Below are positions 1-64,000 of a stretch of DNA of 64,000 nt, piece after piece. A model generated the notes under the pieces. It saw only the letters and a list, made by a program, of their open reading frames with translations, was not told the DNA's origin and ran no database searches. The first letter of the stretch is position 1, and every line of letters begins with the position of its first letter. The stretch is from Acetobacter okinawensis (lineage in GTDB: Bacteria > Pseudomonadota > Alphaproteobacteria > Acetobacterales > Acetobacteraceae), in assembly GCF_002153655.1 (NCBI RefSeq), contig NZ_JOPJ01000050.1, positions 1-64,000 on the forward strand, given 5' to 3'. The translations under genes and the position numbers were made by a program.

Positions 1-1
1 C

Positions 2-433
2 TTACTGATCGACGAACTGTTCCTGCCCGACGATTCCCATCTGTGTCACGCCCAGGCGCTGTGCGTCGGCCATGACGTGGATAACGGTCTTGTAGTCAGC
101 CAGCCGGTTGGGCTGGATGTGGAACTCCGGCTTTGGCTGGGCGGAGGCGATCTCGCGCAGGTGGGCCTGCAGATCGTCCTCACCACTGACCGGCTGCCCG
201 TTCCAGGTGATCGTGTTGTCAAAGTCCACCACAAGCGTCACAACCGGAACCTCCTCCGTGGACGGTGGCGGGTTGCCCTGTGGCAGGTCAATCGCAACAG
301 ACTGCGTCTGCAACGGGATGGTAATAATCAGCATGATCAGCAGAACAAGCATCACGTCAATCAATGGCGTGGTGTTGATGTCGACAATGCCTTCGTCTTC
401 CGTCGTACTCTCCGACCCGACATTCATGCCCAT
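2..433 (-). CDS. exbD: ExbD/TolR-family biopolymer transporter, second copy
   Basis: Inner-membrane proton-channel subunit that works with ExbB to energise TonB. The 143-residue protein has a short cytoplasmic N-terminus, one membrane helix at about residues 19-40 beginning DINTTPLIDVMLVLL, and a periplasmic domain. Asp26 in the helix is the conserved protonatable residue of the family. It is the last gene of a tonB-exbB-exbD-exbD unit, 72 bases behind the first exbD. It is clearly paralogous to its neighbour (both start MGM and share NTTPL-DVMLVLLI) but the periplasmic halves differ, so the two may form a heteromer or serve different TonB partners. The stop codon lies at the very edge of the window, so the gene is complete. 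Family assignment is firm; the choice between ExbD and TolR rests on the tonB neighbour. Confidence 0.9.
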   Translation of the reverse strand: MGMNVGSESTTEDEGIVDINTTPLIDVMLVLLIMLIITIPLQTQSVAIDLPQGNPPPSTEEVPVVTLVVDFDNTITWNGQPVSGEDDLQAHLREIASAQPKPEFHIQPNRLADYKTVIHVMADAQRLGVTQMGIVGQEQFVDQ

Positions 434-456
434 GATCAGTTACTCTCTTTACTCCT

Positions 457-485
457 GCCCCCCGTGCTCGGCCGCACAGGGGGGC
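457..485 (-). other. GC-rich hairpin between the two exbD genes
   Basis: An inverted repeat with arms GCCCCCCGTGC and GCAC-A-GGGGGGC around a six-base loop fills most of the 72-base gap between the exbD copies. It has no T-run, so it is more likely an mRNA-processing or stability element than a terminator. Confidence 0.4.
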
Positions 486-505
486 GGGGCCATGGCCCGC
501 CGTTG

Positions 506-931
506 TCAGTTGCTCTTCGGCTTCTCGGTAATGAAGTCGATGTGGTAGATCCCCGCCTGCTGGCAGGCAGCAACCATCCTGCCCACAGTCTCATACCGGG
601 CCTTCATGTCCCCGCGGATCTGGATCTGCGGCTGCGGTTTGAGCACGGCCACCTTCTCCAGATGTGCCAGAAGGTCCGCCTGATCCCTGATCGGCGTTTC
701 ATCCCAGAACGCCTTGCCATCCGCCGTGACCGCCAGCACCACGTTGCTCATCATCGTCTGCGTGGGCTGGTTCATGTCGCGCGGCAGGTTGACCTTGACC
801 GTATGGGTCGCCACCGGAATGGTGATCAGGAAGATGATCAGCAGAACAAGCATCACATCCACCAGAGGGGTCGTGTTGATGGCGGAGACGACTTCGTCGT
901 CCCCTCCCCCGTTGCCAACCTGCATCCCCAT
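506..931 (-). CDS. exbD: ExbD/TolR-family biopolymer transporter, first copy
   Basis: Partner of ExbB in the proton-driven motor that energises TonB. It has 141 residues: a cytoplasmic tip with acidic residues, one transmembrane helix at about 18-40 (AINTTPLVDVMLVLLI) with the conserved Asp25, then a periplasmic domain. The start codon is three bases after the exbB stop, so translation is probably coupled. A second exbD follows. Having ExbB with two ExbD copies is known in several proteobacterial tonB loci, where the second copy can be dispensable or specific to one substrate; which applies here cannot be read from sequence. Confidence 0.92.
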   Translation of the reverse strand: MGMQVGNGGGDDEVVSAINTTPLVDVMLVLLIIFLITIPVATHTVKVNLPRDMNQPTQTMMSNVVLAVTADGKAFWDETPIRDQADLLAHLEKVAVLKPQPQIQIRGDMKARYETVGRMVAACQQAGIYHIDFITEKPKSN

Positions 932-934
932 GGC

Positions 935-1969
935 TCAGCCCACCCGGTTGGAGGTGGTGACCGTGGTCGGGGACGTGTCGGCGTTCACACGCCCCGCATC
1001 CACCGCCGCACCGTGGCGCACGCCACCGATCAGGATGGACTGCAGGTCATCGGCAAAGTCACGCACCTGGTCCATGGCCCCTTTGTTGCGGCGCACCAGC
1101 AGGTTGTAACCCAGCACCGCAGGCACGGCTGTTGCCAGACCAATGGCGGTCATGATCAGCGATTCACCCACAGGCCCCGCCACCTTGTCGATGGAGGCCT
1201 GACCGGCAATGCCAATGGCGGTCAGCGCGTGGTAGATGCCCCACACCGTGCCGAACAGCCCGATGAACGGAGAGGTGGAGCCCACGGTGCCAAGGAAGGC
1301 CAGACCCTTCTGCAGGCTGTTCTGGATGTTGTTGACCGCACGCTGGATGGACATGGAGGTCCAGCTATGCAGGTCAATGGCTTCCTGCATCGTGCCCTCA
1401 TGGTGTTCGGCGGCTGTAATGCCGGTATCGGCAATATAGCGGAACGGAGAGGAGGAGGAGAGTGCGGACGCCCCTTCCTGGATGCTGTGTTTGGTCCAGA
1501 AGCTCTTGGTCGCATCCTTGGCGGCCGCGAACAGACGCCCCTGTTCGATGAACTTGGTGATCATGATGAACCATGTGCCAAGCGACATGATGAGCATGAT
1601 AACGAGCACGCCACGGGCGATAATATCGCCGTTGGACCACAGGGCGGACAGGCCGTAGGGGTTGGCGTCATCCTTGGCTTCGGGCGCCGGTGCGGGAGCC
1701 GGAGCTTCTGCCGGAGCGGCGGGGGCTGCGGGTGCAGGCGTTGCCGCACCATCGGCCGGGGCGGCTGCCGGAGCCGCGGCATCGGGTGCTGCGGGGGTGG
1801 CGGGAGCCGGAGCGGCGGCACCGTCTGCGGGGGCTGCGACCGGAGCGGGGGCTGCAGCCGGGGCAGCGGCGTCCTGCGCAAAGGCGGCCACGGGGGCTGC
1901 CGTGCTCAGCAGCAGCGCAAGAGCCGGAACGGCAAGACCTGACACAAAAGAACGGGGCAGTCTGCTCAT
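935..1969 (-). CDS. exbB: ExbB/MotA-TolQ family proton channel with signal peptide and Ala/Pro-rich extension
   Basis: Core of the TonB energising motor. The start chosen (ATG at 1969, 344 residues) gives a good signal sequence, SRLPRSFVSGLAVPALALL, ending near AFAQ; an in-frame ATG at 1987 would add six residues. A long low-complexity stretch of Ala, Pro and Asp-Gly (about residues 30-95) follows and should lie in the periplasm. The channel domain has three membrane segments: a first near WSNGDIIARGVLVIMLIM, and two C-terminal ones containing GTVGSTSPFIGLFGTVWG and GLATAVPAVLGYN, the family's pore-lining signatures. Standard ExbB proteins of about 240 residues lack the cleaved N-terminal extension. 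It lies between tonB (upstream) and exbD (three bases downstream). Confidence 0.93.
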   Translation of the reverse strand: MSRLPRSFVSGLAVPALALLLSTAAPVAAFAQDAAAPAAAPAPVAAPADGAAAPAPATPAAPDAAAPAAAPADGAATPAPAAPAAPAEAPAPAPAPEAKDDANPYGLSALWSNGDIIARGVLVIMLIMSLGTWFIMITKFIEQGRLFAAAKDATKSFWTKHSIQEGASALSSSSPFRYIADTGITAAEHHEGTMQEAIDLHSWTSMSIQRAVNNIQNSLQKGLAFLGTVGSTSPFIGLFGTVWGIYHALTAIGIAGQASIDKVAGPVGESLIMTAIGLATAVPAVLGYNLLVRRNKGAMDQVRDFADDLQSILIGGVRHGAAVDAGRVNADTSPTTVTTSNRVG

Positions 1970-2093
1970 GTTACTCAAGATCCTCATGCAATGGCCCGGT
2001 CCTCTTGATCCCCTGCCGGGGTGGACCGGGCGGTCCGTAGTGGTTTGTTGGTCCAAAGCGGGCCCGGCCGCAGCCGGACCACTGGTGTGTGCG

Positions 2094-2702
2094 TCAGTCA
2101 TCAAGCCGGAAGCGGATGACATACGTCTTGTTCAGTTCCCGCACGGGCACCCCGTTGCGGCTGGCGGGCCGGTAGCGGGCCTTGTGCACGTAGTCCAGCG
2201 CCGACTGGGCAAAGGCCTGACCACCGGTGACAGACTGCACGTGGCAGTTGCTGGTCATGCCTGTTGTCTCCACGTCGCACACAACAGTCACGCGGCCTTC
2301 AATGTTCTCTTCCTCCATTTCTGGCGGATACACGGGGCGTGCGCTGTTCAGGGGCGATGTGCCTGCCGTTGTATCGGGCGAGTCATTGGGCGGTGTGTCC
2401 GCGGGGGGTGCCTTGGCGGTCTGTGTTGGCGGTGCCACAGGCTGCTTGGGCGGTGTGCGGGCCACATGCTTCATGGGTGGCTTGGGCGGGGGCGGCACCT
2501 CGATCTTTGGCGGCAGAACACGCGTCTGAATAGGCGGCTTGGGCGGTGGAGGCGCGCTCTCACCCTTCCCCATCCCGGAAATCAGGCCCCATATGCCCAG
2601 AACGTGCAGGAAAAGCACGAGCAGGAATACAATCACACCAACAGCAGCACTTGCCCGAAAGACATAGTTTGCCGAACCTGGCTGCTGCTCAGGGTTACTC
2701 AT
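2094..2702 (-). CDS. tonB: Energy transducer TonB
   Basis: Periplasm-spanning protein that passes ExbBD energy to outer-membrane TonB-dependent receptors such as siderophore receptors. The start at 2702 is preceded by a strong GGGAGGAAGG ribosome-binding site; the frame stays open further upstream but without such a site. The 202-residue protein has an N-terminal anchor helix (about 18-42), a proline-rich spacer with repeated PPPPKPP and PPK motifs, and a C-terminal TonB domain starting near SARPVYPPEMEEENIEG and ending in the typical YVIRFRLD strand. First gene of tonB-exbB-exbD-exbD; a gap of 124 bases separates it from exbB. Confidence 0.92.
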   Translation of the reverse strand: MSNPEQQPGSANYVFRASAAVGVIVFLLVLFLHVLGIWGLISGMGKGESAPPPPKPPIQTRVLPPKIEVPPPPKPPMKHVARTPPKQPVAPPTQTAKAPPADTPPNDSPDTTAGTSPLNSARPVYPPEMEEENIEGRVTVVCDVETTGMTSNCHVQSVTGGQAFAQSALDYVHKARYRPASRNGVPVRELNKTYVIRFRLDD

Positions 2703-2882
2703 TTTGGCCCTTCCTCCCTTCAAACTGCCAGAACAGACAGGCTCTGTTCTTTTTTCAGTTATGAAAACACTCAAATGACATCTGGTCCCGTAAACCAGAA
2801 TGGCAGCCCTGACGGTCTGCCTTTTATCTATTGTGTTGATTGGGCAATCTGGCACGGCAGATGTCAAGCGGCTTATCTGAGA

Positions 2883-2902
2883 AAAGTTTGCATATAAACT
2901 TT
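2883..2902. promoter_or_regulatory. Palindrome upstream of tonB
   Basis: Arms AAAGTTT and AAACTTT flank the spacer GCATAT, about 180 bases upstream of the tonB start and just downstream of the prfB terminator. On the tonB strand a TTGACA hexamer follows it near 2859. The repeat does not match the Fur, Irr or RirA consensus sites as I know them. It could be an operator for the tonB unit; no regulator is identifiable. Confidence 0.3.
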
Positions 2903-2930
2903 AGGGACCTAACCCCCTTGCACAAAAGAA

Positions 2931-2957
2931 AAAAGGCGGACCTGAAGTCCGCCTTTT
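2931..2957 (-). terminator. Rho-independent terminator of prfB
   Basis: Perfect 11-bp stem (AAAAGGCGGAC paired with GTCCGCCTTTT) with a five-base loop, followed on the minus strand by a T-rich tract. It lies 42 bases after the prfB stop and closes the mrcA-prfB direction of transcription. Confidence 0.9.
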
Positions 2958-2998
2958 GCCCAATATGCCCATAACTGGCGCAGCGCTCTAACGGGCCA

Positions 2999-4130
2999 TT
3001 ACTGCGCGGTTGCGCTGGCCTCCGAACGGGTGGCCCCAACACGCATGGCCAGCGCCGCCGCCATGAACGCATCCAGCTCCCCATCCAGCACGGCGTCAGG
3101 GTTGCCGGTCTCAACGCTGGTGCGCAGGTCCTTGACCATCTGATAAGGGGCCAGAACATACGAGCGGATCTGGTGCCCCCAGCCAATATCGGTCTTGGCC
3201 GCCTCGGCCTCGGCAGCGGCGGCCTCACGCCGTTGCAACTCGGCCTCGTACATACGCGCACGCAGCATCTGCATAGCCGTAGCACGGTTCCTGTGCTGCG
3301 AGCGGTCCGTCTGGCACGCCACCACAATGCCGGTGGGAATATGGGTAATACGGATAGCGGAGTCCGTTTTGTTAACGTGCTGCCCACCCGCGCCAGAGGC
3401 CCGGAATGTGTCCACCTTCAGGTCTGCGTCATTGATTTCAATTTCAATTGAATCATCAATCACCGGATAAACCCAGACCGATGCAAAGGATGTCTGCCGC
3501 CGGGCTGCCGCATCAAAGGGAGAAATGCGGACAAGGCGGTGCACGCCTGCCTCGGTTTTGAGCCAGCCATAAGCATTGGGGCCGGAGACCAGAATGGTCG
3601 CGGATTTAAGCCCGGCCTGTTCCCCTTCCGAGCTTTCAATCAGCGTCACCTTATAATTATGCGCCTCTGCCCAGCGGGTGTACATGCGCAGCATCATTTC
3701 GGCCCAGTCCTGTGCCTCCGTGCCACCTGCCCCTGCGTTGACTTCCAGATAACAGTCGTTGCTGTCCGCCTCCCCTGAGAGCAGGCTTTCAATCTCACGC
3801 CGTTTGGCTTCATCTGCCAGAGCGCGCAGGCTGGCCATGCCCTCGGCCACCAGATCGGCGTCGCCTTCGGCTTCGGCCATCTCAATCAGTTCGGACGTAT
3901 CGCTTACGTTGGTTTCCAACGCCTGCACGCCCTCGATCTGGTTGGCCAGAAGTGTGCGCTCGCGCATCATTTTCTGCGCGGCTTCAGGGTTGTTCCACAG
4001 GTCGGGGTCTTCTGCCTGGTTGTTCAGTTCCGCAAGGCGGGCTTCTGCGACATCCCAGTTAAAGATGCCTCCTCAGCAGCGCTACGGACTGCTTGATCTG
4101 TTCATTAAGGGCTTCTGTCTCGGCGGACAT
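2999..4130 (-). CDS. prfB: Peptide chain release factor 2, expressed by +1 programmed frameshift
   Basis: Class I release factor that reads UGA and UAA. The first 23 codons run from ATG at 4130 to CTT at 4062 and are followed by an in-frame TAA (4061-4059). Skipping one T gives [12 protein letters not shown] and continues for 353 codons to 2999, a 376-residue product of normal RF2 length. The second part carries the SPF anticodon-like motif ([12 protein letters not shown]) and the GGQ motif ([14 protein letters not shown]). The site AGG-AGG-CAT-CTT-TAA-C has the same spacing as the classical prfB site, with a strong internal Shine-Dalgarno sequence. The stop there is TAA, where the best known sites have TGA. 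A start only at 3970 would remove most of the N-terminal helical domain. It is 59 bases from mrcA. Confidence 0.93.
4058..4073 (-). promoter_or_regulatory. Programmed +1 ribosomal frameshift site in prfB
   Basis: On the minus strand the order is AGGAGG (4073-4068), CAT, slippery CTT (4064-4062), TAA stop (4061-4059), then C. The AGGAGG pairs with the anti-Shine-Dalgarno during elongation and pulls the ribosome forward by one base. This is the RF2 autoregulation element; UAA in place of UGA is the odd point because RF1 also reads UAA. Confidence 0.88.
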
Positions 4131-4189
4131 CGGGCCTGTTCTCCATTTACCTGCCAGACATTATCGTCTGATTGTGTTCTGTGCGGCCC

Positions 4190-6916
4190 TCAATAAAGGC
4201 CGCCCATGCCAATGTCACCCCCAGAAGGTGCGGGAGCAGGGGCACTGCCCCCACCCGCCGGGCTGGCTCCGACACCACCGGGTGGCGTGGCACCATTAGC
4301 ACTTGCGGCCATGTCGCTCTCCGAATCCGGCATGTTTTCGGCCCCTGTGTCGGCTGCACTGAGCTGCTGGGCGTCCACATTGCTCAGCAGATTGGCACTG
4401 ACACCGGGGAGCTGGCCGTCTTTGAACGCGTCTATCGCCACGCCACGCCCTGTATCGTAACTGACCAGCGTGACGCCGTCGGGGGCAGCAAAGTCCAGTT
4501 TTGGCTGGTCCTTGAGTGCCGCCTTCATCACCTTGTTCCACAGCGGGCCTGCAATTGCGCCCCCTGTCTCGTTCCGCCCGAGGGACTGGGGTGTATCAAA
4601 CCCGACCCAGACGACCGTGACCAGCTCAGGCGTGTACCCTGCGAACCACGCATCGTTAAAATTCTGGCTGGTACCGGTCTTGCCCGCCACGGGCACGTCT
4701 ATGCCCTCACCCGCGCGCACACCCGTGCCGCGACGGATAACATCTTGCAGCATGGTCGTGATCTGGAACGCACTCTGCTCGGATGCGGCAACAGGCCGGT
4801 CATCACGCAAAGCGGGCAGGTCATCTGGGGTCAGCACCACAACGGCGGGCTGGGTGGATGCCGCTGCTGTGGGGGGCGTTGCCGCGCTGGCCAGCCCTGT
4901 TGGGGCGTCAGGATGTACTGCGTCCACCCCGACCGATGCCGCAGCCCCTGCCACATTGGACAGGGATGCAGCAGACGCCAAAGAGAGCCCTGTTGTGGGC
5001 CGCCAGATCACGTGGCCGTCCCGGTCCTGCACATCGTCAATCAGGGTGGGGGTAATCCTGCGCCCTCCGGCGGCAAGGGCCGCATAGGCACCGGCCTCCT
5101 TCAGGACTGTTGTCTCCACCGCTCCCAGTGCGGCAGGCAGCACGTGGGGCATACTTTCCACCAGCCCCAGCTTGATCGCCGTATCGGCTACCGTGTTCAT
5201 ACCCAGATGCGCAGCCAGACGGATGGTGACAAGATTGCGCGACTCCCGCAGCGCATCATGCAGGGACGTGGGGCCCCAAAAGTCTTTTTCGTAGTTATTG
5301 GGATGCCATGTGCCGTAGGACACGGGCGAGTCGTCAAACTCCTGCGAGGGCGATATGCCCTGCTCCATAGCCTGTAGATAAACAAATGGCTTAAAAGACG
5401 AGCCCGGCTGGCGCAGGGCCTGTGTCGCCCGGTCAAACTGCGACGCCTGAAAAGACCAGCCCCCGACCAGAGCAAGCACTCGCCCCGTGCGGGCGTTCAT
5501 GGTCACAATGGCCCCTTCCACCACCGGGATCTGCATCAGCGCAACAGCCGACTGCCCGGTCTGGGGTTCCACCATAACAATATCACCCGTGCGCAAAGGC
5601 CGTGAGCGGCGGACCCATGCCATATCCTTGGGCTGGATCTGCCCTGTATGCGGCTCTCCCCCCTGCATGGCGTTGCGGCGGACCACGCTGCCTTCCAGCC
5701 AGCCGACCTGCCCCTTGTTGCCATCGAGCACAATAGCCAGACGCCACTGGTCCAGCATGCCCGCAGGCGCACTGACCGTGCGCAGGGCGCGCACCCACTC
5801 CTCCTGTGTCAGAGGGATGGGGGTGGACAGATGCGTGACCGGGCCATGCCAGCCGCGGTGCTGGCGGTCATACGCCATAAGACCCTGCTGCAAAATGGTC
5901 TGGGCCGCACGCTGGAGGGGCAGGTCCAGACTGGTGTGCACATCCAGCCCGCCCTGCATGGTCATGTCCTGACCATATTTGTCCAGCAGTTCACGCCGCA
6001 CTTCCTCGGCAAACCATTCCGAGCCGGGAGCAGGGCCGGGGCGGGAAAAACTGGTGGTGACAAGGGCCTCGGCCTCGGCCAGCCGTGCATCGGCCTGTGT
6101 AATGGCCCCAATATCGGCCATGCGCTCCAGCACCCAGTTGCGCCGACCGCGCGCGGCATCGGGGAAGCGGGCAGGATTGTAATTGGTAGGGGACTTGGGC
6201 AGAGCCGCCAGAAAAGCGGCCTCCGCATTATCAAGCTGGTCCAGAGGTTTGTTGAAATACGTCTGGGCCGCGGCGCCAATGCCGTAAGCACCGTTGCCCA
6301 GATAAATTTCGTTCAGATAGATTTCGAGAATTTTTTCCTTGGGCAGCACCTGCTCTATGCGCATGGCCAGAAATGCTTCCTTGGCCTTGCGTTTGAAAGA
6401 AACAGCATTGCTGCCCAGCAGCATAACACGGGCGACCTGCTGGGTAATGGTGGACGCGCCAATGGGCCTGCGGCCTTTGCCACGCGTCAGGTCAGTCAAA
6501 CCCGCGCGGATAATGGCGGCAGGGTCCACACCCTTATGGGTCCAGAACTTCTGGTCCTCTGCGGCGATAAACGCGCTTTTTACCCGGTCGGGAATGGCGT
6601 TGGAGGGTACAAACACCCGCCGCTCATCCGCCAGTTCGGCCACAAGCTGGTCATCTGCTGCATATAGTCGGCTCATGACCGGCGGCTGGTACGAGCGCAG
6701 GCCATCCACCGTTGGCAGATCGGCCACAATACTCTGGTATTGCGACCACACCACCACAGCCCCACCGGCACTGCCCACAAGCAGCACGGCCGCAGCCGTG
6801 CCAAGCAGCATACGCCACTGGCGGAAGCGGGGCCGGCTCAACAAAAAGGACCGTGCGTTGTCCCGGCCATGCCGGGGGGAGGAATCCGGGTCACCAGAAG
6901 GCGGAGTGCTTGTCAT
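4190..6916 (-). CDS. mrcA: Class A penicillin-binding protein 1A (transglycosylase/transpeptidase)
   Basis: Bifunctional peptidoglycan synthase anchored in the inner membrane, 908 residues. An N-terminal membrane helix (about 33-55) precedes a glycosyltransferase domain with EDQKFWTHKGVD, the GASTITQQVAR motif and EIYLNEIYLGNGAYGIGAAA. The transpeptidase domain shows the active-site serine motif SSFK (near residue 505), SRN (near 556) and KTGT (near 745). The C-terminus ends in a Gly/Pro/Ala-rich tail that looks disordered. ATG at 6916 is preceded by AAAGGA at good spacing. Transcribed between hrcA and prfB. Confidence 0.95.
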   Translation of the reverse strand: MTSTPPSGDPDSSPRHGRDNARSFLLSRPRFRQWRMLLGTAAAVLLVGSAGGAVVVWSQYQSIVADLPTVDGLRSYQPPVMSRLYAADDQLVAELADERRVFVPSNAIPDRVKSAFIAAEDQKFWTHKGVDPAAIIRAGLTDLTRGKGRRPIGASTITQQVARVMLLGSNAVSFKRKAKEAFLAMRIEQVLPKEKILEIYLNEIYLGNGAYGIGAAAQTYFNKPLDQLDNAEAAFLAALPKSPTNYNPARFPDAARGRRNWVLERMADIGAITQADARLAEAEALVTTSFSRPGPAPGSEWFAEEVRRELLDKYGQDMTMQGGLDVHTSLDLPLQRAAQTILQQGLMAYDRQHRGWHGPVTHLSTPIPLTQEEWVRALRTVSAPAGMLDQWRLAIVLDGNKGQVGWLEGSVVRRNAMQGGEPHTGQIQPKDMAWVRRSRPLRTGDIVMVEPQTGQSAVALMQIPVVEGAIVTMNARTGRVLALVGGWSFQASQFDRATQALRQPGSSFKPFVYLQAMEQGISPSQEFDDSPVSYGTWHPNNYEKDFWGPTSLHDALRESRNLVTIRLAAHLGMNTVADTAIKLGLVESMPHVLPAALGAVETTVLKEAGAYAALAAGGRRITPTLIDDVQDRDGHVIWRPTTGLSLASAASLSNVAGAAASVGVDAVHPDAPTGLASAATPPTAAASTQPAVVVLTPDDLPALRDDRPVAASEQSAFQITTMLQDVIRRGTGVRAGEGIDVPVAGKTGTSQNFNDAWFAGYTPELVTVVWVGFDTPQSLGRNETGGAIAGPLWNKVMKAALKDQPKLDFAAPDGVTLVSYDTGRGVAIDAFKDGQLPGVSANLLSNVDAQQLSAADTGAENMPDSESDMAASANGATPPGGVGASPAGGGSAPAPAPSGGDIGMGGLY

Positions 6917-7020
6917 ACCGGTCCTTTACCATTCCCATATCCTGTCGTCTCCTTACCATCGTCATTGTGTGCATAATCGTGGCGGAATTCCGACTTCTGT
7001 CCCAACATCTGCATGTCTGG

Positions 7021-8094
7021 CTAACCCAGCAGTTCGCCCAGAATACGGGCCGTATAGTCCACCACCGGCACAACACGCCCGTAATTGATGCGTGTTGGGC
7101 CAATAACACCAATGGCCCCGACAATCCTGTTGGCCTCATTGCGGGCGGGAGCCATGACAACGGACATGCCCGTAGCCCCAAACAGCCCGCTTTCGGCCCC
7201 GATAAAAATACGCACACCCTCCGAACTTTCAACCAGCTCCAGCAGGCGCAGCATGGTCTCCTGCGCTTCCAGCCGGTCAAACAGGGTCTGTATGGCCACC
7301 AGACGTTCCTGCCCGTCCACATCGGCCAGCAGGCGCGACTGGCCACGCACGATCAGCGTGCCACCACTCTCTCCGCGCTCCGTGTTCCAGATGGCCAGAC
7401 CACTCTCCACCACCTCGGCGGTCAGGCTGTTCAGGACGGTACGGTTCTCACCCATTTCCGCCCCCACACGCTGGCGCAGGTCGGGCAGGGAGGCCCCCAT
7501 GGCACGGGCATTCAGGTAATTGGCCGCCTCCACCAGTGCAGACGGAGGGGTGCCGGATGGAATTTCGATCACCCGATTTTCCACATGCCCATCCGCCCCA
7601 ACCAGCACAACCAGCGCACGATGACCGCCCAGCGCCACGAACTCTATGTGCTTGATCCCGCCTTCCCCCTTGGGGGCCACCACCAGCCCGGCGGCATCGG
7701 ACATCCCGGCCAGCAGGGAGGAGGCTTCGGTCAGCGTATCCTGCAAGGAACGCCCGCGCGCTTCCAGAGAATGGCCAATAACCTTCTGCTCATCCTCCGA
7801 CAGCGCACCAAACTGGAGCAGCCCGTCCACAAACAGGCGCAACCCTTTTTCGGTCGGCAGGCGGCCTGCCGACGTATGGGGGGAGAACAGGAGACCCGCC
7901 TCGGTCAGGGACACCATGACATTGCGTATGGTCGCCGGAGAGAGCGGCTGCCCCAGCCTGCGTGAGAGGGTGCGCGAGCCCACCGGCTCGCCACTGGCCA
8001 TGTATTCCTCCACAATCTCGCGCAGGATGTTCGCAGAGCGCCCATCCAGTTCGGGGGGTAGCATCGCTTGGGCTGGCAACAGGCCACGCTTCAT
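7021..8094 (-). CDS. hrcA: Heat-inducible transcription repressor HrcA
   Basis: Repressor that binds CIRCE operators in front of groESL/dnaK-type chaperone operons and is kept active by GroEL. The 357-residue protein has the N-terminal winged helix ([48 protein letters not shown]), characteristic of HrcA, followed by the dimerisation domain. It is divergent from rph, a common alphaproteobacterial arrangement, but here mrcA follows and there is no grpE or dnaK beside it. No CIRCE inverted repeat was seen in the 126-base divergent promoter region, so autoregulation is not evident. Confidence 0.94.
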
Positions 8095-8130
8095 GGCTAT
8101 CAGGCTCCTTTGTGCGGTCTGATGCGTGAT

Positions 8131-8136
8131 TATAAT
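8131..8136 (+). promoter_or_regulatory. Possible -10 box of rph
   Basis: A perfect TATAAT lies 85 bases upstream of rph in the divergent hrcA/rph region, with TTTGTG 16 bases before it as a weak -35. Position and composition are plausible; nothing else supports it. Confidence 0.35.
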
Positions 8137-8220
8137 GGCTTATTGCCGGTTTTACTCCTGCCAAAAGCATTTTATGTGCAGGCACAACCCTTTGTCATTG
8201 TTTTGTCAGGAGCCGCCGCC

Positions 8221-8955
8221 ATGCGTCCATCAGGCCGACAGGCCGGGCAGATGCGCCCCATTGTTATCGAGACCGGTTTTTCCCGCCATGCGGAAGGCTC
8301 AGCCCTTATCCGCATTGGCAATACGGAAGTCCTGTGCACCGCCAGCGTGGAAAACCGCGTGCCCCCCTTCCTGCGCGGCAAGGGGAGCGGGTGGGTTACG
8401 GCGGAATACGGTATGCTGCCCCGCGCCACCCATGCCCGTGGCAACCGCGAGGCCGCAAAAGGCAAACAGTCTGGCCGCACGCAGGAAATCCAGCGCCTGA
8501 TCGGCCGCTCGCTCCGCGCCGTAACTGACCTGAAGGCCATGGGCGAGCTTTGCATTACACTGGATTGCGACGTGCTCAATGCCGATGGTGGCACGCGCTG
8601 CGCCTCCATTACCGGCGCATGGGTGGCACTACGTCTGGCCCTTGGCAAGCTGGTGGCCAACCGTGTGCTCCAGCGCATGCCACTGAGCGGGCAGGTTGCT
8701 GCTGTCTCCTGCGGGTTGACCAGTGCAGGAGCCGTGCTGGACCTTGATTACGCCGAAGACAGTACAGCACTGGCCGACACCAATTTTGTGCTCAGCGCCG
8801 ACCACCGTATTGTGGAAATTCAGGCCACGGCAGAAGGAACCCCCTTTGCCGAGGATGCCTTTAACACCCTGTTCACCCTTGCCCGCCAAGGTGCAGGGGA
8901 ACTGTTTGCCGCCCAGTTGAACGCCATCCATACAGCAGAGCACCCCACAACATGA
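8221..8955 (+). CDS. rph: Ribonuclease PH
   Basis: Phosphorolytic 3'-5' exoribonuclease that trims tRNA 3' ends. The ATG at 8221 follows CAGGAG at eight bases and begins [20 protein letters not shown], the family's usual N-terminus; the frame remains open upstream without support. The 244 residues are of normal length and contain [42 protein letters not shown] in outline, and the [12 protein letters not shown] motif of the active site. Its stop overlaps the rdgB start by four bases (ATGA), so the two are co-translated. Confidence 0.96.
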
Positions 8956-9551
8956 CCCACCCCACCCTACACTCCGGCGACCGGCTGGTGCTTGCCACCC
9001 ACAATGCAGGCAAGCTGGCCGAGTTCTCCACCCTTATGGCGGAATTTGGCATTACCGTGCTGTCCGCAGGGGAATTAAACCTGCCCGAACCGGAGGAGAC
9101 AGCCACAACCTTTGCTGGCAATGCCGCCATCAAGGCACTGGCGGCGGCCAAAGCGGCCAACCTGCCTGCACTGGCTGATGATTCGGGGCTGTGCGTTAGC
9201 GCCCTTGGAGGGGCTCCGGGCATTTACTCCGCCCGCTGGGCTGGCCCCAACAAGGATTTTGCTGCCGCCATGGCCCGGATTGAGGAAGGCATTGGTCAGG
9301 ATGAGCGCGAGGCATGGTTTGTGTGCGTGCTCTGCCTTGCCTACCCCGATGGGCGGACCCTCAGCTTTGAAGGACGGATTGACGGGCAGATCGTCTGGCC
9401 ACCCCGTGGCGACAACGGGCACGGTTACGACCCGATTTTTGCCCCCGAAAACGAAGCCCGCAGCTTTGCCGAAATGACAGATGCGGAGAAAAACGCCATC
9501 AGCCACCGCGCACGGGCGTTTGCCGCCTTCCGCAAGGCCTGTCTGGACTAA
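8952..9551 (+). CDS. rdgB: RdgB/HAM1 XTP/dITP pyrophosphatase
   Basis: House-cleaning nucleotidase that hydrolyses dITP and XTP to monophosphates, keeping deaminated purines out of DNA. The 199-residue protein shows the N-terminal substrate motif [12 protein letters not shown], the catalytic loop [22 protein letters not shown] and the C-terminal [10 protein letters not shown] overlaps the rph stop. The rph-rdgB pair is widespread in alphaproteobacteria. A terminator follows at once. Confidence 0.96.
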
Positions 9552-9566
9552 AGGCACACCCCATAA

Positions 9567-9598
9567 AAAAATAGCGCCCACAAAGGGGCGCTATTTTT
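9567..9598. terminator. Bidirectional terminator between rdgB and rpsA
   Basis: Stem AAAAATAGCGCCC with GGGCGCTATTTTT, loop of six bases, giving T-runs on both strands between two convergent genes. Confidence 0.9.
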
Positions 9599-9621
9599 GT
9601 GCATGGCAAAAAAGCTTTGCC

Positions 9622-9655
9622 AAACCGGGATGGCGCAAACCACCCCGGTTTTTTT
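9622..9655. terminator. Second hairpin, proximal terminator of rpsA
   Basis: Stem AAACCGGGATGG with CCACCCCGGTTT (one G-U pair) and a T-run on the plus strand, starting a few bases after the rpsA stop. Together with the preceding hairpin it forms a double terminator. Confidence 0.7.
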
Positions 9656-9659
9656 ATGC

Positions 9660-11372
9660 TCAGTCTTCGGTGTTACGACGACGGATCGCCGCACCCAGAA
9701 TATCACCGAGCGATGCGCCGCTGTCTGCGGAGCCGTATTCGTTGATAGCCTGCTTGTCTTCTTCCACTTCGCGGCCCTTAATCGTCAGGGCAACTTTGCG
9801 GGAGGTACGGTCAACGGACACAACCTTGGCGTCCACGCGTTCGCCAACAGCGAAGCGTTCGGGGCGCTGTTCGGCCTTGTCACGAGCCAGTTCCGCACGA
9901 CGGATAAAGCCGCTCAGAACGTCGTCAACCTTCACTTCAATGCCGTTGGTCTGCACAGCGGTCACGATGCAGGTTACGATCGTGCCCTTCTGGATGCTGG
10001 CCAGAGCGTCAGCTGCCGGATCTTCCTGAAGCTGCTTGATGCCAAGGGAGATACGTTCTTTTTCCACGTCCACGTCCAGAACCTTGGCTTTTACAACCTG
10101 GCCCTTTTCGTAGTTCTTCATGGCTTCTTCGCCAGCTTCGTCCCAAGACAGGTCGGACATGTGAACCATGCCGTCGATGTCTGCAGACAGGCCGATGAAC
10201 AGGCCGAATTCCGTAATGTTGCGGATTTCGCCTTCTACCGTGGACCCAACCTTGTGCTCTTCGGCGAACTGTTCCCAAGGGTTGCGCTGAACCTGCTTGA
10301 GACCCAGAGAGATGCGGCGCTTGGAGCTGTCCACATCCAGAACCATCACGTCCACTTCCTGAGAGGTCGCAACGATTTTGCCGGGGTGGACGTTCTTTTT
10401 CGTCCAGGACATTTCGGAAACGTGCACCAGACCTTCAACGCCCGGTTCCAGCTCAACAAATGCGCCGTAATCGGTAATGTTGGTCACGCGGCCCGTAAAG
10501 CGAGCGCCCGGCGGGTACTTGAGTGCAACATTTTCCCACGGATCAGCTTCAAGCTGCTTCATGCCGAGGGAGATACGCTGCGTGTCGGGGTTGAAGCGGA
10601 TCACCTGCACGCGTACCGGCTGACCGATCTGCAGTGCTTCGGAGGGGTGGTTGATGCGCTTCCATGCGATGTCGGTCACATGCAGCAGGCCGTCAACGCC
10701 GCCCAGATCAACGAACGCACCGTAATCGGTGATGTTCTTGACAACGCCGTCCAGGATCATGCCTTCGGTCAGGCCCTGGATCAGTTCGCTGCGCTGTTCT
10801 GCGCGTGTTTCTTCCAGAACGGCACGACGGGAGACAACAATGTTGCCACGTGCACGGTCCATCTTCAGGATCTGGAAGGGCTGGGGCACGCCCATCAGCG
10901 GGCCGACGTCACGCACGGGGCGGATGTCCACCTGGCTGCCGGGAAGGAACGCCATGGCGCCGCCCAGATCAACCGTAAAGCCACCCTTGACGCGGCCATA
11001 GATGGTGCCGTTAACGCGCTGGTTGGCTTCGAAAGCTTTTTCGAGGCTGGTCCATGCTTCTTCACGGCGTGCTTTTTCGCGGGAGAGAACGATGCTGCCG
11101 TCGCGGTCTTCGTAACGCTCGACGTACAGTTCGATCACATCGCCCGGCTGCACTTCGGGCTTGACACCCGGCGGTGCGAATTCACGCAGGGAGACGCGGC
11201 CTTCGCTCTTCAGGCCGACGTCAACAATTGCGTAGTCGTCCGTCAGGCGGACAACGCGACCGCGAACAACGGACCCGTCAAAGCCGGAATCGCGGCCGAG
11301 GGTCTCGTCAAGAAGGGTGGCAAAATCTTCGCCACGGAAGTGATCCGTGGTCTGGGTGGTGGCTGAAGCCAT
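9660..11372 (-). CDS. rpsA: 30S ribosomal protein S1
   Basis: Binds mRNA leaders and unfolds them on the 30S subunit. The start at 11372 (MASATTQTTDHFRGEDFATLL) gives 570 residues, normal for alphaproteobacteria; the frame is open further upstream but that extension is unlike S1. Six S1/OB repeats are visible, the central ones having the ITDYGAFV(D/E)L and LVHVSEMSW type signatures, ending with a C-terminal acidic tail. It lies downstream of aroA-cmk, the classical cmk-rpsA order, with a 284-base gap that contains a TTGACA (minus strand, 11576-11571) and so probably its own promoter. Confidence 0.97.
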   Translation of the reverse strand: MASATTQTTDHFRGEDFATLLDETLGRDSGFDGSVVRGRVVRLTDDYAIVDVGLKSEGRVSLREFAPPGVKPEVQPGDVIELYVERYEDRDGSIVLSREKARREEAWTSLEKAFEANQRVNGTIYGRVKGGFTVDLGGAMAFLPGSQVDIRPVRDVGPLMGVPQPFQILKMDRARGNIVVSRRAVLEETRAEQRSELIQGLTEGMILDGVVKNITDYGAFVDLGGVDGLLHVTDIAWKRINHPSEALQIGQPVRVQVIRFNPDTQRISLGMKQLEADPWENVALKYPPGARFTGRVTNITDYGAFVELEPGVEGLVHVSEMSWTKKNVHPGKIVATSQEVDVMVLDVDSSKRRISLGLKQVQRNPWEQFAEEHKVGSTVEGEIRNITEFGLFIGLSADIDGMVHMSDLSWDEAGEEAMKNYEKGQVVKAKVLDVDVEKERISLGIKQLQEDPAADALASIQKGTIVTCIVTAVQTNGIEVKVDDVLSGFIRRAELARDKAEQRPERFAVGERVDAKVVSVDRTSRKVALTIKGREVEEDKQAINEYGSADSGASLGDILGAAIRRRNTED

Positions 11373-11656
11373 GTGGTACCGTAAATCCTGAGCCCGCCAG
11401 CAACATGCTTGCAGACTGTTCCTGCGCCCCGCAAACTGCGGCACGGCTTGCCTGACGGAACGGATGGGCACCAGCGCCCTCCGACCTGTTGGTCAGACCC
11501 GGGTGTTATCAAGAAAAACCCACCATCAGGGGCGGATTTCTGTTTGCACAGAGACCACCTGAACCCTGTTTGTCAACTCAAAGAGCAGTACAGAGCGCAA
11601 ATGGGGGGCAAAAAATGCGCAACCGCACCCCAGCCCCCTTGGCCCGCCACCTGCAC

Positions 11657-12307
11657 TCAGGCGCGGGAGGCCACGAGTCGTTCACGCGCAAAGCGTAAGG
11701 CCTCGGCCAGAACAGCCTGCGCGTCCAGCGTATCGGTCTCGATCACATGCGCGTCATCTGCCACGCACATGGGGGCGGAATCCCGGCTGGCGTCTGCCCT
11801 GTCACGCGCGCTCAGGGCTTCTTCCATATCACGCAGAAGCGTTTGTGCGTCTGCTGCGGTGGCATCCCCCCCGTTTTGCAAAAAGCGCCGCAACGCCCGC
11901 GTTGCGGGGGAGGCCGTGATGAACAGCTTGACATCCGCATCGGGGAAAATGGCCGTGCCAATATCGCGCCCGTCCAGCACGGCACCCCGCTCGGCGGCAA
12001 AACGGCGTTGTGTATCCACCAAAGCCGCCCGCACCGCAGGCTGGGCCGCCACCTTGCTGGCCGCCAGAGCCACATCTGGCGTGCGCAGGTCCTTGCGCTG
12101 CATGTCTGCGGGGGTCAGGGCCTGAGCAAATTTTTCGGCAGGCTGGGCAGGGTCCTGCCCTGCGTCCAGCGCCAGCCGCCCGACCGCACGGTAGAGCAGC
12201 CCCGTGTCCAGATACGGCAGGCCCAGTGCTTCGGCCAGCCTGCGGGCCAGCGTGCCCTTGCCGGCCGCTGCCGGGCCATCCACAGCAATAACCGGTCCGC
12301 CCCGCAT
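11657..12307 (-). CDS. cmk: Cytidylate kinase
   Basis: Phosphorylates CMP and dCMP with ATP. The P-loop IAVDGPAAAGKGTLARRLA is at the N-terminus, followed by LDTGLLYRAV, the DGRDIGTAIFPDADVKLF nucleotide-binding segment and the lid arginines, in about 216 residues. The ATG shares a base with the aroA stop (TGATG); a GTG directly before it would add one residue. The aroA-cmk-rpsA order matches many alphaproteobacteria. Confidence 0.96.
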   Translation of the reverse strand: MRGGPVIAVDGPAAAGKGTLARRLAEALGLPYLDTGLLYRAVGRLALDAGQDPAQPAEKFAQALTPADMQRKDLRTPDVALAASKVAAQPAVRAALVDTQRRFAAERGAVLDGRDIGTAIFPDADVKLFITASPATRALRRFLQNGGDATAADAQTLLRDMEEALSARDRADASRDSAPMCVADDAHVIETDTLDAQAVLAEALRFARERLVASRA

Positions 12308-13656
12308 CACAGTGCAAACCCCGCGCCAAGGCTGTTCATCAACTGCAAATAACCGGGAAAGCTGGTGTCTATGAAGGCGGTGTCATCAATCTCCACCGGG
12401 TTCTGGGCAACCAGCCCCAGTACGGATGCACTCATGGCCAGTCGGTGGTCCATGTGGGTCTGAACCACGCCACCGCCGGGAATGGCGTTGTCCGTGCCAT
12501 AAACGACCAGATCATCCCCCTCGACTGCTGTTTTAACACCGTTATTTTCCAGCAAAGCCACGGTCGCGGCCAGCCGGTCGCTCTCCTTCACCCGCAGTTC
12601 CTCCACCCCGCAAAAGCGCGACACGCCAGAGGCATACGCCGCCGCCACGGCCAGAATGGGGTATTCATCAATCATGGATGGTGCGCGGTCTGCTGGCACT
12701 GTCACGCCCTTGAGGCTGGACGCGCGCACATGCAGGTCCCCCACCAGTTCGCCCCCTTCGGTCCGGACGTTGGTGACCTCAAGCTGTGCCCCCATTTCCT
12801 GCAAGGTGATGAACAGCCCTGTGCGCAGGGGGTTCAGCCCTACGGTGGAAATTACAATATCCGCACCGGGCACCAGCAGGGCCGCCACAATGGGGAAGGC
12901 GGCGGAGGACGGGTCCCCCGGCACCACCACATCACGCGCGACAAGGTCGGGGCGGCCTTGCAGCACAATAACCCGTCCCCCCTGTGGGGTTTCCTCCACC
13001 TTAACGTGTGCGCCAAAATGGCGGAGCATGTTTTCGGTATGGTCACGGGTTGCCACGGGCTCTTCCACCCGAGTCTGCCCCTGTGCGTTCAACCCGGCCA
13101 GCAATACGGCGGATTTGACCTGAGCCGAGGCCACGGGCAGGCGGTAGTCCAGCGGTCTGGGCTCGGCCAGCCCTGCAATGGCCATGGGCAGGCGCCCACC
13201 CTCACGCGCCATAAATGTGGCCCCTGTGCCTGCCAGCGGGTCCATAACGCGCTTCATGGGTCTGCGGCGCAGGCTGGCGTCCCCCGTCATGACCGACACC
13301 ATGCCGTGGCTGGCCAGAATGCCGGACAACAGGCGGGCCGCCGTGCCGGAATTGCCCATATCCAGCACATCCGATGGTTCACGCAGCTTGCCAATACCCA
13401 GCCCGCTCACGCGCCAGTCCCCCGGCGCATTCTGCGTAACATCGGCCCCCAGGGCGCGCATGGCCGCTGCGGTGCGCAGCACGTCCTCGCCCTCCAAAAG
13501 CCCGGTAATATGTGTTTCCCCCCGCGCGAGGGAGGCAAACATGAGCGCACGGTGGCTGATGGATTTGTCACCCGGCACACGGATGGAACCGGAAAGAGGG
13601 GCCTGCGCGCGCGTAACCCGCAGCGGACGGGCGGAGGGGGAGGATGCGTGTGTCAT
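12307..13656 (-). CDS. aroA: 3-phosphoshikimate 1-carboxyvinyltransferase (EPSP synthase)
   Basis: Shikimate-pathway enzyme joining phosphoenolpyruvate to shikimate-3-phosphate. The start at 13656 gives 449 residues; the open frame upstream has no support. Substrate motifs are GDKSISHRALM, MGNSGTAARLLSG, the TGDASLRRRPMKRV segment, TRDHTEN, DRAPSMIDEYPIL, LRVKESDRLAA and MDHRLAMSA. The pattern (GDASL-RPM, MASAQVKSAVLLAGL-like, DRAPSMIDEYPILA) resembles the class II enzymes typified by Agrobacterium CP4. The glycine in GNSGT is retained, unlike the alanine reported for CP4. Followed directly by cmk. Confidence 0.96.
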   Translation of the reverse strand: MTHASSPSARPLRVTRAQAPLSGSIRVPGDKSISHRALMFASLARGETHITGLLEGEDVLRTAAAMRALGADVTQNAPGDWRVSGLGIGKLREPSDVLDMGNSGTAARLLSGILASHGMVSVMTGDASLRRRPMKRVMDPLAGTGATFMAREGGRLPMAIAGLAEPRPLDYRLPVASAQVKSAVLLAGLNAQGQTRVEEPVATRDHTENMLRHFGAHVKVEETPQGGRVIVLQGRPDLVARDVVVPGDPSSAAFPIVAALLVPGADIVISTVGLNPLRTGLFITLQEMGAQLEVTNVRTEGGELVGDLHVRASSLKGVTVPADRAPSMIDEYPILAVAAAYASGVSRFCGVEELRVKESDRLAATVALLENNGVKTAVEGDDLVVYGTDNAIPGGGVVQTHMDHRLAMSASVLGLVAQNPVEIDDTAFIDTSFPGYLQLMNSLGAGFAL

Positions 13657-13902
13657 GCCCTTTTCATTCCGGCGGGATGGCCCGCAAGTCAATCCGGGTT
13701 GGGGTAGAAAAAGAGAGGGGGCGGGGCAGAAAATGCACCCCAAAGCAAACTCCGGGTTTGACAGGACCCGAAACACAGTGGCATTGGGCATCGCCTTAAC
13801 AGTCTGGTTCGAGTCCCGCTTCAGCTTTGCGTTGCTGTTCGGGGTTCGTTCGTGTTCCGGGGCGTTGGCCCCAATATCTGCTCAGGATTGACAGGTAGCA
13901 AG
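13657..13902. promoter_or_regulatory. Divergent promoter region of aroA and the FYDLN protein
   Basis: A 246-base gap between divergent genes. No clear consensus promoter or operator was recognised; it should hold both promoters. Confidence 0.4.
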
Positions 13903-14232
13903 ATGTCCCAGCCCGATCTCGGCACCAAACGCGTCTGCGTGTCCTGTGGTGCCCGTTTTTATGACCTGAACCGCGCACCCGCCATTTGCCCAAAATGCGG
14001 AACGGAACAGCCTGCTCTGGTGCCGCGCCTGCGCCGCAACTCTGACAGCCTGTCCCCCGTTCCGGCGAGTGCTGCCCCCATCAAGAAAACCGATGAAGAC
14101 ATCGATATTGATACCGATGACGATACGGACGATGATGATGTGATGGAAGACACCGCTGATCTGGATGATGATGACGACGACATCAGCTCAGACATCGATG
14201 TCAGCACGGATTCGGAAGACCACGAATCCTGA
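13903..14232 (+). CDS. TIGR02300-type (FYDLN_acid) small zinc-ribbon protein
   Basis: 109 residues in two parts. The N-terminal half has the family signature CVSCGARFYDLNRAPAICP with two CxxC pairs that would hold one zinc ion, a rubredoxin-like ribbon. The C-terminal half is almost entirely Asp, Glu, Ser and Thr and ends SEDHES, so it should be disordered and strongly acidic. The family is conserved in alphaproteobacteria but its function is unknown; acidic tails of this kind could bind basic proteins or mimic nucleic acid. ATG at 13903; the upstream open frame is ignored. A terminator follows. Confidence 0.88.
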   Translation: MSQPDLGTKRVCVSCGARFYDLNRAPAICPKCGTEQPALVPRLRRNSDSLSPVPASAAPIKKTDEDIDIDTDDDTDDDDVMEDTADLDDDDDDISSDIDVSTDSEDHES

Positions 14233-14271
14233 TCCCTTCGGGGGTGCTGGCCACCATCGTGTCAGACGACT

Positions 14272-14309
14272 AAAAAAACCCCCGCGGGCCTGCCTGCGGG
14301 GTTTTTTTT
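14272..14309. terminator. Bidirectional terminator after the FYDLN gene
   Basis: A run of As, CCCCCGC, a ten-base loop, GCGGGG and eight Ts. It serves the plus-strand gene and also the convergent folB. Confidence 0.9.
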
Positions 14310-14343
14310 ATATCTGATTACGCGTCTGGTGCGCCCGCAGCGT

Positions 14344-14745
14344 TCAGGCGCTGGCGGGGCGGCGCTCTATTTCCACGCCTACGGCCTCGATTTCCTCAAA
14401 CACATCCAGTTTTTCTATGCGCACGCGCACAACCCGCACGCGGTCATCGGCCAGAACGCCCGAGGCAATACGCTCGGCCAGCGTTTCCACCAGCCGCACA
14501 TGCCCCTCGCGCACAATACGATGCACAAGCTGGACAACCCGCTCGTACGAGACGGTGCGGCTCAGGTCATCCGGCCCGACCTCAAGGTCCGTGCGGTCAT
14601 CCACACCAAAATGGACCGAAACCCGGATGCGCTGGGTAACACCCTGCTCATGGGGGAACACGCCAATATGGGCGTCGAGCACCATATTCTTCAAAAACAG
14701 GCAACGCAGCGGCGGCTGGTCCGCCCATGGAGCAAAAACGGCCAT
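14344..14745 (-). CDS. folB: Dihydroneopterin aldolase
   Basis: Folate pathway enzyme cleaving dihydroneopterin to hydroxymethyl-dihydropterin and glycolaldehyde. The core begins at LFLKNMVLDAHIGVFPHEQG, the usual beta-strand with the conserved 'IGV' turn, and contains RTVSYERVVQLV, LVETLAERIA (catalytic-site Glu) and RVRIEKLDVFEEIEAVGVEIER (conserved Lys). With ATG at 14745, five bases after the stop of the preceding reductase gene and behind a GGAAG sequence, it is 133 residues. Earlier ATGs would overlap the upstream gene. Pairing with an SDR reductase suggests a folate/pterin unit. Confidence 0.88.
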   Translation of the reverse strand: MAVFAPWADQPPLRCLFLKNMVLDAHIGVFPHEQGVTQRIRVSVHFGVDDRTDLEVGPDDLSRTVSYERVVQLVHRIVREGHVRLVETLAERIASGVLADDRVRVVRVRIEKLDVFEEIEAVGVEIERRPASA

Positions 14746-14749
14746 TCTT

Positions 14750-15550
14750 TTATTCTTCCACGGCATGTCCGGCCAATGGGGCCGGAGACCATTGCAGATG
14801 CTGCCCACCATCGAGCGCCAGCATCTGCCCGGTAACGGAGGGCAGGGCCAAAAGGGCAAGGGCTGCGCGGGCGACTTCCTCAGGGGTTGTGCCATGCGCC
14901 AGCGGTACGGAGGCGCACTGGCGCGCAAACTGCTCCTGTGTCTGCCGGGGGCTGGGCAGGGCAGGGCCGGGGCCAATGGCGTTAACCCTGATCCCCTTGG
15001 GGGCAAGAGCCAGCGCCATGCTCTGCGTAAGCGTCCACAATGCCGTTTTGGATACGGTATAGCTGACAAAGTGGGGGGTGAGTGACCACACCCGCTCGTC
15101 CAGCATGTTCAGCACCATGCCCTGCGCGTCCTGCGGCAGCCCTTTGGCAAAGGCCTGCATCAGCACAAAGGGCGCACGCAGGTTGGGCTTCATATGCATC
15201 ATCCAGCTCTCGAGCGAGGCATCGTCCCACTCATCACGCTCAAAAGTGGAGGCATTGTTGACCAGAACGCCCAAAGGACCGCCAAGAGCCTGTGTGGCCT
15301 GCCCATACAGGGCCTGCACCTGCTCCTCACGCATCAGGTCGGCCTGAAGCACACATACCGAGCGCCCCAGCGCGCGCACTGCATGTGCTGTATCCTCCGC
15401 CTCGGCCCTGTTGCTGCGGTAATGGATGGCCACGTCAAACCCGGCCTGCGCAAGAGCCAGCACTATGGCGCGGCCAAGGCGTGCGCCACCTCCGCTCACC
15501 AGAGCGCGGCGCGGTATGGCCGGGCTGATCGGCAGCATGTCCACGGGCAT
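14750..15550 (-). CDS. SDR-family reductase, PTR1/FolM-like
   Basis: NAD(P)H-dependent short-chain reductase of about 266 residues. The cofactor motif is SGGGARLGRAI, which fits the (T/S)GxxxRxG form typical of pteridine reductase PTR1 and FolM rather than the usual TGxxxGIG. NNAS and the catalytic YTVSK follow, and the C-terminus has TGQMLALDGGQHLQW. Start at 15550 is behind GAGGA; earlier in-frame starts would run into recR. The folB gene begins just after its stop. A role in reducing dihydropterins or dihydrofolate is inferred from motif and neighbour; it is not proven. Confidence 0.75.
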   Translation of the reverse strand: MPVDMLPISPAIPRRALVSGGGARLGRAIVLALAQAGFDVAIHYRSNRAEAEDTAHAVRALGRSVCVLQADLMREEQVQALYGQATQALGGPLGVLVNNASTFERDEWDDASLESWMMHMKPNLRAPFVLMQAFAKGLPQDAQGMVLNMLDERVWSLTPHFVSYTVSKTALWTLTQSMALALAPKGIRVNAIGPGPALPSPRQTQEQFARQCASVPLAHGTTPEEVARAALALLALPSVTGQMLALDGGQHLQWSPAPLAGHAVEE

Positions 15551-15584
15551 GATGGTGTTTTCCTCGATCTGTTTGCGTGGGTTG

Positions 15585-16181
15585 TCAGGCAGGGCGACGT
15601 GCGCCAAGGGCTGCGGCCAGTGTGCCGTCATCAAGCACATCCAGCGCGCCACCCATGGGCACACCCTGCGCCACACGGCTTATGGTCAGCCCCTCGTAAG
15701 TTTCCAGCCGGTCCATAAGCCAGTGCATGGTGCTTGCCCCCTCCACCGTGGCCCCGAGCGCCAGAATAACCTCGCGCACGCTCCCTTCATGCAGGCGGGT
15801 CAGCAGGGCAGAGACATTCAGGTCTTCCGGCCCGACCCCGGCCAGCGGGGACAACGTCCCCCCCAGAACCTGATAAACACCCCGGTGGACCCCGGCACGC
15901 TCAAGCGCCCACAGGTCCCCCACCGTTTCCACCACACACACCAGCCCCTTGTCCCGCAGCGGATCGGAGCATATGTGGCATGGGTCGGACGTGTCCAGAT
16001 TCCCGCATGACGAGCAGGTGCGTATGGCTTCCCCCGCCCGTTCCATGGCCCGCGCCAGTGGGGCCAGCCGTGTATGGGGCTCGCGCAGCAGGTACAACGC
16101 CACCCGCCGGGCCGAGCGCGGGCCAAAACCCGGCAGACGCCCCAGCAGGCGGATAAGCTGCTCTATTTCCTGACCACCCAT
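15585..16181 (-). CDS. recR: Recombination mediator RecR
   Basis: Forms the RecFOR loader that places RecA on SSB-coated gaps. 198 residues: N-terminal helix-hairpin-helix (LLGRLPGFGPRSARRVALYLL), a four-cysteine zinc finger CSSCGNLDTSDPCHIC, a Toprim domain (VCVVETVGDLWALERAG, ILALGATVEGASTMHWLMD) and the C-terminal Walker-B-like end ISRVAQGVPMGGALDVLDDGT. It is last in the conserved dnaX-ybaB-recR order. Confidence 0.96.
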   Translation of the reverse strand: MGGQEIEQLIRLLGRLPGFGPRSARRVALYLLREPHTRLAPLARAMERAGEAIRTCSSCGNLDTSDPCHICSDPLRDKGLVCVVETVGDLWALERAGVHRGVYQVLGGTLSPLAGVGPEDLNVSALLTRLHEGSVREVILALGATVEGASTMHWLMDRLETYEGLTISRVAQGVPMGGALDVLDDGTLAAALGARRPA

Positions 16182-16228
16182 GCCCGCCTGCTTTCCCCCA
16201 CACTTTTAAGGTCGGTTGCGCCTGTGCC

Positions 16229-16552
16229 TTAGAAGGGCAGCTTCATACCTGCAGGCAGGTTAAGCCCACCTGTGACCTTCTGCATTTCCTCGGCGGCTTT
16301 TTCGTCCAGCTTCTTGCGCGCATCCGCACAGGCCGCCACGATCAGGTCTTGCAACATTTCCATTTCGCTCGGGTCCGCCAGCTTGGGGTCGATGGTAATG
16401 GAGCGCATGTCCCCCTTGCCGCTCAGCACAACGCTGACCATGCCTGCACCGGCAGAGCCATCAATGCTCATGGCTTCCAGTGTGCTCTGCATGGCTTCCA
16501 TCTTGGACTGCATCTGTGTGGCCTGCTTCATCAGTGAGGCAAGGTTCTTCAT
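16229..16552 (-). CDS. ybaB: YbaB/EbfC family nucleoid-associated protein
   Basis: Small DNA-binding dimer of 107 residues with helical N-terminus rich in Met and Gln ([20 protein letters not shown]), central beta-strands and a C-terminus ending in [12 protein letters not shown], typical of the family. The ATG at 16552 has AGGGG seven bases upstream, better than the ATG two codons earlier. It lies between dnaX and recR as in most bacteria, and is usually co-transcribed with them. Confidence 0.95.
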
Positions 16553-16671
16553 GGTCATCCCCTAAGCTTGTCTATCGGCCGCATGGTGCGGCATGGCGCA
16601 CCCCTGTGGCGCATCATTCGGTCCCTAATCTGGCCCAGAACGCACTGTTTTGCCAGCCCGGCCCGCTCACT

Positions 16672-18741
16672 TCAGTCCTGCGAGGCACCGGGGTCGAACG
16701 GCCGTTCATCCTCATCCAGCGGTTCGGCATCAAGGGGGGCAAACAGCAGCTCCGGCGGTTCCTCGGGTGGCAGGCCGTAATCATCCAGTCCATGATCACT
16801 GACCTCGCCCATCTGGGCATCGGGGAAGGCTTTCAAAATCGCACGGACCAGCGGATGGGCCTCTGCCTCGCGCTGCCGGAACTGGATCACCTCAGCGCCT
16901 TGGGCGTCCAGCGTGGGTTCGCCTTCCTCGGGGCTGGTTTCAATCGCCCAGCCCATGCCTGTTGCGCGGTCGAGCACACGGCGAAGCTGCTGCACAATAT
17001 CGCCCGGCACCCCGCGTTCAAACCGCAGGACAATCCGCCCTTGGGAAAAAGAAACCAGATGCGCCGCATGCCGGAGCTGACCATGCAGAATGGCCTCGCG
17101 CTGATCCCTGACCAGTGCCACGGCCTCCCGCCAGGTACGCGGGAGCGGGGGTGCCGCAGGCTCAGCCTGTACCGGCACAGGCGGGGGCTCGGGTACTGGC
17201 TGGGCCACGGCCAGACCACCGGAGCTGACCATACGCAGGCGTGGTGGCTCCTGCACAACACCCCCCTGCGGCGCGCCACCACCCCCGAATGCGCCGCCAG
17301 ATAATCCACCCTGTAGGGCCGTGGGCGCACCGGCCTCTCCCACACCGGGTGCCACACCCCCGACCGATGCACTCACCCCACTGGTCTGAAGTGTTGCGGA
17401 TGCGGGCATACCGCCACGCATGCCACCGCCATCTGGCGTGGTCGTCAGGCGCTTGAGCAGATCCTCGGGCGAGGGCAGGTCGGCCACATAGCACAGCCGG
17501 ATCAACACCATGTCTGCCGCGGCACGCCGGTCCGGTGCACTTTCCACCTCCCGCACACCCTTGACCAGCATCTGCCATGCCCGCATGAGCACGGGCACGG
17601 TAAACGTGCTGGCCATATGCGCGCCACGCACCCGCTCGGCCTCGGGCATATCTGCCGAGTCCCCCAACGCGGGCACGGCCCGCAGACGGGAGACAACATG
17701 CACAAGCTCCAGCATGTCCCCCAGCACAAGACCCGGGTCCGCCCCGCGCGCGTAGGCTGCATCCAGCAGCGCAAGGGCCTGCTCTGGTCTGCCGGTCAGC
17801 ACCGCGTCAAGCAGGTCAAACACCACCTCGCGGTCAGCCAGACCCAGCATGTCGCTCACAATGGACGCGCCAATCACTCCGCCCTCATCCGTCTGCCCTG
17901 CCCCTTGGGCAATGGCCTGATCGAGGAGGGAAAGCCCATCGCGCACCGAACCATCGGCCGCGCGGGCAACAAGGGCCAGTGCGTCATCAGACAGCCGGAC
18001 CTGTTCTTTTTGTGCAATACGGGCAAACAGACCGACCAGATCGGCCTGTGGCACCCTGCGCAGGTCAAAGCGCTGGCAGCGCGAAAGCACGGTAACAGGC
18101 ACCTTGCGCAGCTCGGTCGTAGCAAAAATGAAGGTCACCTGCGCTGGCGGCTCTTCAAGCGTTTTGAGCAGGGCGTTAAAGGCATTGCGTGAGAGCATAT
18201 GCACTTCGTCGATGATAAAGACCTTCATCCGCCCCTGCATGGGGCGGAAGCGCGTGGCCTCTATGATCTCACGCACATCATCCACCCCCGTGCGGGAGGC
18301 TGCGTCCATTTCCAGCACATCGGGGTGGCGGTCGTTCAAAATGGCAATGCAGTTGGGACACACGCCGCAGGGGTCGGCCGTAGGCCCGCCCTGACCGTCC
18401 GGCCCGGTGCAGTTGAGCGCACGGGCAATAATACGCGCGGTTGTGGTTTTACCCACCCCACGCACCCCGGTCAGCATAAAGGCATGCGCCACACGCCCGA
18501 GCGCAAACGCATTGCGCAAGGTGCGAACCATGGCCTCCTGGCCGATCAGGTCATCAAATGTTGTGGGGCGGTATTTGCGCGCAAGCACCCGGTAGGGCGC
18601 GGTAGCAGCGTCGGGCGCTGGAGGCTGGGGGGGGGCAGCAGGAACGGGAGGTTCAGCCTCGCCAAACAGGCCGGGGCCTTCTGGTTCCGGACTGGGAAGC
18701 CCCTCATCGTGAGGGAACTGCTCGTCAGTCGTGTCGCTCAT
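16672..18741 (-). CDS. dnaX: DNA polymerase III subunit gamma/tau
   Basis: Clamp-loader ATPase that organises the replisome. The start at 18741 (MSDTTDEQFPHDEGLPSPEP) gives 689 residues. An acidic/proline-rich lead of about 50 residues precedes ARKYRPTTFDDLIGQEAMVRT, the P-loop TGVRGVGKTTTARI, a four-cysteine zinc module (CTGPD..C..CPNC), Walker B FIIDEVHMLS, and the sensor ATTELRKVPVTVLSRCQRF. The C-terminal third is Gly/Pro/Val-rich, then the tau-specific polymerase-binding region. No A-AAA-AAG slippery run was seen, so a separate gamma form by the E. coli mechanism is unlikely. Confidence 0.96.
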   Translation of the reverse strand: MSDTTDEQFPHDEGLPSPEPEGPGLFGEAEPPVPAAPPQPPAPDAATAPYRVLARKYRPTTFDDLIGQEAMVRTLRNAFALGRVAHAFMLTGVRGVGKTTTARIIARALNCTGPDGQGGPTADPCGVCPNCIAILNDRHPDVLEMDAASRTGVDDVREIIEATRFRPMQGRMKVFIIDEVHMLSRNAFNALLKTLEEPPAQVTFIFATTELRKVPVTVLSRCQRFDLRRVPQADLVGLFARIAQKEQVRLSDDALALVARAADGSVRDGLSLLDQAIAQGAGQTDEGGVIGASIVSDMLGLADREVVFDLLDAVLTGRPEQALALLDAAYARGADPGLVLGDMLELVHVVSRLRAVPALGDSADMPEAERVRGAHMASTFTVPVLMRAWQMLVKGVREVESAPDRRAAADMVLIRLCYVADLPSPEDLLKRLTTTPDGGGMRGGMPASATLQTSGVSASVGGVAPGVGEAGAPTALQGGLSGGAFGGGGAPQGGVVQEPPRLRMVSSGGLAVAQPVPEPPPVPVQAEPAAPPLPRTWREAVALVRDQREAILHGQLRHAAHLVSFSQGRIVLRFERGVPGDIVQQLRRVLDRATGMGWAIETSPEEGEPTLDAQGAEVIQFRQREAEAHPLVRAILKAFPDAQMGEVSDHGLDDYGLPPEEPPELLFAPLDAEPLDEDERPFDPGASQD

Positions 18742-18830
18742 GTCTTGCCCGAAGAATGTAAGGTCACGCCCTGCATGGCCGGGATAACCGGCACAAGATG
18801 GTCTGATCCACACGGGCGGGAAATCAGGGT

Positions 18831-18930
18831 GGAAAGCCGAACAATGACCCGGACGAAACTCACCATGGCTGCTTCCTTCCGGACCTGACCGGTTTAGCAA
18901 GGTGTCCGTCCACCGCCGACTTTCCGAGGC
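18831..18930 (-). ncRNA. ffs: Signal recognition particle RNA (4.5S, bacterial small type)
   Basis: The minus strand carries the almost invariant SRP core GGTCAGGTCCGGAAGGAAGC followed by AGCC, flanked by arms that pair to a long hairpin: outer GGAAAG (18925-18920) with CTTTCC (18836-18831), and GGACG with CGTCC. It sits just upstream of dnaX, the standard alphaproteobacterial position. The ends are estimated to within several bases. Confidence 0.92.
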
Positions 18931-19061
18931 CACACCTAGCACCAAACCCAAGGCCATGCCAAGCCTTGTGGCAGCTTTTCGGGGTTGTTTCTTTACCTCT
19001 CCAACACAGACAGGCTAGAAAACAGGGAATTGGTGCGCTCGTCGCAGACTTCAGGAGAATT

Positions 19062-19493
19062 GTGCCCGTGTCCGGTTTCCGTTTGTATCATGCCGCTATG
19101 GCATCTGCTCTTGTGGCGTGTGGCCTGACCCTGAGCCCCATTGCCCGCGCTGATGACGAAACAGCCCCCCGCAGCAACGTCAACAACATCCAGTTGCAAA
19201 AGGAACTCGCCGTTCTGCACTTCAAACCCGATGCGGCTGGCCCTGCGTGCATAGATGCGCTCAAGGAGTTGCACAAAACGCAGGACCTTTTGCAAAAAGA
19301 TGAGGAAAATGCACACAATCAGGACCTGACCGTTGCTGAAGACGTGCTTGAATCCGACTTTGAAAACTCGATCGAGGCCTGCGCCGCCGACGTGGAAAAA
19401 ATGTGTGAATCCCACAACCCGTCCGCCGAACTGCGCGCAGCCTGCGAAAAAATAGACAGCCTGCCCTCCAAGGACACACAGGCAGCCGACTAA
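19062..19493 (+). CDS. Small exported protein of unknown function
   Basis: About 143 residues from a GTG at 19062 with AGGAG four bases ahead; GTG at 19068 and ATG at 19098 are alternatives. A signal peptide (LYHAAMASALVACGLTLS, cleaved after PIARA) precedes a helical, acidic mature part with four cysteines in the contexts GPACID, EACAAD, KMCESH and AACEKI, which could form two disulfides in the periplasm. I do not recognise the family. It is divergent from ffs-dnaX and 29 bases upstream of the sugar transporter, but nothing links it to that pathway. Confidence 0.7.
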   Translation: MPVSGFRLYHAAMASALVACGLTLSPIARADDETAPRSNVNNIQLQKELAVLHFKPDAAGPACIDALKELHKTQDLLQKDEENAHNQDLTVAEDVLESDFENSIEACAADVEKMCESHNPSAELRAACEKIDSLPSKDTQAAD

Positions 19494-19522
19494 CCCACCC
19501 ACCCCAACAGGCTCCAAGCATT

Positions 19523-20872
19523 ATGCCACAGCCCCCCACCCTGAGTACATCTGGCGCAGCACGCATACCCTGCCCCGCCGGAACCTACGGGTGGCGGCCA
19601 TTGCTGCTGTGTGCACTGCTGTTCTTTGTCATCGGGTTTGTCACATGGCTGAACGGACCGCTCATTTCTTTCGTGCGGGTTGCATTTGACCTGAGTGACC
19701 TTGCTGCTTTTATGGTGCCGTTTGTTTTTTATTGTTCCTACTTTGTATTTTCCATTCCCGCGAGCCTGAGCGTTACCCGCATGGGCTTTTGCTCCGGGCT
19801 GGTCTGTGCGCTGCTGGTCATGGCCTGCGGCATGGTGGTTGCAGGCCAGTGCCTGCATGCAGGCTCCTACCCCGGTGCGCTAAGCGGGTTTGTATGCCTT
19901 GGTGCGGGGCTTGCCCTGTTACAGGTTGCCATAAACCCCTATGTCAGTTTTTTAGGCCCCATTACCCATAGCGCACAACGCATTGCCATTATGGGCATAT
20001 GCAACAAGCTGGGCGGTATTGCGGCCCCCATAGCACTGGCCACATTGGCCATGCGCCATATGCCCGACCTGCCCACAACGCTACCAAAGGGCATGGACGC
20101 ACATAAACAGCATGCCATACAACAGGATTTTCTGAACGCTGTTTACTGGCCCTATATGGGCATGGCATTTTTACTGGCACTGACCGCACTATGGACTGCC
20201 CGGTCCGGCCTGCCTGAAATACAGACTGACCTTTGCAATAATAATGACAAGCCCAATAATTTTATCAAAACCCTCTACACATCCCTGACGCCCAGAACCC
20301 TGCTGGGTGCGGGAGCTATGTTTTTTTATGTTGGTGTAGAAGTTCTGTGCGGTGATGCCATAGGTACATATGCACAAGGTTTTGGAATACCTCTTGATCA
20401 AACAAAGTTTTTTACATCTCTAACATTATTTTTCATGCTCTGCGGCTATGTCTGCGGTCTGCTCCTGTCCCCCCGTTTTATTTTGCAGGAACGCTATCTT
20501 GTTCTGTCCTGCCTGTGCGGGGGGCTGCTCAGTCTGGGGACGTGGGTAACGCAGGGGTACGCCTCGGTTCTGTGTGCAGCACTCCTTGGCTTTGCAAACT
20601 CCATGATTTTTCCATCCCTGTTCCCATTAGCCCTTAAAGAATCCGGTCGCCACACGGCTCAGGTTTCAGCTTTTCTGGTCATGGCGTACTGTGGCGGTGG
20701 AATTGTGCCACAGTTTTTTGTTATTCTTAAAAAATTCATGGGTTTTCAGGCATCATTCTCATGCCTTGCGCTTTTATCCTATGGTCTGATTGCCATGTAC
20801 GCACTCACCTTCAGCCAGACTGATTTTGATAAAAAACATGATAAAACAGAAAGATATCTGAACCATGACTGA
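19523..20872 (+). CDS. nagP: FucP/NagP-type sugar:proton symporter (MFS)
   Basis: Inner-membrane sugar permease of 449 residues with about twelve hydrophobic helices. Features of the FucP/GluP/NagP branch are the first helix ending in VIGFVTWLNGPLISFV and the segment VCLGAGLALLQVAINPYVSFLG with conserved N-P. Its end overlaps nagA by eight bases, so N-acetylglucosamine is the likely substrate. That is inferred from context; glucose, galactose or fucose transport would look the same. The middle portion is noticeably AT-richer than neighbouring genes. Confidence 0.8.
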   Translation: MPQPPTLSTSGAARIPCPAGTYGWRPLLLCALLFFVIGFVTWLNGPLISFVRVAFDLSDLAAFMVPFVFYCSYFVFSIPASLSVTRMGFCSGLVCALLVMACGMVVAGQCLHAGSYPGALSGFVCLGAGLALLQVAINPYVSFLGPITHSAQRIAIMGICNKLGGIAAPIALATLAMRHMPDLPTTLPKGMDAHKQHAIQQDFLNAVYWPYMGMAFLLALTALWTARSGLPEIQTDLCNNNDKPNNFIKTLYTSLTPRTLLGAGAMFFYVGVEVLCGDAIGTYAQGFGIPLDQTKFFTSLTLFFMLCGYVCGLLLSPRFILQERYLVLSCLCGGLLSLGTWVTQGYASVLCAALLGFANSMIFPSLFPLALKESGRHTAQVSAFLVMAYCGGGIVPQFFVILKKFMGFQASFSCLALLSYGLIAMYALTFSQTDFDKKHDKTERYLNHD

Positions 20873-21971
20873 CCTCAGCGGCCACCTTGTCCTGCCCGAC
20901 CGCGTTATGCCGGGTCGAATCACCTTTGCCGACCAAATACACACACTGACACCCGACAGCACCGCCATTCCCGATCGATATATTTTGCCCGGTTTTATTG
21001 ACTGCCACGTGCATGGCGGCAATGGAGCAGACACAATGGATGGCGTGCAGGCCATTCACACCCTTGCCCTGTTCCACGCCCGACACGGCACAACCACCAT
21101 TTTACCCACCACCATTACCAGCCCCTGGCCCGATGTCATGAATGCCCTTGCCGCCATAAGCGAGGTCATCCAAACGCCCATCCCCCAAGGGCCTGCCGTG
21201 CATGGGGCACATCTGGAGGGGCCATTTGTCAGCCCGCACAAGCTTGGAGCACAGCCGCCTTACGCCATAGCCCCAACACCTGAGCGCGTGGCGAAGGTGC
21301 TGGCCGCTGGCTGCGTACGCGTTGTAACACTCGCCCCCGAACTCCCCCATGCCCATGACGCCATGCAGCGTTTTGCGCAGGCGGGTGTGCGGGTCAGCCT
21401 TGGGCACACTCAGGCAGGTTATGAGCAGACGGAACAGGCCATCTGCCAGATATGCAATGCCGGCGGCACGCCGGGGGCCACCCATCTGTTCAACGCCATG
21501 GCCGGAATAGAAAGCCGCAAGCCCGGCCCTGCCACCGCCCTGATGTGTAGCGACGCTTACGCAGAGCTTATTTTTGATACCCACCACGTCCACCCCGCCA
21601 CATTCCGGCTGGCCCAGCGCGTCATGCCCGAACGGCTGCTGTTTGTAACCGACGCCATGCGCGCAGCAGGGCTACCAGACGGCCCGAGCCAATTGGGGGG
21701 GCAGAATGTTATTGTGGAACATGGTGCCGTACGCCTGCCCGGTGGCACACTGGCCGGGAGCGTACTGACCCTTGATGCCGCGTTGCGCAATGCCGTGCAG
21801 GCAGGCCTGCCCTTACATCAGGCAGTGGTTCTGCTCACACGCAACCCGGCGCAGTACCTGAACCTACATGACCGGGGTAGCCTGCACACAGGCAAACGGG
21901 CAGACCTTGTGGTGATGGATCGCGCACTGAACGTGCTGGAAGTCTGGGTAGCAGGCCAGCGCGTGGCCTGA
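20865..21971 (+). CDS. nagA: N-acetylglucosamine-6-phosphate deacetylase
   Basis: Cytoplasmic amidohydrolase making glucosamine-6-phosphate for glycolysis or cell-wall recycling. 368 residues; metal and substrate motifs are PGFIDCHVHGG, GAHLEGPFVSP, RVSLGHTQAGY, TPGATHLFNAM, VTDAMRAAGL and LPGGTLAGS. The start lies inside the last codons of the transporter gene. No nagB deaminase or nagK kinase is in the window, so the pathway is completed elsewhere or used for muropeptide recycling. A strong terminator follows. Confidence 0.95.
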   Translation: MTDLSGHLVLPDRVMPGRITFADQIHTLTPDSTAIPDRYILPGFIDCHVHGGNGADTMDGVQAIHTLALFHARHGTTTILPTTITSPWPDVMNALAAISEVIQTPIPQGPAVHGAHLEGPFVSPHKLGAQPPYAIAPTPERVAKVLAAGCVRVVTLAPELPHAHDAMQRFAQAGVRVSLGHTQAGYEQTEQAICQICNAGGTPGATHLFNAMAGIESRKPGPATALMCSDAYAELIFDTHHVHPATFRLAQRVMPERLLFVTDAMRAAGLPDGPSQLGGQNVIVEHGAVRLPGGTLAGSVLTLDAALRNAVQAGLPLHQAVVLLTRNPAQYLNLHDRGSLHTGKRADLVVMDRALNVLEVWVAGQRVA

Positions 21972-21982
21972 GCAGCGCTACA

Positions 21983-22011
21983 AAACATGCGGGCAACCTA
22001 CCCGCATGTTT
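21983..22011. terminator. Terminator between nagA and opgH
   Basis: Perfect stem AAACATGCGGG with CCCGCATGTTT around a seven-base loop, lying between convergent genes and able to act on both. Confidence 0.85.
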
Positions 22012-22023
22012 GTCTCAGGCTCT

Positions 22024-24174
22024 TTACGACTCGGGCAGGCGCAAGATCAGGGCCACGCCCTTGCGGCTGCCCAGAACAGCCGCTTTTTCCTTAACACTCA
22101 GGCGGCGCTCCGCCTCAGACAGGGTTGACGCCTCTTCCAGCTTGACCAGCCCCACAAGCTGGTCCGCGTTAATGGGGTCCCCAGCATGGCGCTCTGCTGG
22201 CAGCATGGCAAGATGCGCCTGACACAACACCGGATCAGCCCGCAGGGCGCGCAGGGCATCATCAGGCAGGGTAGGGGTCTGGTCCTGCGCTTCTGCCTGC
22301 TCCAGCTTGAGCAGAACATCTGGCTCTTCCGTTTCCTCCGGCACCAGTAAAAGGCCAGACCGCCTGAAGCCCAGACCAACACTCCGGCTGCTGGTAAAAG
22401 CCACAAGGGGGATGGAAAAAACCAGCCCGAGCAGCACCGGCGTCATCCAGAAAAACAGGGAGGGAGAGACAACCCATGCCCCAGCCCCCAGCACAAGGCC
22501 GAACAGGGTAAAGCGCGCATACTGGCGCGCCACCTCCATAAAGGGGATACCGCCATCATCACGCCGCTGCGTGTTCCAGCCTGAGTCATGCCCGCTGAGA
22601 ATGGAAATAACCCCTGACGTCTGGATCAGCATAGCAATGGGGGCAATCAGCCCGCCTATCAGTGTTTCCACCAGAACGGACAGGGCCGCGCGGATGGGGC
22701 CGCCCGCGCCACGCCGCATCTGTGGGTCCAGCAAAAGAGCAATATAGGCCAGCAGTTTGGGGGCCAGCAGCACAACCATGGTGCCAATAAACACGTATTT
22801 GGCCTGCACCGGGTCCACATGTGGCCAGTGGGGGTAGAGGAGTTTTGTATCACCAAAATATTCAGGCCGCTGAAAATGCGCCTGAAGCGAGATCAGAATC
22901 CCCGTCAGCAAAAACACCAGCCACAGGGGCGAGGTCACATAAGCCCCGATCCCCACGACCATGTGCATCCGGCTGACCCAATGCAGCCCTTTGGTGGGCA
23001 GCACCTTGACGTGTTGCAGGTTGCCCTGACACCAGCGCCGGTCGCGGATGGCAACGTCTGTCAGCGATGGCGGGCTTTCCTCATACGATCCGTCCAGTGC
23101 CGGGATCATGTGAATAGCCCAGCCCCCACGGCGCATAAGTGCTGCCTCTACAAAGTCATGGCTGAGAATATGCCCGCCAAATGGTGGTTTGCCCGGCACA
23201 TGGGGCAACCCGGCCTGGCTGGCAAACGCACGGGTGCGGATAATGGCATTGTGGCCCCAGTAGTTGCCCTCCGCGCCATGCCACCATGCAATGCCGTAGG
23301 CGATAATGGGCCCGTACACCCGCCCAGCAAACTGCTGCAACCGCGCAAACAGGGTTGTGCCACCCACAATAACCGGCAGGGTCTGGATCAGCCCCACGCC
23401 TGGGTTGCGCTCCATGGCATCGGCCATGCGCACCAGCGTTTGGCCGGACATGACGGAATCCGCATCCAGCGTGACCATGTGGTCATAGGCACCGCCAAAG
23501 CGACGCACCCACTCACCCACATTACCCGCCTTGCGCTCCACATTATTGTGCCTGCGGCGGTAAAAAATACGCCCATGCCCCCCGACCTGCTCACGCAGGG
23601 CCAGAAAGGCGGCCTCCTCCTTGACCCACACATCCGGGTTTGTCGTGTCGGAGAGAATGAACAGGTCAAAACTATCCAGCTGCCCGGTTTCCTCCAGACT
23701 GCTGTAAATGGCCCGCAACCCAGCAATGACGCGGTGCGGGGGTTCGTTATAGGTTGGCAGTAGCAGGGCTGTTCTGCGCGTCAGCTCAGGCAGGGGGCCA
23801 GTACGGCGGATGCCCAGACCAAGGCCGCCATGCGCCACCAAAGAGCAGAAGCCCGCAACCGAGGAGGTAAAGGCGAGCGCAATCCACATAAACAGTGCAA
23901 TAAACAGCACCAGCATGATCACGCCCAGAGCAGACACGCCCGCCTCGTCCATGACCATATGCGTGCGCCATGCACCATAGGCTGTCAGGGCCAGCGCGGA
24001 CCCGATGACGGAGAGACGACGGAGCACAATGCTGGAGGGCGATGTGGCTGGTGTGCGCCCGCGCCCTTCCATGTTGGCAGGTGTCCGCAGGTTCTGGACC
24101 GGCATGTCCAGCCGCGCTTCTGGCGGCATGGCCTCAAATGGCTGGGAGGGGGCGTCCTTACTCGGCTCAGGCAT
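22024..24174 (-). CDS. opgH: Glucan glucosyltransferase OpgH (MdoH)
   Basis: Membrane GT2-type enzyme that polymerises UDP-glucose into osmoregulated periplasmic glucan and exports the chain. About 716 residues from ATG at 24174, two bases after the opgG stop; an in-frame ATG at 24201 is possible. Hydrophobic helices at the N-terminus precede the glycosyltransferase domain with LLLPTYNEPPHRV, the metal motif TLDADSVMSG, SHDFVEAALMRR and the processivity-type DRRWCQGNLQH. More helices follow, and a soluble C-terminal tail of about 120 residues. It forms the opgG-opgH operon. Confidence 0.94.
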   Translation of the reverse strand: MPEPSKDAPSQPFEAMPPEARLDMPVQNLRTPANMEGRGRTPATSPSSIVLRRLSVIGSALALTAYGAWRTHMVMDEAGVSALGVIMLVLFIALFMWIALAFTSSVAGFCSLVAHGGLGLGIRRTGPLPELTRRTALLLPTYNEPPHRVIAGLRAIYSSLEETGQLDSFDLFILSDTTNPDVWVKEEAAFLALREQVGGHGRIFYRRRHNNVERKAGNVGEWVRRFGGAYDHMVTLDADSVMSGQTLVRMADAMERNPGVGLIQTLPVIVGGTTLFARLQQFAGRVYGPIIAYGIAWWHGAEGNYWGHNAIIRTRAFASQAGLPHVPGKPPFGGHILSHDFVEAALMRRGGWAIHMIPALDGSYEESPPSLTDVAIRDRRWCQGNLQHVKVLPTKGLHWVSRMHMVVGIGAYVTSPLWLVFLLTGILISLQAHFQRPEYFGDTKLLYPHWPHVDPVQAKYVFIGTMVVLLAPKLLAYIALLLDPQMRRGAGGPIRAALSVLVETLIGGLIAPIAMLIQTSGVISILSGHDSGWNTQRRDDGGIPFMEVARQYARFTLFGLVLGAGAWVVSPSLFFWMTPVLLGLVFSIPLVAFTSSRSVGLGFRRSGLLLVPEETEEPDVLLKLEQAEAQDQTPTLPDDALRALRADPVLCQAHLAMLPAERHAGDPINADQLVGLVKLEEASTLSEAERRLSVKEKAAVLGSRKGVALILRLPES

Positions 24175-24176
24175 GC

Positions 24177-25721
24177 TCAGGGCGTCCACCGATACAGCCA
24201 TTGTTCGGAAATGGGGCCGGAATCCGTTTCCAGCACGGCGCTCAGGTCTGCGACCTTGGAGTCTCCGGGCACAAATTCAAAGGTCGTGCGAATGCCGTTG
24301 ATGGCCGGATTGGGCTCAACCACCACATTCTGGATTTTGCCCGCAGATGTCTTGGGCGTGACGTGGAAGTGGGTGTCCTTGGGCAGATGCTCAAAAGGTG
24401 TGCCCATAAAATCTATGGCAAAAAAGCGGGCATCGTTATTATCCACCACCGAGCCAACACGGGTCGCGCCAATGCGGGCCAACGGCGTGGGGAAAGGCGC
24501 ATCCCACCCCCAGTACATGCGGTAGGTAAAGTGGTATTCCTGCCCCGCGCGCAGTGGCTCCTTGGGCCGCCAGAAGGACACGATATTATCGTTCACCTCA
24601 TTTGGGGTGGGAATTTCCACCAGATCAACCCAGCCTGCTCCCCAGTCCCCGATCGGTTCGATCCACAGGGAGGGGCGCTTTTCGTAATGCAGGGCCAGAT
24701 CTTCATAATCGTGGAACGCGCGCCTGCGCTGCATCAAGCCGAACCCGCGTGGAGACACGTCGGAAAAGGTTGAGAACTGAAGGTCCAGCGGGTTACGCAG
24801 CGGGCGATATAGCTGCTGGTCCGCCCCGGTCCACATTTGCAGGGCTTCACTGTCATGCGCAGCAGGGCGCCAGTCATCCACGTGGTTATGGTCGTTCACG
24901 TCAAAATAGAACATGCCTGTCAACGGCGCGATGCCGGACTGTTCGATTTTGGTGCGTGGGAACAGAGTTGTCTGCACGTCAAATACGGTGTTGTCGCCCG
25001 GACGGATGGTAAAGCGGAACGCACCAGTTACTGCGGGGCTGTCCAGCAGGGCATGCACAACAACGGACTGCACACCCGGCTGGGGTTTTTCCAGCCAGAA
25101 CGCGCGGAAGAGGGCAAACTCCTCTCCCTTGGGGTCGCCTGTCCCATTGGCAAACCCACGGGCGGACAACCCATAGTCCTGCCCCTTGGCCACGGCACGG
25201 AAGTAGGAGGCCCCCAAAAAGACGCAGAACTCCTCCATCACACCGGGGGTGTTAATGGCCGTGCGCAGGCGGACCCCGGCAAACCCGAGGTCTTCGGAAA
25301 CCCGCAGTGCCGGGTCCTCATAGGTAAACAGGTCTGGGGAGTACGGGACAGCACCGGACTGCCCGTCCTTGACCTCATAAATTTCTATCCGGGGACGATA
25401 GAGAAAACCACGGGGGAAAAATTCCACATCAAACGCAAGGCTGTCACCTGCCCACAGGGCGCGGTCAGGCCGGTAGGCAATGCCACGGTACTGGTCAAAC
25501 GTCAGGTTATCCAGCGCCTTTGGCAGGGTCTGCCCCGGCGGGTGGTATTCCGCATTGGCCAGCCTGCGGGCGATCTGGATTACGGTGCTGTCATCAAACT
25601 TGCCTGTGGCGCCACTCAGCCCTTCCGCACGGGCACGGGGGACGACTCCGCCAACAAGCGATGCCAAGGTCACGCCTGCCCCGGCCCGAATGACCCCACG
25701 CCGCTTTACGTTTGATGACAC
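24177..25721 (-). CDS. opgG: Periplasmic glucan biosynthesis protein OpgG/OpgD
   Basis: Acts with OpgH in periplasmic glucan synthesis, probably on branching or release of the backbone. A GTG at 25721 is set by GGGAG six bases upstream. The N-terminus KRRGVIRAGAGVTLASLVGG has a twin-arginine and hydrophobic segment ending PRARA, a likely Tat signal as in OpgD. Family segments in the 514 residues include YRGIAYRPDRALW, FPRGFLYRPRIEIYEV, GFAGVRLRTAIN, GASYFRAVAKGQDYGLSARG and DVSPRGFGLMQR. The OpgG/OpgD choice is not resolvable here. Confidence 0.93.
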   Translation of the reverse strand: MSSNVKRRGVIRAGAGVTLASLVGGVVPRARAEGLSGATGKFDDSTVIQIARRLANAEYHPPGQTLPKALDNLTFDQYRGIAYRPDRALWAGDSLAFDVEFFPRGFLYRPRIEIYEVKDGQSGAVPYSPDLFTYEDPALRVSEDLGFAGVRLRTAINTPGVMEEFCVFLGASYFRAVAKGQDYGLSARGFANGTGDPKGEEFALFRAFWLEKPQPGVQSVVVHALLDSPAVTGAFRFTIRPGDNTVFDVQTTLFPRTKIEQSGIAPLTGMFYFDVNDHNHVDDWRPAAHDSEALQMWTGADQQLYRPLRNPLDLQFSTFSDVSPRGFGLMQRRRAFHDYEDLALHYEKRPSLWIEPIGDWGAGWVDLVEIPTPNEVNDNIVSFWRPKEPLRAGQEYHFTYRMYWGWDAPFPTPLARIGATRVGSVVDNNDARFFAIDFMGTPFEHLPKDTHFHVTPKTSAGKIQNVVVEPNPAINGIRTTFEFVPGDSKVADLSAVLETDSGPISEQWLYRWTP

Positions 25722-25781
25722 TTTAATCTCCCGCTTTTGCCGAAATATTCTGGCGCGATTGTACTCACGCCATACAGTTTG

Positions 25782-26156
25782 TCACTCAGATAAGGTTTTT
25801 TGGAGGCATTCGCCCACAGGGGCAAGCAGGGCTTCCATCTGCTCCATGCCGGAGCGGGTCGCATGTGCCGCATCCTGCTCAATCTGGCGATAAAGCGCCA
25901 GAACGGTTTTGCCCGTCTCGGTCAGGAATGCGCCACCCCCACCACCGGGCCGGGTCATGACCAGAGGCTCCACAAACAGCTGGTTCAGATTATCCACCAG
26001 CAGCCAGGTACGCCGGTAAGACATGCCCATGGCCCGACCCGCGGCAGAAATGGACCCGGTTTCGGCCAACTGCTCCAGCAGGCGGACCTTGCCATGCCCC
26101 AATGCGGCACGTCCATCGGCATCAACCCGCAATGTCAGTCTCAGTCGCCCTGTCAT
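25782..26156 (-). CDS. Single-domain ModE-like winged-helix regulator
   Basis: 124 residues corresponding to the N-terminal DNA-binding domain of ModE, the molybdate-responsive regulator: RLLEQLAETGSISAAGRAMG, SYRRTWLLVDNLNQLF and a Gly-rich wing (RPGGGGGAFLTETG). The C-terminal molybdate-binding Mop/TOBE domains are absent, so it may sense nothing itself or act with a partner. No molybdate transport gene is nearby; it lies behind a divergent GNAT gene and 60 bases before opgG. Control of opgGH or of molybdoenzymes are both possible. Confidence 0.8.
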   Translation of the reverse strand: MTGRLRLTLRVDADGRAALGHGKVRLLEQLAETGSISAAGRAMGMSYRRTWLLVDNLNQLFVEPLVMTRPGGGGGAFLTETGKTVLALYRQIEQDAAHATRSGMEQMEALLAPVGECLQKTLSE

Positions 26157-26220
26157 GATCTCTGCTTTTCAGTCATAAGTGGCAGCGTGCAACACCACGC
26201 ATAAACAGCGGAACCTTGGT

Positions 26221-26736
26221 ATGAACACTTCGCGCGCAGATACCATCTGGCGTTTGATGACGCCAGATGATCTTGACCACGTTACAGCACTGGCCGCCAC
26301 AGTGCACCCCGACTACCCCGAAGATACAGCTATTTTTGCTGAGCGCCTGCGCCTTGCACCAGATGGCTGCCTGATCCTGACAGGGGCAGGAACCCTGTGC
26401 GGCTACCTGATAAGCCACCCATGGCGGGGTCTGCTGTCCCCCCCGCTCAACACCCTGCTGGGCGCACTGCCAGCACCAGCGGAGCGGTGGTACATCCATG
26501 ATCTGGCACTTGCCCCCCACGCGCGCGGGCAGGGTTACGCACAAATGGCCATTGCCAAAGCTGAAGACGCGGCCCGCGCCCATGGTCTGGGCACGCTGAC
26601 CCTGACATCCACCCGCCATGCCCTGCAATTCTGGGCACGGCAGGGATTTGCCGCAGAGGAGACCAGCGTGGAGGAGCAGGCCATTCTGGCCTCATACGAC
26701 CCGAAGGCCTGCCTGCTCTCCCGCCGGGTTGGCTAG
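26221..26736 (+). CDS. GNAT-family N-acetyltransferase
   Basis: 171-residue acetyl-CoA-dependent transferase. The acetyl-CoA loop is LALAPHARGQGYAQMAI and a second family element is STRHALQFWARQGF near the C-terminus. The substrate cannot be assigned. ATG at 26221 follows GGAACC; earlier starts overlap the divergent ModE-like promoter. Its stop codon abuts the recA stop with no spacer or terminator. Confidence 0.85.
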   Translation: MNTSRADTIWRLMTPDDLDHVTALAATVHPDYPEDTAIFAERLRLAPDGCLILTGAGTLCGYLISHPWRGLLSPPLNTLLGALPAPAERWYIHDLALAPHARGQGYAQMAIAKAEDAARAHGLGTLTLTSTRHALQFWARQGFAAEETSVEEQAILASYDPKACLLSRRVG

Positions 26737-27762
26737 TCAGTCCTCGGCGTCGTGTTCGGGGGCGACCATCATGGCTTCCGCCACAACACCTGCGTGTTCG
26801 CGCACCTTGCGCTCAATATCCGCCGCCATTTCGGGGTGGTCACGCAGGAACTGCTTGGCGTTCTCACGCCCCTGACCAATGCGCTGGCTGTCGTAGGAGA
26901 ACCATGCCCCCGATTTTTCCACCACACCGGCCTTAACACCAAGGTCGATCAGCTCCCCGACCTTGCTGATGCCCTCCCCGTACATGATGTCGAACTCGAC
27001 CTGACGGAAGGGCGGGGCCATCTTGTTTTTAACGACCTTGACGCGGGTCTGGTTACCCGTGACTTCGTCCTTGTCCTTGATCGAACCGATCCGGCGGATG
27101 TCCAGACGGACGGAAGAATAGAACTTGAGCGCATTCCCGCCCGTTGTGGTCTCGGGGTTGCCGAACATCACACCGATTTTAAGGCGGATCTGGTTCAAAA
27201 AGATCATCAGCGTGTTCGAGCGCGCAACTGTGCCGGTCAACTTGCGCAGGGCCTGGCTCATCAACCGGGCATGCAGGCCCACATGGCTGTCGCCCATGTC
27301 GCCCTCAAGCTCGGCACGGGGGACAAGGGCTGCCACACTATCCACCACCAGCACATCAATCGCACCTGAGCGCACCAGCGTGTCGGCAATTTCAAGCGCT
27401 TGTTCACCCGCATCGGGCTGGCTGATCAGCAGGTTGTCCACATCCACGCCCAGCTTTTTGGCGTAGCCGGGGTCCAGCGCATGCTCGGCATCAATAAACG
27501 CACAGGTGCCGCCGCGCTTTTGCGCCTCGGCAATGGCATGCAGGGCCAGTGTGGTTTTGCCCGAGCTTTCCGGCCCGTAAATTTCCACCACACGGCCACG
27601 TGGCAGGCCACCTATGCCCAGAGCAATATCCAGCCCGAGCGAGCCGGTGGAGATGACGTCTGCCTGTTCCTTGGGCCGCTGGCCCAGCCGCATGACCGAC
27701 CCCTTGCCAAAAGCCCGCTCAATCTGCCCAAGCGCACCCTCAAGTGCTTTTGCCTTATCCAT
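26737..27762 (-). CDS. recA: Recombinase RecA
   Basis: Strand-exchange protein and SOS co-protease, 341 residues. The Walker A motif is [15 protein letters not shown], Walker [18 protein letters not shown], followed by [28 protein letters not shown]-type loop 2 and a C-terminal acidic tail (EHDAED). ATG at 27762 has GAGGG upstream. The leader is about 175 bases if the promoter at 27946-27973 is used, and the -10 box is covered by a perfect palindrome, as expected of an SOS-regulated gene. Confidence 0.97.
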
Positions 27763-27936
27763 TCTCTACCATTCCCTCAGCATGTGGGCCGAAACACCCC
27801 GGCCAGAACCCCGCAGCTCCACGGCATAAAACCTGTTGGTTCAGGTTTAAAACCCCTGCCACAAACACTTTTGCTTCGCAACGCACAGCCACGGAAGCCC
27901 TGCTCCAGCACAAACTCCGTTAAGAGTTTGGACCCG

Positions 27937-27973
27937 TTTTGTTCTATTATAGAACAAAATAAAAACATAACAA
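27937..27973 (-). promoter_or_regulatory. recA promoter with palindromic operator over the -10 box
   Basis: On the minus strand: -35 TTGTTA (27973-27968), 16-base spacer, -10 TATAAT (27951-27946). A perfect 23-bp palindrome, arms TTTTGTTCTAT and ATAGAACAAAA around one base (27937-27959), covers the -10. Its core GTTC-N7-GAAC has the half-sites of alphaproteobacterial LexA boxes (GTTC-N7-GTTC) but inverted. LexA is the obvious candidate. Confidence 0.7.
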
Positions 27974-28011
27974 GGTAGCAGCCCAGCGCCACAACACCCT
28001 GTTATGTTTTT
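27961..28011 (-). terminator. Terminator of the ggt-like gene
   Basis: Long hairpin, AAAAACATAACA-A-GGT paired with ACC-C-TGTTATGTTTTT and a 19-base loop, followed on the minus strand by a T-rich stretch. It begins 14 bases after the stop of the ggt-like gene. Its distal arm contains the recA -35 hexamer. Confidence 0.8.
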
Positions 28012-28024
28012 TTAGGCCCCGGAA

Positions 28025-29464
28025 CTAATGGGCCGTTGGCTTGTAACCGACGGCCAGCCCGGCCCCCCTTGGGTCTGTCCAGCCAAAGCACCGACCACCA
28101 CCAGAGGAAATTCCGCCCGGGCAGGACACAAAGTTGGCCCGGCCATGACCATTGGTCACCTGTGGCCGCACACCCGCCAAGGCCGCACGCATGGCAATAG
28201 CTGCCGTATCTGCTGCAACATTCTGCCCCGAGGCAACTGCCGCTGCACGGAACTCGTCCTTCCCTTGATGGGCAATACCTGCCGCCAGCAGAGGTTGAGG
28301 CCTTTGCGCGGGAGACGCCCCCAGCACAATTCCGGTCGAACCGGCAATGCGCCCGGTGCCAAACAGGTTGTTCATGCTCAGTGCGCAGGCCACTGTCTGG
28401 CCCTGACGGTCCGTAACAACAAAGGATGTGGAGGCGGGCAATGCTGGCAGCGCCCCCCCGGCGGGCAGACTGCCCGAGTTCAGCAACGCTTGTGCGTCAG
28501 CCACACTGACGCTGCCGCCCCGGCTGCTCTGGCGCGCGCGCCATGCGGCCACCGCAGGCTCCCCACCGTGGCCCCCTGCCAGATAGGATGCCGCCATACC
28601 CAGCCCACCATCAGCCGGGGGCGGCAGAAAACTGATATCCACCCCATTGGCATGCACCGTAAGCGGGGGTTCGGCCACGGGTACATCGCTACGCAGGTCG
28701 GTCGTGCTCAACCCACCCCCAGCGGCCTGAGCCCCTTCCACAAAGGTCTGGGCCAGCGCACCGGTGTAGAGATCACCCACACCTGCGCTGCGCAGGCGCT
28801 CCAGCGCACCAGCCAAGCGGGTCTGCACCAGCACGTCATCTGCCGCCAGCACGTGCCCTGTATCGTTCCCAAATATGGTCCGGACCTTGTCATCCGCCAG
28901 AAGGGAGGACTGGACCGCCGCCAGATCCGCCGCCAGCAACCCGCTGACAGGCACCCCGTGCGAGGCCATGTTGCGCGCGGGCACAACAAGCTCGGCAAAG
29001 TCCACACTACCGTAGCGCATCTGCATCAGAAAAAGGCCACGGGCGAGCAACGGCACGGATGCGGGCCTGTCGGCCTTGGCATCTGGCTGGCTGCCGCCTT
29101 TGGGAATAAAGACAAAAGCCTGACCAGCGCTCTCACCCGGGCGCCATGCAATACAGGCACCACCGCCCCCCAGAGAAGCACGTGATGGCAGGGAAACCGA
29201 AAGAGCCAGCCCCAGTGCCGCCGCAGCATCCGCCGCATTGCCGCCTTTGGCCAGCACATCGCGCGCAACCAGAGCCGCGCGCGGTTCATCCGCCACGACC
29301 TCCCCCACAAACCCACCAAGCGCAGGCTGGCTGACCTTCTCCTTGGGTCCGCCGCAGGCAGCCAGTGTGCCAGTCAGGGCAAGGGTGAGCGCCACCATGC
29401 GGGAACGACCGGACAAGCCGATGCAGGACAGGACAGAACGGTGTTTGTTGAATCGGGCAGCCAC
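28025..29464 (-). CDS. Gamma-glutamyltransferase-family lipoprotein, probably degenerate
   Basis: GGT enzymes are autoprocessing Ntn-hydrolases of the glutathione cycle. This 479-residue product (family usually 550-590) starts at a GTG with GGAGAG upstream and has a lipobox LTGTLAAC, so it should be a membrane-anchored lipoprotein. GGT-like landmarks are NAADAAAALGLALSV, GGGGACIAW and MNNLFGTGRI. At the processing site the family reads T-[STA]-H-x-[ST]; here it is S-T-S-F-V, so the nucleophile is Ser and the His is gone. The Ser-Ser oxyanion element is replaced by LL. It may be an altered hydrolase or a binding protein. Confidence 0.75.
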   Translation of the reverse strand: MAARFNKHRSVLSCIGLSGRSRMVALTLALTGTLAACGGPKEKVSQPALGGFVGEVVADEPRAALVARDVLAKGGNAADAAAALGLALSVSLPSRASLGGGGACIAWRPGESAGQAFVFIPKGGSQPDAKADRPASVPLLARGLFLMQMRYGSVDFAELVVPARNMASHGVPVSGLLAADLAAVQSSLLADDKVRTIFGNDTGHVLAADDVLVQTRLAGALERLRSAGVGDLYTGALAQTFVEGAQAAGGGLSTTDLRSDVPVAEPPLTVHANGVDISFLPPPADGGLGMAASYLAGGHGGEPAVAAWRARQSSRGGSVSVADAQALLNSGSLPAGGALPALPASTSFVVTDRQGQTVACALSMNNLFGTGRIAGSTGIVLGASPAQRPQPLLAAGIAHQGKDEFRAAAVASGQNVAADTAAIAMRAALAGVRPQVTNGHGRANFVSCPGGISSGGGRCFGWTDPRGAGLAVGYKPTAH

Positions 29465-29656
29465 GCCTAGCTCTCTCCACTTCTGGCCCGTCCGGCGGGC
29501 AGACGTTTTTCCACTTTAAATCTCATAGCTGGATTACCCTGCTTTCTTGCTCTCAGCAACAGACTTGCGTGGCAGCAGAGCAAGGGAACACTTCTGTATT
29601 CCCTTGCCCAAAAGGGTGTGCGCACCGTAGCGTCCTGTTTTACGGATAGGGATACC

Positions 29657-30433
29657 ATGCAAAAACTGACCTCCTCATTCTACCGTCTGGCCGCCTCAGG
29701 CACTCTGGCAGCTCTGTTTGCGCTGGGCGGACAAACTGCGGCACAGGCTGCCACCGATGGCAGCTTTACCCCCGCCCAACGCGCCGAGATTGTGTCGATC
29801 GTACGCAACGCGCTCAAAACCGACCCCTCGATCCTGACCGATGCCGTGGCCGCCATGCAAAACAAGGCGTCGGAGCAGAAGGCCAGCTCTGCACTGGAGG
29901 TGGTCCGCCGTAACAAGGCGCAGTTTGGTGGCAGCACAACCGACATTGTTCTGGGCAACCCACACGGCACGTTAAGCGTGGTCGAGTTTTATGACCCACG
30001 CTGCCCCTACTGCCGCAAGGTTCTGCCTGACCTGGATGCGCTGGTCGCTGCCGAACCTGAGCTGAGACTGGTGGAAAAGGTCATTCCCGTGCTGGGGCCA
30101 AACAGCGTGCTGGATTCTCAGGCCATTGTGGCGGCCGGGTTGCAGAACGCCTACAAGCCGTTCCAGCAGGCCCTTATGGCCGACACCAGCGCCCCCGGTC
30201 TGGACCGGATACGGCATGCGGCCACACAGGCAGGGCTGGATGCGGACAGGCTGGTCAAGGACATGAAAAGCCCCGCCGTTGCGGCTGTTCTTGCACAGAA
30301 TGTGGCCCTTGCCCGCTCGATTGATCTGGATGGCACACCAACGTTTATTATTGGCGAGCAGCAGATCATTCCCGGTGCGGTCTCTATGGAAGACCTGAAA
30401 GCCGCAGTTGAAAAACTAAAAACCACCCACTGA
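29657..30433 (+). CDS. DsbA-family thiol-disulfide oxidoreductase, periplasmic
   Basis: 258 residues with a signal peptide (ASGTLAALFALGGQTAAQA). An N-terminal helical region (about 25-85) like the trimerisation or adaptor part of ScsC/Com1-type proteins precedes a thioredoxin-fold domain with the active site EFYDPRCPYCRKVLPDL (CPYC) and the cis-proline motif GTPTFIIGEQ. It should introduce or isomerise disulfides in exported proteins. ATG at 29657 follows AGGGATACC. It is divergent from the ggt-like lipoprotein with a 192-base shared promoter region. Confidence 0.88.
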   Translation: MQKLTSSFYRLAASGTLAALFALGGQTAAQAATDGSFTPAQRAEIVSIVRNALKTDPSILTDAVAAMQNKASEQKASSALEVVRRNKAQFGGSTTDIVLGNPHGTLSVVEFYDPRCPYCRKVLPDLDALVAAEPELRLVEKVIPVLGPNSVLDSQAIVAAGLQNAYKPFQQALMADTSAPGLDRIRHAATQAGLDADRLVKDMKSPAVAAVLAQNVALARSIDLDGTPTFIIGEQQIIPGAVSMEDLKAAVEKLKTTH

Positions 30434-30439
30434 CTCCCA

Positions 30440-30475
30440 CACCCCGGCATGGTCTGAGCTGACCATGCCGGGGTG
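30440..30475. terminator. Strong hairpin after the DsbA-like gene
   Basis: Stem CACCCCGGCATGGTC with GACCATGCCGGGGTG and a short loop, starting seven bases after the stop codon. It lacks a clear T-run, so termination may be only partial. Confidence 0.6.
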
Positions 30476-30751
30476 GTTCAAGCACAACCAAGAGCCTTTG
30501 CCCTGCAAGGCGGGGCACGCGCCTGATACAGATTATTTTTTTAAAACTTCATATGTCTTTTAAAATAATTCTAACCTGCGTGTGAGGATTATAAATTTTC
30601 CTCCACAATTCTTCTCCCCCTGCATGACAAGCAACCCCTTGCGATCGCTCAGGAATTCCCTCAAACGGGGCGACATAAAACTGTAACTTTACTCCCCGTG
30701 AAAACTGACACTACCTTTTAAAATCCTTTTGTTTTAACAAAAAATCGACAA
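30476..30751. other. AT-rich intergenic region before the chemoreceptor-like gene
   Basis: 276 bases without a gene, clearly richer in A and T than the flanks. It holds CTTTTAAAAT twice (30557-30566 and 30715-30724) and an inverted repeat ACGGGG / CCCCGT (30665-30699). No certain promoter was recognised, and no Shine-Dalgarno sequence precedes the next start codon. Confidence 0.5.
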
Positions 30752-32005
30752 ATGACCCTGCCGCAAAAATTCGACCAGCTCAGCATGGGGTCCCTCGCGC
30801 AAGATGGATTCAGACTCTGCCCGACAGAATCTGGTGGCGCAGTGATGGAAATTTTCAAAAACCATCCAGACACCCATCATATTTGCATTATCAATGATAA
30901 AAATATCCCCGTCGGCGTTGTGGAACGGCAGAAGTTCCTCTCCCTTATGTCCAGCCCGTTTTCCTACGCGCTGTACCACAAACGGCCAGTCACCCTGCTG
31001 ATGGATGACGCGCCACTTATGGTGGAGGCCAGAACACCCATACTGGATTTTACAAAACAGGTTCTGAACAACAAAATATCCGATATTAACAAATCTTTTA
31101 TTATCACGCATAATCAGCAGTACATCGGCACGGCAACCCCGTTTGACCTGATGCGGATGTCCTATGTTCACAGCAACCGCATTTCCGATACACTGCAAAC
31201 CAGAACCAGAACGCTGCATGAAACACTGAATAAAATCCAGACTGCCACACATTCGATCAACACCGAATCACGCAATCTCAAGGACGAGTCGGAAACTCTC
31301 TCGGCGCGCAACAGCACGCAAAACCAGCACCTGCTGGAGTCCGACCTCAGAATTAAATCCACCATTCAGAAAACTGAAGACCAGAACGTAAAAATGGAGC
31401 AATCCAGAAATTATGTTCAACATGCTTCCCGCAGCATTCGTGAATCGTGTGAAAAAATTAATGACACCATAGAAAAGTTCAAAAAAATATCGGAAGCATC
31501 AGATGATATTGGAAAAATTCTCAATATCATGAAAAGTATTTCATCCCAGATCAATATTCTGGGCATCAATGCGACCATAGAAGCTGCAAAAGCAGGTAGC
31601 GGCAGTGCCGGGTTTGCCGTGGTCGCGCAGGAAATCCGAAACCTGTCACGCATGACATCGGATTCCCTCTTGCGGACAAAAAATCTTATTGCCTATTCGC
31701 AGGATGCCATAAGCACCTGCTCGGACTCGATGAATGACAACTCCCAGACATTGGCGGGAATTATTCATCATGTTGAAAAAATAAGCCGTTCGTTCAAGGA
31801 GTTTGAAGAAACATCCCTTGCACAGAAAGAGGAAATCAACCAGCTCCACCAGATCATGCAAAAGCTGAATGCCTCTACCGCCAAAAATAACGAAACCGTC
31901 CACAATACCAACGCAATCTGCGATAATCTGTTCATCAATGTTTCAGAACTCGCGCAGATCACCAGCTCCATGCACACCCTGCCAGCGCATTATAACCTGC
32001 AATAA
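30752..32005 (+). CDS. Soluble methyl-accepting chemotaxis-like protein
   Basis: 417 residues without signal peptide or membrane helix. Residues about 1-140 form a mixed alpha/beta sensor region resembling the CBS-like module of GGDEF/EAL proteins (HHICIINDKNIPVGVVERQK, KSFIITHNQQYIGTATPFDL). The rest is a long coiled coil whose tip matches the receptor signalling hairpin: INILGINATIEAAKAGSGSA then GFAVVAQEIRNLS, which contacts CheA and CheW. No CheR-tethering pentapeptide ends the protein. Codon use is AT-richer than in neighbours, which may indicate transfer. No che genes are in the window. The start lacks a ribosome-binding site; ATG at 30785 is an alternative. Confidence 0.85.
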   Translation: MTLPQKFDQLSMGSLAQDGFRLCPTESGGAVMEIFKNHPDTHHICIINDKNIPVGVVERQKFLSLMSSPFSYALYHKRPVTLLMDDAPLMVEARTPILDFTKQVLNNKISDINKSFIITHNQQYIGTATPFDLMRMSYVHSNRISDTLQTRTRTLHETLNKIQTATHSINTESRNLKDESETLSARNSTQNQHLLESDLRIKSTIQKTEDQNVKMEQSRNYVQHASRSIRESCEKINDTIEKFKKISEASDDIGKILNIMKSISSQINILGINATIEAAKAGSGSAGFAVVAQEIRNLSRMTSDSLLRTKNLIAYSQDAISTCSDSMNDNSQTLAGIIHHVEKISRSFKEFEETSLAQKEEINQLHQIMQKLNASTAKNNETVHNTNAICDNLFINVSELAQITSSMHTLPAHYNLQ

Positions 32006-32008
32006 AAA

Positions 32009-32034
32009 ACCCCTCCATATTCCTATGGAGGGGT
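32009..32034 (-). terminator. Terminator of hemA
   Basis: Perfect stem ACCCCTCCATA with TATGGAGGGGT and loop TTCC; on the minus strand it is followed by TTTTTTATT, so it mainly stops hemA transcription. Confidence 0.88.
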
Positions 32035-32064
32035 GGGAAACACAGATGGGTTGATAAGCGCCCT

Positions 32065-33390
32065 TCAGGCCACTTTTTCAACCGCCTGCGCCCTGAGTTC
32101 TGGCATCACACCTTCCTCACGCAGCAACTGCGCAAGTGCGCGCACCATATCGTCCATCATCTCGTCCGTATGGAACGGGCCGGGGGTCAGGCGCAGGCGC
32201 TCGGTACCTTCAGGCACCGTCGGGTAGTTGATCGGCGTTGCATAATGGCCGAACTCCACCAGCAGGCGGCGGCAGATGCGCTTGCAACGCTCCGCCTCCC
32301 CAATGGGAATAGGCACAATATGGCTCGGCGTCATGGTAAAGGGTACACCAGCCGCACGCAGGCGCTGGCGCATGGTATGCACCCGCTCGAACAGGGACTC
32401 GCGCCGCCAGTTTTCGGCCCGCACCTTGCGCACACTGGCCAGAGCAGCCCCCACCACGGATGGCGGCAGGGCTGTGGTGAAAATAAACCCCGAAGCCGTT
32501 GAGCGCAGAAAATCCACAATTTCGGCCGAGGCGGTAATATAACCACCATGCACGCCAAACCCTTTGGCCAGCGTACCCTCAATAATATCGACCTGATCAG
32601 CAACCCCATCACGCTGGGACACACCGCCCCCTTCGTGGCCGTACAGCCCTACGGCATGCACTTCGTCCAGATAGGTCAGGGCATTATATTTTCGGGCCAG
32701 AGCACAGATCGCACCGATGTCGGACATGTCTCCATCCATGGAGTACACGCTCTCAAACGCAATCAGCTTGGGGGCGTCTGCCGGGGCAGCGGCCAGTTTT
32801 GCCTCAAGGTCGTGCAGGTCATTATGTTCAAAAATAACCGTCTGCGACCCCCGAGCCCCTTTAATGCCCGCGATCATGGAGGCATGGTTCAGGCGGTCGG
32901 AAAAACAGATCCAGCCGGGCATGGACATCAGAATTGTCTGCAGACTGGCCTGATTGGACACATAGCCCGAAATAAAGAGCAGCCCCGCCTCCTTGCCATG
33001 CAGGGCGGCAAGCTCGGCCTCAAGCTGGTTGTGCAGCGGGCTGGTGCCCGCAATGTTGCGCGTGCCACCGGCACCTGCGCCATGCTCACGTATGGCAGCA
33101 ATGGCGGCATCCTGCACTTCGGGCACAACACCCATGCCCAGATAGTCGTTGGTGGACCAGACGATAACCTCACGCCCCTCGGGCATATTGGCCACGTATT
33201 CCTCATACAGGGGAAAGCGTTCTGCCTGACGCGCCAGCGGCGTAAAGGTTCTGTAACGCCCCTGCTGCTTGATCCGCCCCAGCGCTTCCTCACAATGGTC
33301 ATAGAAAGGGTGCCGGGCGTTCTTGATCGCTCCCACGCTTGGTTTCTCCTCGCTTCTCGTCAGAAACGGTCGGGGCATGGGCTTACCCAT
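32065..33390 (-). CDS. hemA: 5-aminolevulinate synthase
   Basis: PLP enzyme condensing glycine and succinyl-CoA, first step of haem synthesis by the C4 route typical of alphaproteobacteria. 441 residues with [25 protein letters not shown], the [10 protein letters not shown] aspartate loop and the PLP lysine in [14 protein letters not shown]. The start at 33390 is supported only by length; ATG four codons later is equally possible. Haem demand is high in bacteria with cytochrome-linked dehydrogenases, and sdh lies nearby. Confidence 0.96.
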
Positions 33391-33441
33391 CGGCCGTCTG
33401 GCCTTTTGTCTTCAGTATTTTAAGTGTTTCGGTTAGGCAAC

Positions 33442-33951
33442 CTACCGCACATACACCCTTACGGTTGGCTTCGTCACCGCTGAATCCGGCATAGCGGACA
33501 TTTCCACCTGTGTCTGGGGCACCCCGGCATCAACCAGCGCCTGCATAACAGCGTGTCCGTCGTGCTGGACCAGCGCAAGCAGGGCAGACTGTTCAGCCTC
33601 CTGCGCGGCCGGATCATCCTGTGCAACAGGGGCTTGCCCTGCCTGCGGCGGCACCAGACAGCTTACAACAAAGAGCACTTCCTGCTTTCGCGCAAGGGCT
33701 CTGTGGGCAATCTGCTCCACGGGGGCCTGCCACTCCGCCTGCGGTGTGCCTGCCACAAGCTCAATCAAGGGCGGCACGGGGGGCGGGCCGGGAGGCGGTG
33801 GAGGAATATACGGTTTGGGTTCAACCCCGGCCTGCGGGTTGAAAGTTTTCTGGTCAACCAGTTTGCACCCGGCCATGCCACCCAGCAGGCCAACGGCAAG
33901 TGCCACCCGCAAAGCACGCCCCTTGTTTGCGGCATGAAAAACAGACAGCAT
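33442..33951 (-). CDS. Proline-rich lipoprotein of unknown function
   Basis: 169 residues from ATG at 33951 behind GGAGAAG. The signal ends in a lipobox (LLGGMAGC), so the mature protein is lipid-anchored. A short linker with PYIPPPPPGPPPVPPL follows, then about 110 residues with Ala/Gln-rich helices and an end (QALVDAGVPQTQVEMSA) that faintly recalls the core of OmpA-like domains but lacks their peptidoglycan-binding residues. Lineage-specific envelope protein, role unknown. It lies just upstream of hemA on the same strand and is divergent from the transketolase-like gene. Confidence 0.65.
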   Translation of the reverse strand: MLSVFHAANKGRALRVALAVGLLGGMAGCKLVDQKTFNPQAGVEPKPYIPPPPPGPPPVPPLIELVAGTPQAEWQAPVEQIAHRALARKQEVLFVVSCLVPPQAGQAPVAQDDPAAQEAEQSALLALVQHDGHAVMQALVDAGVPQTQVEMSAMPDSAVTKPTVRVYVR

Positions 33952-34205
33952 GGCCAGATACTTCTCCACTCGAACATCTTGCGCGCCAGACGCACATATT
34001 TTGCAGGGCCGTTGCCTCTTCTTTCGCGCTCCCACGCGTCGGGCGCAAGCCCCTAACAACAGTGTTGCCCCGCAAAAAACGTGAATGCCGCCCCAAATCT
34101 GCCTCTTGCGGTGACCATTTGCTCTCTGGTTAACTGCATGCACGCGGCCAGCCTGTTCTGGCGCGCAGCTTATGTACCGCACTCCCTCTGACAGACACAG
34201 GGCAG

Positions 34206-36161
34206 ATGGCCAGCATACCATCCACAGACCATACGACCTTATCCTCCACCCCGCAGGACACGCTTGTCCTGCGTATGGACAAGGCCGCACGGGCGCTGCT
34301 GGCCGCAGGCACAACCGAGGCAGACACCCAGACCGAACTGCAAACCCTCTGCCTGCCCATTACCGCACTATGGTGCCGTATCCTGCGCTTTGACCCCGCC
34401 GTACCCAACTGGCCAGACCGCGACAGATGCGTTGTTCCCTCCTCTGCCATGCTGCCCCTGCTCTCAGCCATGCTGCACCTGACTGCACCGGATACGCAGG
34501 ATTTGAGTGCCACAGTGGATTATGGCCAGCACCCCGCAGTGGAAATTGCCACCGGCCCAGCCGGGCAGGGCATGGCGGCGGCGGCAGGCATGGCTCTGGC
34601 AGAGCAGCAACTGGCCAAACGCTATGGCCGGTCTCTGGTCAACCACCGCACATGGGTGCTCGCGCGTGACAGTGACCTGGCAACCGGGGTTGCGCTGGAA
34701 GCCGCACAGCTTGCCAGCCGCTTCGGGCTGAGCCGCATGGCCGTGCTGGTCTGCCCCTCCCCCCTGACAGACCCGACAGATTTTTCGGACTCGCTGGCGC
34801 GCTTTGGCGCGTCGGGGTGGAGTGTGCGCAAGGTGCGCGCGCACGACCTTGGGGCGATCATGAGTGCATTGCAGGCTATTCTGCGCGCCAGAAAACCAAC
34901 TTTGCTCGCCTGCATGCCCGAGTGCTGCCATACCCTGCCCGACCTGCCCGCCGAAGACGAACTGACAGGCCCGTGGAGCCCCACCGCCAGACGCGGTGCT
35001 TCCATCCGCCGCTCATGGCTGCGCAGGCTGGCCCAACACCGTGGCCGCGCGGACTTTGAGCGCGAACTGGCAGGTAAACCCCGCCAGACCATGCGCGAGG
35101 ACTGGGGGCGACTATGGCGGCAGACCATGCGGGCCGCACCCAACGGGTCATCCCAGCAGGCAGCCTTTGCCGGGTTGGGGGCCTTGGCGCTCCTGCGTCA
35201 GGACCTGGCCATTCTGGCCGCAACCTCCAGCACCAGAAGCGCACGCCGGGCCAACCTGCCCATTCCCTTCAGCCATTCCGCGCAGCCTTGTGGCATACAG
35301 GAGCATGGCATGGCGGGCATGCTCAACGGCATGGCCCGCCATGGCGGCATACTGCCCTGTGGTGTTGCGGGCATGATGACCATTGACCGCATGCGCTCCG
35401 CCCTGCGCATGACAGCGCTCATGCGCAGCAAGGTACTTTACCTGCTGACAGATGACGGACTGGCCCTGAGCGATAACGGCGGGGGCTGGCAGCCCGTGGA
35501 ACAGCTGGCCAGCCTGCGCGCCATGCCGCATCTGGCGGTTTTTCGCCCCGCCTGCGCGGAGGAAACCTTTGCCTGCTGGCAGGCCGCACTAAACTGGCCG
35601 CAAGGCCCGGCCCTGCTGATCCTGTGCCCCAACCCTCCACCCCCACGGGCAGGGGCCAGCAGGCGGGCAGGGCATTATGGCGGGCCATCCCACGGGGGCT
35701 ACCTTGCAAGCTGTGGGGCAGGGGCGCGGCATGTCACGCTCATGGCATCCGGCCCCGAGGTTGCCATTGCCACACAGGCAGGCCAGCATCTGAGCGAGCA
35801 GGGGTTGAATGTGGCTGTTGTCTCCATCCCCTGCTGGGAGGTTTTTGCACAGCAGACCCCCGCCTACCGCGCAGCTGTGCTGGGGAGCGAGGGCCTGCGC
35901 GTGGGAATAGAGGCAGCCAGCAGCTTTGGCTGGGAACGCTGGCTTGGGGCGGATGGAATTTTCGTTGGCATGGATGATTTTGGCATATCCGCTCCCGCCA
36001 ACGCGGTGTATGAACGCTTTGGCATTACAGCCGGAGCGATCTGCGAGAAAGTGCTTGCGCGTTTTCTGGCATCTGGAGCGCAAAAGGACTCGTCCCCAAC
36101 CGCCCCATCTTCGTCCCGGCTGGAAGACCTGGACATGTCACTAACGATAACAAGACTATAA
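34206..36161 (+). CDS. Transketolase-like protein with degenerate active site
   Basis: 651 residues aligning with transketolase along its length: PNWPDRDRCVV, ATGPAGQGMAAAAGMALAE, GIQEHGMAGMLNGMARHGG and WQPVEQLASLR correspond to known blocks. Key residues are missing. SNGHG is PSSAM (78-82), GDG of the ThDP motif is RDS (155-157, only the Asp kept), the Asn metal ligand region is gone, and the catalytic DGPTH loop reads NGGGW (424-428). His109 and Glu366 remain. Normal catalysis is therefore unlikely; a regulatory or structural role is possible. It lies 21 bases upstream of gap and should be co-transcribed with gap-pgk. Confidence 0.82.
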   Translation: MASIPSTDHTTLSSTPQDTLVLRMDKAARALLAAGTTEADTQTELQTLCLPITALWCRILRFDPAVPNWPDRDRCVVPSSAMLPLLSAMLHLTAPDTQDLSATVDYGQHPAVEIATGPAGQGMAAAAGMALAEQQLAKRYGRSLVNHRTWVLARDSDLATGVALEAAQLASRFGLSRMAVLVCPSPLTDPTDFSDSLARFGASGWSVRKVRAHDLGAIMSALQAILRARKPTLLACMPECCHTLPDLPAEDELTGPWSPTARRGASIRRSWLRRLAQHRGRADFERELAGKPRQTMREDWGRLWRQTMRAAPNGSSQQAAFAGLGALALLRQDLAILAATSSTRSARRANLPIPFSHSAQPCGIQEHGMAGMLNGMARHGGILPCGVAGMMTIDRMRSALRMTALMRSKVLYLLTDDGLALSDNGGGWQPVEQLASLRAMPHLAVFRPACAEETFACWQAALNWPQGPALLILCPNPPPPRAGASRRAGHYGGPSHGGYLASCGAGARHVTLMASGPEVAIATQAGQHLSEQGLNVAVVSIPCWEVFAQQTPAYRAAVLGSEGLRVGIEAASSFGWERWLGADGIFVGMDDFGISAPANAVYERFGITAGAICEKVLARFLASGAQKDSSPTAPSSSRLEDLDMSLTITRL

Positions 36162-36182
36162 AAAATAACGGAGACACATCCC

Positions 36183-37205
36183 ATGGCAGTCAAAATCGCC
36201 ATCAATGGCTTTGGACGTATCGGTCGCCTTGTGCTGCGCGGCATTATTGAAAGCGGGCGCACGGACGTGGTGCCGGTTGCCATTAACGATCTGGGCAGTG
36301 TGGAAGACAACGCACACCTCCTGAGCTACGACAGCGTGCATGGCCGCCTGCCTGCGGATGTACGGGTGGAAAATGGCAAGCTGATCATTTCCGCCAATGG
36401 CCGCACATGGGACCCGATTACCGTTTCCGCCGAGCGTGACCCCTCCAAGGTTCCTTTTGCGGGTGTTGATGTGGCCATGGAATGCACCGGCCTGTTCACC
36501 ACCAAGGAAAAAGCAGGTCTGCTACTGGCCGCTGGCGCACGCAAGGTCATTGTCTCCGCTCCGGCAACGGATGTGGACGCCACCATCGTGTTTGGCGTTA
36601 ATGAAGATGTGCTGACATCAGACATGACCGTTATCTCCAACGCATCCTGCACCACCAACTGTCTGGCTCCCGTTGCCAAGGTGATGGAAGATGCGTTTGG
36701 CATCGAGCGCGGCTACATGGTGACCATCCACTCCTACACCGGTGACCAGCGCACGGTGGATACGCTGCACAAGGACCTGCGCCGTGCACGTGCGGCTGGC
36801 ATGAACATGATCCCCACCTCCACAGGTGCGGCGCGCGCCGTGGGTCTGGTTCTGCCCCAGCTCAAAGGCAAGCTTGATGGCACGGCCATTCGCGTACCCA
36901 CGGCCAATGTCTCCGTGGTCTCGCTTGATTTTGTGCCAAAAACGGCTCCGCGCAGCGTGGAAGAGGTCAACAACGCCATTCGCGCAGTTGTGGACGCAGG
37001 CACAATGAAGAACGCTCTGGCCTATAACGAAGCCCCTCTGGTCAGCTCCGACTTCAACCACGCCATTGCATCCTCCACCTTTGACGCCACACAGACGGCT
37101 CTGGTCGATGGTGGCAAGCTGGTGCGCGTGTGCTCCTGGTACGACAACGAATGGGGCTTCTCCAACCGTATGTCCGATACGGCAGCCCTGTTTGGATCGC
37201 TCTGA
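36183..37205 (+). CDS. gap: Glyceraldehyde-3-phosphate dehydrogenase, type I
   Basis: Oxidises glyceraldehyde-3-phosphate to 1,3-bisphosphoglycerate with NAD. 340 residues: [17 protein letters not shown], the NAD-discriminating NDL after strand two, catalytic [30 protein letters not shown] in outline, and NEWGFSNRM at the C-terminus. CGGAG precedes the start at good spacing. The stop shares a base with the pgk start, so the two are translationally coupled. Confidence 0.97.
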
Positions 37206-38431
37206 TGGCAACCAACCTCCCCTTTGCTACGCTGGACACGCTTGACCCCAAGGGCAAGCGCATCCTGCTCCGTGTGGATCTGAACGTCCCCATGAAGGAC
37301 GGTCAGGTCACTGACCAGACCCGTATCGAGCGCATTGTTCCCACCATTGCGGAACTGGCGGACAAGGGCGGGCGGGTTATTCTGCTCAGCCATTTTGACC
37401 GGCCAAAAGGGCAGGTTGTGCCTGCCATGTCGCTCAAACCCATTGCCACGGCGCTGGCCACGGCACTGGGGCGTCCGGTCAACTTTGCGCATGACTGCAT
37501 CGGCCCCGATGCAGAAGCCGCAACACGCTCCCTGAACGATGGCGAAGTGCTGCTGCTCGAAAACACCCGCTTCCAGCCCGGTGAGGAAAAGAATGACGCG
37601 GAGCTTTCCGCAGCACTCGCCAGTCTGGGGGATGTGTATGTCAACGACGCATTCTCGGCCGCACACCGCGCCCATGCCTCCACGGCAGGTGTTGCCACGC
37701 ATCTGCCATCCTTTGGCGGACGTCTGATGGAAGCGGAGCTTCAGGCCCTGTTCGCCGCGCTGGAAAACCCCGAGCGCCCGGTTGGGGCCATTGTGGGTGG
37801 GGCCAAAATTTCCACCAAACTCCAGTTGCTTGAAAACCTTCTGGACAAGGTGGACATGCTGGCTATTGGTGGCGCCATGGCCAACACGTTTCTGGCCGCA
37901 CAGGGGCTGAATGTTGGCAAGTCGCTCAAGGAAGACGACATGCTGGACACGGCCCGCCAGATTATGGCGCAGGCCAAGGCCAAGAACTGCGACCTGATCC
38001 TGCCGGTTGATATGGTCATCTCCGAGGACTTTATAGCCGGAGCACCCACCAGCACCGTGCCTGCCAATGCCATTCCCGATGGGTGGATGGCGCTGGACGT
38101 GGGGCCGGAAACGGTCAAGCTCCTCAACAGCAAACTGGCAGGGTTGAAAACTCTGGTCTGGAACGGTCCGCTTGGCGTGTTTGAACTCCCTCCGTTTGAT
38201 GAGGGTACAAACGCCGTAGCGCAGGAAGCCGGACGCCTGACCAAGGCAGGGGCACTCAAAACCGTAGCGGGTGGGGGGGACACCGTGTCGGCCCTGCGCC
38301 ATGCCGGTGTGCTGCATGACATGACCTATGTCTCCACCGCTGGTGGCGCTTTTCTGGAATGGCTGGAGGGCAAGGTTCTGCCGGGCCTGACTGCCCTTAG
38401 CACCACGCTGGAAAAAACCCTGCCAATCTAA
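37205..38431 (+). CDS. pgk: Phosphoglycerate kinase
   Basis: Transfers phosphate from 1,3-bisphosphoglycerate to ADP. 408 residues from the ATG within TGATG at the gap stop. Motifs: [82 protein letters not shown] and the C-terminal nucleotide loop [16 protein letters not shown] terminator follows within 30 bases, closing the unit. Confidence 0.97.
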
Positions 38432-38703
38432 GCAGGTTTTCTACTTTAGACGACCAGACCGCCGGAGGCTCAGGCTTCCGGCGGTTTTTTATTGTCTGGC
38501 AAAAAACCGTGCTGTGGAGCGCAAAAAGTAAAACCTTCATCATACGCTAGGGGAGGCATGGGACTATGCTCTTGGTTTATTCCCTAAATCTTCCCGCAGC
38601 TTATGGATGTTGTTCATCAAGGCGTCAGATGTGTATCTACACTGTTACTTTCCTGACGAAACATCAGAAGAAAAACATTTTCACCAGACCTGAACCGCGC
38701 CTG
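38432..38703. other. Gene-free spacer between pgk and the phosphatase gene
   Basis: 272 bases between convergent genes. Apart from the terminator at 38458-38490 nothing was recognised in it. Confidence 0.5.
38458..38490 (+). terminator. Terminator of the gap-pgk unit
   Basis: Stem ACCGCCGGAGGC with GCTTCCGGCGGT (one G-U pair) and a six-T run. Confidence 0.9.
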
Positions 38704-39384
38704 CTACTCTCTCCTGAGCACCTGATCGGTTAGAAAAGCGGCAATCCGGCCCGCCACAAAATCCTGTTTAAGAGCCGCCTCATCATACTCGTTGCACACC
38801 CATTCCATAAACGGGATGCGCCCCTCCGCCTGTGCTTGATACCGCAGAAAGAAAGCGTCCAGAATACCCGTGCGTGACCCACGAAAATGCCCAAACCGCC
38901 AGGACAGTTCGCCAAGAGCCTGCTCAGCACTCCCACCTTCGAACATGATAACCAGCGCCGAGGCCAGTCCCGCCCGATCCGCCCCAGACTTGCAGTGCAT
39001 AAGCATGGGAAACTGCAAGGAGCCATACATCTTGGCAAACCGCAGAATACGGTCTTTGTGGGGAGCGCCCCTGCTTTCAAACGCCATATCCAGATGGGTC
39101 AGCCCGATCCGGGCCGCGGCATTGCGCGAGAGGGCGTCCGAGCCGCACTGCCTGTGGCCACGCAGGTTCACCAGCGTCCGCAGGCCCAGCTTGCGCACAG
39201 CCCGCCGCAGGCGCGCAGGAGTGGGGTGGTTACAACGGTACACCTTGCCCGGAATAACGGCATGGAAATTGGTCCAGACCAGACGCAGCACCGCATGGTC
39301 CACAAACAGGCTGTCCGTCCATGCTCTGGCACGGCCGGTCTGGGTCGTAAGATGGCCGTTAAACACAAAACCCCCTTTTGTCAT
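38704..39384 (-). CDS. Cys-based (tyrosine/dual-specificity-like) phosphatase
   Basis: 226 residues. The signature loop is MHCKSGADRAGLAS, matching HCx5R with Cys as nucleophile and Arg binding phosphate. Upstream are the landmarks of the bacterial DSP-like family: FHAVIPGKVYRCNHPTP, LGLRTLVNLRG and a C-terminal SWRFGHFRGSRTGILDAFF. Substrates may be phosphoproteins, inositol phosphates or lipid phosphates. No signal peptide. The start at 39384 lacks a clear ribosome-binding site. It stands alone between the gap-pgk unit and sdhB. Confidence 0.83.
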   Translation of the reverse strand: MTKGGFVFNGHLTTQTGRARAWTDSLFVDHAVLRLVWTNFHAVIPGKVYRCNHPTPARLRRAVRKLGLRTLVNLRGHRQCGSDALSRNAAARIGLTHLDMAFESRGAPHKDRILRFAKMYGSLQFPMLMHCKSGADRAGLASALVIMFEGGSAEQALGELSWRFGHFRGSRTGILDAFFLRYQAQAEGRIPFMEWVCNEYDEAALKQDFVAGRIAAFLTDQVLRRE

Positions 39385-39471
39385 GCTTGGTGCATGGTTG
39401 GATTTTTATGTTCCACCTCCAACGCCATACGTCAATATTGGCCCCGGCCTGCCGCCTACTGCAAACAGCAA

Positions 39472-39503
39472 AAACCCTGCGGGAGAATACTCCCGCAGGG
39501 TTT
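39472..39503 (-). terminator. Terminator of the sdh operon
   Basis: Perfect 14-bp stem AAACCCTGCGGGAG with CTCCCGCAGGGTTT around AATA, 32 bases after the sdhB stop and followed by Ts on the minus strand. Confidence 0.9.
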
Positions 39504-39534
39504 GCCCAAAGACTGACAGAGTGAACCGTAAGGA

Positions 39535-40317
39535 TCAGACCTTGCGTTCGATCTGGAGTTCCTTGATCCGGCCAATCGCCTTGGCCGGGTTCAGACCCTT
39601 GGGGCAGGTCTGGGTGCAGTTCATGATGGTGCGGCACGCATAGAGCTTGAACGTATCTTCCAGCGCATCCAGACGTTCGCCCGTATGCTCATCACGGCTG
39701 TCTGCAATCCAGCGGTGTGCGGCAAGCAGAACGGCCGGGCCAAGGTATTTGTCCCCATTCCACCAGTAGGACGGGCAGGACGTTGTGCAGCAGAAGCACA
39801 GAATGCACTCCCACATACCGTCAAGCTTGGCGCGCTCCTCAATGCTCTGGCGGCGTTCGCCATCGGGTGGCGGCGCACTGTCGGCCTGCATCCATGGCTG
39901 GATGGAGCGCAACTGTGCATAAGCCCCATCCAGATTGGACACCAGATCCTTGACAATGGGCATATGGGGCAGCGGATAAATCCGCACATCGCCCTGAATG
40001 TCCTTGATCGGCTTGAGGCACGCAAGCGTGTTCTCGCCATCAATGTTCATCGCGCAGGAGCCACATATCCCTTCGCGGCAGGAGCGCCGGAAAGTCAGCG
40101 TGGGGTCCACCTCATTCTTGATGTGGATAATGGCGTCCAGCACCATTGGCCCGATTGTATCCAGGTCAAGATCGTAGGAATCTATGACCGGGTTTTTCCC
40201 GTCATCGGGGGACCAGCGGTAAACCTTGAAGGTTTTGACATTTTTTGCCCCAGCAGGAGCGGGAAAGGTTTTGCCTTTCCCTACGGTGCTGTTACGCGGC
40301 AGTCTGAGTTCGACCAT
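39535..40317 (-). CDS. sdhB: Succinate dehydrogenase iron-sulfur subunit
   Basis: Carries electrons from SdhA flavin to quinone through [2Fe-2S], [4Fe-4S] and [3Fe-4S] clusters. 260 residues: the plant-type ferredoxin cysteines in [15 protein letters not shown], the [16 protein letters not shown] and [20 protein letters not shown] cluster motifs. Last gene of sdhC-sdhD-sdhA-sdhB, 24 bases after sdhA, followed by a terminator. Confidence 0.97.
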
Positions 40318-40341
40318 GTTCGCCTCCCTTTGCCCTGCGGA

Positions 40342-42153
40342 TCAGTAAACGCGCTTTTTGGGTGGGAAAACCTCGACATCGTCGGTCAGGGTTTTCATAT
40401 GCACCGGACGATAGGTCAGCTTGACGCCACCCTTGTCATCCAGCCAGGAAACGGAATGTTTGAGCCATTCCTTGTCATCACGTTCGGGGAAGTCATCGCG
40501 GGCATGCGCGCCACGGCTTTCATGCCGGGCCAGACCACTTTCGAGCGTAGCTGTTGCATTGGCCAGCAGGTTTTCAAACTCCAGCGCTTCCATCAGGTCA
40601 CTGTTCCAGATCAGTGAGCTGTCAGAAACGGAGAGATCGCCCAGACCACTCCAGATATCGCGGATCTTGTCCACACCTTCCTGCAGGCTTTCCTGCGTGC
40701 GGAACACGGCTGCATGGGTCTGCATGTCACGCTGGAGGCGGTCCCGCATGGCGGAGACCTTGGTGCCACCCTTGGCGTAACGCAGCTTGTCCAGACGATC
40801 GAGAGCAAACTCGCCAGCCCCAGCGGGAAGTGGGCGCACAAAGTCCGTCGGTTTGACCACTTCCGCCGCACGACGGGCTGCCGCACGACCAAATACGATC
40901 AGGTCAAGCAGGGAGTTTGTGCCAAGGCGGTTTGCACCATGCACGGACACGCAGGCGGCCTCGCCCACAGCCATCAGGCCTGGCACCACCGCATCAGGGT
41001 TGTCTGCTGTGGGGCGCACGACTTCGCCGTGAATGTTGGTGGGAATACCACCCATATTGTAATGCACGGTTGGCAGAACCGGCACCGGCTCCTTGGTTAC
41101 GTCCACACCGGCAAAAATACGCGATGTTTCCAAAATCCCCGGCAGGCGCTCATGCAGCAGGTCGGAGCCCAGATGCTCCAGATGCATCATGATATGATCC
41201 TTTTTGGGACCACAGCCACGGCCTTCCTTGATCTCGATTGTCATGGCGCGGGACACCACATCGCGCGAGGCAAGGTCTTTGGCGGTCGGGGCGTAGCGTT
41301 CCATAAAACGCTCACCCTCGGAGTTGGTCAGGTAACCACCCTCACCACGGCAGCCTTCGGTCAGCAGGCACCCTGCGGGGTAAATACCCGTGGGATGGAA
41401 CTGGACAAACTCCATATCCTGCGTAGGCAGACCCGCACGCATGACCATGCCGTTGCCATCACCCGTGCAGGTGTGGGCAGAGGTGCAGGACTGGTAAGCA
41501 CGGCCATAACCGCCTGTAGCGAGCACAACCATTTTGGCGTTAAAGCGGTGGATGGTGCCATCATCCTGGCACCAGGCCATAACGCCACGGCATGCGCCCT
41601 CGTCATCCATAATCAGGTCAATGGCGAAATATTCGACAAAGAACTCAACATTATGCTTGAGGCACTGCTGGTACAGCGTGTGCAAAATGGCATGGCCCGT
41701 ACGGTCAGCCGCAGCACAGGCGCGGGGTACGGGGGCCTTGCCAAAGTCGCTCATATGCCCGCCAAAGGGGCGCTGGTAGATTTTACCCTCTTCCGTGCGG
41801 GAGAAGGGAACACCAAAATGCTCCAGTTCCTGCACGGCGGGCACGGCCTCACGCACCATGAACTCGATGGCGTCCTGGTCACCCAGCCAGTCAGACCCTT
41901 TTACGGTGTCATACATGTGCCAGCGCCAGTGATCCTCGGCCATGTTGCCAAGGGAGGCCCCAATGCCACCCTGCGCGGCCACGGTATGGCTGCGGGTGGG
42001 GAAAACCTTGGTAATGCACGCGGTGCTCAGGCCTGCGGCCCCCATGCCCAGCGTTGCACGCAGGCCCGAACCACCTGCTCCCACGACCACAACATCGTAT
42101 GCGTGATCAACAATCCGGTAAGCTCCCCGAGAAGGAGAGGAATTGGCATTCAT
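40342..42153 (-). CDS. sdhA: Succinate dehydrogenase flavoprotein subunit
   Basis: Oxidises succinate to fumarate on covalently bound FAD. 603 residues: the FAD dinucleotide site [15 protein letters not shown], the flavinylation segment [16 protein letters not shown] with the His that binds FAD, the substrate region [20 protein letters not shown] and [14 protein letters not shown] near the capping domain. A complete sdh operon indicates a functional oxidative TCA segment. Confidence 0.97.
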
Positions 42154-42269
42154 CGTGACGGCGCTCCCATGTGCGTTCGGCCTGTCAGTCGTTCAGGTTC
42201 ATGCCGCCGCGTATCCGACCTGTTCCGTCGGCGGCACAAGGCTCTTTTATACTTGGGCAAAGGCCCGGC

Positions 42270-42683
42270 TTATTTGCCGGAACCGCTCCGCACCACCAGC
42301 TTGATCACGGCAAACACGCCAAGCAGCCCCATAAGAGAGGTGCCGATCTTGATCAAAAGACGGGTGGGCAGGTGCGCCTTGCCGTGCACGTAATCGTCCA
42401 CAATGACCTGCAGGCCAACCTGCGCATGGTAGAATGTGGTAATAATCAGTGCCGCCAGCATGGTGGCGTTAACGGGCTTGCCGCCCCATTTGACCACCTC
42501 TGCATGGTCTGCCCCGCCAAGGCGGAACATCTGCACCACAAACCATGTGGAAAGTGGCAGCAGACTGGCAGCAGAAACACGCTCGGCCCACCAGTGGCCA
42601 ACGCCTGAATGCCCCGCACCCAGACCGCGTGCACGCCCAAGCTGGGAGCGCATGACTTCAATATGTGGAACAGAAGCGTTCAT
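42270..42683 (-). CDS. sdhD: Succinate dehydrogenase membrane anchor subunit
   Basis: Small integral membrane subunit of 137 residues with three hydrophobic helices (AASLLPLSTWFVVQMF, ATMLAALIITTFYHAQVGLQ, LIKIGTSLMGLLGVFAVIKL). The second contains FYHAQVGLQVIVDDYVH, the SdhD motif with a haem-ligand His and the Asp-Tyr of the quinone site. ATG is one base after the sdhC stop (TGACATG). A 116-base gap separates it from sdhA. Confidence 0.92.
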   Translation of the reverse strand: MNASVPHIEVMRSQLGRARGLGAGHSGVGHWWAERVSAASLLPLSTWFVVQMFRLGGADHAEVVKWGGKPVNATMLAALIITTFYHAQVGLQVIVDDYVHGKAHLPTRLLIKIGTSLMGLLGVFAVIKLVVRSGSGK

Positions 42684-42684
42684 G

Positions 42685-43158
42685 TCAGGATACCTTCCCG
42701 GCTTTGGCGCGTTTGCTCCTGCGGCACCCAGCCACAGCAAGCAGGGCAGCGGCCAGCACGGTGCTTACGCCCGCGGTTACGCCCACTGCCACTGGGCCAT
42801 CCTTGTTCAGTTCTTCCTTGTCGTAACGGTAGCCCGCATCCCAGATAAGATGCCGGATGCCGCCGACCGTGTGGTAAACGACCGAAGCCAGCCACCCCAC
42901 CAGCACAAGCTGGCCCAGCGGGTTGCCCGTTACCTTGCGCGCCGTAGCAAAGGACTTTGGCCCTTTGGCTGCCGCACCAAGCCAGAACACACCCAACGCC
43001 GCACCGGCTGTGGCGATCACTCCCGTGATTCGATTCGAAATGGAAAGAACCATGGAAAGCCGATAACGGTACACCTGCAAGTGCGGCGACATGGGCCGCT
43101 GGATCAGTGTGCCGTCACTTCGGCTCCCTACATAGAGGGCCTTACGGATATCCTGCAT
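42685..43158 (-). CDS. sdhC: Succinate dehydrogenase cytochrome b556 subunit
   Basis: 157-residue haem- and quinone-binding subunit. The family signatures are RPMSPHLQVYR, SISNRITGV (quinone-site Ser and Arg) and YHTVGGIRHLIWD with the haem His. Three membrane helices. First gene of sdhCDAB; the 137 bases upstream, between it and the asd stop, should hold the operon promoter. Confidence 0.94.
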   Translation of the reverse strand: MQDIRKALYVGSRSDGTLIQRPMSPHLQVYRYRLSMVLSISNRITGVIATAGAALGVFWLGAAAKGPKSFATARKVTGNPLGQLVLVGWLASVVYHTVGGIRHLIWDAGYRYDKEELNKDGPVAVGVTAGVSTVLAAALLAVAGCRRSKRAKAGKVS

Positions 43159-43295
43159 TGTCAGCCTCGTACCCCGTGTCTATCCCTGAGCGCTGGTTGC
43201 ATCCAGCGTTTTGCATCGTTTTTGTCCTACGCCCCGCGCCTCGGCCCGGTCAATTCAACGGATCAACACGAGACCGAGAGGGGGTGGATTCTCAC

Positions 43296-44318
43296 TCAGG
43301 CGTGTCTGGGCAGAAGGTCCAGCGCGATCATGGTTTCAGCGATCTGCACGGCGTTCAAAGCCGCGCCTTTCCGCAGATTATCGGCAACACACCAGAAGGC
43401 CAGCCCATGAGGCACGCTCGGATCGACACGAAGGCGTGACACATAGGTCGCATCTTCCCCCACGGATTCAAGCGGGGTCACATACCCGCCATCTTCACGC
43501 TGGTCGAGCAGCACAACCCCTTCGGACTCCCGCAGGGCCTCACGCGCACGCTCAAGGTCCACCGGCTCAACAAACTCGGCCACAACGGCTTCGGAATGAC
43601 CAACAAACACCGGCACACGCACGCAGGTGGCCAGCACCTCCACGTCCGGGTCGAGAATTTTTTTGGTCTCGACTCGCATCTTCCATTCTTCCTTGGTCGC
43701 ACCGTCATCCATAAAGCGGTCGATCTGGGGAATGCAGTTGAAGGCGATCTGCTTCTGGAACTGCTCGATCTTGGGCGGGTCATTTACAAAGCTGCCACGG
43801 GTCTGGGAGAACAGCTCGTCCATTCCGTCCTTACCCGCGCCAGACACTGCCTGATACGTGGAGACAACCACCCGCTTGAGGGTAAACAGGTCATGCAGCG
43901 GCTTGAGGGCCACCACCATCTGAATGGTCGAGCAGTTGGGGTTGGCAATGATGTTGCGCTTCATGTCCTTGAGGGCGAGGGGGTTTACCTCGGGCACCAC
44001 CAGCGGCACATCCGGCTCCATGCGGAAGTGGGATGTGTTGTCGATGACAACGCAGCCAGCCTTGGCAGCGATGGGCGCATACTTGGCCGACACCGAACCA
44101 CCGGGGGAAAACAGCCCGACATCCCAGCCCTTGAAATCAAAGGTTTCAAGGTTCTGCACTTTCAGAACACGGTCCCCGAAGGACACTTCACGCCCCGCAG
44201 AGCGAGGGGAGGCCAGTGCGACAATATCATCCACCGGGAACTCCCGTTCGGCCAGTGTCTTGAGGATTTCCCGTCCCACTGCACCTGTCGCGCCTACAAC
44301 AGCAACCCGATAACCCAT
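43296..44318 (-). CDS. asd: Aspartate-semialdehyde dehydrogenase
   Basis: NADPH enzyme of the lysine/threonine/methionine and diaminopimelate pathways. 340 residues: VAVVGATGAVGREILKTL, LFSPGGSVSAKYAP, the catalytic Cys in ANPNCSTIQMVVAL, YQAVSGAGKDGM and the catalytic His near the C-terminus. It is upstream of the sdh operon on the same strand but 137 bases away. Confidence 0.96.
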   Translation of the reverse strand: MGYRVAVVGATGAVGREILKTLAEREFPVDDIVALASPRSAGREVSFGDRVLKVQNLETFDFKGWDVGLFSPGGSVSAKYAPIAAKAGCVVIDNTSHFRMEPDVPLVVPEVNPLALKDMKRNIIANPNCSTIQMVVALKPLHDLFTLKRVVVSTYQAVSGAGKDGMDELFSQTRGSFVNDPPKIEQFQKQIAFNCIPQIDRFMDDGATKEEWKMRVETKKILDPDVEVLATCVRVPVFVGHSEAVVAEFVEPVDLERAREALRESEGVVLLDQREDGGYVTPLESVGEDATYVSRLRVDPSVPHGLAFWCVADNLRKGAALNAVQIAETMIALDLLPRHA

Positions 44319-44726
44319 AATCCACCTTTGATTCAGAGCACGTTAGAAGTCAGAACAACGGGCGCCCGCGCGCAGCCCGTTCAATCGCGCGAACCCTAGA
44401 CCATTCCGCCTACAAATGGAATTGCTCGGCCCGCGCTTTCCCTGACCCATACGCATGGCAGGGGACTGGCATGATCTGCCACCACCGCGCAGCCCCTGCC
44501 CCAAAAAGCTGAGGGGGGCACACGCTCCGTGCAACTTATTTATAAAGTGCAATAATGAAAAAAATAATTTTATATCATGTTCGAAAGGTTTCTTTGACGC
44601 ATATCAATGCAACCTTTCGCAGATATGCTTGTCATATCAACCAGCAAAGTTGTGGAGGAAGGCCGTCTATCTACCCCGCCATCCCGGTCCCTCCTCACCC
44701 CATACAGAATGCATTGGGAAAAGAAC
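44319..44726. promoter_or_regulatory. Divergent regulatory region between asd and pntAA
   Basis: 408 bases. The asd side is GC-rich with an inverted repeat AACGGGC / GCCCGTT (44357-44381) that would fold in the asd leader. From 44530 the sequence becomes AT-rich and holds the FNR-type element described separately. No small gene was recognised. Confidence 0.6.
44582..44619 (+). promoter_or_regulatory. FNR/FixK-type box inside an inverted repeat, upstream of pntAA
   Basis: TTGAC-GCAT-ATCAA (44594-44607) differs by one base from the FNR consensus TTGAT-N4-ATCAA. It is exactly centred within the inverted repeat CGAAAGGTT (44582-44590) / AACCTTTCG (44611-44619). A CATATC about 33 bases downstream could be a -10 box, putting the FNR centre near -44, close to the activating position. 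Confidence 0.6.
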
Positions 44727-45875
44727 GTGACCGTTAAAATTGCCATCCTGAAGGAAACGCAGCCTGACGAACGCCGGGTTGCCATGATTCCCGCGGTAGC
44801 ACAGCGCATAGCCAAGCTTGGGGCAGATCTTGTTCTGGAGCAGGGAGCGGGCAGTGCTGCAACCTATACCGACGACGCCTACACAAAAGCACAGGTCACG
44901 CAGGAGCCCGATACCGGGAAACTGGTTGCGGATGCGGATATTGTGCTGGCCGTCCAGCCGCCATCGGTCGAAACCGTCAAAAAAATGAAGCCCGGCGCCC
45001 TGCTGGTCTCGTTCATTTACGCCCAGAGCCAGCCGGAGCTGGTCAAGGCGCTGCGTGATGGCAAGATCACCACCTTTGCCATGGAACTGATCCCCCGCAT
45101 CAGCCGTGCGCAGGCCATGGACGCCCTGTCCAGTCAGGCAGCCCTTGCCGGGTATTACGCTCCCCTGCTGGGCAGCGTGCATATGCAGAAAATCCTGCCC
45201 ATGATGACCACCGCCGTTGGCTCCCTGCGTGCAGCCCGCGTGCTGGTCATGGGGCTTGGTGTTGCAGGCCTGCAGGCACTGGCCACGGCACACCGCCTTG
45301 GCGCTGTGTGCGAAGGCTACGACGTGCGCCCAGAAACCAAGGAAGAAGCAGAGTCCGTTGGCGCCAAATTTGTGGATACGGGCATTGATGCACGAGGAGC
45401 CGGCGGCTACGCCCGTGAACTGACAGCGGACGAAAAAGCCAAGGTGCGCGCGACCCTTTCGCAGCATATTGCTCAGGCGGACCTGATTATTACCACAGCA
45501 GCCGTCCCCGGTCGCAAGGCCCCACGCCTGATTGATGCCGAGCAACTCGCAGGCATGAAGGAAGGCTCCGTTGTGGTGGACATGGGGGCACCCAACGGCG
45601 GCAACTGTGAGGGCACCAAGGCGGGCGAAATTGTCAAGGTTGGCCCCGTGGTCATGGTTGGCCCGACCAACCTGCCCTCCAGCCTGGCCGCACAGGCGAG
45701 CGAGCTTTACGCCAAGAACATTTACAACCTGCTGGAGCAGGTTCTGCATGACGGTGTGCTCAAGCCCGATTTTACGGACGAGGTCATTACCGGCACCACC
45801 CTGACCCATGATGGCAAGATTACCAACGCCGCCATCCTCAAGGTCATCGAAGGCACACCAGCGGAGAAAGCATGA
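44727..45875 (+). CDS. pntAA: NAD(P) transhydrogenase subunit alpha part 1
   Basis: Soluble NAD(H)-binding domain I of the proton-translocating transhydrogenase, which uses the proton motive force to make NADPH from NADH. 382 residues from a GTG at 44727 (VTVKIAILKETQPDERRVAMIP), the usual N-terminus. Further motifs: RISRAQAMDALSSQA, the dinucleotide fold VLVMGLGVAGLQALATA, GYDVRPETKEEAESVGAKF and VVDMGAPNGGNCEG. The split alpha subunit is the alphaproteobacterial (Rhodospirillum) type. Its stop overlaps pntAB. Confidence 0.94.
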   Translation: MTVKIAILKETQPDERRVAMIPAVAQRIAKLGADLVLEQGAGSAATYTDDAYTKAQVTQEPDTGKLVADADIVLAVQPPSVETVKKMKPGALLVSFIYAQSQPELVKALRDGKITTFAMELIPRISRAQAMDALSSQAALAGYYAPLLGSVHMQKILPMMTTAVGSLRAARVLVMGLGVAGLQALATAHRLGAVCEGYDVRPETKEEAESVGAKFVDTGIDARGAGGYARELTADEKAKVRATLSQHIAQADLIITTAAVPGRKAPRLIDAEQLAGMKEGSVVVDMGAPNGGNCEGTKAGEIVKVGPVVMVGPTNLPSSLAAQASELYAKNIYNLLEQVLHDGVLKPDFTDEVITGTTLTHDGKITNAAILKVIEGTPAEKA

Positions 45876-46201
45876 TGGATTCCGTAACATCCATGACCTT
45901 CATTATCGCCCTCTACATCTTCATGCTGGCCGCATTTACCGGCTACGTGGTGATTAGCCGGGTGCCCTCCATTTTGCATACGCCGCTCATGTCCGGCTCC
46001 AACTTCATCCACGGTATTGTGGTGGTTGGGGCATTGGACGCGCTGTTCAACGCCACCACACTTACGGGGCAGATTATCGGGTTTGTCGGGGTTTTTCTGG
46101 GCGCTGGCAACGTGATGGGGGGTTATGTCGTAACCGACCGCATGCTGGCCATGTTCCGCCCGAGCCAGAAGCAGACACCAGAGAAAAAAGGCCAGCCGTA
46201 A
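45872..46201 (+). CDS. pntAB: NAD(P) transhydrogenase subunit alpha part 2
   Basis: 109-residue membrane part of domain II with three to four helices (FIIALYIFMLAAFTGYVVIS, GIVVVGALDALF, IIGFVGVFLGAGNVMGGYVV) and the typical LHTPLMSGSNFIHGI block. ATG overlaps the pntAA stop (ATGA) and pntB begins two bases after its end. Confidence 0.94.
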   Translation: MMDSVTSMTFIIALYIFMLAAFTGYVVISRVPSILHTPLMSGSNFIHGIVVVGALDALFNATTLTGQIIGFVGVFLGAGNVMGGYVVTDRMLAMFRPSQKQTPEKKGQP

Positions 46202-46202
46202 C

Positions 46203-47618
46203 ATGTTGATCGAATATATTGTTGGCCTGAGCGGGCTGATTGCCGCAGGCCTGTTCATTTACGGGCTGAAGGCCATGTCCTCCCCCGTAACCGCTGTCTC
46301 TGGCATTGTCACCGCAGGCTACGGCATGGTGTTTGTGGTTGGCGCTACGTTCCTCAACCTGTTCAACATCAGCCCCGATGCCCGCCCGCACCTGCTTGTT
46401 AACGTAGCACTGGCTGTTGTGGCCCTGCTGCTGGGCTGCCTGTGGACCGGCTGGCGCGGCCGTACGGTGCAGATGACCGCCATGCCGCAGATGGTTGCCA
46501 TCTTCAATGGCATGGGCGGTGGCTCCGCAGCCTCCCTTGCCGCGGTCAGCCTTCTGTCCGACCATGCCACGTCCGGGCTGCACCTGAGCGTTACCATTGT
46601 TGGCGCGCTCATTGGCTGTATCTCCTTTACCGGCTCCATTATCGCATGGGCCAAGCTTGACGGGCGGATGAGAAAGCCCGTGCGTTTTGGCGGCCAGCGC
46701 ATTTTTAACGCCGCACTGTTCCTGATCGCGCTTGTGCTTGGTGCGCTTACGGTCATGCAGTATGCCACCCCGCAGGGTGTGCTGCCGGGTATTCTGTTCT
46801 TTGCTGCCGCACTGCTGTTTGGCGTGTGCATGACCCTGCCCATTGGCGGGGCGGACATGCCGGTTGTGATCTCGCTCTACAACGCCTTTACCGGTCTGGC
46901 TGTGGGGCTTGAAGGCTATGTGATGGGCAACCCCGCGCTGATGATCGCGGGTATGGTCGTGGGCTCCGCAGGCACCCTGCTGACTGCACTGATGGCCAAG
47001 GCCATGAACCGCTCGCTCACCAACGTGCTGTTCAGCAACTTTGGGGATACCGCCAGCTCCGCCAAGGGACCGGAAGGGGAAATGAAATCCGCCGACCCGT
47101 CGGATGCTGCAACCTCCATGCGTTATGCCTCGAGCGTGATTATTGTGCCCGGCTATGGTCTGGCCGTCGCACAGGCACAGCAGAAGCTGTACGAATTTGT
47201 TAAAATGCTTGTGGCCGATGGTGTGGATGTCAAGTTTGCCATCCACCCCGTTGCAGGCCGCATGCCGGGGCACATGAACGTGCTGCTGGCCGAAGCTGGC
47301 GTTCCATACGACATGATCTGCGATATGGACGATATTAACGACAGCTTTGCCACCACCGACGTTGCCCTGATTATTGGCGCGAACGACGTGGTCAACCCCG
47401 AAGCCCTGACCGACAAGTCCTCCCCCATTTATGGCATGCCGATCCTGAACGCCTACAAGGCCCGTCAGGTCTTTGTCATCAAACGTGGGTCTGGCACCGG
47501 GTATTCGGGGGTGCAGAACCCGCTGTTCTTCCAGAAAAACTGTACGATGGTCTTTGGGGATGCACAGGCGGTGCTCTCCAAGATGGTCGAAGCAGTCAAA
47601 GCTCTGGGCACTGCCTGA
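46203..47618 (+). CDS. pntB: NAD(P) transhydrogenase subunit beta
   Basis: Membrane subunit with about nine helices followed by the soluble NADP(H)-binding domain III; 471 residues. Motifs: MAIFNGMGGGSAASLAAV-like proton-channel segment, ADMPVVISLYNAFTGLAVG, domain III VIIVPGYGLAVAQAQQKL, HPVAGRMPGHMNVLLAEA and GTGYSGVQNPLFF. Last gene of the pnt operon, closed by a terminator. Confidence 0.96.
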   Translation: MLIEYIVGLSGLIAAGLFIYGLKAMSSPVTAVSGIVTAGYGMVFVVGATFLNLFNISPDARPHLLVNVALAVVALLLGCLWTGWRGRTVQMTAMPQMVAIFNGMGGGSAASLAAVSLLSDHATSGLHLSVTIVGALIGCISFTGSIIAWAKLDGRMRKPVRFGGQRIFNAALFLIALVLGALTVMQYATPQGVLPGILFFAAALLFGVCMTLPIGGADMPVVISLYNAFTGLAVGLEGYVMGNPALMIAGMVVGSAGTLLTALMAKAMNRSLTNVLFSNFGDTASSAKGPEGEMKSADPSDAATSMRYASSVIIVPGYGLAVAQAQQKLYEFVKMLVADGVDVKFAIHPVAGRMPGHMNVLLAEAGVPYDMICDMDDINDSFATTDVALIIGANDVVNPEALTDKSSPIYGMPILNAYKARQVFVIKRGSGTGYSGVQNPLFFQKNCTMVFGDAQAVLSKMVEAVKALGTA

Positions 47619-47625
47619 GGGCAAG

Positions 47626-47660
47626 CGGGAGGGAACCAGACGGTCCCTCCCGTTTTTTTT
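47626..47660 (+). terminator. Terminator of the pnt operon
   Basis: CGGGAGGGA pairs with TCCCTCCCG and is followed by eight Ts. Confidence 0.92.
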
Positions 47661-47683
47661 GTTTGCAACAAAAGGCGTAGATT

Positions 47684-48712
47684 ATGTCAGGCAAGATGAA
47701 AGCCGCTGTTGTCCATGAATTTGGCAAGCCGCTCACGCTTGAAGAACTGGACATTCCCTCCATCAACTCCAACCAGATTCTGGTCAAGATGATCGCCTGC
47801 GGCGTCTGCCATACGGACCTGCACGCAGCCAGTGGTGACTGGCCCAAAAAACCCACACTTCCCTTTATTCCCGGGCACGAAGGCGTGGGCACCGTGGTCG
47901 CGGTTGGCAGCAATGTTGACTGGGTCAAGGAAGGGGATGTGGTGGGTGTGCCCTTCCTGTATTCCGCCTGCGGTCATTGCGAACACTGCTACGCAGGGTG
48001 GGAAACCCTTTGCCAGAAACAGGAAGAAACCGGCTACTCCGTTAATGGCTGCTTTGCAGAATATGTAGTGGCGGACCCCGGTTATGTTGCCCATATTCCC
48101 CAAGGGGTTGACCCCATTAAGGTTGCACCAGTCCTGTGTGCGGGGCTGACAGTCTATAAAGGCCTTAAAATGACCGACACACGGGCCGGCAACTGGGTGG
48201 CCGTATCCGGTGCGGGCGGGCTGGGGCAGATGGCTATCCAGTATGGTGTTGCCATGGGCCTGAACATGATCGCGGTGGATATTGATGACGCCAAACTGGA
48301 CACCGCACGGAAACTTGGCGCAGCGTACACCGTTAACGCCAGAACAACTGACCCGGCTGCCTTTATCCAGAAGGAAGTCGGCGGCGCTCATGGGGGTTTG
48401 ATAACGGCTGTTTCCACCAAGGCTTTTTCTCAGGCCATGGGGTATGTTCGTCCAGGGGGTACGCTGGTGCTCAATGGTCTGCCGCCGGGTGATTTCCCCA
48501 TTTCCATTTTTGACATGGTCATGAACGCCATTACCATCCGCGGCTCCATTGTGGGGACAAGGCTGGACATGATCGAAGCGCTCTCCTTCTTTGCTGAAGG
48601 AAAAGTGACCTCGGTTACAAAGACTGACCGGCTTGAAAACATCAATCAGATATTTGATGATCTTGAACACGGTCGCGTTGAAGGGCGCATTGTTCTGGAT
48701 TTCCGGAACTGA
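47684..48712 (+). CDS. adhP: Zinc-dependent alcohol dehydrogenase (AdhP-like)
   Basis: Cytosolic NAD(P)-linked medium-chain dehydrogenase interconverting ethanol and acetaldehyde. 342 residues. Catalytic zinc ligands lie in GVCHTDLHAASGDW (Cys, and His in PGHEGVG); the structural zinc is held by four Cys in CGHCEHC-x7-C; the Rossmann motif is VSGAGGLGQMAIQ. Acetic acid bacteria oxidise most ethanol with membrane PQQ enzymes, so this soluble enzyme probably serves assimilation or reduction. The aldehyde dehydrogenase gene follows after 36 bases. Confidence 0.94.
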   Translation: MSGKMKAAVVHEFGKPLTLEELDIPSINSNQILVKMIACGVCHTDLHAASGDWPKKPTLPFIPGHEGVGTVVAVGSNVDWVKEGDVVGVPFLYSACGHCEHCYAGWETLCQKQEETGYSVNGCFAEYVVADPGYVAHIPQGVDPIKVAPVLCAGLTVYKGLKMTDTRAGNWVAVSGAGGLGQMAIQYGVAMGLNMIAVDIDDAKLDTARKLGAAYTVNARTTDPAAFIQKEVGGAHGGLITAVSTKAFSQAMGYVRPGGTLVLNGLPPGDFPISIFDMVMNAITIRGSIVGTRLDMIEALSFFAEGKVTSVTKTDRLENINQIFDDLEHGRVEGRIVLDFRN

Positions 48713-48748
48713 CATCCTTCAATATCCGCAATCAAAAGGATTTTTTCC

Positions 48749-50140
48749 ATGGCTTACGCAACGACAAACCCTTTTACCGAAGAACAGGTCAAGGTTTTTC
48801 CAAGCCCGACGGATGCCGAAGTGGATGCAGCACTGGACAAGGGCCATGCCGCATTCAAAAAATGGAAAAACACATCTTTTTCTGAACGCGCACGTGTTTT
48901 GCAAAAAGCTGCCGACCTCCTGCGCGCCAATGTGGACGAATACTCCAAGCTGCTGACGCTGGAAATGGGCAAGCTCTATGCCGAAGCAAAGGCAGAAACT
49001 GAGCTGTCTGCTGCAATTTTTGAATATTATGCTGTTAATGCCGAGCGCCTTCTGGCCCCGGAAGTACTGCCCCTTGCTTCTGTCAAGGAAGGGCGCGCCA
49101 AGATCGTGTTCGAGGCACAGGGCATCCTGCTAGCCATTGAACCGTGGAACTTCCCCTACTATCAGGTCGCCCGGATTATTGCGCCACAGCTTTCTGCCGG
49201 GAACGTGGTCATTCTCAAACACGCCTCCAACGTACCGCAGTGTGCCGCAGCCATGGAAAAGCTGATGCATGACGCAGGGCTGCTTGAAGGCGGGTTCCAG
49301 AACCTCTACCCCACGCGTGACCAGCTTGCCAAAATCATTGCTGACATTCGCGTCCGCGGTGTGGCCCTGACCGGCTCCGAAGGTGCTGGCGCCAAGGTTG
49401 CCTCCGAGGCGGGGCTGGCGCTTAAAAAATGCACCATGGAACTGGGCGGGTCTGATGCCCTGATCGTGCTCAATGATGCCGATGTGGAAAAAGCCGCAAA
49501 ATGGGCCGTATTTGGCCGCCACTGGAACGGTGGACAGGTGTGCGTAAACGCCAAGCGCATGATTGTGGAAGACGGCGTATACGACAAATTTGTCGACCTG
49601 TACCGCAAGGGCATTGCCGCCCTGCGCATGGGCGACCCGATGGACCCGGCCACAACACTGCCGCCCCTGTCCTCCCGCGGGGCTGTGGAAGGCCTTAAAC
49701 AGCAGGTAGCCGATGCCGTGGCACAGGGTGCAAAAGCTGAAGAAATTCCGCTGGAAATGCCCAACAAAGGCTGTTTCTTCCGCCCCGTGATCCTGAGCCA
49801 TCTGGAAGAGGGCAACCCAGCCCGCCACACGGAATTCTTTGGTCCGGTGACTATGCTCTTCCGTGCCAAAGATGCTGACCACGCCATTGAAATTGCCAAC
49901 GACTCCCCCTACGGTCTGGGTGGTTCCATCTTCACCAAGGACGAAGAGCGTGGCGCGGAACTGGCACGGCGGATTGATACCGGTATGGTTTACATCAACC
50001 ATCCGACCATGGTTAAGGCCGACCTGCCGTTTGGTGGCGTCAAACGCTCGGGCTTTGGCCGCGAACTGCTCGGCCTTGGCCTGAAGGAGTTTGTAAACGC
50101 CAAGCTGATTGATATTGTGGACATTGACGCACCGTTCTGA
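48749..50140 (+). CDS. Aldehyde dehydrogenase, Sad/GabD-like
   Basis: 463-residue NAD(P)-dependent aldehyde dehydrogenase. The general-base Glu is in TMELGGSDALIVL, the catalytic Cys in HWNGGQVCVNAKRM, and the ends FFGPVTMLFRA and PFGGVKRSGFGRELL are family marks. Its length and the short N-terminus match the E. coli Sad/YneI group of succinate-semialdehyde dehydrogenases, which accept other small aldehydes. Position behind adhP suggests acetaldehyde as a physiological substrate; this is inference. Confidence 0.9.
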   Translation: MAYATTNPFTEEQVKVFPSPTDAEVDAALDKGHAAFKKWKNTSFSERARVLQKAADLLRANVDEYSKLLTLEMGKLYAEAKAETELSAAIFEYYAVNAERLLAPEVLPLASVKEGRAKIVFEAQGILLAIEPWNFPYYQVARIIAPQLSAGNVVILKHASNVPQCAAAMEKLMHDAGLLEGGFQNLYPTRDQLAKIIADIRVRGVALTGSEGAGAKVASEAGLALKKCTMELGGSDALIVLNDADVEKAAKWAVFGRHWNGGQVCVNAKRMIVEDGVYDKFVDLYRKGIAALRMGDPMDPATTLPPLSSRGAVEGLKQQVADAVAQGAKAEEIPLEMPNKGCFFRPVILSHLEEGNPARHTEFFGPVTMLFRAKDADHAIEIANDSPYGLGGSIFTKDEERGAELARRIDTGMVYINHPTMVKADLPFGGVKRSGFGRELLGLGLKEFVNAKLIDIVDIDAPF

Positions 50141-50165
50141 TGTTTTTCTGAACCGCGCTTACCAG

Positions 50166-50201
50166 AAGGGGCGGGGGGGGAGCAATCCTCCCGTCCTTTT
50201 T
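50166..50201 (+). terminator. Terminator after the aldehyde dehydrogenase gene
   Basis: AAGGGGCGGGGGGGG pairs with CCTCCCGTCCTT across a short loop and is followed by Ts. Confidence 0.75.
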
Positions 50202-50226
50202 GCGTACCATCTTGTTGGGTGTTTTT

Positions 50227-50245
50227 ATGATACTGCATGTATCAT
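50227..50245. other. Perfect palindrome between two terminators
   Basis: ATGATAC-TGCAT-GTATCAT in the AT-rich spacer between the aldehyde dehydrogenase gene and serC, downstream of both genes. No known operator match. Confidence 0.4.
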
Positions 50246-50285
50246 TCAGGTGTTTTTATAAAAATATGCCCCTCCGCCCGCACAA

Positions 50286-50318
50286 AAAAAGGCTGCGTGC
50301 CACGCACACAGCCTTTTT
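50286..50318 (-). terminator. Terminator of serC
   Basis: AAAAAGGCTGCGTG pairs with CACACAGCCTTTTT (one wobble) and T-runs lie on both strands; it follows the serC stop by 40 bases. Confidence 0.85.
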
Positions 50319-50358
50319 GAATCACTGGCGTTCAGGCACACCTGAACCAAAGAGCAGG

Positions 50359-51534
50359 TTACGCAGGCACAACCAGTGCAAATGCCCAGTCCAGCCATGG
50401 CAGCAGTGCTGCAACATCGGCCGCCTCGACTGTCGCCCCGCCCCATATCCGCAGGCCCACAGGGGCATCACGGTAGCTGGCAAGGTCAAAGCCAATGCCT
50501 TCCTTATCCAGAACAGACAGCATGGTTTTAACTGTTGCCATCTGCCTGTCGCGCTCAAGCGCTAAAAACCATGGGGCCACAATACGCAGGCAGATCGCGG
50601 TAGAAGAGCGTTCTTCCTCTTTTTCTGCCAGAAAAGAGACCCAGTCCGTCTTTTGCACCCACGCGGCAACCGTTGCCAGATTAGCCTGCGTGCGCGCCTT
50701 GAGCCCTTCGAGCCCACCAACGGATTCTGCCCAGAGCAGGCTGTCCAGCGCATCTTCCACACACAGCATGGAGGGGGTGTTGATGGTGTCGCCCTTGAAA
50801 ATACCCTCGATCAGGGCATCCTTGGCTGTCATGCGGAAAATCTTGGGCAGCGGACGTGGTGCCTTGTAGGTTTGCAGCCGCTCCACCGCACGGGGAGAAA
50901 GGGCGATCATGCCGTGTGCGGCCTCACCCCCCAGTGCTTTCTGCCAGGACCACGTCACCACATCCAGCCGGTCCCATGGCAGGTCCATGGCAAAGGCTGC
51001 GGATGTTGCATCGCAGATCACCAGCCCTTCATGCTCGGCGGGGATAACATCCCCCGATGGCAGACGCACGCCAGAGGTGGTGCCATTCCATGCCAGAACC
51101 ACATCATGCGCCCAGTTGACCTCGGACAGGTCAGGCAACTGGCCATAATCAGCCTTGAGCACACGGGTGTTATCCAGCTTGAGCTGGCTCACAATATCCT
51201 GCGCCCACAGGGCCGAGAAACTTTCAAACGCCAGAACATCCACCGGGCGTTCGCCCAGCAGGGACCACAGGGCCATTTCCACCGCCCCGGTATCGGAGGC
51301 GGGTACAATCCCTACCCGCCAGCCTTCAGGCACACCCAGAATTTTGCGGGAGCGTACAATAACCTCGTTCAGCCGCGCGCGCCCTTCTGGCGAACGGTGG
51401 GAGCGGCCAACCAGCGCGTTGGACAGTGCAGCAAGGTTCCACCCCGGACGCTTGGCGCAGGGGCCGGATGAAAAGCACGGATTGAGCGGACGAATGGCCG
51501 GACGGGACGAAGCGGAAGGGGAAAGGGCGTTCAT
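50359..51534 (-). CDS. serC: Phosphoserine aminotransferase
   Basis: PLP enzyme converting 3-phosphohydroxypyruvate to phosphoserine, in serine and pyridoxine synthesis. 391 residues of the alphaproteobacterial type: [39 protein letters not shown], the PLP lysine in [16 protein letters not shown] and [14 protein letters not shown]. serA is not adjacent. The tRNA-Leu gene lies 31 bases upstream on the same strand. Confidence 0.94.
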
Positions 51535-51565
51535 AACCTTGGCCGAGAAGAGGGAGGGGCAAGTC

Positions 51566-51652
51566 TGGTGCGAGAGAGGGGACTCGAACCCCTAAGCCCG
51601 TAAGGGCGGTCGATTTTGAGTCGACTACGTCTACCAGTTCCGTCACTCTCGC
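51566..51652 (-). tRNA. tRNA-Leu (anticodon CAA)
   Basis: 87-base tRNA with encoded CCA. Acceptor GCGAGAG pairs with CTCTCGC, then A-CCA. The anticodon stem GTCGA/TCGAC encloses CTCAAAA, giving anticodon CAA. The class II variable arm (GCCCTTACGGGC) and T-arm GGGGTTCGAGTCCCC are complete. Confidence 0.97.
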
Positions 51653-51749
51653 GAACTGCTTTTTCCCCTACCAGCAAATTGCCGCCCGGAAAAGGGTTTG
51701 TTGGCGGCATTTGTCGTTGATTGCAGGCCACGGCAGCGTTCCTGCGGGT

Positions 51750-52091
51750 CTAACGGCAGATCCGCTGTGTGCCATCGGCAGCAATGTAGGTGCCTGTCTG
51801 GGTGTTAAAGCATGCGTTGCGCACACAACTTCCCCCCACGGCAAGCGGCTGGGGGTAGTTCTGCACCGCCATGGCCATGGCCTCCCGCGCAGCCGTTCCA
51901 CACAGGGGCGTATTGGTGGGGGCGGAGGGGTCGTTCACCAATTGGCTTTCATGCGCTGAGGGGGGGCTCTCCCCACTCAACCCCGGTGCAAAGCTCTGGG
52001 GAGGAATGCGGGAGGGCTGGCTGGCGCAGCCGGCCAGCAGGCCAAGCAGCAGGCCAGAAGCCAGAACCTTCATACAAACAGGTATGGACAT
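51750..52091 (-). CDS. Small lipoprotein of unknown function
   Basis: 113 residues from ATG at 52091, which has GGAAAG upstream; ATG at 52073 would start directly at the signal MKVLASGLLLGLLAGC. The lipobox LAGC is clear. The mature part has a disordered Pro/Ser region, then a compact C-terminal part with cysteines in LCGTAAREAMAMAV, GGSCVRNACFN and QRICR, suggesting two disulfides. I do not recognise the family. It follows xseA on the same strand after 97 bases. Confidence 0.7.
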   Translation of the reverse strand: MSIPVCMKVLASGLLLGLLAGCASQPSRIPPQSFAPGLSGESPPSAHESQLVNDPSAPTNTPLCGTAAREAMAMAVQNYPQPLAVGGSCVRNACFNTQTGTYIAADGTQRICR

Positions 52092-52188
52092 ACGCTTTGG
52101 TCTTTCCGCACGTTGTGGGTGGCGTTTGCCCACACGGTTGCAAGGAGCAGCCAGCATAACCCGATTGCCGGCCTGTACCCAACAGGGC

Positions 52189-53637
52189 TTACAGGTCCAA
52201 AAGGCCCTGTACCGGGCGCCCCCCAATAACGGCATGGCAGGCTCCATCCCCAAATGTGAGATCAACCTGCTGGCCACTCTTCAGGTCTGCAGCTTTTGTC
52301 ACGGGGTGACCATCAGCCGTAACCAAGGCATAACCACGCGCCAGCACCGCAAGCGGGGACACGGCCTCCAACTGCCCGACAGCACCCCCCAGCGCAATAC
52401 GCCGCTCACGTAACAGAGCCATAAGCGGTGCGGGGGACACCCTGCACCGGCCAAGCCTGACTTCCTGCCGTTGCAGGCTATGCTGCATCCCTCCGGCAAA
52501 AGCGCCCCCCAGCACGGCAAGCCGTGTTCTACGACCTGACAGAAGGGTTTCCACCGCAGGCATATGCCGCTCCACCCCAACCAGATCAGCCTTGCGCCTG
52601 CGCACAAGGGCGGGCAGGGCCACATCCAGCCTGCGCCCTCTATCATCAAGCTGCATGCGTGCGGTCTGCACAAGGGTGGGCAGGTCCGGCAGGGCGGCGG
52701 CGGCCCTGTCCAGCCGCAGGCGGGCAGTCTGCAACTGCCGGGCCAGAGCGCCGGTTGCACGCGCGGTGCGATGTGCAATTTCGGCCAGCAGTTCACTCCG
52801 CACGGGTACGGCCATTTCCGCTGCCGCCGTGGGGGTGGGGGCACGCCGATCGGATGCAAAGTCGATCAGAGTTGTATCGGTCTCATGCCCCACGGCCGAG
52901 ATCAGGGGGATGGAGCAGGCCGCCGCAGCCCTGACCACGCCCTCATCATTAAAAGCCATCAGGTCTTCAAGCGAGCCACCACCGCGCGCCACAATCACCA
53001 CATCCGGTCGCGGCACAGTCCCTGTACCGTCAAGCGCGGAAAACCCGTTAATGGCGGCCACAATCTGGGCGGCAGCCCCCTCGCCCTGCACTGGTACGGG
53101 CCACACCACCACGGGGCGGGGGAAGCGCCGCTGGAGTGTGGTGCAGATATCATGCAGCACAGCCCCCTGAGCGGATGTGACAACACCGATCACGCGGGGT
53201 AGCAGGGGGATGGGCTGCTTGCGGGCGGGGTCAAACAGCCCCTCCTCCCCCAGCCGGATGCGCAGGCGCTCGATGCGGGCCAGCAGAGCGCCCTCGCCCG
53301 CATATTCCATACGCTCGACCACAAGCTGGTAGCTTGAGCGCTCGCCGTAGGCAGAGACCTTGCCGGTTGCAATAATTTCCAGCCCGTTTTCTGGCACCAG
53401 ACCAAGGCGGCTGACACTGCCGCGCCAGACCACGCCGGAAATCTTGCCCTGCTCATCCTTGAGCGAAAAATAAAGATGCCCGGAGGGGTAGCGTTTGAAC
53501 TCCGTAATTTCGCCCCGCACACGCACGCGGCTGAACGAGCCTTCGAGCGTGCGCCGGATTGCGCCGGAAATTTCCGAAACCGTATATTCAGGGACATTGC
53601 CGCCAGAAGGGGGGGCGGCTCCAAACTCTTCGTGCAT
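52189..53637 (-). CDS. xseA: Exodeoxyribonuclease VII large subunit
   Basis: Catalytic subunit of ExoVII, a single-strand DNA exonuclease in mismatch and crosslink repair. 482 residues: N-terminal OB fold (VRVRGEITEFKRYPSGHLYF, LKDEQGKISGVVWR), the catalytic region PRVIGVVTSAQGAVLHDI, ARGGGSLEDLMAFNDE and VGHETDTTLIDFASDRRAPTP in outline, then a long Arg/Leu-rich coiled coil. The small subunit gene xseB is not in the window. Divergent from purD. Confidence 0.95.
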   Translation of the reverse strand: MHEEFGAAPPSGGNVPEYTVSEISGAIRRTLEGSFSRVRVRGEITEFKRYPSGHLYFSLKDEQGKISGVVWRGSVSRLGLVPENGLEIIATGKVSAYGERSSYQLVVERMEYAGEGALLARIERLRIRLGEEGLFDPARKQPIPLLPRVIGVVTSAQGAVLHDICTTLQRRFPRPVVVWPVPVQGEGAAAQIVAAINGFSALDGTGTVPRPDVVIVARGGGSLEDLMAFNDEGVVRAAAACSIPLISAVGHETDTTLIDFASDRRAPTPTAAAEMAVPVRSELLAEIAHRTARATGALARQLQTARLRLDRAAAALPDLPTLVQTARMQLDDRGRRLDVALPALVRRRKADLVGVERHMPAVETLLSGRRTRLAVLGGAFAGGMQHSLQRQEVRLGRCRVSPAPLMALLRERRIALGGAVGQLEAVSPLAVLARGYALVTADGHPVTKAADLKSGQQVDLTFGDGACHAVIGGRPVQGLLDL

Positions 53638-53680
53638 CCGCCTAACCTATGCTACAGACGCTCGCCCTGAAAGAGCAGAC

Positions 53681-54970
53681 ATGAACAGCAGGAGAAAAGA
53701 ATTGCGCGTACTTCTGGTAGGCTCAGGCGGCCGCGAACATGCCATGGCCGAAACACTGGCCAAATCCCCCGCCCTTTCCGCGCTGTTCATTGCCCCGGGC
53801 AACCCCGGCACGGCGCGCTGCGGGGTGAACGTGCCCATTGGTGCACATGACGTGGCAGCCCTTGTCACCTTTGCCCGCGAGCAGCAGATTGATCTGGTGG
53901 TCCCCGGCCCCGAAGCGCCGCTGGTGGCGGGGCTGGCCGATGCCTGCGCACTGGCGGGCCTACCCTGTGCAGGCCCCACACAGGCCGCCGCCCAGCTTGA
54001 AGGCAGCAAAAGCTTTACCAAGGAAATATGCGATGCGGCGGGTATCCCCACCGCCGCATGGGAACGCTTTACCGATTCCGCAGCCGCCATTGCTTACGTC
54101 CGCCGCAAGGGTGCGCCCATTGTGGTCAAGGCCGATGGGCTGGCCGCAGGCAAGGGGGTTGTTGTCGCCACAACCGTAGCCGAGGCCGAAGCCGCAATTA
54201 CGGACATGATGACCGGCAACACACTGGGCGATGCAGGCCATAGTGTGGTGATAGAAGATTGCCTGATCGGGGAGGAGGTCTCGCTTTTCGCATTCTGCGC
54301 GGGGGAGACGGCCTGCCTTATTGGAGCCGCACAGGACCACAAGCGCATTGGCGATGGAGATACAGGGCCAAATACCGGCGGCATGGGTGCGGTCTCCCCC
54401 CCCAAAGGCTTTGGCCGGGCAGAGCAGGAAGCTGCACTGGACCTGCTGGTACGCCCCATGCTGCGTGAAATGGTGCGCCGGGGCACGCCGTTCCGCGGTG
54501 TTATTTTTGCAGGGCTTATGCTGACCGAGCAGGGGCCATCACTGATCGAATACAACGTGCGCTTTGGCGACCCAGAGGCCGAAGCCCTGCTCCCCCGCCT
54601 GACATCGGACCTGCTGCCTGCCCTGCATGCACTGGCCGAGGACCGGCTGGATGTGGCCCCCATCACTTTTTCCAACCAAGCATCGGTCTGTGTGGTCATG
54701 GCCGCACGCGGCTACCCCGGTACGCCAGAAAAAGGGGCCGTGATCCGTGGCGTGGATACCGCCAATGCGCTGGAAGGTGTCAGGGTTTTTCAGGCTGGCA
54801 CCACACAGGACATGGCAGGCGATCTGGTGGTCTCTGGCGGCCGTGTGCTGGCCGTATGCGCACTGGCAGACACCGTGCAGGAGGCACAAAAGCGCGCCTA
54901 CGCTGGCGTTAAGGCCATTACGTGGGATGGGGCCGTGTGGCGCACGGATATTGGCAACCGCGCCCTGTAA
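53681..54970 (+). CDS. purD: Phosphoribosylamine-glycine ligase
   Basis: Second step of purine synthesis, an ATP-grasp enzyme. 429 residues from ATG at 53681 (MNSRRKELRVLLVGSGGREH), since upstream frame would overlap xseA. Motifs: VPGPEAPLVAGLADAC, KADGLAAGKGVVVA, NTGGMGAVSPP, YNVRFGDPEAE and a C-terminal domain. Only 43 bases separate it from the divergent xseA, so both promoters are compact. Confidence 0.96.
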   Translation: MNSRRKELRVLLVGSGGREHAMAETLAKSPALSALFIAPGNPGTARCGVNVPIGAHDVAALVTFAREQQIDLVVPGPEAPLVAGLADACALAGLPCAGPTQAAAQLEGSKSFTKEICDAAGIPTAAWERFTDSAAAIAYVRRKGAPIVVKADGLAAGKGVVVATTVAEAEAAITDMMTGNTLGDAGHSVVIEDCLIGEEVSLFAFCAGETACLIGAAQDHKRIGDGDTGPNTGGMGAVSPPKGFGRAEQEAALDLLVRPMLREMVRRGTPFRGVIFAGLMLTEQGPSLIEYNVRFGDPEAEALLPRLTSDLLPALHALAEDRLDVAPITFSNQASVCVVMAARGYPGTPEKGAVIRGVDTANALEGVRVFQAGTTQDMAGDLVVSGGRVLAVCALADTVQEAQKRAYAGVKAITWDGAVWRTDIGNRAL

Positions 54971-55019
54971 CGCCCGCGCCCATACGCCGAGCATCCGGAG
55001 GAGGGGCCGCAAGGCCCCA

Positions 55020-55048
55020 AGCCCGCAGCCACATGCTGGATGCGGGCT
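55020..55048. terminator. Hairpin between convergent purD and rimI
   Basis: AGCCCGCA pairs with TGCGGGCT across a 13-base loop; a second short hairpin GGGGCC/GGCCCC lies just before it. No T-run, so termination is probably inefficient or Rho-assisted. Confidence 0.5.
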
Positions 55049-55053
55049 ATCCC

Positions 55054-55512
55054 TTATTCCGCCTGCCCCAGCACGCGGCCAAGCACCAGAGCATCGGAGC
55101 CATCGGGGTAGTACCCCCTGCGCAGTCCTTTTTGTTCAAACCCTGCCTGCACATACACTGCCTGCGCCGCAGGGTTGCCCACCGAGACTTCCAGAAAAAC
55201 CATATCCGCGCCTTGTTCCGCGCTACGGCCAAGGCCCCACGCCACCAGTTGCGCGGCCAACCCCTGCCGCCTGTATTCTGGCAGCACGCACAGGGTCAGA
55301 ATTTCTGCCTCCCCTGCAACGCAGCGCAGCATGACAAACCCAGCCGGTTCTGCCCCCACCACCGCAACCCCGGCCATAACCCCGGCTGACCCGAGCAGGC
55401 TGGTCATGGCGGCTGCGTCCCACTGTTCCTGTGGCGCAAAGCACTGGGCATGCAAGCGGGCCAGAACCTGAGCATGGCTTACCCCCACGCACTGCACATC
55501 CACCGCAGACAT
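55054..55512 (-). CDS. rimI: RimI-like ribosomal protein S18 alanine N-acetyltransferase
   Basis: GNAT acetyltransferase of 152 residues. The acetyl-CoA loop is LCVLPEYRRQGLAAQLVAW, then FLEVSVGNPAAQAVYVQAGF and YYPDGSDALVLGRVL, the usual RimI end. ATG shares a base with the tsaB stop (TAATG). The tsaB-rimI pairing is widespread. The substrate S18 is by family analogy. Confidence 0.9.
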   Translation of the reverse strand: MSAVDVQCVGVSHAQVLARLHAQCFAPQEQWDAAAMTSLLGSAGVMAGVAVVGAEPAGFVMLRCVAGEAEILTLCVLPEYRRQGLAAQLVAWGLGRSAEQGADMVFLEVSVGNPAAQAVYVQAGFEQKGLRRGYYPDGSDALVLGRVLGQAE

Positions 55513-56204
55513 TAGACGGGAGCGGCCCGTAATCCGCTGGCTGGCAGTTTGGCCTCTGGTGGGTCCACATAAACCGGGAGCGCCGCCCGTGCCGGGAGTT
55601 CTCCACGGACCCGCCTGAGCGCTGCGGTAGCGATCTGTTCCACACTGGGGTGGCTGGTCTGGCACATAATGGCGGAGGGGAACGGCAGTTCCATACGGGC
55701 CTCCCCCGCAACCAGCCAGGCCCCCTGCGGTGCCTGCCAGTCGGCTATGCTCACAGCCCTTACTGCGTGTTTATCTTCTACAAAAACACGGCCTTTGCGC
55801 GCTGCGGTCACAACCAGCCAGCCAGCCAAAGGGTCTGCCGCAGCCACAAGGGCTGCGTCCAGCTCTGGCGCCAGAGCCTCGGCCCGCGTAACCCCGACAA
55901 CCGGGCAGCCCACACCCACGGCATACCCCGCAGCCGCAGCGCAAGACGCCCGCAGGCCAGTAAACGACCCCGGCCCCACAACAACAGCCACCAGATCGGG
56001 TGCAGTCCCCTGCGCGCGCGACCAGCCTGCCTGCTGCAAAGCCTCTGCCGCCAGCAGGCTAACCCCTTCTGCCGCCTGCTTACCTGCCTCCTGCCGGCTG
56101 GCGAGAACATGCAGCCCGTCCCCGGCATGGACAACACAGGCTGCCGTGCCGCACGCGTTATCGCCCGCCGGGCTGCCGTCAATAACCAGAATACGCTGTG
56201 CCAC
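55512..56204 (-). CDS. tsaB: tRNA t6A biosynthesis protein TsaB
   Basis: Partner of TsaD in adding threonylcarbamoyl to A37 of ANN-decoding tRNAs. 230 residues: ILVIDGSPAGDNACGTAACV, the dimer motif VVVGPGSFTGLRASCAAA and GVTRAEALA. It starts with GTG overlapping the TAG of the preceding nitroreductase gene, and its end overlaps rimI, so three genes are translationally linked. Confidence 0.93.
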   Translation of the reverse strand: MAQRILVIDGSPAGDNACGTAACVVHAGDGLHVLASRQEAGKQAAEGVSLLAAEALQQAGWSRAQGTAPDLVAVVVGPGSFTGLRASCAAAAGYAVGVGCPVVGVTRAEALAPELDAALVAAADPLAGWLVVTAARKGRVFVEDKHAVRAVSIADWQAPQGAWLVAGEARMELPFPSAIMCQTSHPSVEQIATAALRRVRGELPARAALPVYVDPPEAKLPASGLRAAPV

Positions 56205-56788
56205 TAATCTATAATCCGGCAGGCCTGCTCAAACTCAAGCCGTGGTGCGCGCTCGGGCAGTTCCGCGAAGTCTCCATACCCGAGGCAGAGCAGAAAGTTG
56301 GCGCGCCAGCCCTGCTCGACCAAAAAGGCGTCTTCCACCACAGACTGGTCAAACCCTGAAACTGGCAGCACGTCCAGCCCAAGAGCGCGGGCGGCCATAA
56401 TCATGTAAGCCCCCTGCAAGGTGCCGTTGCGAAACGCGGTTTCTTCCGACAGGCCAACATCTGCGGCAAACCACGCCCGCAACTCCTCCCCCGGACTAAG
56501 TCTGGGAAGCTGCTCAAAAAAGAGTGGGTCATGGGCCACAATGGCAATTACCGGAGCGCCCATAACCCGGTTGACGTTACCGGCAGACAGGGCAGGGCGC
56601 AGCTTTTCACGCGCAGCGGAACCAACAAGAAAAACCACACGCGCAGGGCAGCAGTTGCCCGAGGTCGGCCCCATGCGCACCAGATCATATATCTGGCGCA
56701 GCAGGTCCTCCTCCACAGGGCGGGTAGTCCAGCGCAGGGGGGTACGCGCCTTTGTAAACAGCAGATCTAACCCACTTGCGTCCAACAT
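56204..56788 (-). CDS. Nitroreductase family protein, RutE/HadB-like
   Basis: FMN-dependent oxidoreductase of 194 residues with ATG at 56788, 11 bases after GGAGG; a TTG six codons earlier is less likely. It resembles E. coli RutE (malonic semialdehyde reductase) through DLLFTKARTPLRW, MGPTSGNCCPARVVF, ETAFRNGTLQGAYMIMAARALGLD in outline and GYGDFAELPERAPRLEFEQA. No other rut genes are present, so the substrate here is open. It heads the nitroreductase-tsaB-rimI unit. Confidence 0.88.
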   Translation of the reverse strand: MLDASGLDLLFTKARTPLRWTTRPVEEDLLRQIYDLVRMGPTSGNCCPARVVFLVGSAAREKLRPALSAGNVNRVMGAPVIAIVAHDPLFFEQLPRLSPGEELRAWFAADVGLSEETAFRNGTLQGAYMIMAARALGLDVLPVSGFDQSVVEDAFLVEQGWRANFLLCLGYGDFAELPERAPRLEFEQACRIID

Positions 56789-56891
56789 GTTCCGTCCTGC
56801 CTCCAACTGCGCCAGAATACTGCGGCGCGCGCCCCTTCTTTAAGCCAAGAGTTCCCCCCCGAAAAGAGCATGTCTGGTTGCGTGGTGATGC

Positions 56892-57452
56892 TCAGTCCAC
56901 CTGCTCGACCGAGACAACCTCCGGCACATAGTGCTTGAGCATGTTTTCCACCCCATGCTTGAGCGTTGCGCGTGAGGAGGGGCAGCCAGAGCAGGCACCC
57001 TGCATGGTCAGGCGCACAATGCCGTTGCGGTAGCCACGAAAAACAATATCGCCGCCATCCCCCGCCACCGCCGGACGTACGCGCGTGTCCAGCAGTTCCT
57101 TGATCTGGACAACGATCTCAGCATCCTCTGGAGCAATCTCGTCCTCATGAACGGCAACGCCTTCGGCCACAACCGGCAGACCCGCCACAAAATGATCCAT
57201 CAGCGCGGACAGCACCAACGGGCGCAGTTCCTCCCAATCCGCACTGTCGGCCTTGGTGACAGAGACAAAGTCATTCCCAAGGAAAACACGGGCAACGCCG
57301 GGCAGGGCAAACAGTGCATCGGCCAGCACCGAACGCCCCGCTACGGCGTCGGCATCAATAAAATCTATGGTTCCTGCATCCCCCACCACGGCCTGACCGG
57401 GCAGGAACTTGAGTGTTGCGGGGTTGGGGGTGCCTTCGGTTTCTATGAACAT
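56892..57452 (-). CDS. nfuA: Nfu-type iron-sulfur cluster carrier
   Basis: 186 residues: an Nfu N-terminal domain (MFIETEGTPNPATLKFLPGQ) and a C-terminal NifU-like domain with the CxxC cluster ligands in MQGACSGCPSSRATLKHGVE. It delivers [4Fe-4S] clusters to target enzymes; SdhB in this window is a possible client. Start at 57452, since the upstream extension is unlike the family. A palindrome CAGAAC-AA... in the form CAGAACAAGTTCTG lies 65 bases upstream (57517-57530). Confidence 0.93.
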   Translation of the reverse strand: MFIETEGTPNPATLKFLPGQAVVGDAGTIDFIDADAVAGRSVLADALFALPGVARVFLGNDFVSVTKADSADWEELRPLVLSALMDHFVAGLPVVAEGVAVHEDEIAPEDAEIVVQIKELLDTRVRPAVAGDGGDIVFRGYRNGIVRLTMQGACSGCPSSRATLKHGVENMLKHYVPEVVSVEQVD

Positions 57453-57648
57453 GGCGGAAGTGTCCGATCTGTAGGGTCGCGTATGTCTCTGCATTCAGTT
57501 GGCACCAGAATGAGGACAGAACAAGTTCTGTATGAAAATTTTCGTGCAGAAAATGCCCGCTTCCGTGCAAAATCTGGCGGTTTTATGCGGCGGGCACCTG
57601 CTCCACGCACAAAGCTGCCATGTTGGGAGCAGCTTTAACCCTCGTTCG

Positions 57649-58872
57649 TCAGCCCACCATGCTCGCGCCGCGCAACTGGCCAAGCCGCGCCCGTAGTGCG
57701 GGATCATGCGCGTAGATATACAGCCCCCTGACTGCGCGCGTCATAAGCACATTGATCGCATTGAGCATAATCCGCTCCATGGTCTGCTCCGGCTGGGCAA
57801 GACCTTTGCGGCCCGCAAAGGCCGCGCTGTCCTCGTACCGGGTCGGGTCCAGCACAAGGGTGTCGGCCTGTGCATCATACCGCACTGACGGCCCAAGCAG
57901 CAGACCCACATAGTTCAGGTCAAACCCCTGCACGGTATAGACGGACCCAACCTCGTCTATTGTATCGGCCCGCTCGGCCCAGGGCAGGCGGGATTCCGGT
58001 TTTGCAATGTCCCACTTCAGGTGGAAGCGCCCCTCGGTTACAAAATGCTCGCGGCCATCTAGGCGGTAAGGATAATCATATGTTGCCACCATGCGGGAGA
58101 GACCAAATTCCGCATTTTTCTGGCACACCAGATCATAGAGGTCCTGTGCATCCTCAAAAAACCTGAGATCAAAACATGGATCGTAAGGAACAAGCAGAAC
58201 TGTTTTTTTACAAAACTGCTCTATCCATTCCAAGGTCTGGACACTGGCCTGCATACGGAACTGGTTCTGAAGATGAAAGGTCTGGACATGCTTTTGCGCA
58301 AGAATGGATTCCAGATCTCCTTCCGTCCAGTGGCTTTTGAACTTGAGCACCTGTTTGTCATCAAAAACAATCACGACAACCCGAGCACATTTAAGAATTT
58401 CCTCAAGGTGATTGTCCTGCACAAACCTGTTGTATTTATCAGCCTTTGTTAAAAGCAAATGCGCCTCATCCACCAGAACAACATCCGCGACCTGCCCGGT
58501 TTTGTGCATGGCATTGATAAAGCTTGTTGGTCTTTCATAATCCTTCTTTTTTACATAATGAGATTTCTCCGCGATATTGCGGTAAAGCTTCATCATTTCA
58601 GGATGATTAACCAGAAGGTAGTTTTTTGTCCCCGACAACGCATTGGGCTGGGATTTTTCCCGGGACAGTTTTTGTAATTCATTAAAAATCTTATTGATAA
58701 CAATGCTTTTTCCGGTCCCGGCATCCCCTTTTATCACAAAAACAGCATGACCGGAGACAACATGGTTCTGACAGAACTGCAAAACACGAGCACACAACGC
58801 CTCCTGCTCAGCAGAAAGTGTGCGATTGGGCGACAGCTTCTGCAACGCCTGATTATTGTTCCCGTCCGCCAT
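57649..58872 (-). CDS. DUF2075-type P-loop ATPase/helicase-like protein
   Basis: 407 residues with superfamily 1 helicase-like motifs: Walker A VIKGDAGTGKSIVINKIF, Walker B DVVLVDEAHLLL, an ALQNQFRM-like HLQNQFRMQASVQTL, VQGFDLNYVGLLLGPS and the terminal NVLMTRAVRGLYIYA. The family (DUF2075/Schlafen-AAA neighbourhood) has no firmly assigned role; some members occur in defence or DNA-repair contexts. The 5' half is markedly AT-rich compared with neighbours. The start has GGGAG upstream and lies only 24 bases beyond a terminator, so its promoter must be very short or it depends on read-through. Confidence 0.82.
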   Translation of the reverse strand: MADGNNNQALQKLSPNRTLSAEQEALCARVLQFCQNHVVSGHAVFVIKGDAGTGKSIVINKIFNELQKLSREKSQPNALSGTKNYLLVNHPEMMKLYRNIAEKSHYVKKKDYERPTSFINAMHKTGQVADVVLVDEAHLLLTKADKYNRFVQDNHLEEILKCARVVVIVFDDKQVLKFKSHWTEGDLESILAQKHVQTFHLQNQFRMQASVQTLEWIEQFCKKTVLLVPYDPCFDLRFFEDAQDLYDLVCQKNAEFGLSRMVATYDYPYRLDGREHFVTEGRFHLKWDIAKPESRLPWAERADTIDEVGSVYTVQGFDLNYVGLLLGPSVRYDAQADTLVLDPTRYEDSAAFAGRKGLAQPEQTMERIMLNAINVLMTRAVRGLYIYAHDPALRARLGQLRGASMVG

Positions 58873-58895
58873 GCCACGCTCCCATAACGCAATAA

Positions 58896-58929
58896 AAAAG
58901 CCTTTCCCCTATTATGGGGAAAGGCTTTT
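58896..58929 (-). terminator. Terminator of the beta-propeller gene
   Basis: Perfect 14-bp stem AAAAGCCTTTCCCC with GGGGAAAGGCTTTT around six bases, followed by TTATT on the minus strand. Confidence 0.9.
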
Positions 58930-58952
58930 CAGCAGTCCATAAACCTGTGTTT

Positions 58953-60167
58953 TTAGCGCAGGATACCTGTATGCCCAATGGAGTAGCGACCAGGCTGTGG
59001 CCATACGGTCAGCCCGTGCGGTTCCTGCCCAACCGGAATGCTGATCATGCTCCCGTCATCTGTGTTGATACGGTAGACAACATCATCAAAACGACCAGAC
59101 AGCCACAGGGCCTTACCATCCGCACTGACATTGCCCATGTCGGGGCTGCCACCACCGGGAATAGGCCATGTCGCCACAACCTTGTTGGTTGCAAAATCAA
59201 TAACCGACACCCCGCCGCCCTTGCTGTGGGGGCGGCCATGAATCAGGTGGGAACCCCGGTTGGCAACATACATTTTGGTGCCATCGCGGCTGGGGTACAG
59301 CCCATGAGCCCCCAGACCTGTAGGAATAAAGCCAATCTCACGGAACGTGTCCCCATCGACCAGAAACACGCCGTCGGCCATCATGTCGGCCACATAAAAG
59401 GTCTTGCCATTGGGGGAGACCAGAATGTCCTGCGGCATGCCGCCACTGGACAGCTTGAGGTACCCCAGCACCTTTTTGTCCACCATATCAACCTTGACCA
59501 GATGGCCGCCAAATTCGCATGTGAAAATGGCATAACGCCCATCTATGGAAAAATCGGCATGATTGACGCCCTTGCACTCGGGCACATCAACGGACTGCTG
59601 CAACTGCATGCTGTGCGGGTCACGGAAGTCCAGACGTTTACGGGCTTCTGCCACCACAATGGCGGACTTGCCATCGGGCGTAAAATACATGTTGTAAGGA
59701 TCATCCACCGCAATGGACGGGCCGGGACGGCCCGTGCGCGGGTCAATCGGGGTCAGGCTGCCATGGGTCGTCCCTTCGGCATTATTGGTCACCCACAGGG
59801 TACGCAGGTCCCATGAGGGCACAACATGCTGGGGGCTTTTACCAACCGGGAAGCGATCCACCACCTTGTTGGTCGCCGGGTCAATTACATCCACATCATT
59901 GGAGCGCAGGTTGGGCACATACACCCGTGCAGGGTCCTGTGCGACGTCGGGCGCAATATGTGTTGCCCCTGTTTCGCTGTACAAATTATCAGGGTTAACC
60001 ACTGCGGGCATACCGGGAATGGTCTGTACAACAGGCGCTGCGGACGCCACAGGCGGGGCCACGCCCCCGGCCGAAGGTGCACCAACATCCTGCGCCCAGC
60101 CTGCCACACTGCCAGCACTCATGCCTGCAATGGCAACCGCTGCAACCAGATACTGCTTAAAACCCAT
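58953..60167 (-). CDS. Periplasmic YVTN/YncE-like beta-propeller protein
   Basis: 404 residues from ATG at 60167 behind GAGGGG. A signal peptide (YLVAAVAIAGMSAGSVAGWA) is followed by an Ala/Pro-rich stretch and six or seven repeats of about 40-45 residues of the type ARVYVPNLRSNDVDVIDPAT and GKTFYVADMMADGVFLVD, which build a beta-propeller. Such proteins bind ligands or accompany periplasmic dehydrogenases, but no enzyme activity can be assigned. Cys residues at VPECKGVNH and FTCEFGGH could bind metal or haem; no CxxCH is present. Confidence 0.82.
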   Translation of the reverse strand: MGFKQYLVAAVAIAGMSAGSVAGWAQDVGAPSAGGVAPPVASAAPVVQTIPGMPAVVNPDNLYSETGATHIAPDVAQDPARVYVPNLRSNDVDVIDPATNKVVDRFPVGKSPQHVVPSWDLRTLWVTNNAEGTTHGSLTPIDPRTGRPGPSIAVDDPYNMYFTPDGKSAIVVAEARKRLDFRDPHSMQLQQSVDVPECKGVNHADFSIDGRYAIFTCEFGGHLVKVDMVDKKVLGYLKLSSGGMPQDILVSPNGKTFYVADMMADGVFLVDGDTFREIGFIPTGLGAHGLYPSRDGTKMYVANRGSHLIHGRPHSKGGGVSVIDFATNKVVATWPIPGGGSPDMGNVSADGKALWLSGRFDDVVYRINTDDGSMISIPVGQEPHGLTVWPQPGRYSIGHTGILR

Positions 60168-60301
60168 AACCCAGACCCCTCTGTGCCTGTCATTCGATGA
60201 CCTTGATGAAGGCTCCGCATTTATCATGCGGGGTAAATAACGTCTATTCGGCTGCGGTTAAAATCTTCCATTTATTATTATGGAAAAATTATTTTATGTA
60301 T

Positions 60302-61120
60302 TTATTTGTTCCGTGCATCATCAATAGCCTTAACCGCTGCATTCACCTGCATGGCCAGCCCCGGCTGCCCCAAAGTGGATGTGGCGCGCCGTGGATCGCC
60401 CCCGTAAATACCCTGCGCACTGGTCGGGTTAGGAGCATGCCGCAGAGCCTCCTCCCGCACCATGGAAGGATCAACCGCAAGCATCAGTGATGTATCTCCA
60501 ATATCGGCGTGCTGACCAACATCCAGCCTGTACCCGTTTTGCCGCAGCCATTCGCTATACTGGTGGGGCAGCACATCATAATAATCGCGCACATACAGCA
60601 CGCGCGCCCCGGTGGCCTGCCATTTTACCGTAAGCTGGGTGGCCAGCTTTTCCAGCTCCTTCTGGTAGCCGCCATGATCACCGATCAGCACAACCAGCTT
60701 AAACCCCTGCACCCGAAAACTCTCCGCAATGGAGGAGAGCATTTTTGCAAACACGTCAGGCGGCAACGTAATGGTACCGGGGAAGCGCATATGCGATGTA
60801 CGGGGGGCTGTCCCGCCCTCCGGCACATAAGCAACGACCGGGGCCACCAATGTTTTACCCGACTGGTGGGCTATTTTTTCTGCCTGCGATAAAACCCGGC
60901 TGTTATGTTTGCCAACAGCTATGTACGGACCACTTTGCTCCGTACCCCCCACAGGTACAATAATGGTTGTAAAACCACATGATATATCCTGAGCAATTTC
61001 TGTCCACGTCAGTTTTTCAAACAGAACGCTTTTGGGTAATTGCAGGCACTGCGCCTGTGCGGGCAGGGGGGACAGCACCGCCAAACCCAAAAACAGACTG
61101 AGAATACACTGTTTTTTCAT
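60302..61120 (-). CDS. Secreted creatininase-family protein
   Basis: 272 residues with a signal peptide ([20 protein letters not shown]). Creatininase-family landmarks are [45 protein letters not shown] and [11 protein letters not shown]. Compared with cytosolic creatininase, EQHG is EQSG, the metal Asp position is His (GKHN), and the HAG-x-x-E segment has Asp. A secreted subgroup with GKHN exists, so a changed metal site rather than decay is likely. Its ATG overlaps the uvrA stop (ATGA). Confidence 0.82.
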
Positions 61121-63984
61121 GATTTTTGTACCAGAAGAGGTGCAAGGAACTGACCCGTATAGCTTTTTTTACATGCGGCAATCGCTTCGGGCGTACCCTC
61201 TGCCACAATGGTGCCACCACCATCCCCCCCTTCCGGACCAACATCTATAATCCAGTCGGCGGTCTTGATCACTTCCAGGTTGTGCTCAATAACAATGACC
61301 GTATTCCCCTGATCCACAAGAGTATGCAAAACTTCCAGAAGTTTTCTAACGTCTTCTGTATGTAATCCGGTTGTGGGTTCGTCCAGAATATAGACGGTCC
61401 TGCCCGTTGCCCTACGTGCCAGTTCCTTGGAGAGCTTGATGCGTTGCGCCTCCCCACCAGATAGCGTGGTGGCCTGCTGCCCCAACGCCACATAGCCCAG
61501 ACCTACTTTTTGCAAAATTGCCAGTCGGTCACGTATCCGGTTCTGGGCAGAAAAAAGTGGGTAGGCTTCATCCACGCTCATGGCCAGAACATCGGCTATG
61601 GTTTTACCCCTGAAGCGGATATCCAATGTCTCACGATTATAGCGCGCACCTTTACAGGCATCGCAGGTCACAAACACATCGGGGAGAAAGTGCATTTCTA
61701 TTTTAAGCACACCATCACCCTGACAGGCCTCGCACCGCCCTCCTTTGACATTGAAGGAGAAGCGCCCCGCCTTGTAACCACGCGCCTTGCTCTCGGGCAG
61801 TTCCGCAAACCAGTCACGGATCGGGGTAAACAGGTCTGTGTAGGTTGCGGGGTTGGAGCGGGGAGTACGACCGATGGGGGATTGATCAATATCGATAATC
61901 TTGTCGAGCTGCTCCATACCTTTTATTTTTTTGTATGGCTCGGGAGAGGTCGCAGCCCCCATAAGCTGGCGCGAGAGCGCCTTGTAGAGCGTGTCAATCA
62001 CCAGTGTGGATTTGCCACTGCCTGAAACACCAGTCACGCACGTAAATGTACCAAGTGGAAAATGGGCCGTCACGTCCTTGAGGTTATGGCCAGAAGCCCC
62101 CTCCACGGTCAGCATCCGTTTTTTGTTCACGGGCCTGCGCTGCTGGGGAACCTCGATCCGCTTGCGGCCGGAAAGATAAGCCCCTGTCAGACTATCCGGG
62201 TTTTTGGCAACCTGCTCAGGTGTACCCTGAGCCACAACCTGCCCACCATTCACACCCGCGGCTGGACCCATATCCACCAGCCAGTCGGCACTCCTTATCG
62301 CATCTTCATCATGTTCAACAACAATAAGGGTATTACCAAGGTTTTTTAAACGATCCAGTGTTCCCAACAACCGTTCGTTATCACGCTGGTGCAGGCCAAT
62401 GGAAGGTTCATCCAGCACATAAAGCACACCTGTAAGGCCTGAACCAATCTGGCTGGCCAGACGGATGCGCTGGCTCTCCCCCCCCGACAGGGTGGCCGAC
62501 CCACGGGAGAGGGTCAGGTAATCCAGCCCGACATCATCCAGAAATTTCAGCCGTTCAAGAATTTCACGCAGTATACGCCGGGCAATTTCCGCACGTTGGG
62601 GAGTAAGGGTGGGCAAGACCGTATCAAACCAGTCCAGCGCATGACCAATAGACAGGTCACTGGCCTGTGCAATGGTTTTGTCCGCCACCCGAACAGACAG
62701 GGCCTCCGGACGCAGGCGTGCACCGTGGCAGACATGGCAGGCTTTTTCTGACTGGTAACGGGAAAGTTCTTCCTTGACCCACATACTATCCGTATTGGCC
62801 AGTCTTTTTTGTAGGCTGATCAGAACCCCTTCAAACGGACGTTCAACCACATAGCTTTTTTTACCATCCTGATAGGTAAAACTTATGTTCTCCTCAACAC
62901 CATACAGGATTCCGTTCTGGGCCTCCTGCGGTAGGTCGCGCCATGGTGTGGTCATGCTGACACCAAAATGCTGTGTCAGACTTTCCAGCGTTTGCTCAAG
63001 CAAGGGTGATTTTGCATCTTTCCATGGTGCAATGGCCCCTTTTGCAAGAGAGAGGGTAATATCAGGTACAACCAGAACGGGGTTAAAATACGTCTCTACC
63101 CCCAGACCATCACATGCGGGGCAAGCGCCTTGGGGGGCGTTGAAGGAGAACAGGCGCGGCTCTATCTCCTCCAGTGTAAAACCACTGACAGGGCAGGAAA
63201 AATGTGAAGAAAACACAAGTTTTTCGGGTTCTCGTGTTTCGTCCTTCAGCACTTCCTCGGCATAGACAATGCCCTCGCTCAGGGCCAATGCGGTTTCAAA
63301 ACTGTCGGCCAGACGGGTTTGTACATCGGGTTTGACCACCACCCGGTCCACAACCACCTCAACCGTATGGCGCAGTTTGCGGTTAAGGCTGGGAACATCT
63401 GCAATGTCATACAGCGTGCCGTCCACCCGCACACGGGTAAACCCCTTGCGCTGGAGTTCAGCCAGTTCCTTGCGGTATTCGCCCTTACGGTCACGGATCA
63501 CGGGGGAGAGCAGCATAAGCCGCGTCCCCTCGGGCATGGCCATAATGCGGTCGACCATCTGGGTGACTGTCTGCGCCTCAATCGGCAGGCCGGTTGCGGG
63601 GGAATAGGGTACACCCGCCCGCGCCCAGAGCAGGCGCATGTAGTCATAAATTTCCGTTACCGTGCCAACCGTAGAGCGCGGATTTTTGGATGTTGTCTTC
63701 TGCTCGATGGAAATGGCTGGGGACAGACCTTCTATGGAGTCCACATCCGGTTTGCCCATGAGTTCCAGAAACTGGCGGGCGTAAGCGGACAGGCTCTCCA
63801 CGTAGCGGCGCTGCCCCTCGGCATAAATGGTATCGAACGCCAAGGACGATTTGCCCGAGCCTGAAAGCCCGGTCACAACCGTAAGCCGGTCACGGGGAAT
63901 ATCGATATCAATATTTTTCAGGTTGTGCACACGTGCCCCACGCACCCGAATGCTGTGCTGACCGGGAAGACCTGATTTTGCCAT
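61117..63984 (-). CDS. uvrA: Excinuclease ABC subunit A
   Basis: Damage-recognition ATPase of nucleotide excision repair, 955 residues. Two ABC modules: Walker [17 protein letters not shown] and [15 protein letters not shown]; signatures [18 protein letters not shown] and [17 protein letters not shown]; zinc fingers with CPVSG/CPACDG and [14 protein letters not shown] pairs. The start at 63984 leaves only 16 bases of upstream sequence, so an SOS box cannot be checked. The stop overlaps the creatininase-like gene. Confidence 0.98.
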
Positions 63985-64000
63985 GGAGAGCTCTCTGCCA

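Follow-up and report, generated by a model that had tools for sequence, protein, structure and literature searches.

A transketolase-fold gene preceding gap and pgk in Acetobacter is very probably a pseudoenzyme that remains under purifying selection

We analyzed a stretch of 64,000 nucleotides of Acetobacter okinawensis DNA, referred to below as the window, and in particular one of its open reading frames (ORFs), the transketolase (TK)-like product of which is labeled TKL. The ORF starts with an ATG, is uninterrupted, and is the first gene of a TKL-gap-pgk unit, with 21 bases between the end of its stop codon and the ATG of gap (36183). An earlier examination of the letters alone (the sequence-only reading) had described an intact length and frame and the same distance to gap, which was confirmed. 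The features of the locus are listed in Table 1. In named Acetobacter species, the gene order is hemA(-), small lipoprotein(-), TKL(+), gap(+) and pgk(+), and the window region is 96.6% identical to that of A. okinawensis JCM 25146. The small lipoprotein-like gene is without a Pfam match. A scan for sigma-70-like promoters gave no match, and neither did a comparison of anti-phage defence models with the locus. Two further genes were observed in the surroundings. Positions 30752-32005 encode a protein that resembles chemoreceptors: it has an MCP signalling domain, a weak CBS-like match at its N terminus and, as judged by eye, no evident transmembrane part; it is found near TKL only in the closest relatives of the window. 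Past pgk, at 38704-39384 (-), lies a gene for a dual-specificity/tyrosine-phosphatase-like protein, whose distance varies among relatives.

Table 1. Features of the TKL locus in the window; residues of known TK function are numbered as in Escherichia coli TktA
Feature	Position	Strand	Evidence or remark
hemA-like (5-aminolevulinate synthase), conserved neighbour	32065..33390	-	name by eye
Small lipoprotein-like gene, divergent from TKL, conserved neighbour	33442..33993	-	
TKL, very probable TK-fold pseudoenzyme, 651 aa	34206..36161	+	ORF, Pfam, alignments, AlphaFold2 model
PSSAM in place of SNGHG; H66 = A81	34437..34451	+	alignments
RDS (residues 154-156) in place of GDG; metal-ligand Asp kept, both Gly lost	34665..34673	+	
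Metal-ligand N185 site (= S185); I187/I189 loop deleted	34758..34763	+	alignments
Shortened segment, H261 substrate/ThDP loop missing	34917..34976	+	alignment
E366 = E411, ThDP glutamate, retained	35301..35303	+	alignments
R395 in place of Y440 (ThDP pyrimidine pocket)	35388..35390	+	alignment
NGGGW in place of DGPTH; D469->N, H473->W (W428)	35475..35489	+	alignment
C-terminal domain, residues 490-620	35673..36065	+	constraint loss smallest among domains
gap, glyceraldehyde-3-phosphate dehydrogenase	36183..37205	+	SD-like GGAG closely 5'
pgk, phosphoglycerate kinase	37205..38431	+	Pfam PGK 5.4e-152

TKL is homologous to TKs and has their three-domain fold. Over residues 53-612 it matches the Pfam families Transketolase_N (E value 8.5e-28), Transket_pyr (3.4e-21) and Transketolase_C_1 (2.6e-34), and its score against the NCBIfam transketolase equivalog TIGR00232, 305.5 bits, is below the cut-off of 682.25. 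The structure prediction that the sequence-only reading had proposed as a check retained the TK fold: the AlphaFold2 model had a pLDDT of 80.4 and a pTM of 0.83, and the closest PDB structures were all transketolases (for 4xeu, Z 35.9 and rmsd 3.4 over 584 residues). Its active-site loops are of low confidence, and the intact control, a gap-linked TK from Rhodopila (L021, pLDDT 85.8), is likewise weak there, so that these loops were set aside as a sign of a collapsed pocket. TKL is probably a homodimer.

The alignment of TKL to TktA, whose residue numbering is used throughout, revealed that, of 17 core residues for cofactor and substrate, 15 are lost and only the equivalents of D155 and E411, the latter being the universal ThDP glutamate of TKs, are kept. 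The four active-site changes read from the letters alone, namely SNGHG to PSSAM, GDG to RDS, the disappearance of the metal-binding Asn region (N185, I187 and I189 being lost or deleted) and DGPTH to NGGGW, were all borne out, though the metal-ligand Asp persists within RDS. The sugar-phosphate residues H26, H100, H261, R358, S385, H461, D469, H473 and R520 are replaced or deleted without exception, H261 along with its loop, and TKL also lacks E160. Apart from D155, the ThDP/metal motif GDG...N is missing, as are the aromatic residues of the pyrimidine pocket (F434, F437 and Y440, the last replaced by Arg). These replacements suggest that TKL has no TK activity; residual ThDP binding may be conceivable for the window's copy, since E411 and D155 persist in it.

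The search for a second, intact tkt, another check proposed by the sequence-only reading, was successful. The same genome (2.72 Mb) contains, at G000:C80 (L074:6357-8552:-), a TK of 732 aa with 17/17 core residues, as against 2/17 in TKL, from which it differs further in an identity of about 29%. This gene is part of a pentose-phosphate cluster with a tal/pgi fusion (assigned by Pfam), gnd and pgl (both named by eye). The fusion next to it (L074:3411-6263:-) encodes a transaldolase/glucose-6-phosphate isomerase of 951 aa with Pfam TAL_FSA and PGI matches. Another full-length TK was present in every checked genome with a degenerate gap-linked copy; it was of the pentose-phosphate type in most of them and of a different lineage in G053, G086, G154, G179 and G199. 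In the genomes of the checked sample that have a single TK, the gap-linked copy is intact. Some genomes have a second TK together with an intact gap-linked copy, indicating that a replacement permits decay and does not force it. Copy numbers above two have been described, a published genome of Gluconacetobacter xylinus being listed with four tkt genes (PMC5908849), and one of the genomes that we compared (G060) harbors two tkt copies of the pentose-phosphate type (C1:276520-278625 and C1:2234275-2236392).

Our comparison covered genomes of the Acetobacteraceae, the only family returned by a search across the order, and in these genomes the close relatives of TKL are all located directly 5' of gap, save at contig ends or at the ends of the fetched stretch. 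The gap-linked rows of the tree (IQ-TREE, LG+C20 PMSF, quick search) comprised 19 intact copies (13-17/17 core residues) and 67 degenerate ones (0-4/17); four genomes have an intermediate copy (6-11/17). Many further genera of the family have an intact gap-linked TK. The gap-linked copies form one clade (support 100, starred), separate from that of the pentose-phosphate-cluster TKs (also 100, starred), and the degenerate copies form one group nested within it (SH-aLRT 94, below the starred level). The tree thus identifies TKL as the displaced ancestral tkt and not as a copy of a working one, and a recent duplication of the working tkt was rejected on this basis. The description of TKL as a crippled, maintained paralogue, which had been made from the letters alone, hence holds for the first two attributes and fails where it implies a duplicate of the working gene. 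One intermediate copy (L061) clusters with the intact Rhodopila copies, and constraining it into the degenerate group cost 61.6 log units (AU p 0.0026), which implies that decay started at least twice. TKL is absent from two Acetobacter-genus members with small genomes, G235 and G236, as well as from many other genera. In such genomes, a few hundred bases usually separate gap from the lipoprotein gene that precedes it, and no remnant of TKL was detectable between the two. These clean deletions indicate that TKL is dispensable in the lineages concerned and that gap can be expressed without it. In the locus of G235 (L155, about 1091-3248 with gap turned to +), TadE/TadG-like pilus ORFs, recognized by eye, replace TKL.

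The statement of the sequence-only reading that the gene looks maintained was corroborated by its selection pattern: dN/dS is far below 1 and frames are open in nearly all relatives, the opposite of the values near 1 and frameshifted relatives that had been named as grounds for abandoning it. Pairwise Nei-Gojobori counting, at divergences that are partly saturated, gave dN/dS values for TKL of 0.08-0.14 in the window's clade and of 0.04-0.32 in other degenerate clades. The corresponding values for gap in the window's clade were 0.02-0.07, and TKL evolves several-fold faster than gap. Intact gap-linked copies (L071/L073, L021-L023, L140/L141) had values of 0.07-0.13, so that the degenerate copies are about as constrained as the intact ones, and looser in several clades. 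When the neutral evolution of the window's TKL gene was simulated at 0.25-0.5 substitutions per site (300 runs per setting), a mean of 10-16 stop codons accumulated, and at each setting none of the 300 runs kept the frame open. By comparison, 44 of the 47 copies in the genus Acetobacter are full length; the remaining three are cut by contig ends (G224) or have frame breaks (G219 and G227). Low dN/dS and open frames led us to reject the possibility that TKL is a pseudogene.

The break in G219, which is A. okinawensis, is a TGA with four single-base indels around it, and hemA and mcp are broken in the same assembly as well. It may be a sequencing error, and this internal TGA was set aside as evidence of decay because of the indel-rich assembly. 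In the public assembly of A. okinawensis JCM 25146 (L007, apparently the same assembly as L082), the frames of mcp, hemA and TKL all seem to be broken within 6 kb, which calls for care with gene-loss calls from it. A further observation concerns synonymous divergence, which, among the copies of the seven nearest species, drops towards gap, from a dS of 0.96 (codons 81-160) to 0.29 (codons 561-640). The drop at the 3' end of TKL (codons 481-651) is perhaps due to a regulatory DNA element of gap or to recombination.

To describe how the pocket has changed, we used the 33 non-redundant sequences of the main degenerate clade, with the positions that are near-invariant in intact gap-linked TKs as a reference and 20 cofactor/substrate positions chosen from established structural knowledge of TKs. 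Only 1 of these 20 positions is kept, as compared to 125 of 296 other positions (Fisher p 6e-4), and the loss is thus targeted to the active site. Particular replacements recur: Arg takes the place of Y440 in 33/33 sequences, Trp that of H473 in 30/33, Asp or Glu that of H461 in 27/33, and Thr that of E160 in 26/33; the H261 column is gapped in 30/33. In 8/33 sequences, E411 is also lost, with V, A or D in its place, and these copies are not expected to carry out ThDP chemistry in the usual way. In intact TKs, the C-terminal domain is the less conserved one; in the degenerate copies it has lost the least constraint, its entropy increase being 0.68 bits as compared to about 1.0 elsewhere (p 0.0026). 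Of the conserved TKL sites at which intact gap-linked TKs are distinct from cluster TKs, 24 show the ancestral state, 1 shows the cluster state and 5 show neither, a ratio that gives no sign of a TKL surface adapting to the cluster TK.

Considering the loss of the catalytic residues and the persistence of both fold and purifying selection, we interpret TKL as a pseudoenzyme, with a probability of about 0.9. In the sequence of events that we propose, TKL would derive from the ancestral Acetobacteraceae TK of a tkt-gap-pgk unit, the reaction of which would have been taken over by a separate TK lineage, encoded either in the pentose-phosphate cluster (tal/pgi-gnd-pgl) or at another place. The gap-linked copy would next have lost the binding of ThDP, metal and sugar phosphate while staying folded, probably as a homodimer, under purifying selection at the amino acid level. 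The old cleft would have been retooled by Y440->R, H473->W, H461->D/E and E160->T, changes that predominate or are fixed across the main clade, and a newly formed site for a ligand or partner in this pocket, along with the conserved C-terminal domain, would carry a binding or regulatory role. That TKL is a non-catalytic binding or regulatory protein tied to lower glycolysis (GAPDH/PGK) appears to us about as probable as its opposite. Against such a role, TKL has been cleanly deleted in many genera and is thus not broadly required, it evolves several-fold faster than gap, and its partner and ligand are guesses. A tentative and rather doubtful extension is that TKL acts across the clade as a sensor or allosteric partner of lower glycolysis, its Arg/Trp cleft binding a new ligand or GAPDH and setting PPP/glycolysis flux.

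The active sites of TKs sit at the dimer interface, and a dead subunit could consequently tune a live one. By analogy with human TKTL1, which has been reported to bind TKT (PMC12525540), TKL might heterodimerise with the true TK of its genome and modulate its activity or direction. The conserved fold and C-terminal domain, and the other TK that accompanies every degenerate copy checked, are in line with this idea, which is nevertheless unlikely: conserved positions of TKL side with the ancestral gap-linked state over the state of the pentose-phosphate TK by 24:1, the five genomes named above have another TK from a different lineage, and TKL shares only about 29% identity with the TK of its own genome. 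In the light of these residue patterns, scaffolding of a true TK, which the sequence-only reading had put forward alongside regulation, appears mildly disfavoured.

Among the remaining explanations, TKL may be a redundant relic that is dying slowly, its leftover constraint stemming from foldability and the avoidance of toxic misfolding. The clean deletions, the fast evolution, the graded intermediates and the single frame breaks in G219 and G227 would agree with this, but a dN/dS of about 0.1 across a long divergence, pocket residues uniformly replaced by Arg/Trp and many full-length copies at just 40-50% identity would not, and the G219 stop is probably a sequencing error; we regard a relic as improbable. 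Much the same applies to a neofunctionalised enzyme whose retooled pocket would catalyse another, ThDP-independent reaction or use another cofactor. The pocket has acquired fixed polar or charged residues (R440, D/E461, W473), yet a recognisable new catalytic motif is absent, several pocket positions vary within the clade, and we know of no TK-fold enzyme that works without ThDP, all of which makes a new activity quite improbable. Finally, the ORF might act exclusively in cis, as a leader on whose transcription or translation the expression of gap-pgk depends. Its invariable place directly 5' of gap fits a leader, and the dS falling from 0.96 to 0.29 hints at a DNA element in its 3' end. The selection on amino acids (dN/dS about 0.1) and the many genera in which gap directly follows the divergent neighbour, without TKL, render this explanation highly improbable.

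Three known groups of proteins are instructive for the pseudoenzyme interpretation. The gap-linked tkt genes of Rhodopila (L021-L023) are orthologous to TKL, with the same position and clade and about 42-44% identity, and the gap-linked TKs of other Acetobacteraceae keep 13-17 of the 17 active-site residues, whereas TKL keeps 2. The pentose-phosphate-cluster TK (L074:6357-8552:-) has fold and family in common with TKL and differs in its separate clade, the low identity and the complete set of 17 residues. Human TKTL1 resembles TKL as a TK-fold paralogue that has lost ThDP-binding residues and kept the scaffold (PMC12525540). However, TKTL1 lost its site mainly through one 38-aa deletion in an animal duplicate, whereas TKL is a displaced ancestral bacterial operon gene with many point changes, loop deletions and fixed Arg/Trp. 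No report of a bacterial transketolase pseudoenzyme was found in the open-licence literature, which, given this scope, is a weak sign of novelty.

The genome paper on A. pasteurianus 386B describes two transketolases, APA386B_1152 and APA386B_1521, the latter numbered beside gap (1520) and pgk (1519) and published as functional (PMC3751514). By its position, APA386B_1521 would be the TKL gene, and the gap-linked copy of A. pasteurianus LMG 1262 (L016) is degenerate; the sequence evidence on TKL argues against a working transketolase. The open-licence literature yielded nothing useful on Acetobacter Tn-seq or on the expression of APA386B_1521, and no interaction or phenotype data were encountered there either. 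A gene that Acetobacter genome papers name transketolase is almost certainly not one, and its misannotation has consequences for models of metabolism in bacteria from vinegar, cocoa and insect guts. Across the Acetobacteraceae, the copies of this one enzyme at a single locus range from intact through intermediate to dead, in genomes that have a replacement enzyme and in others that do not, and form a series well suited to asking how an enzyme becomes a pseudoenzyme, namely which residues are lost first and what keeps the rest under selection.
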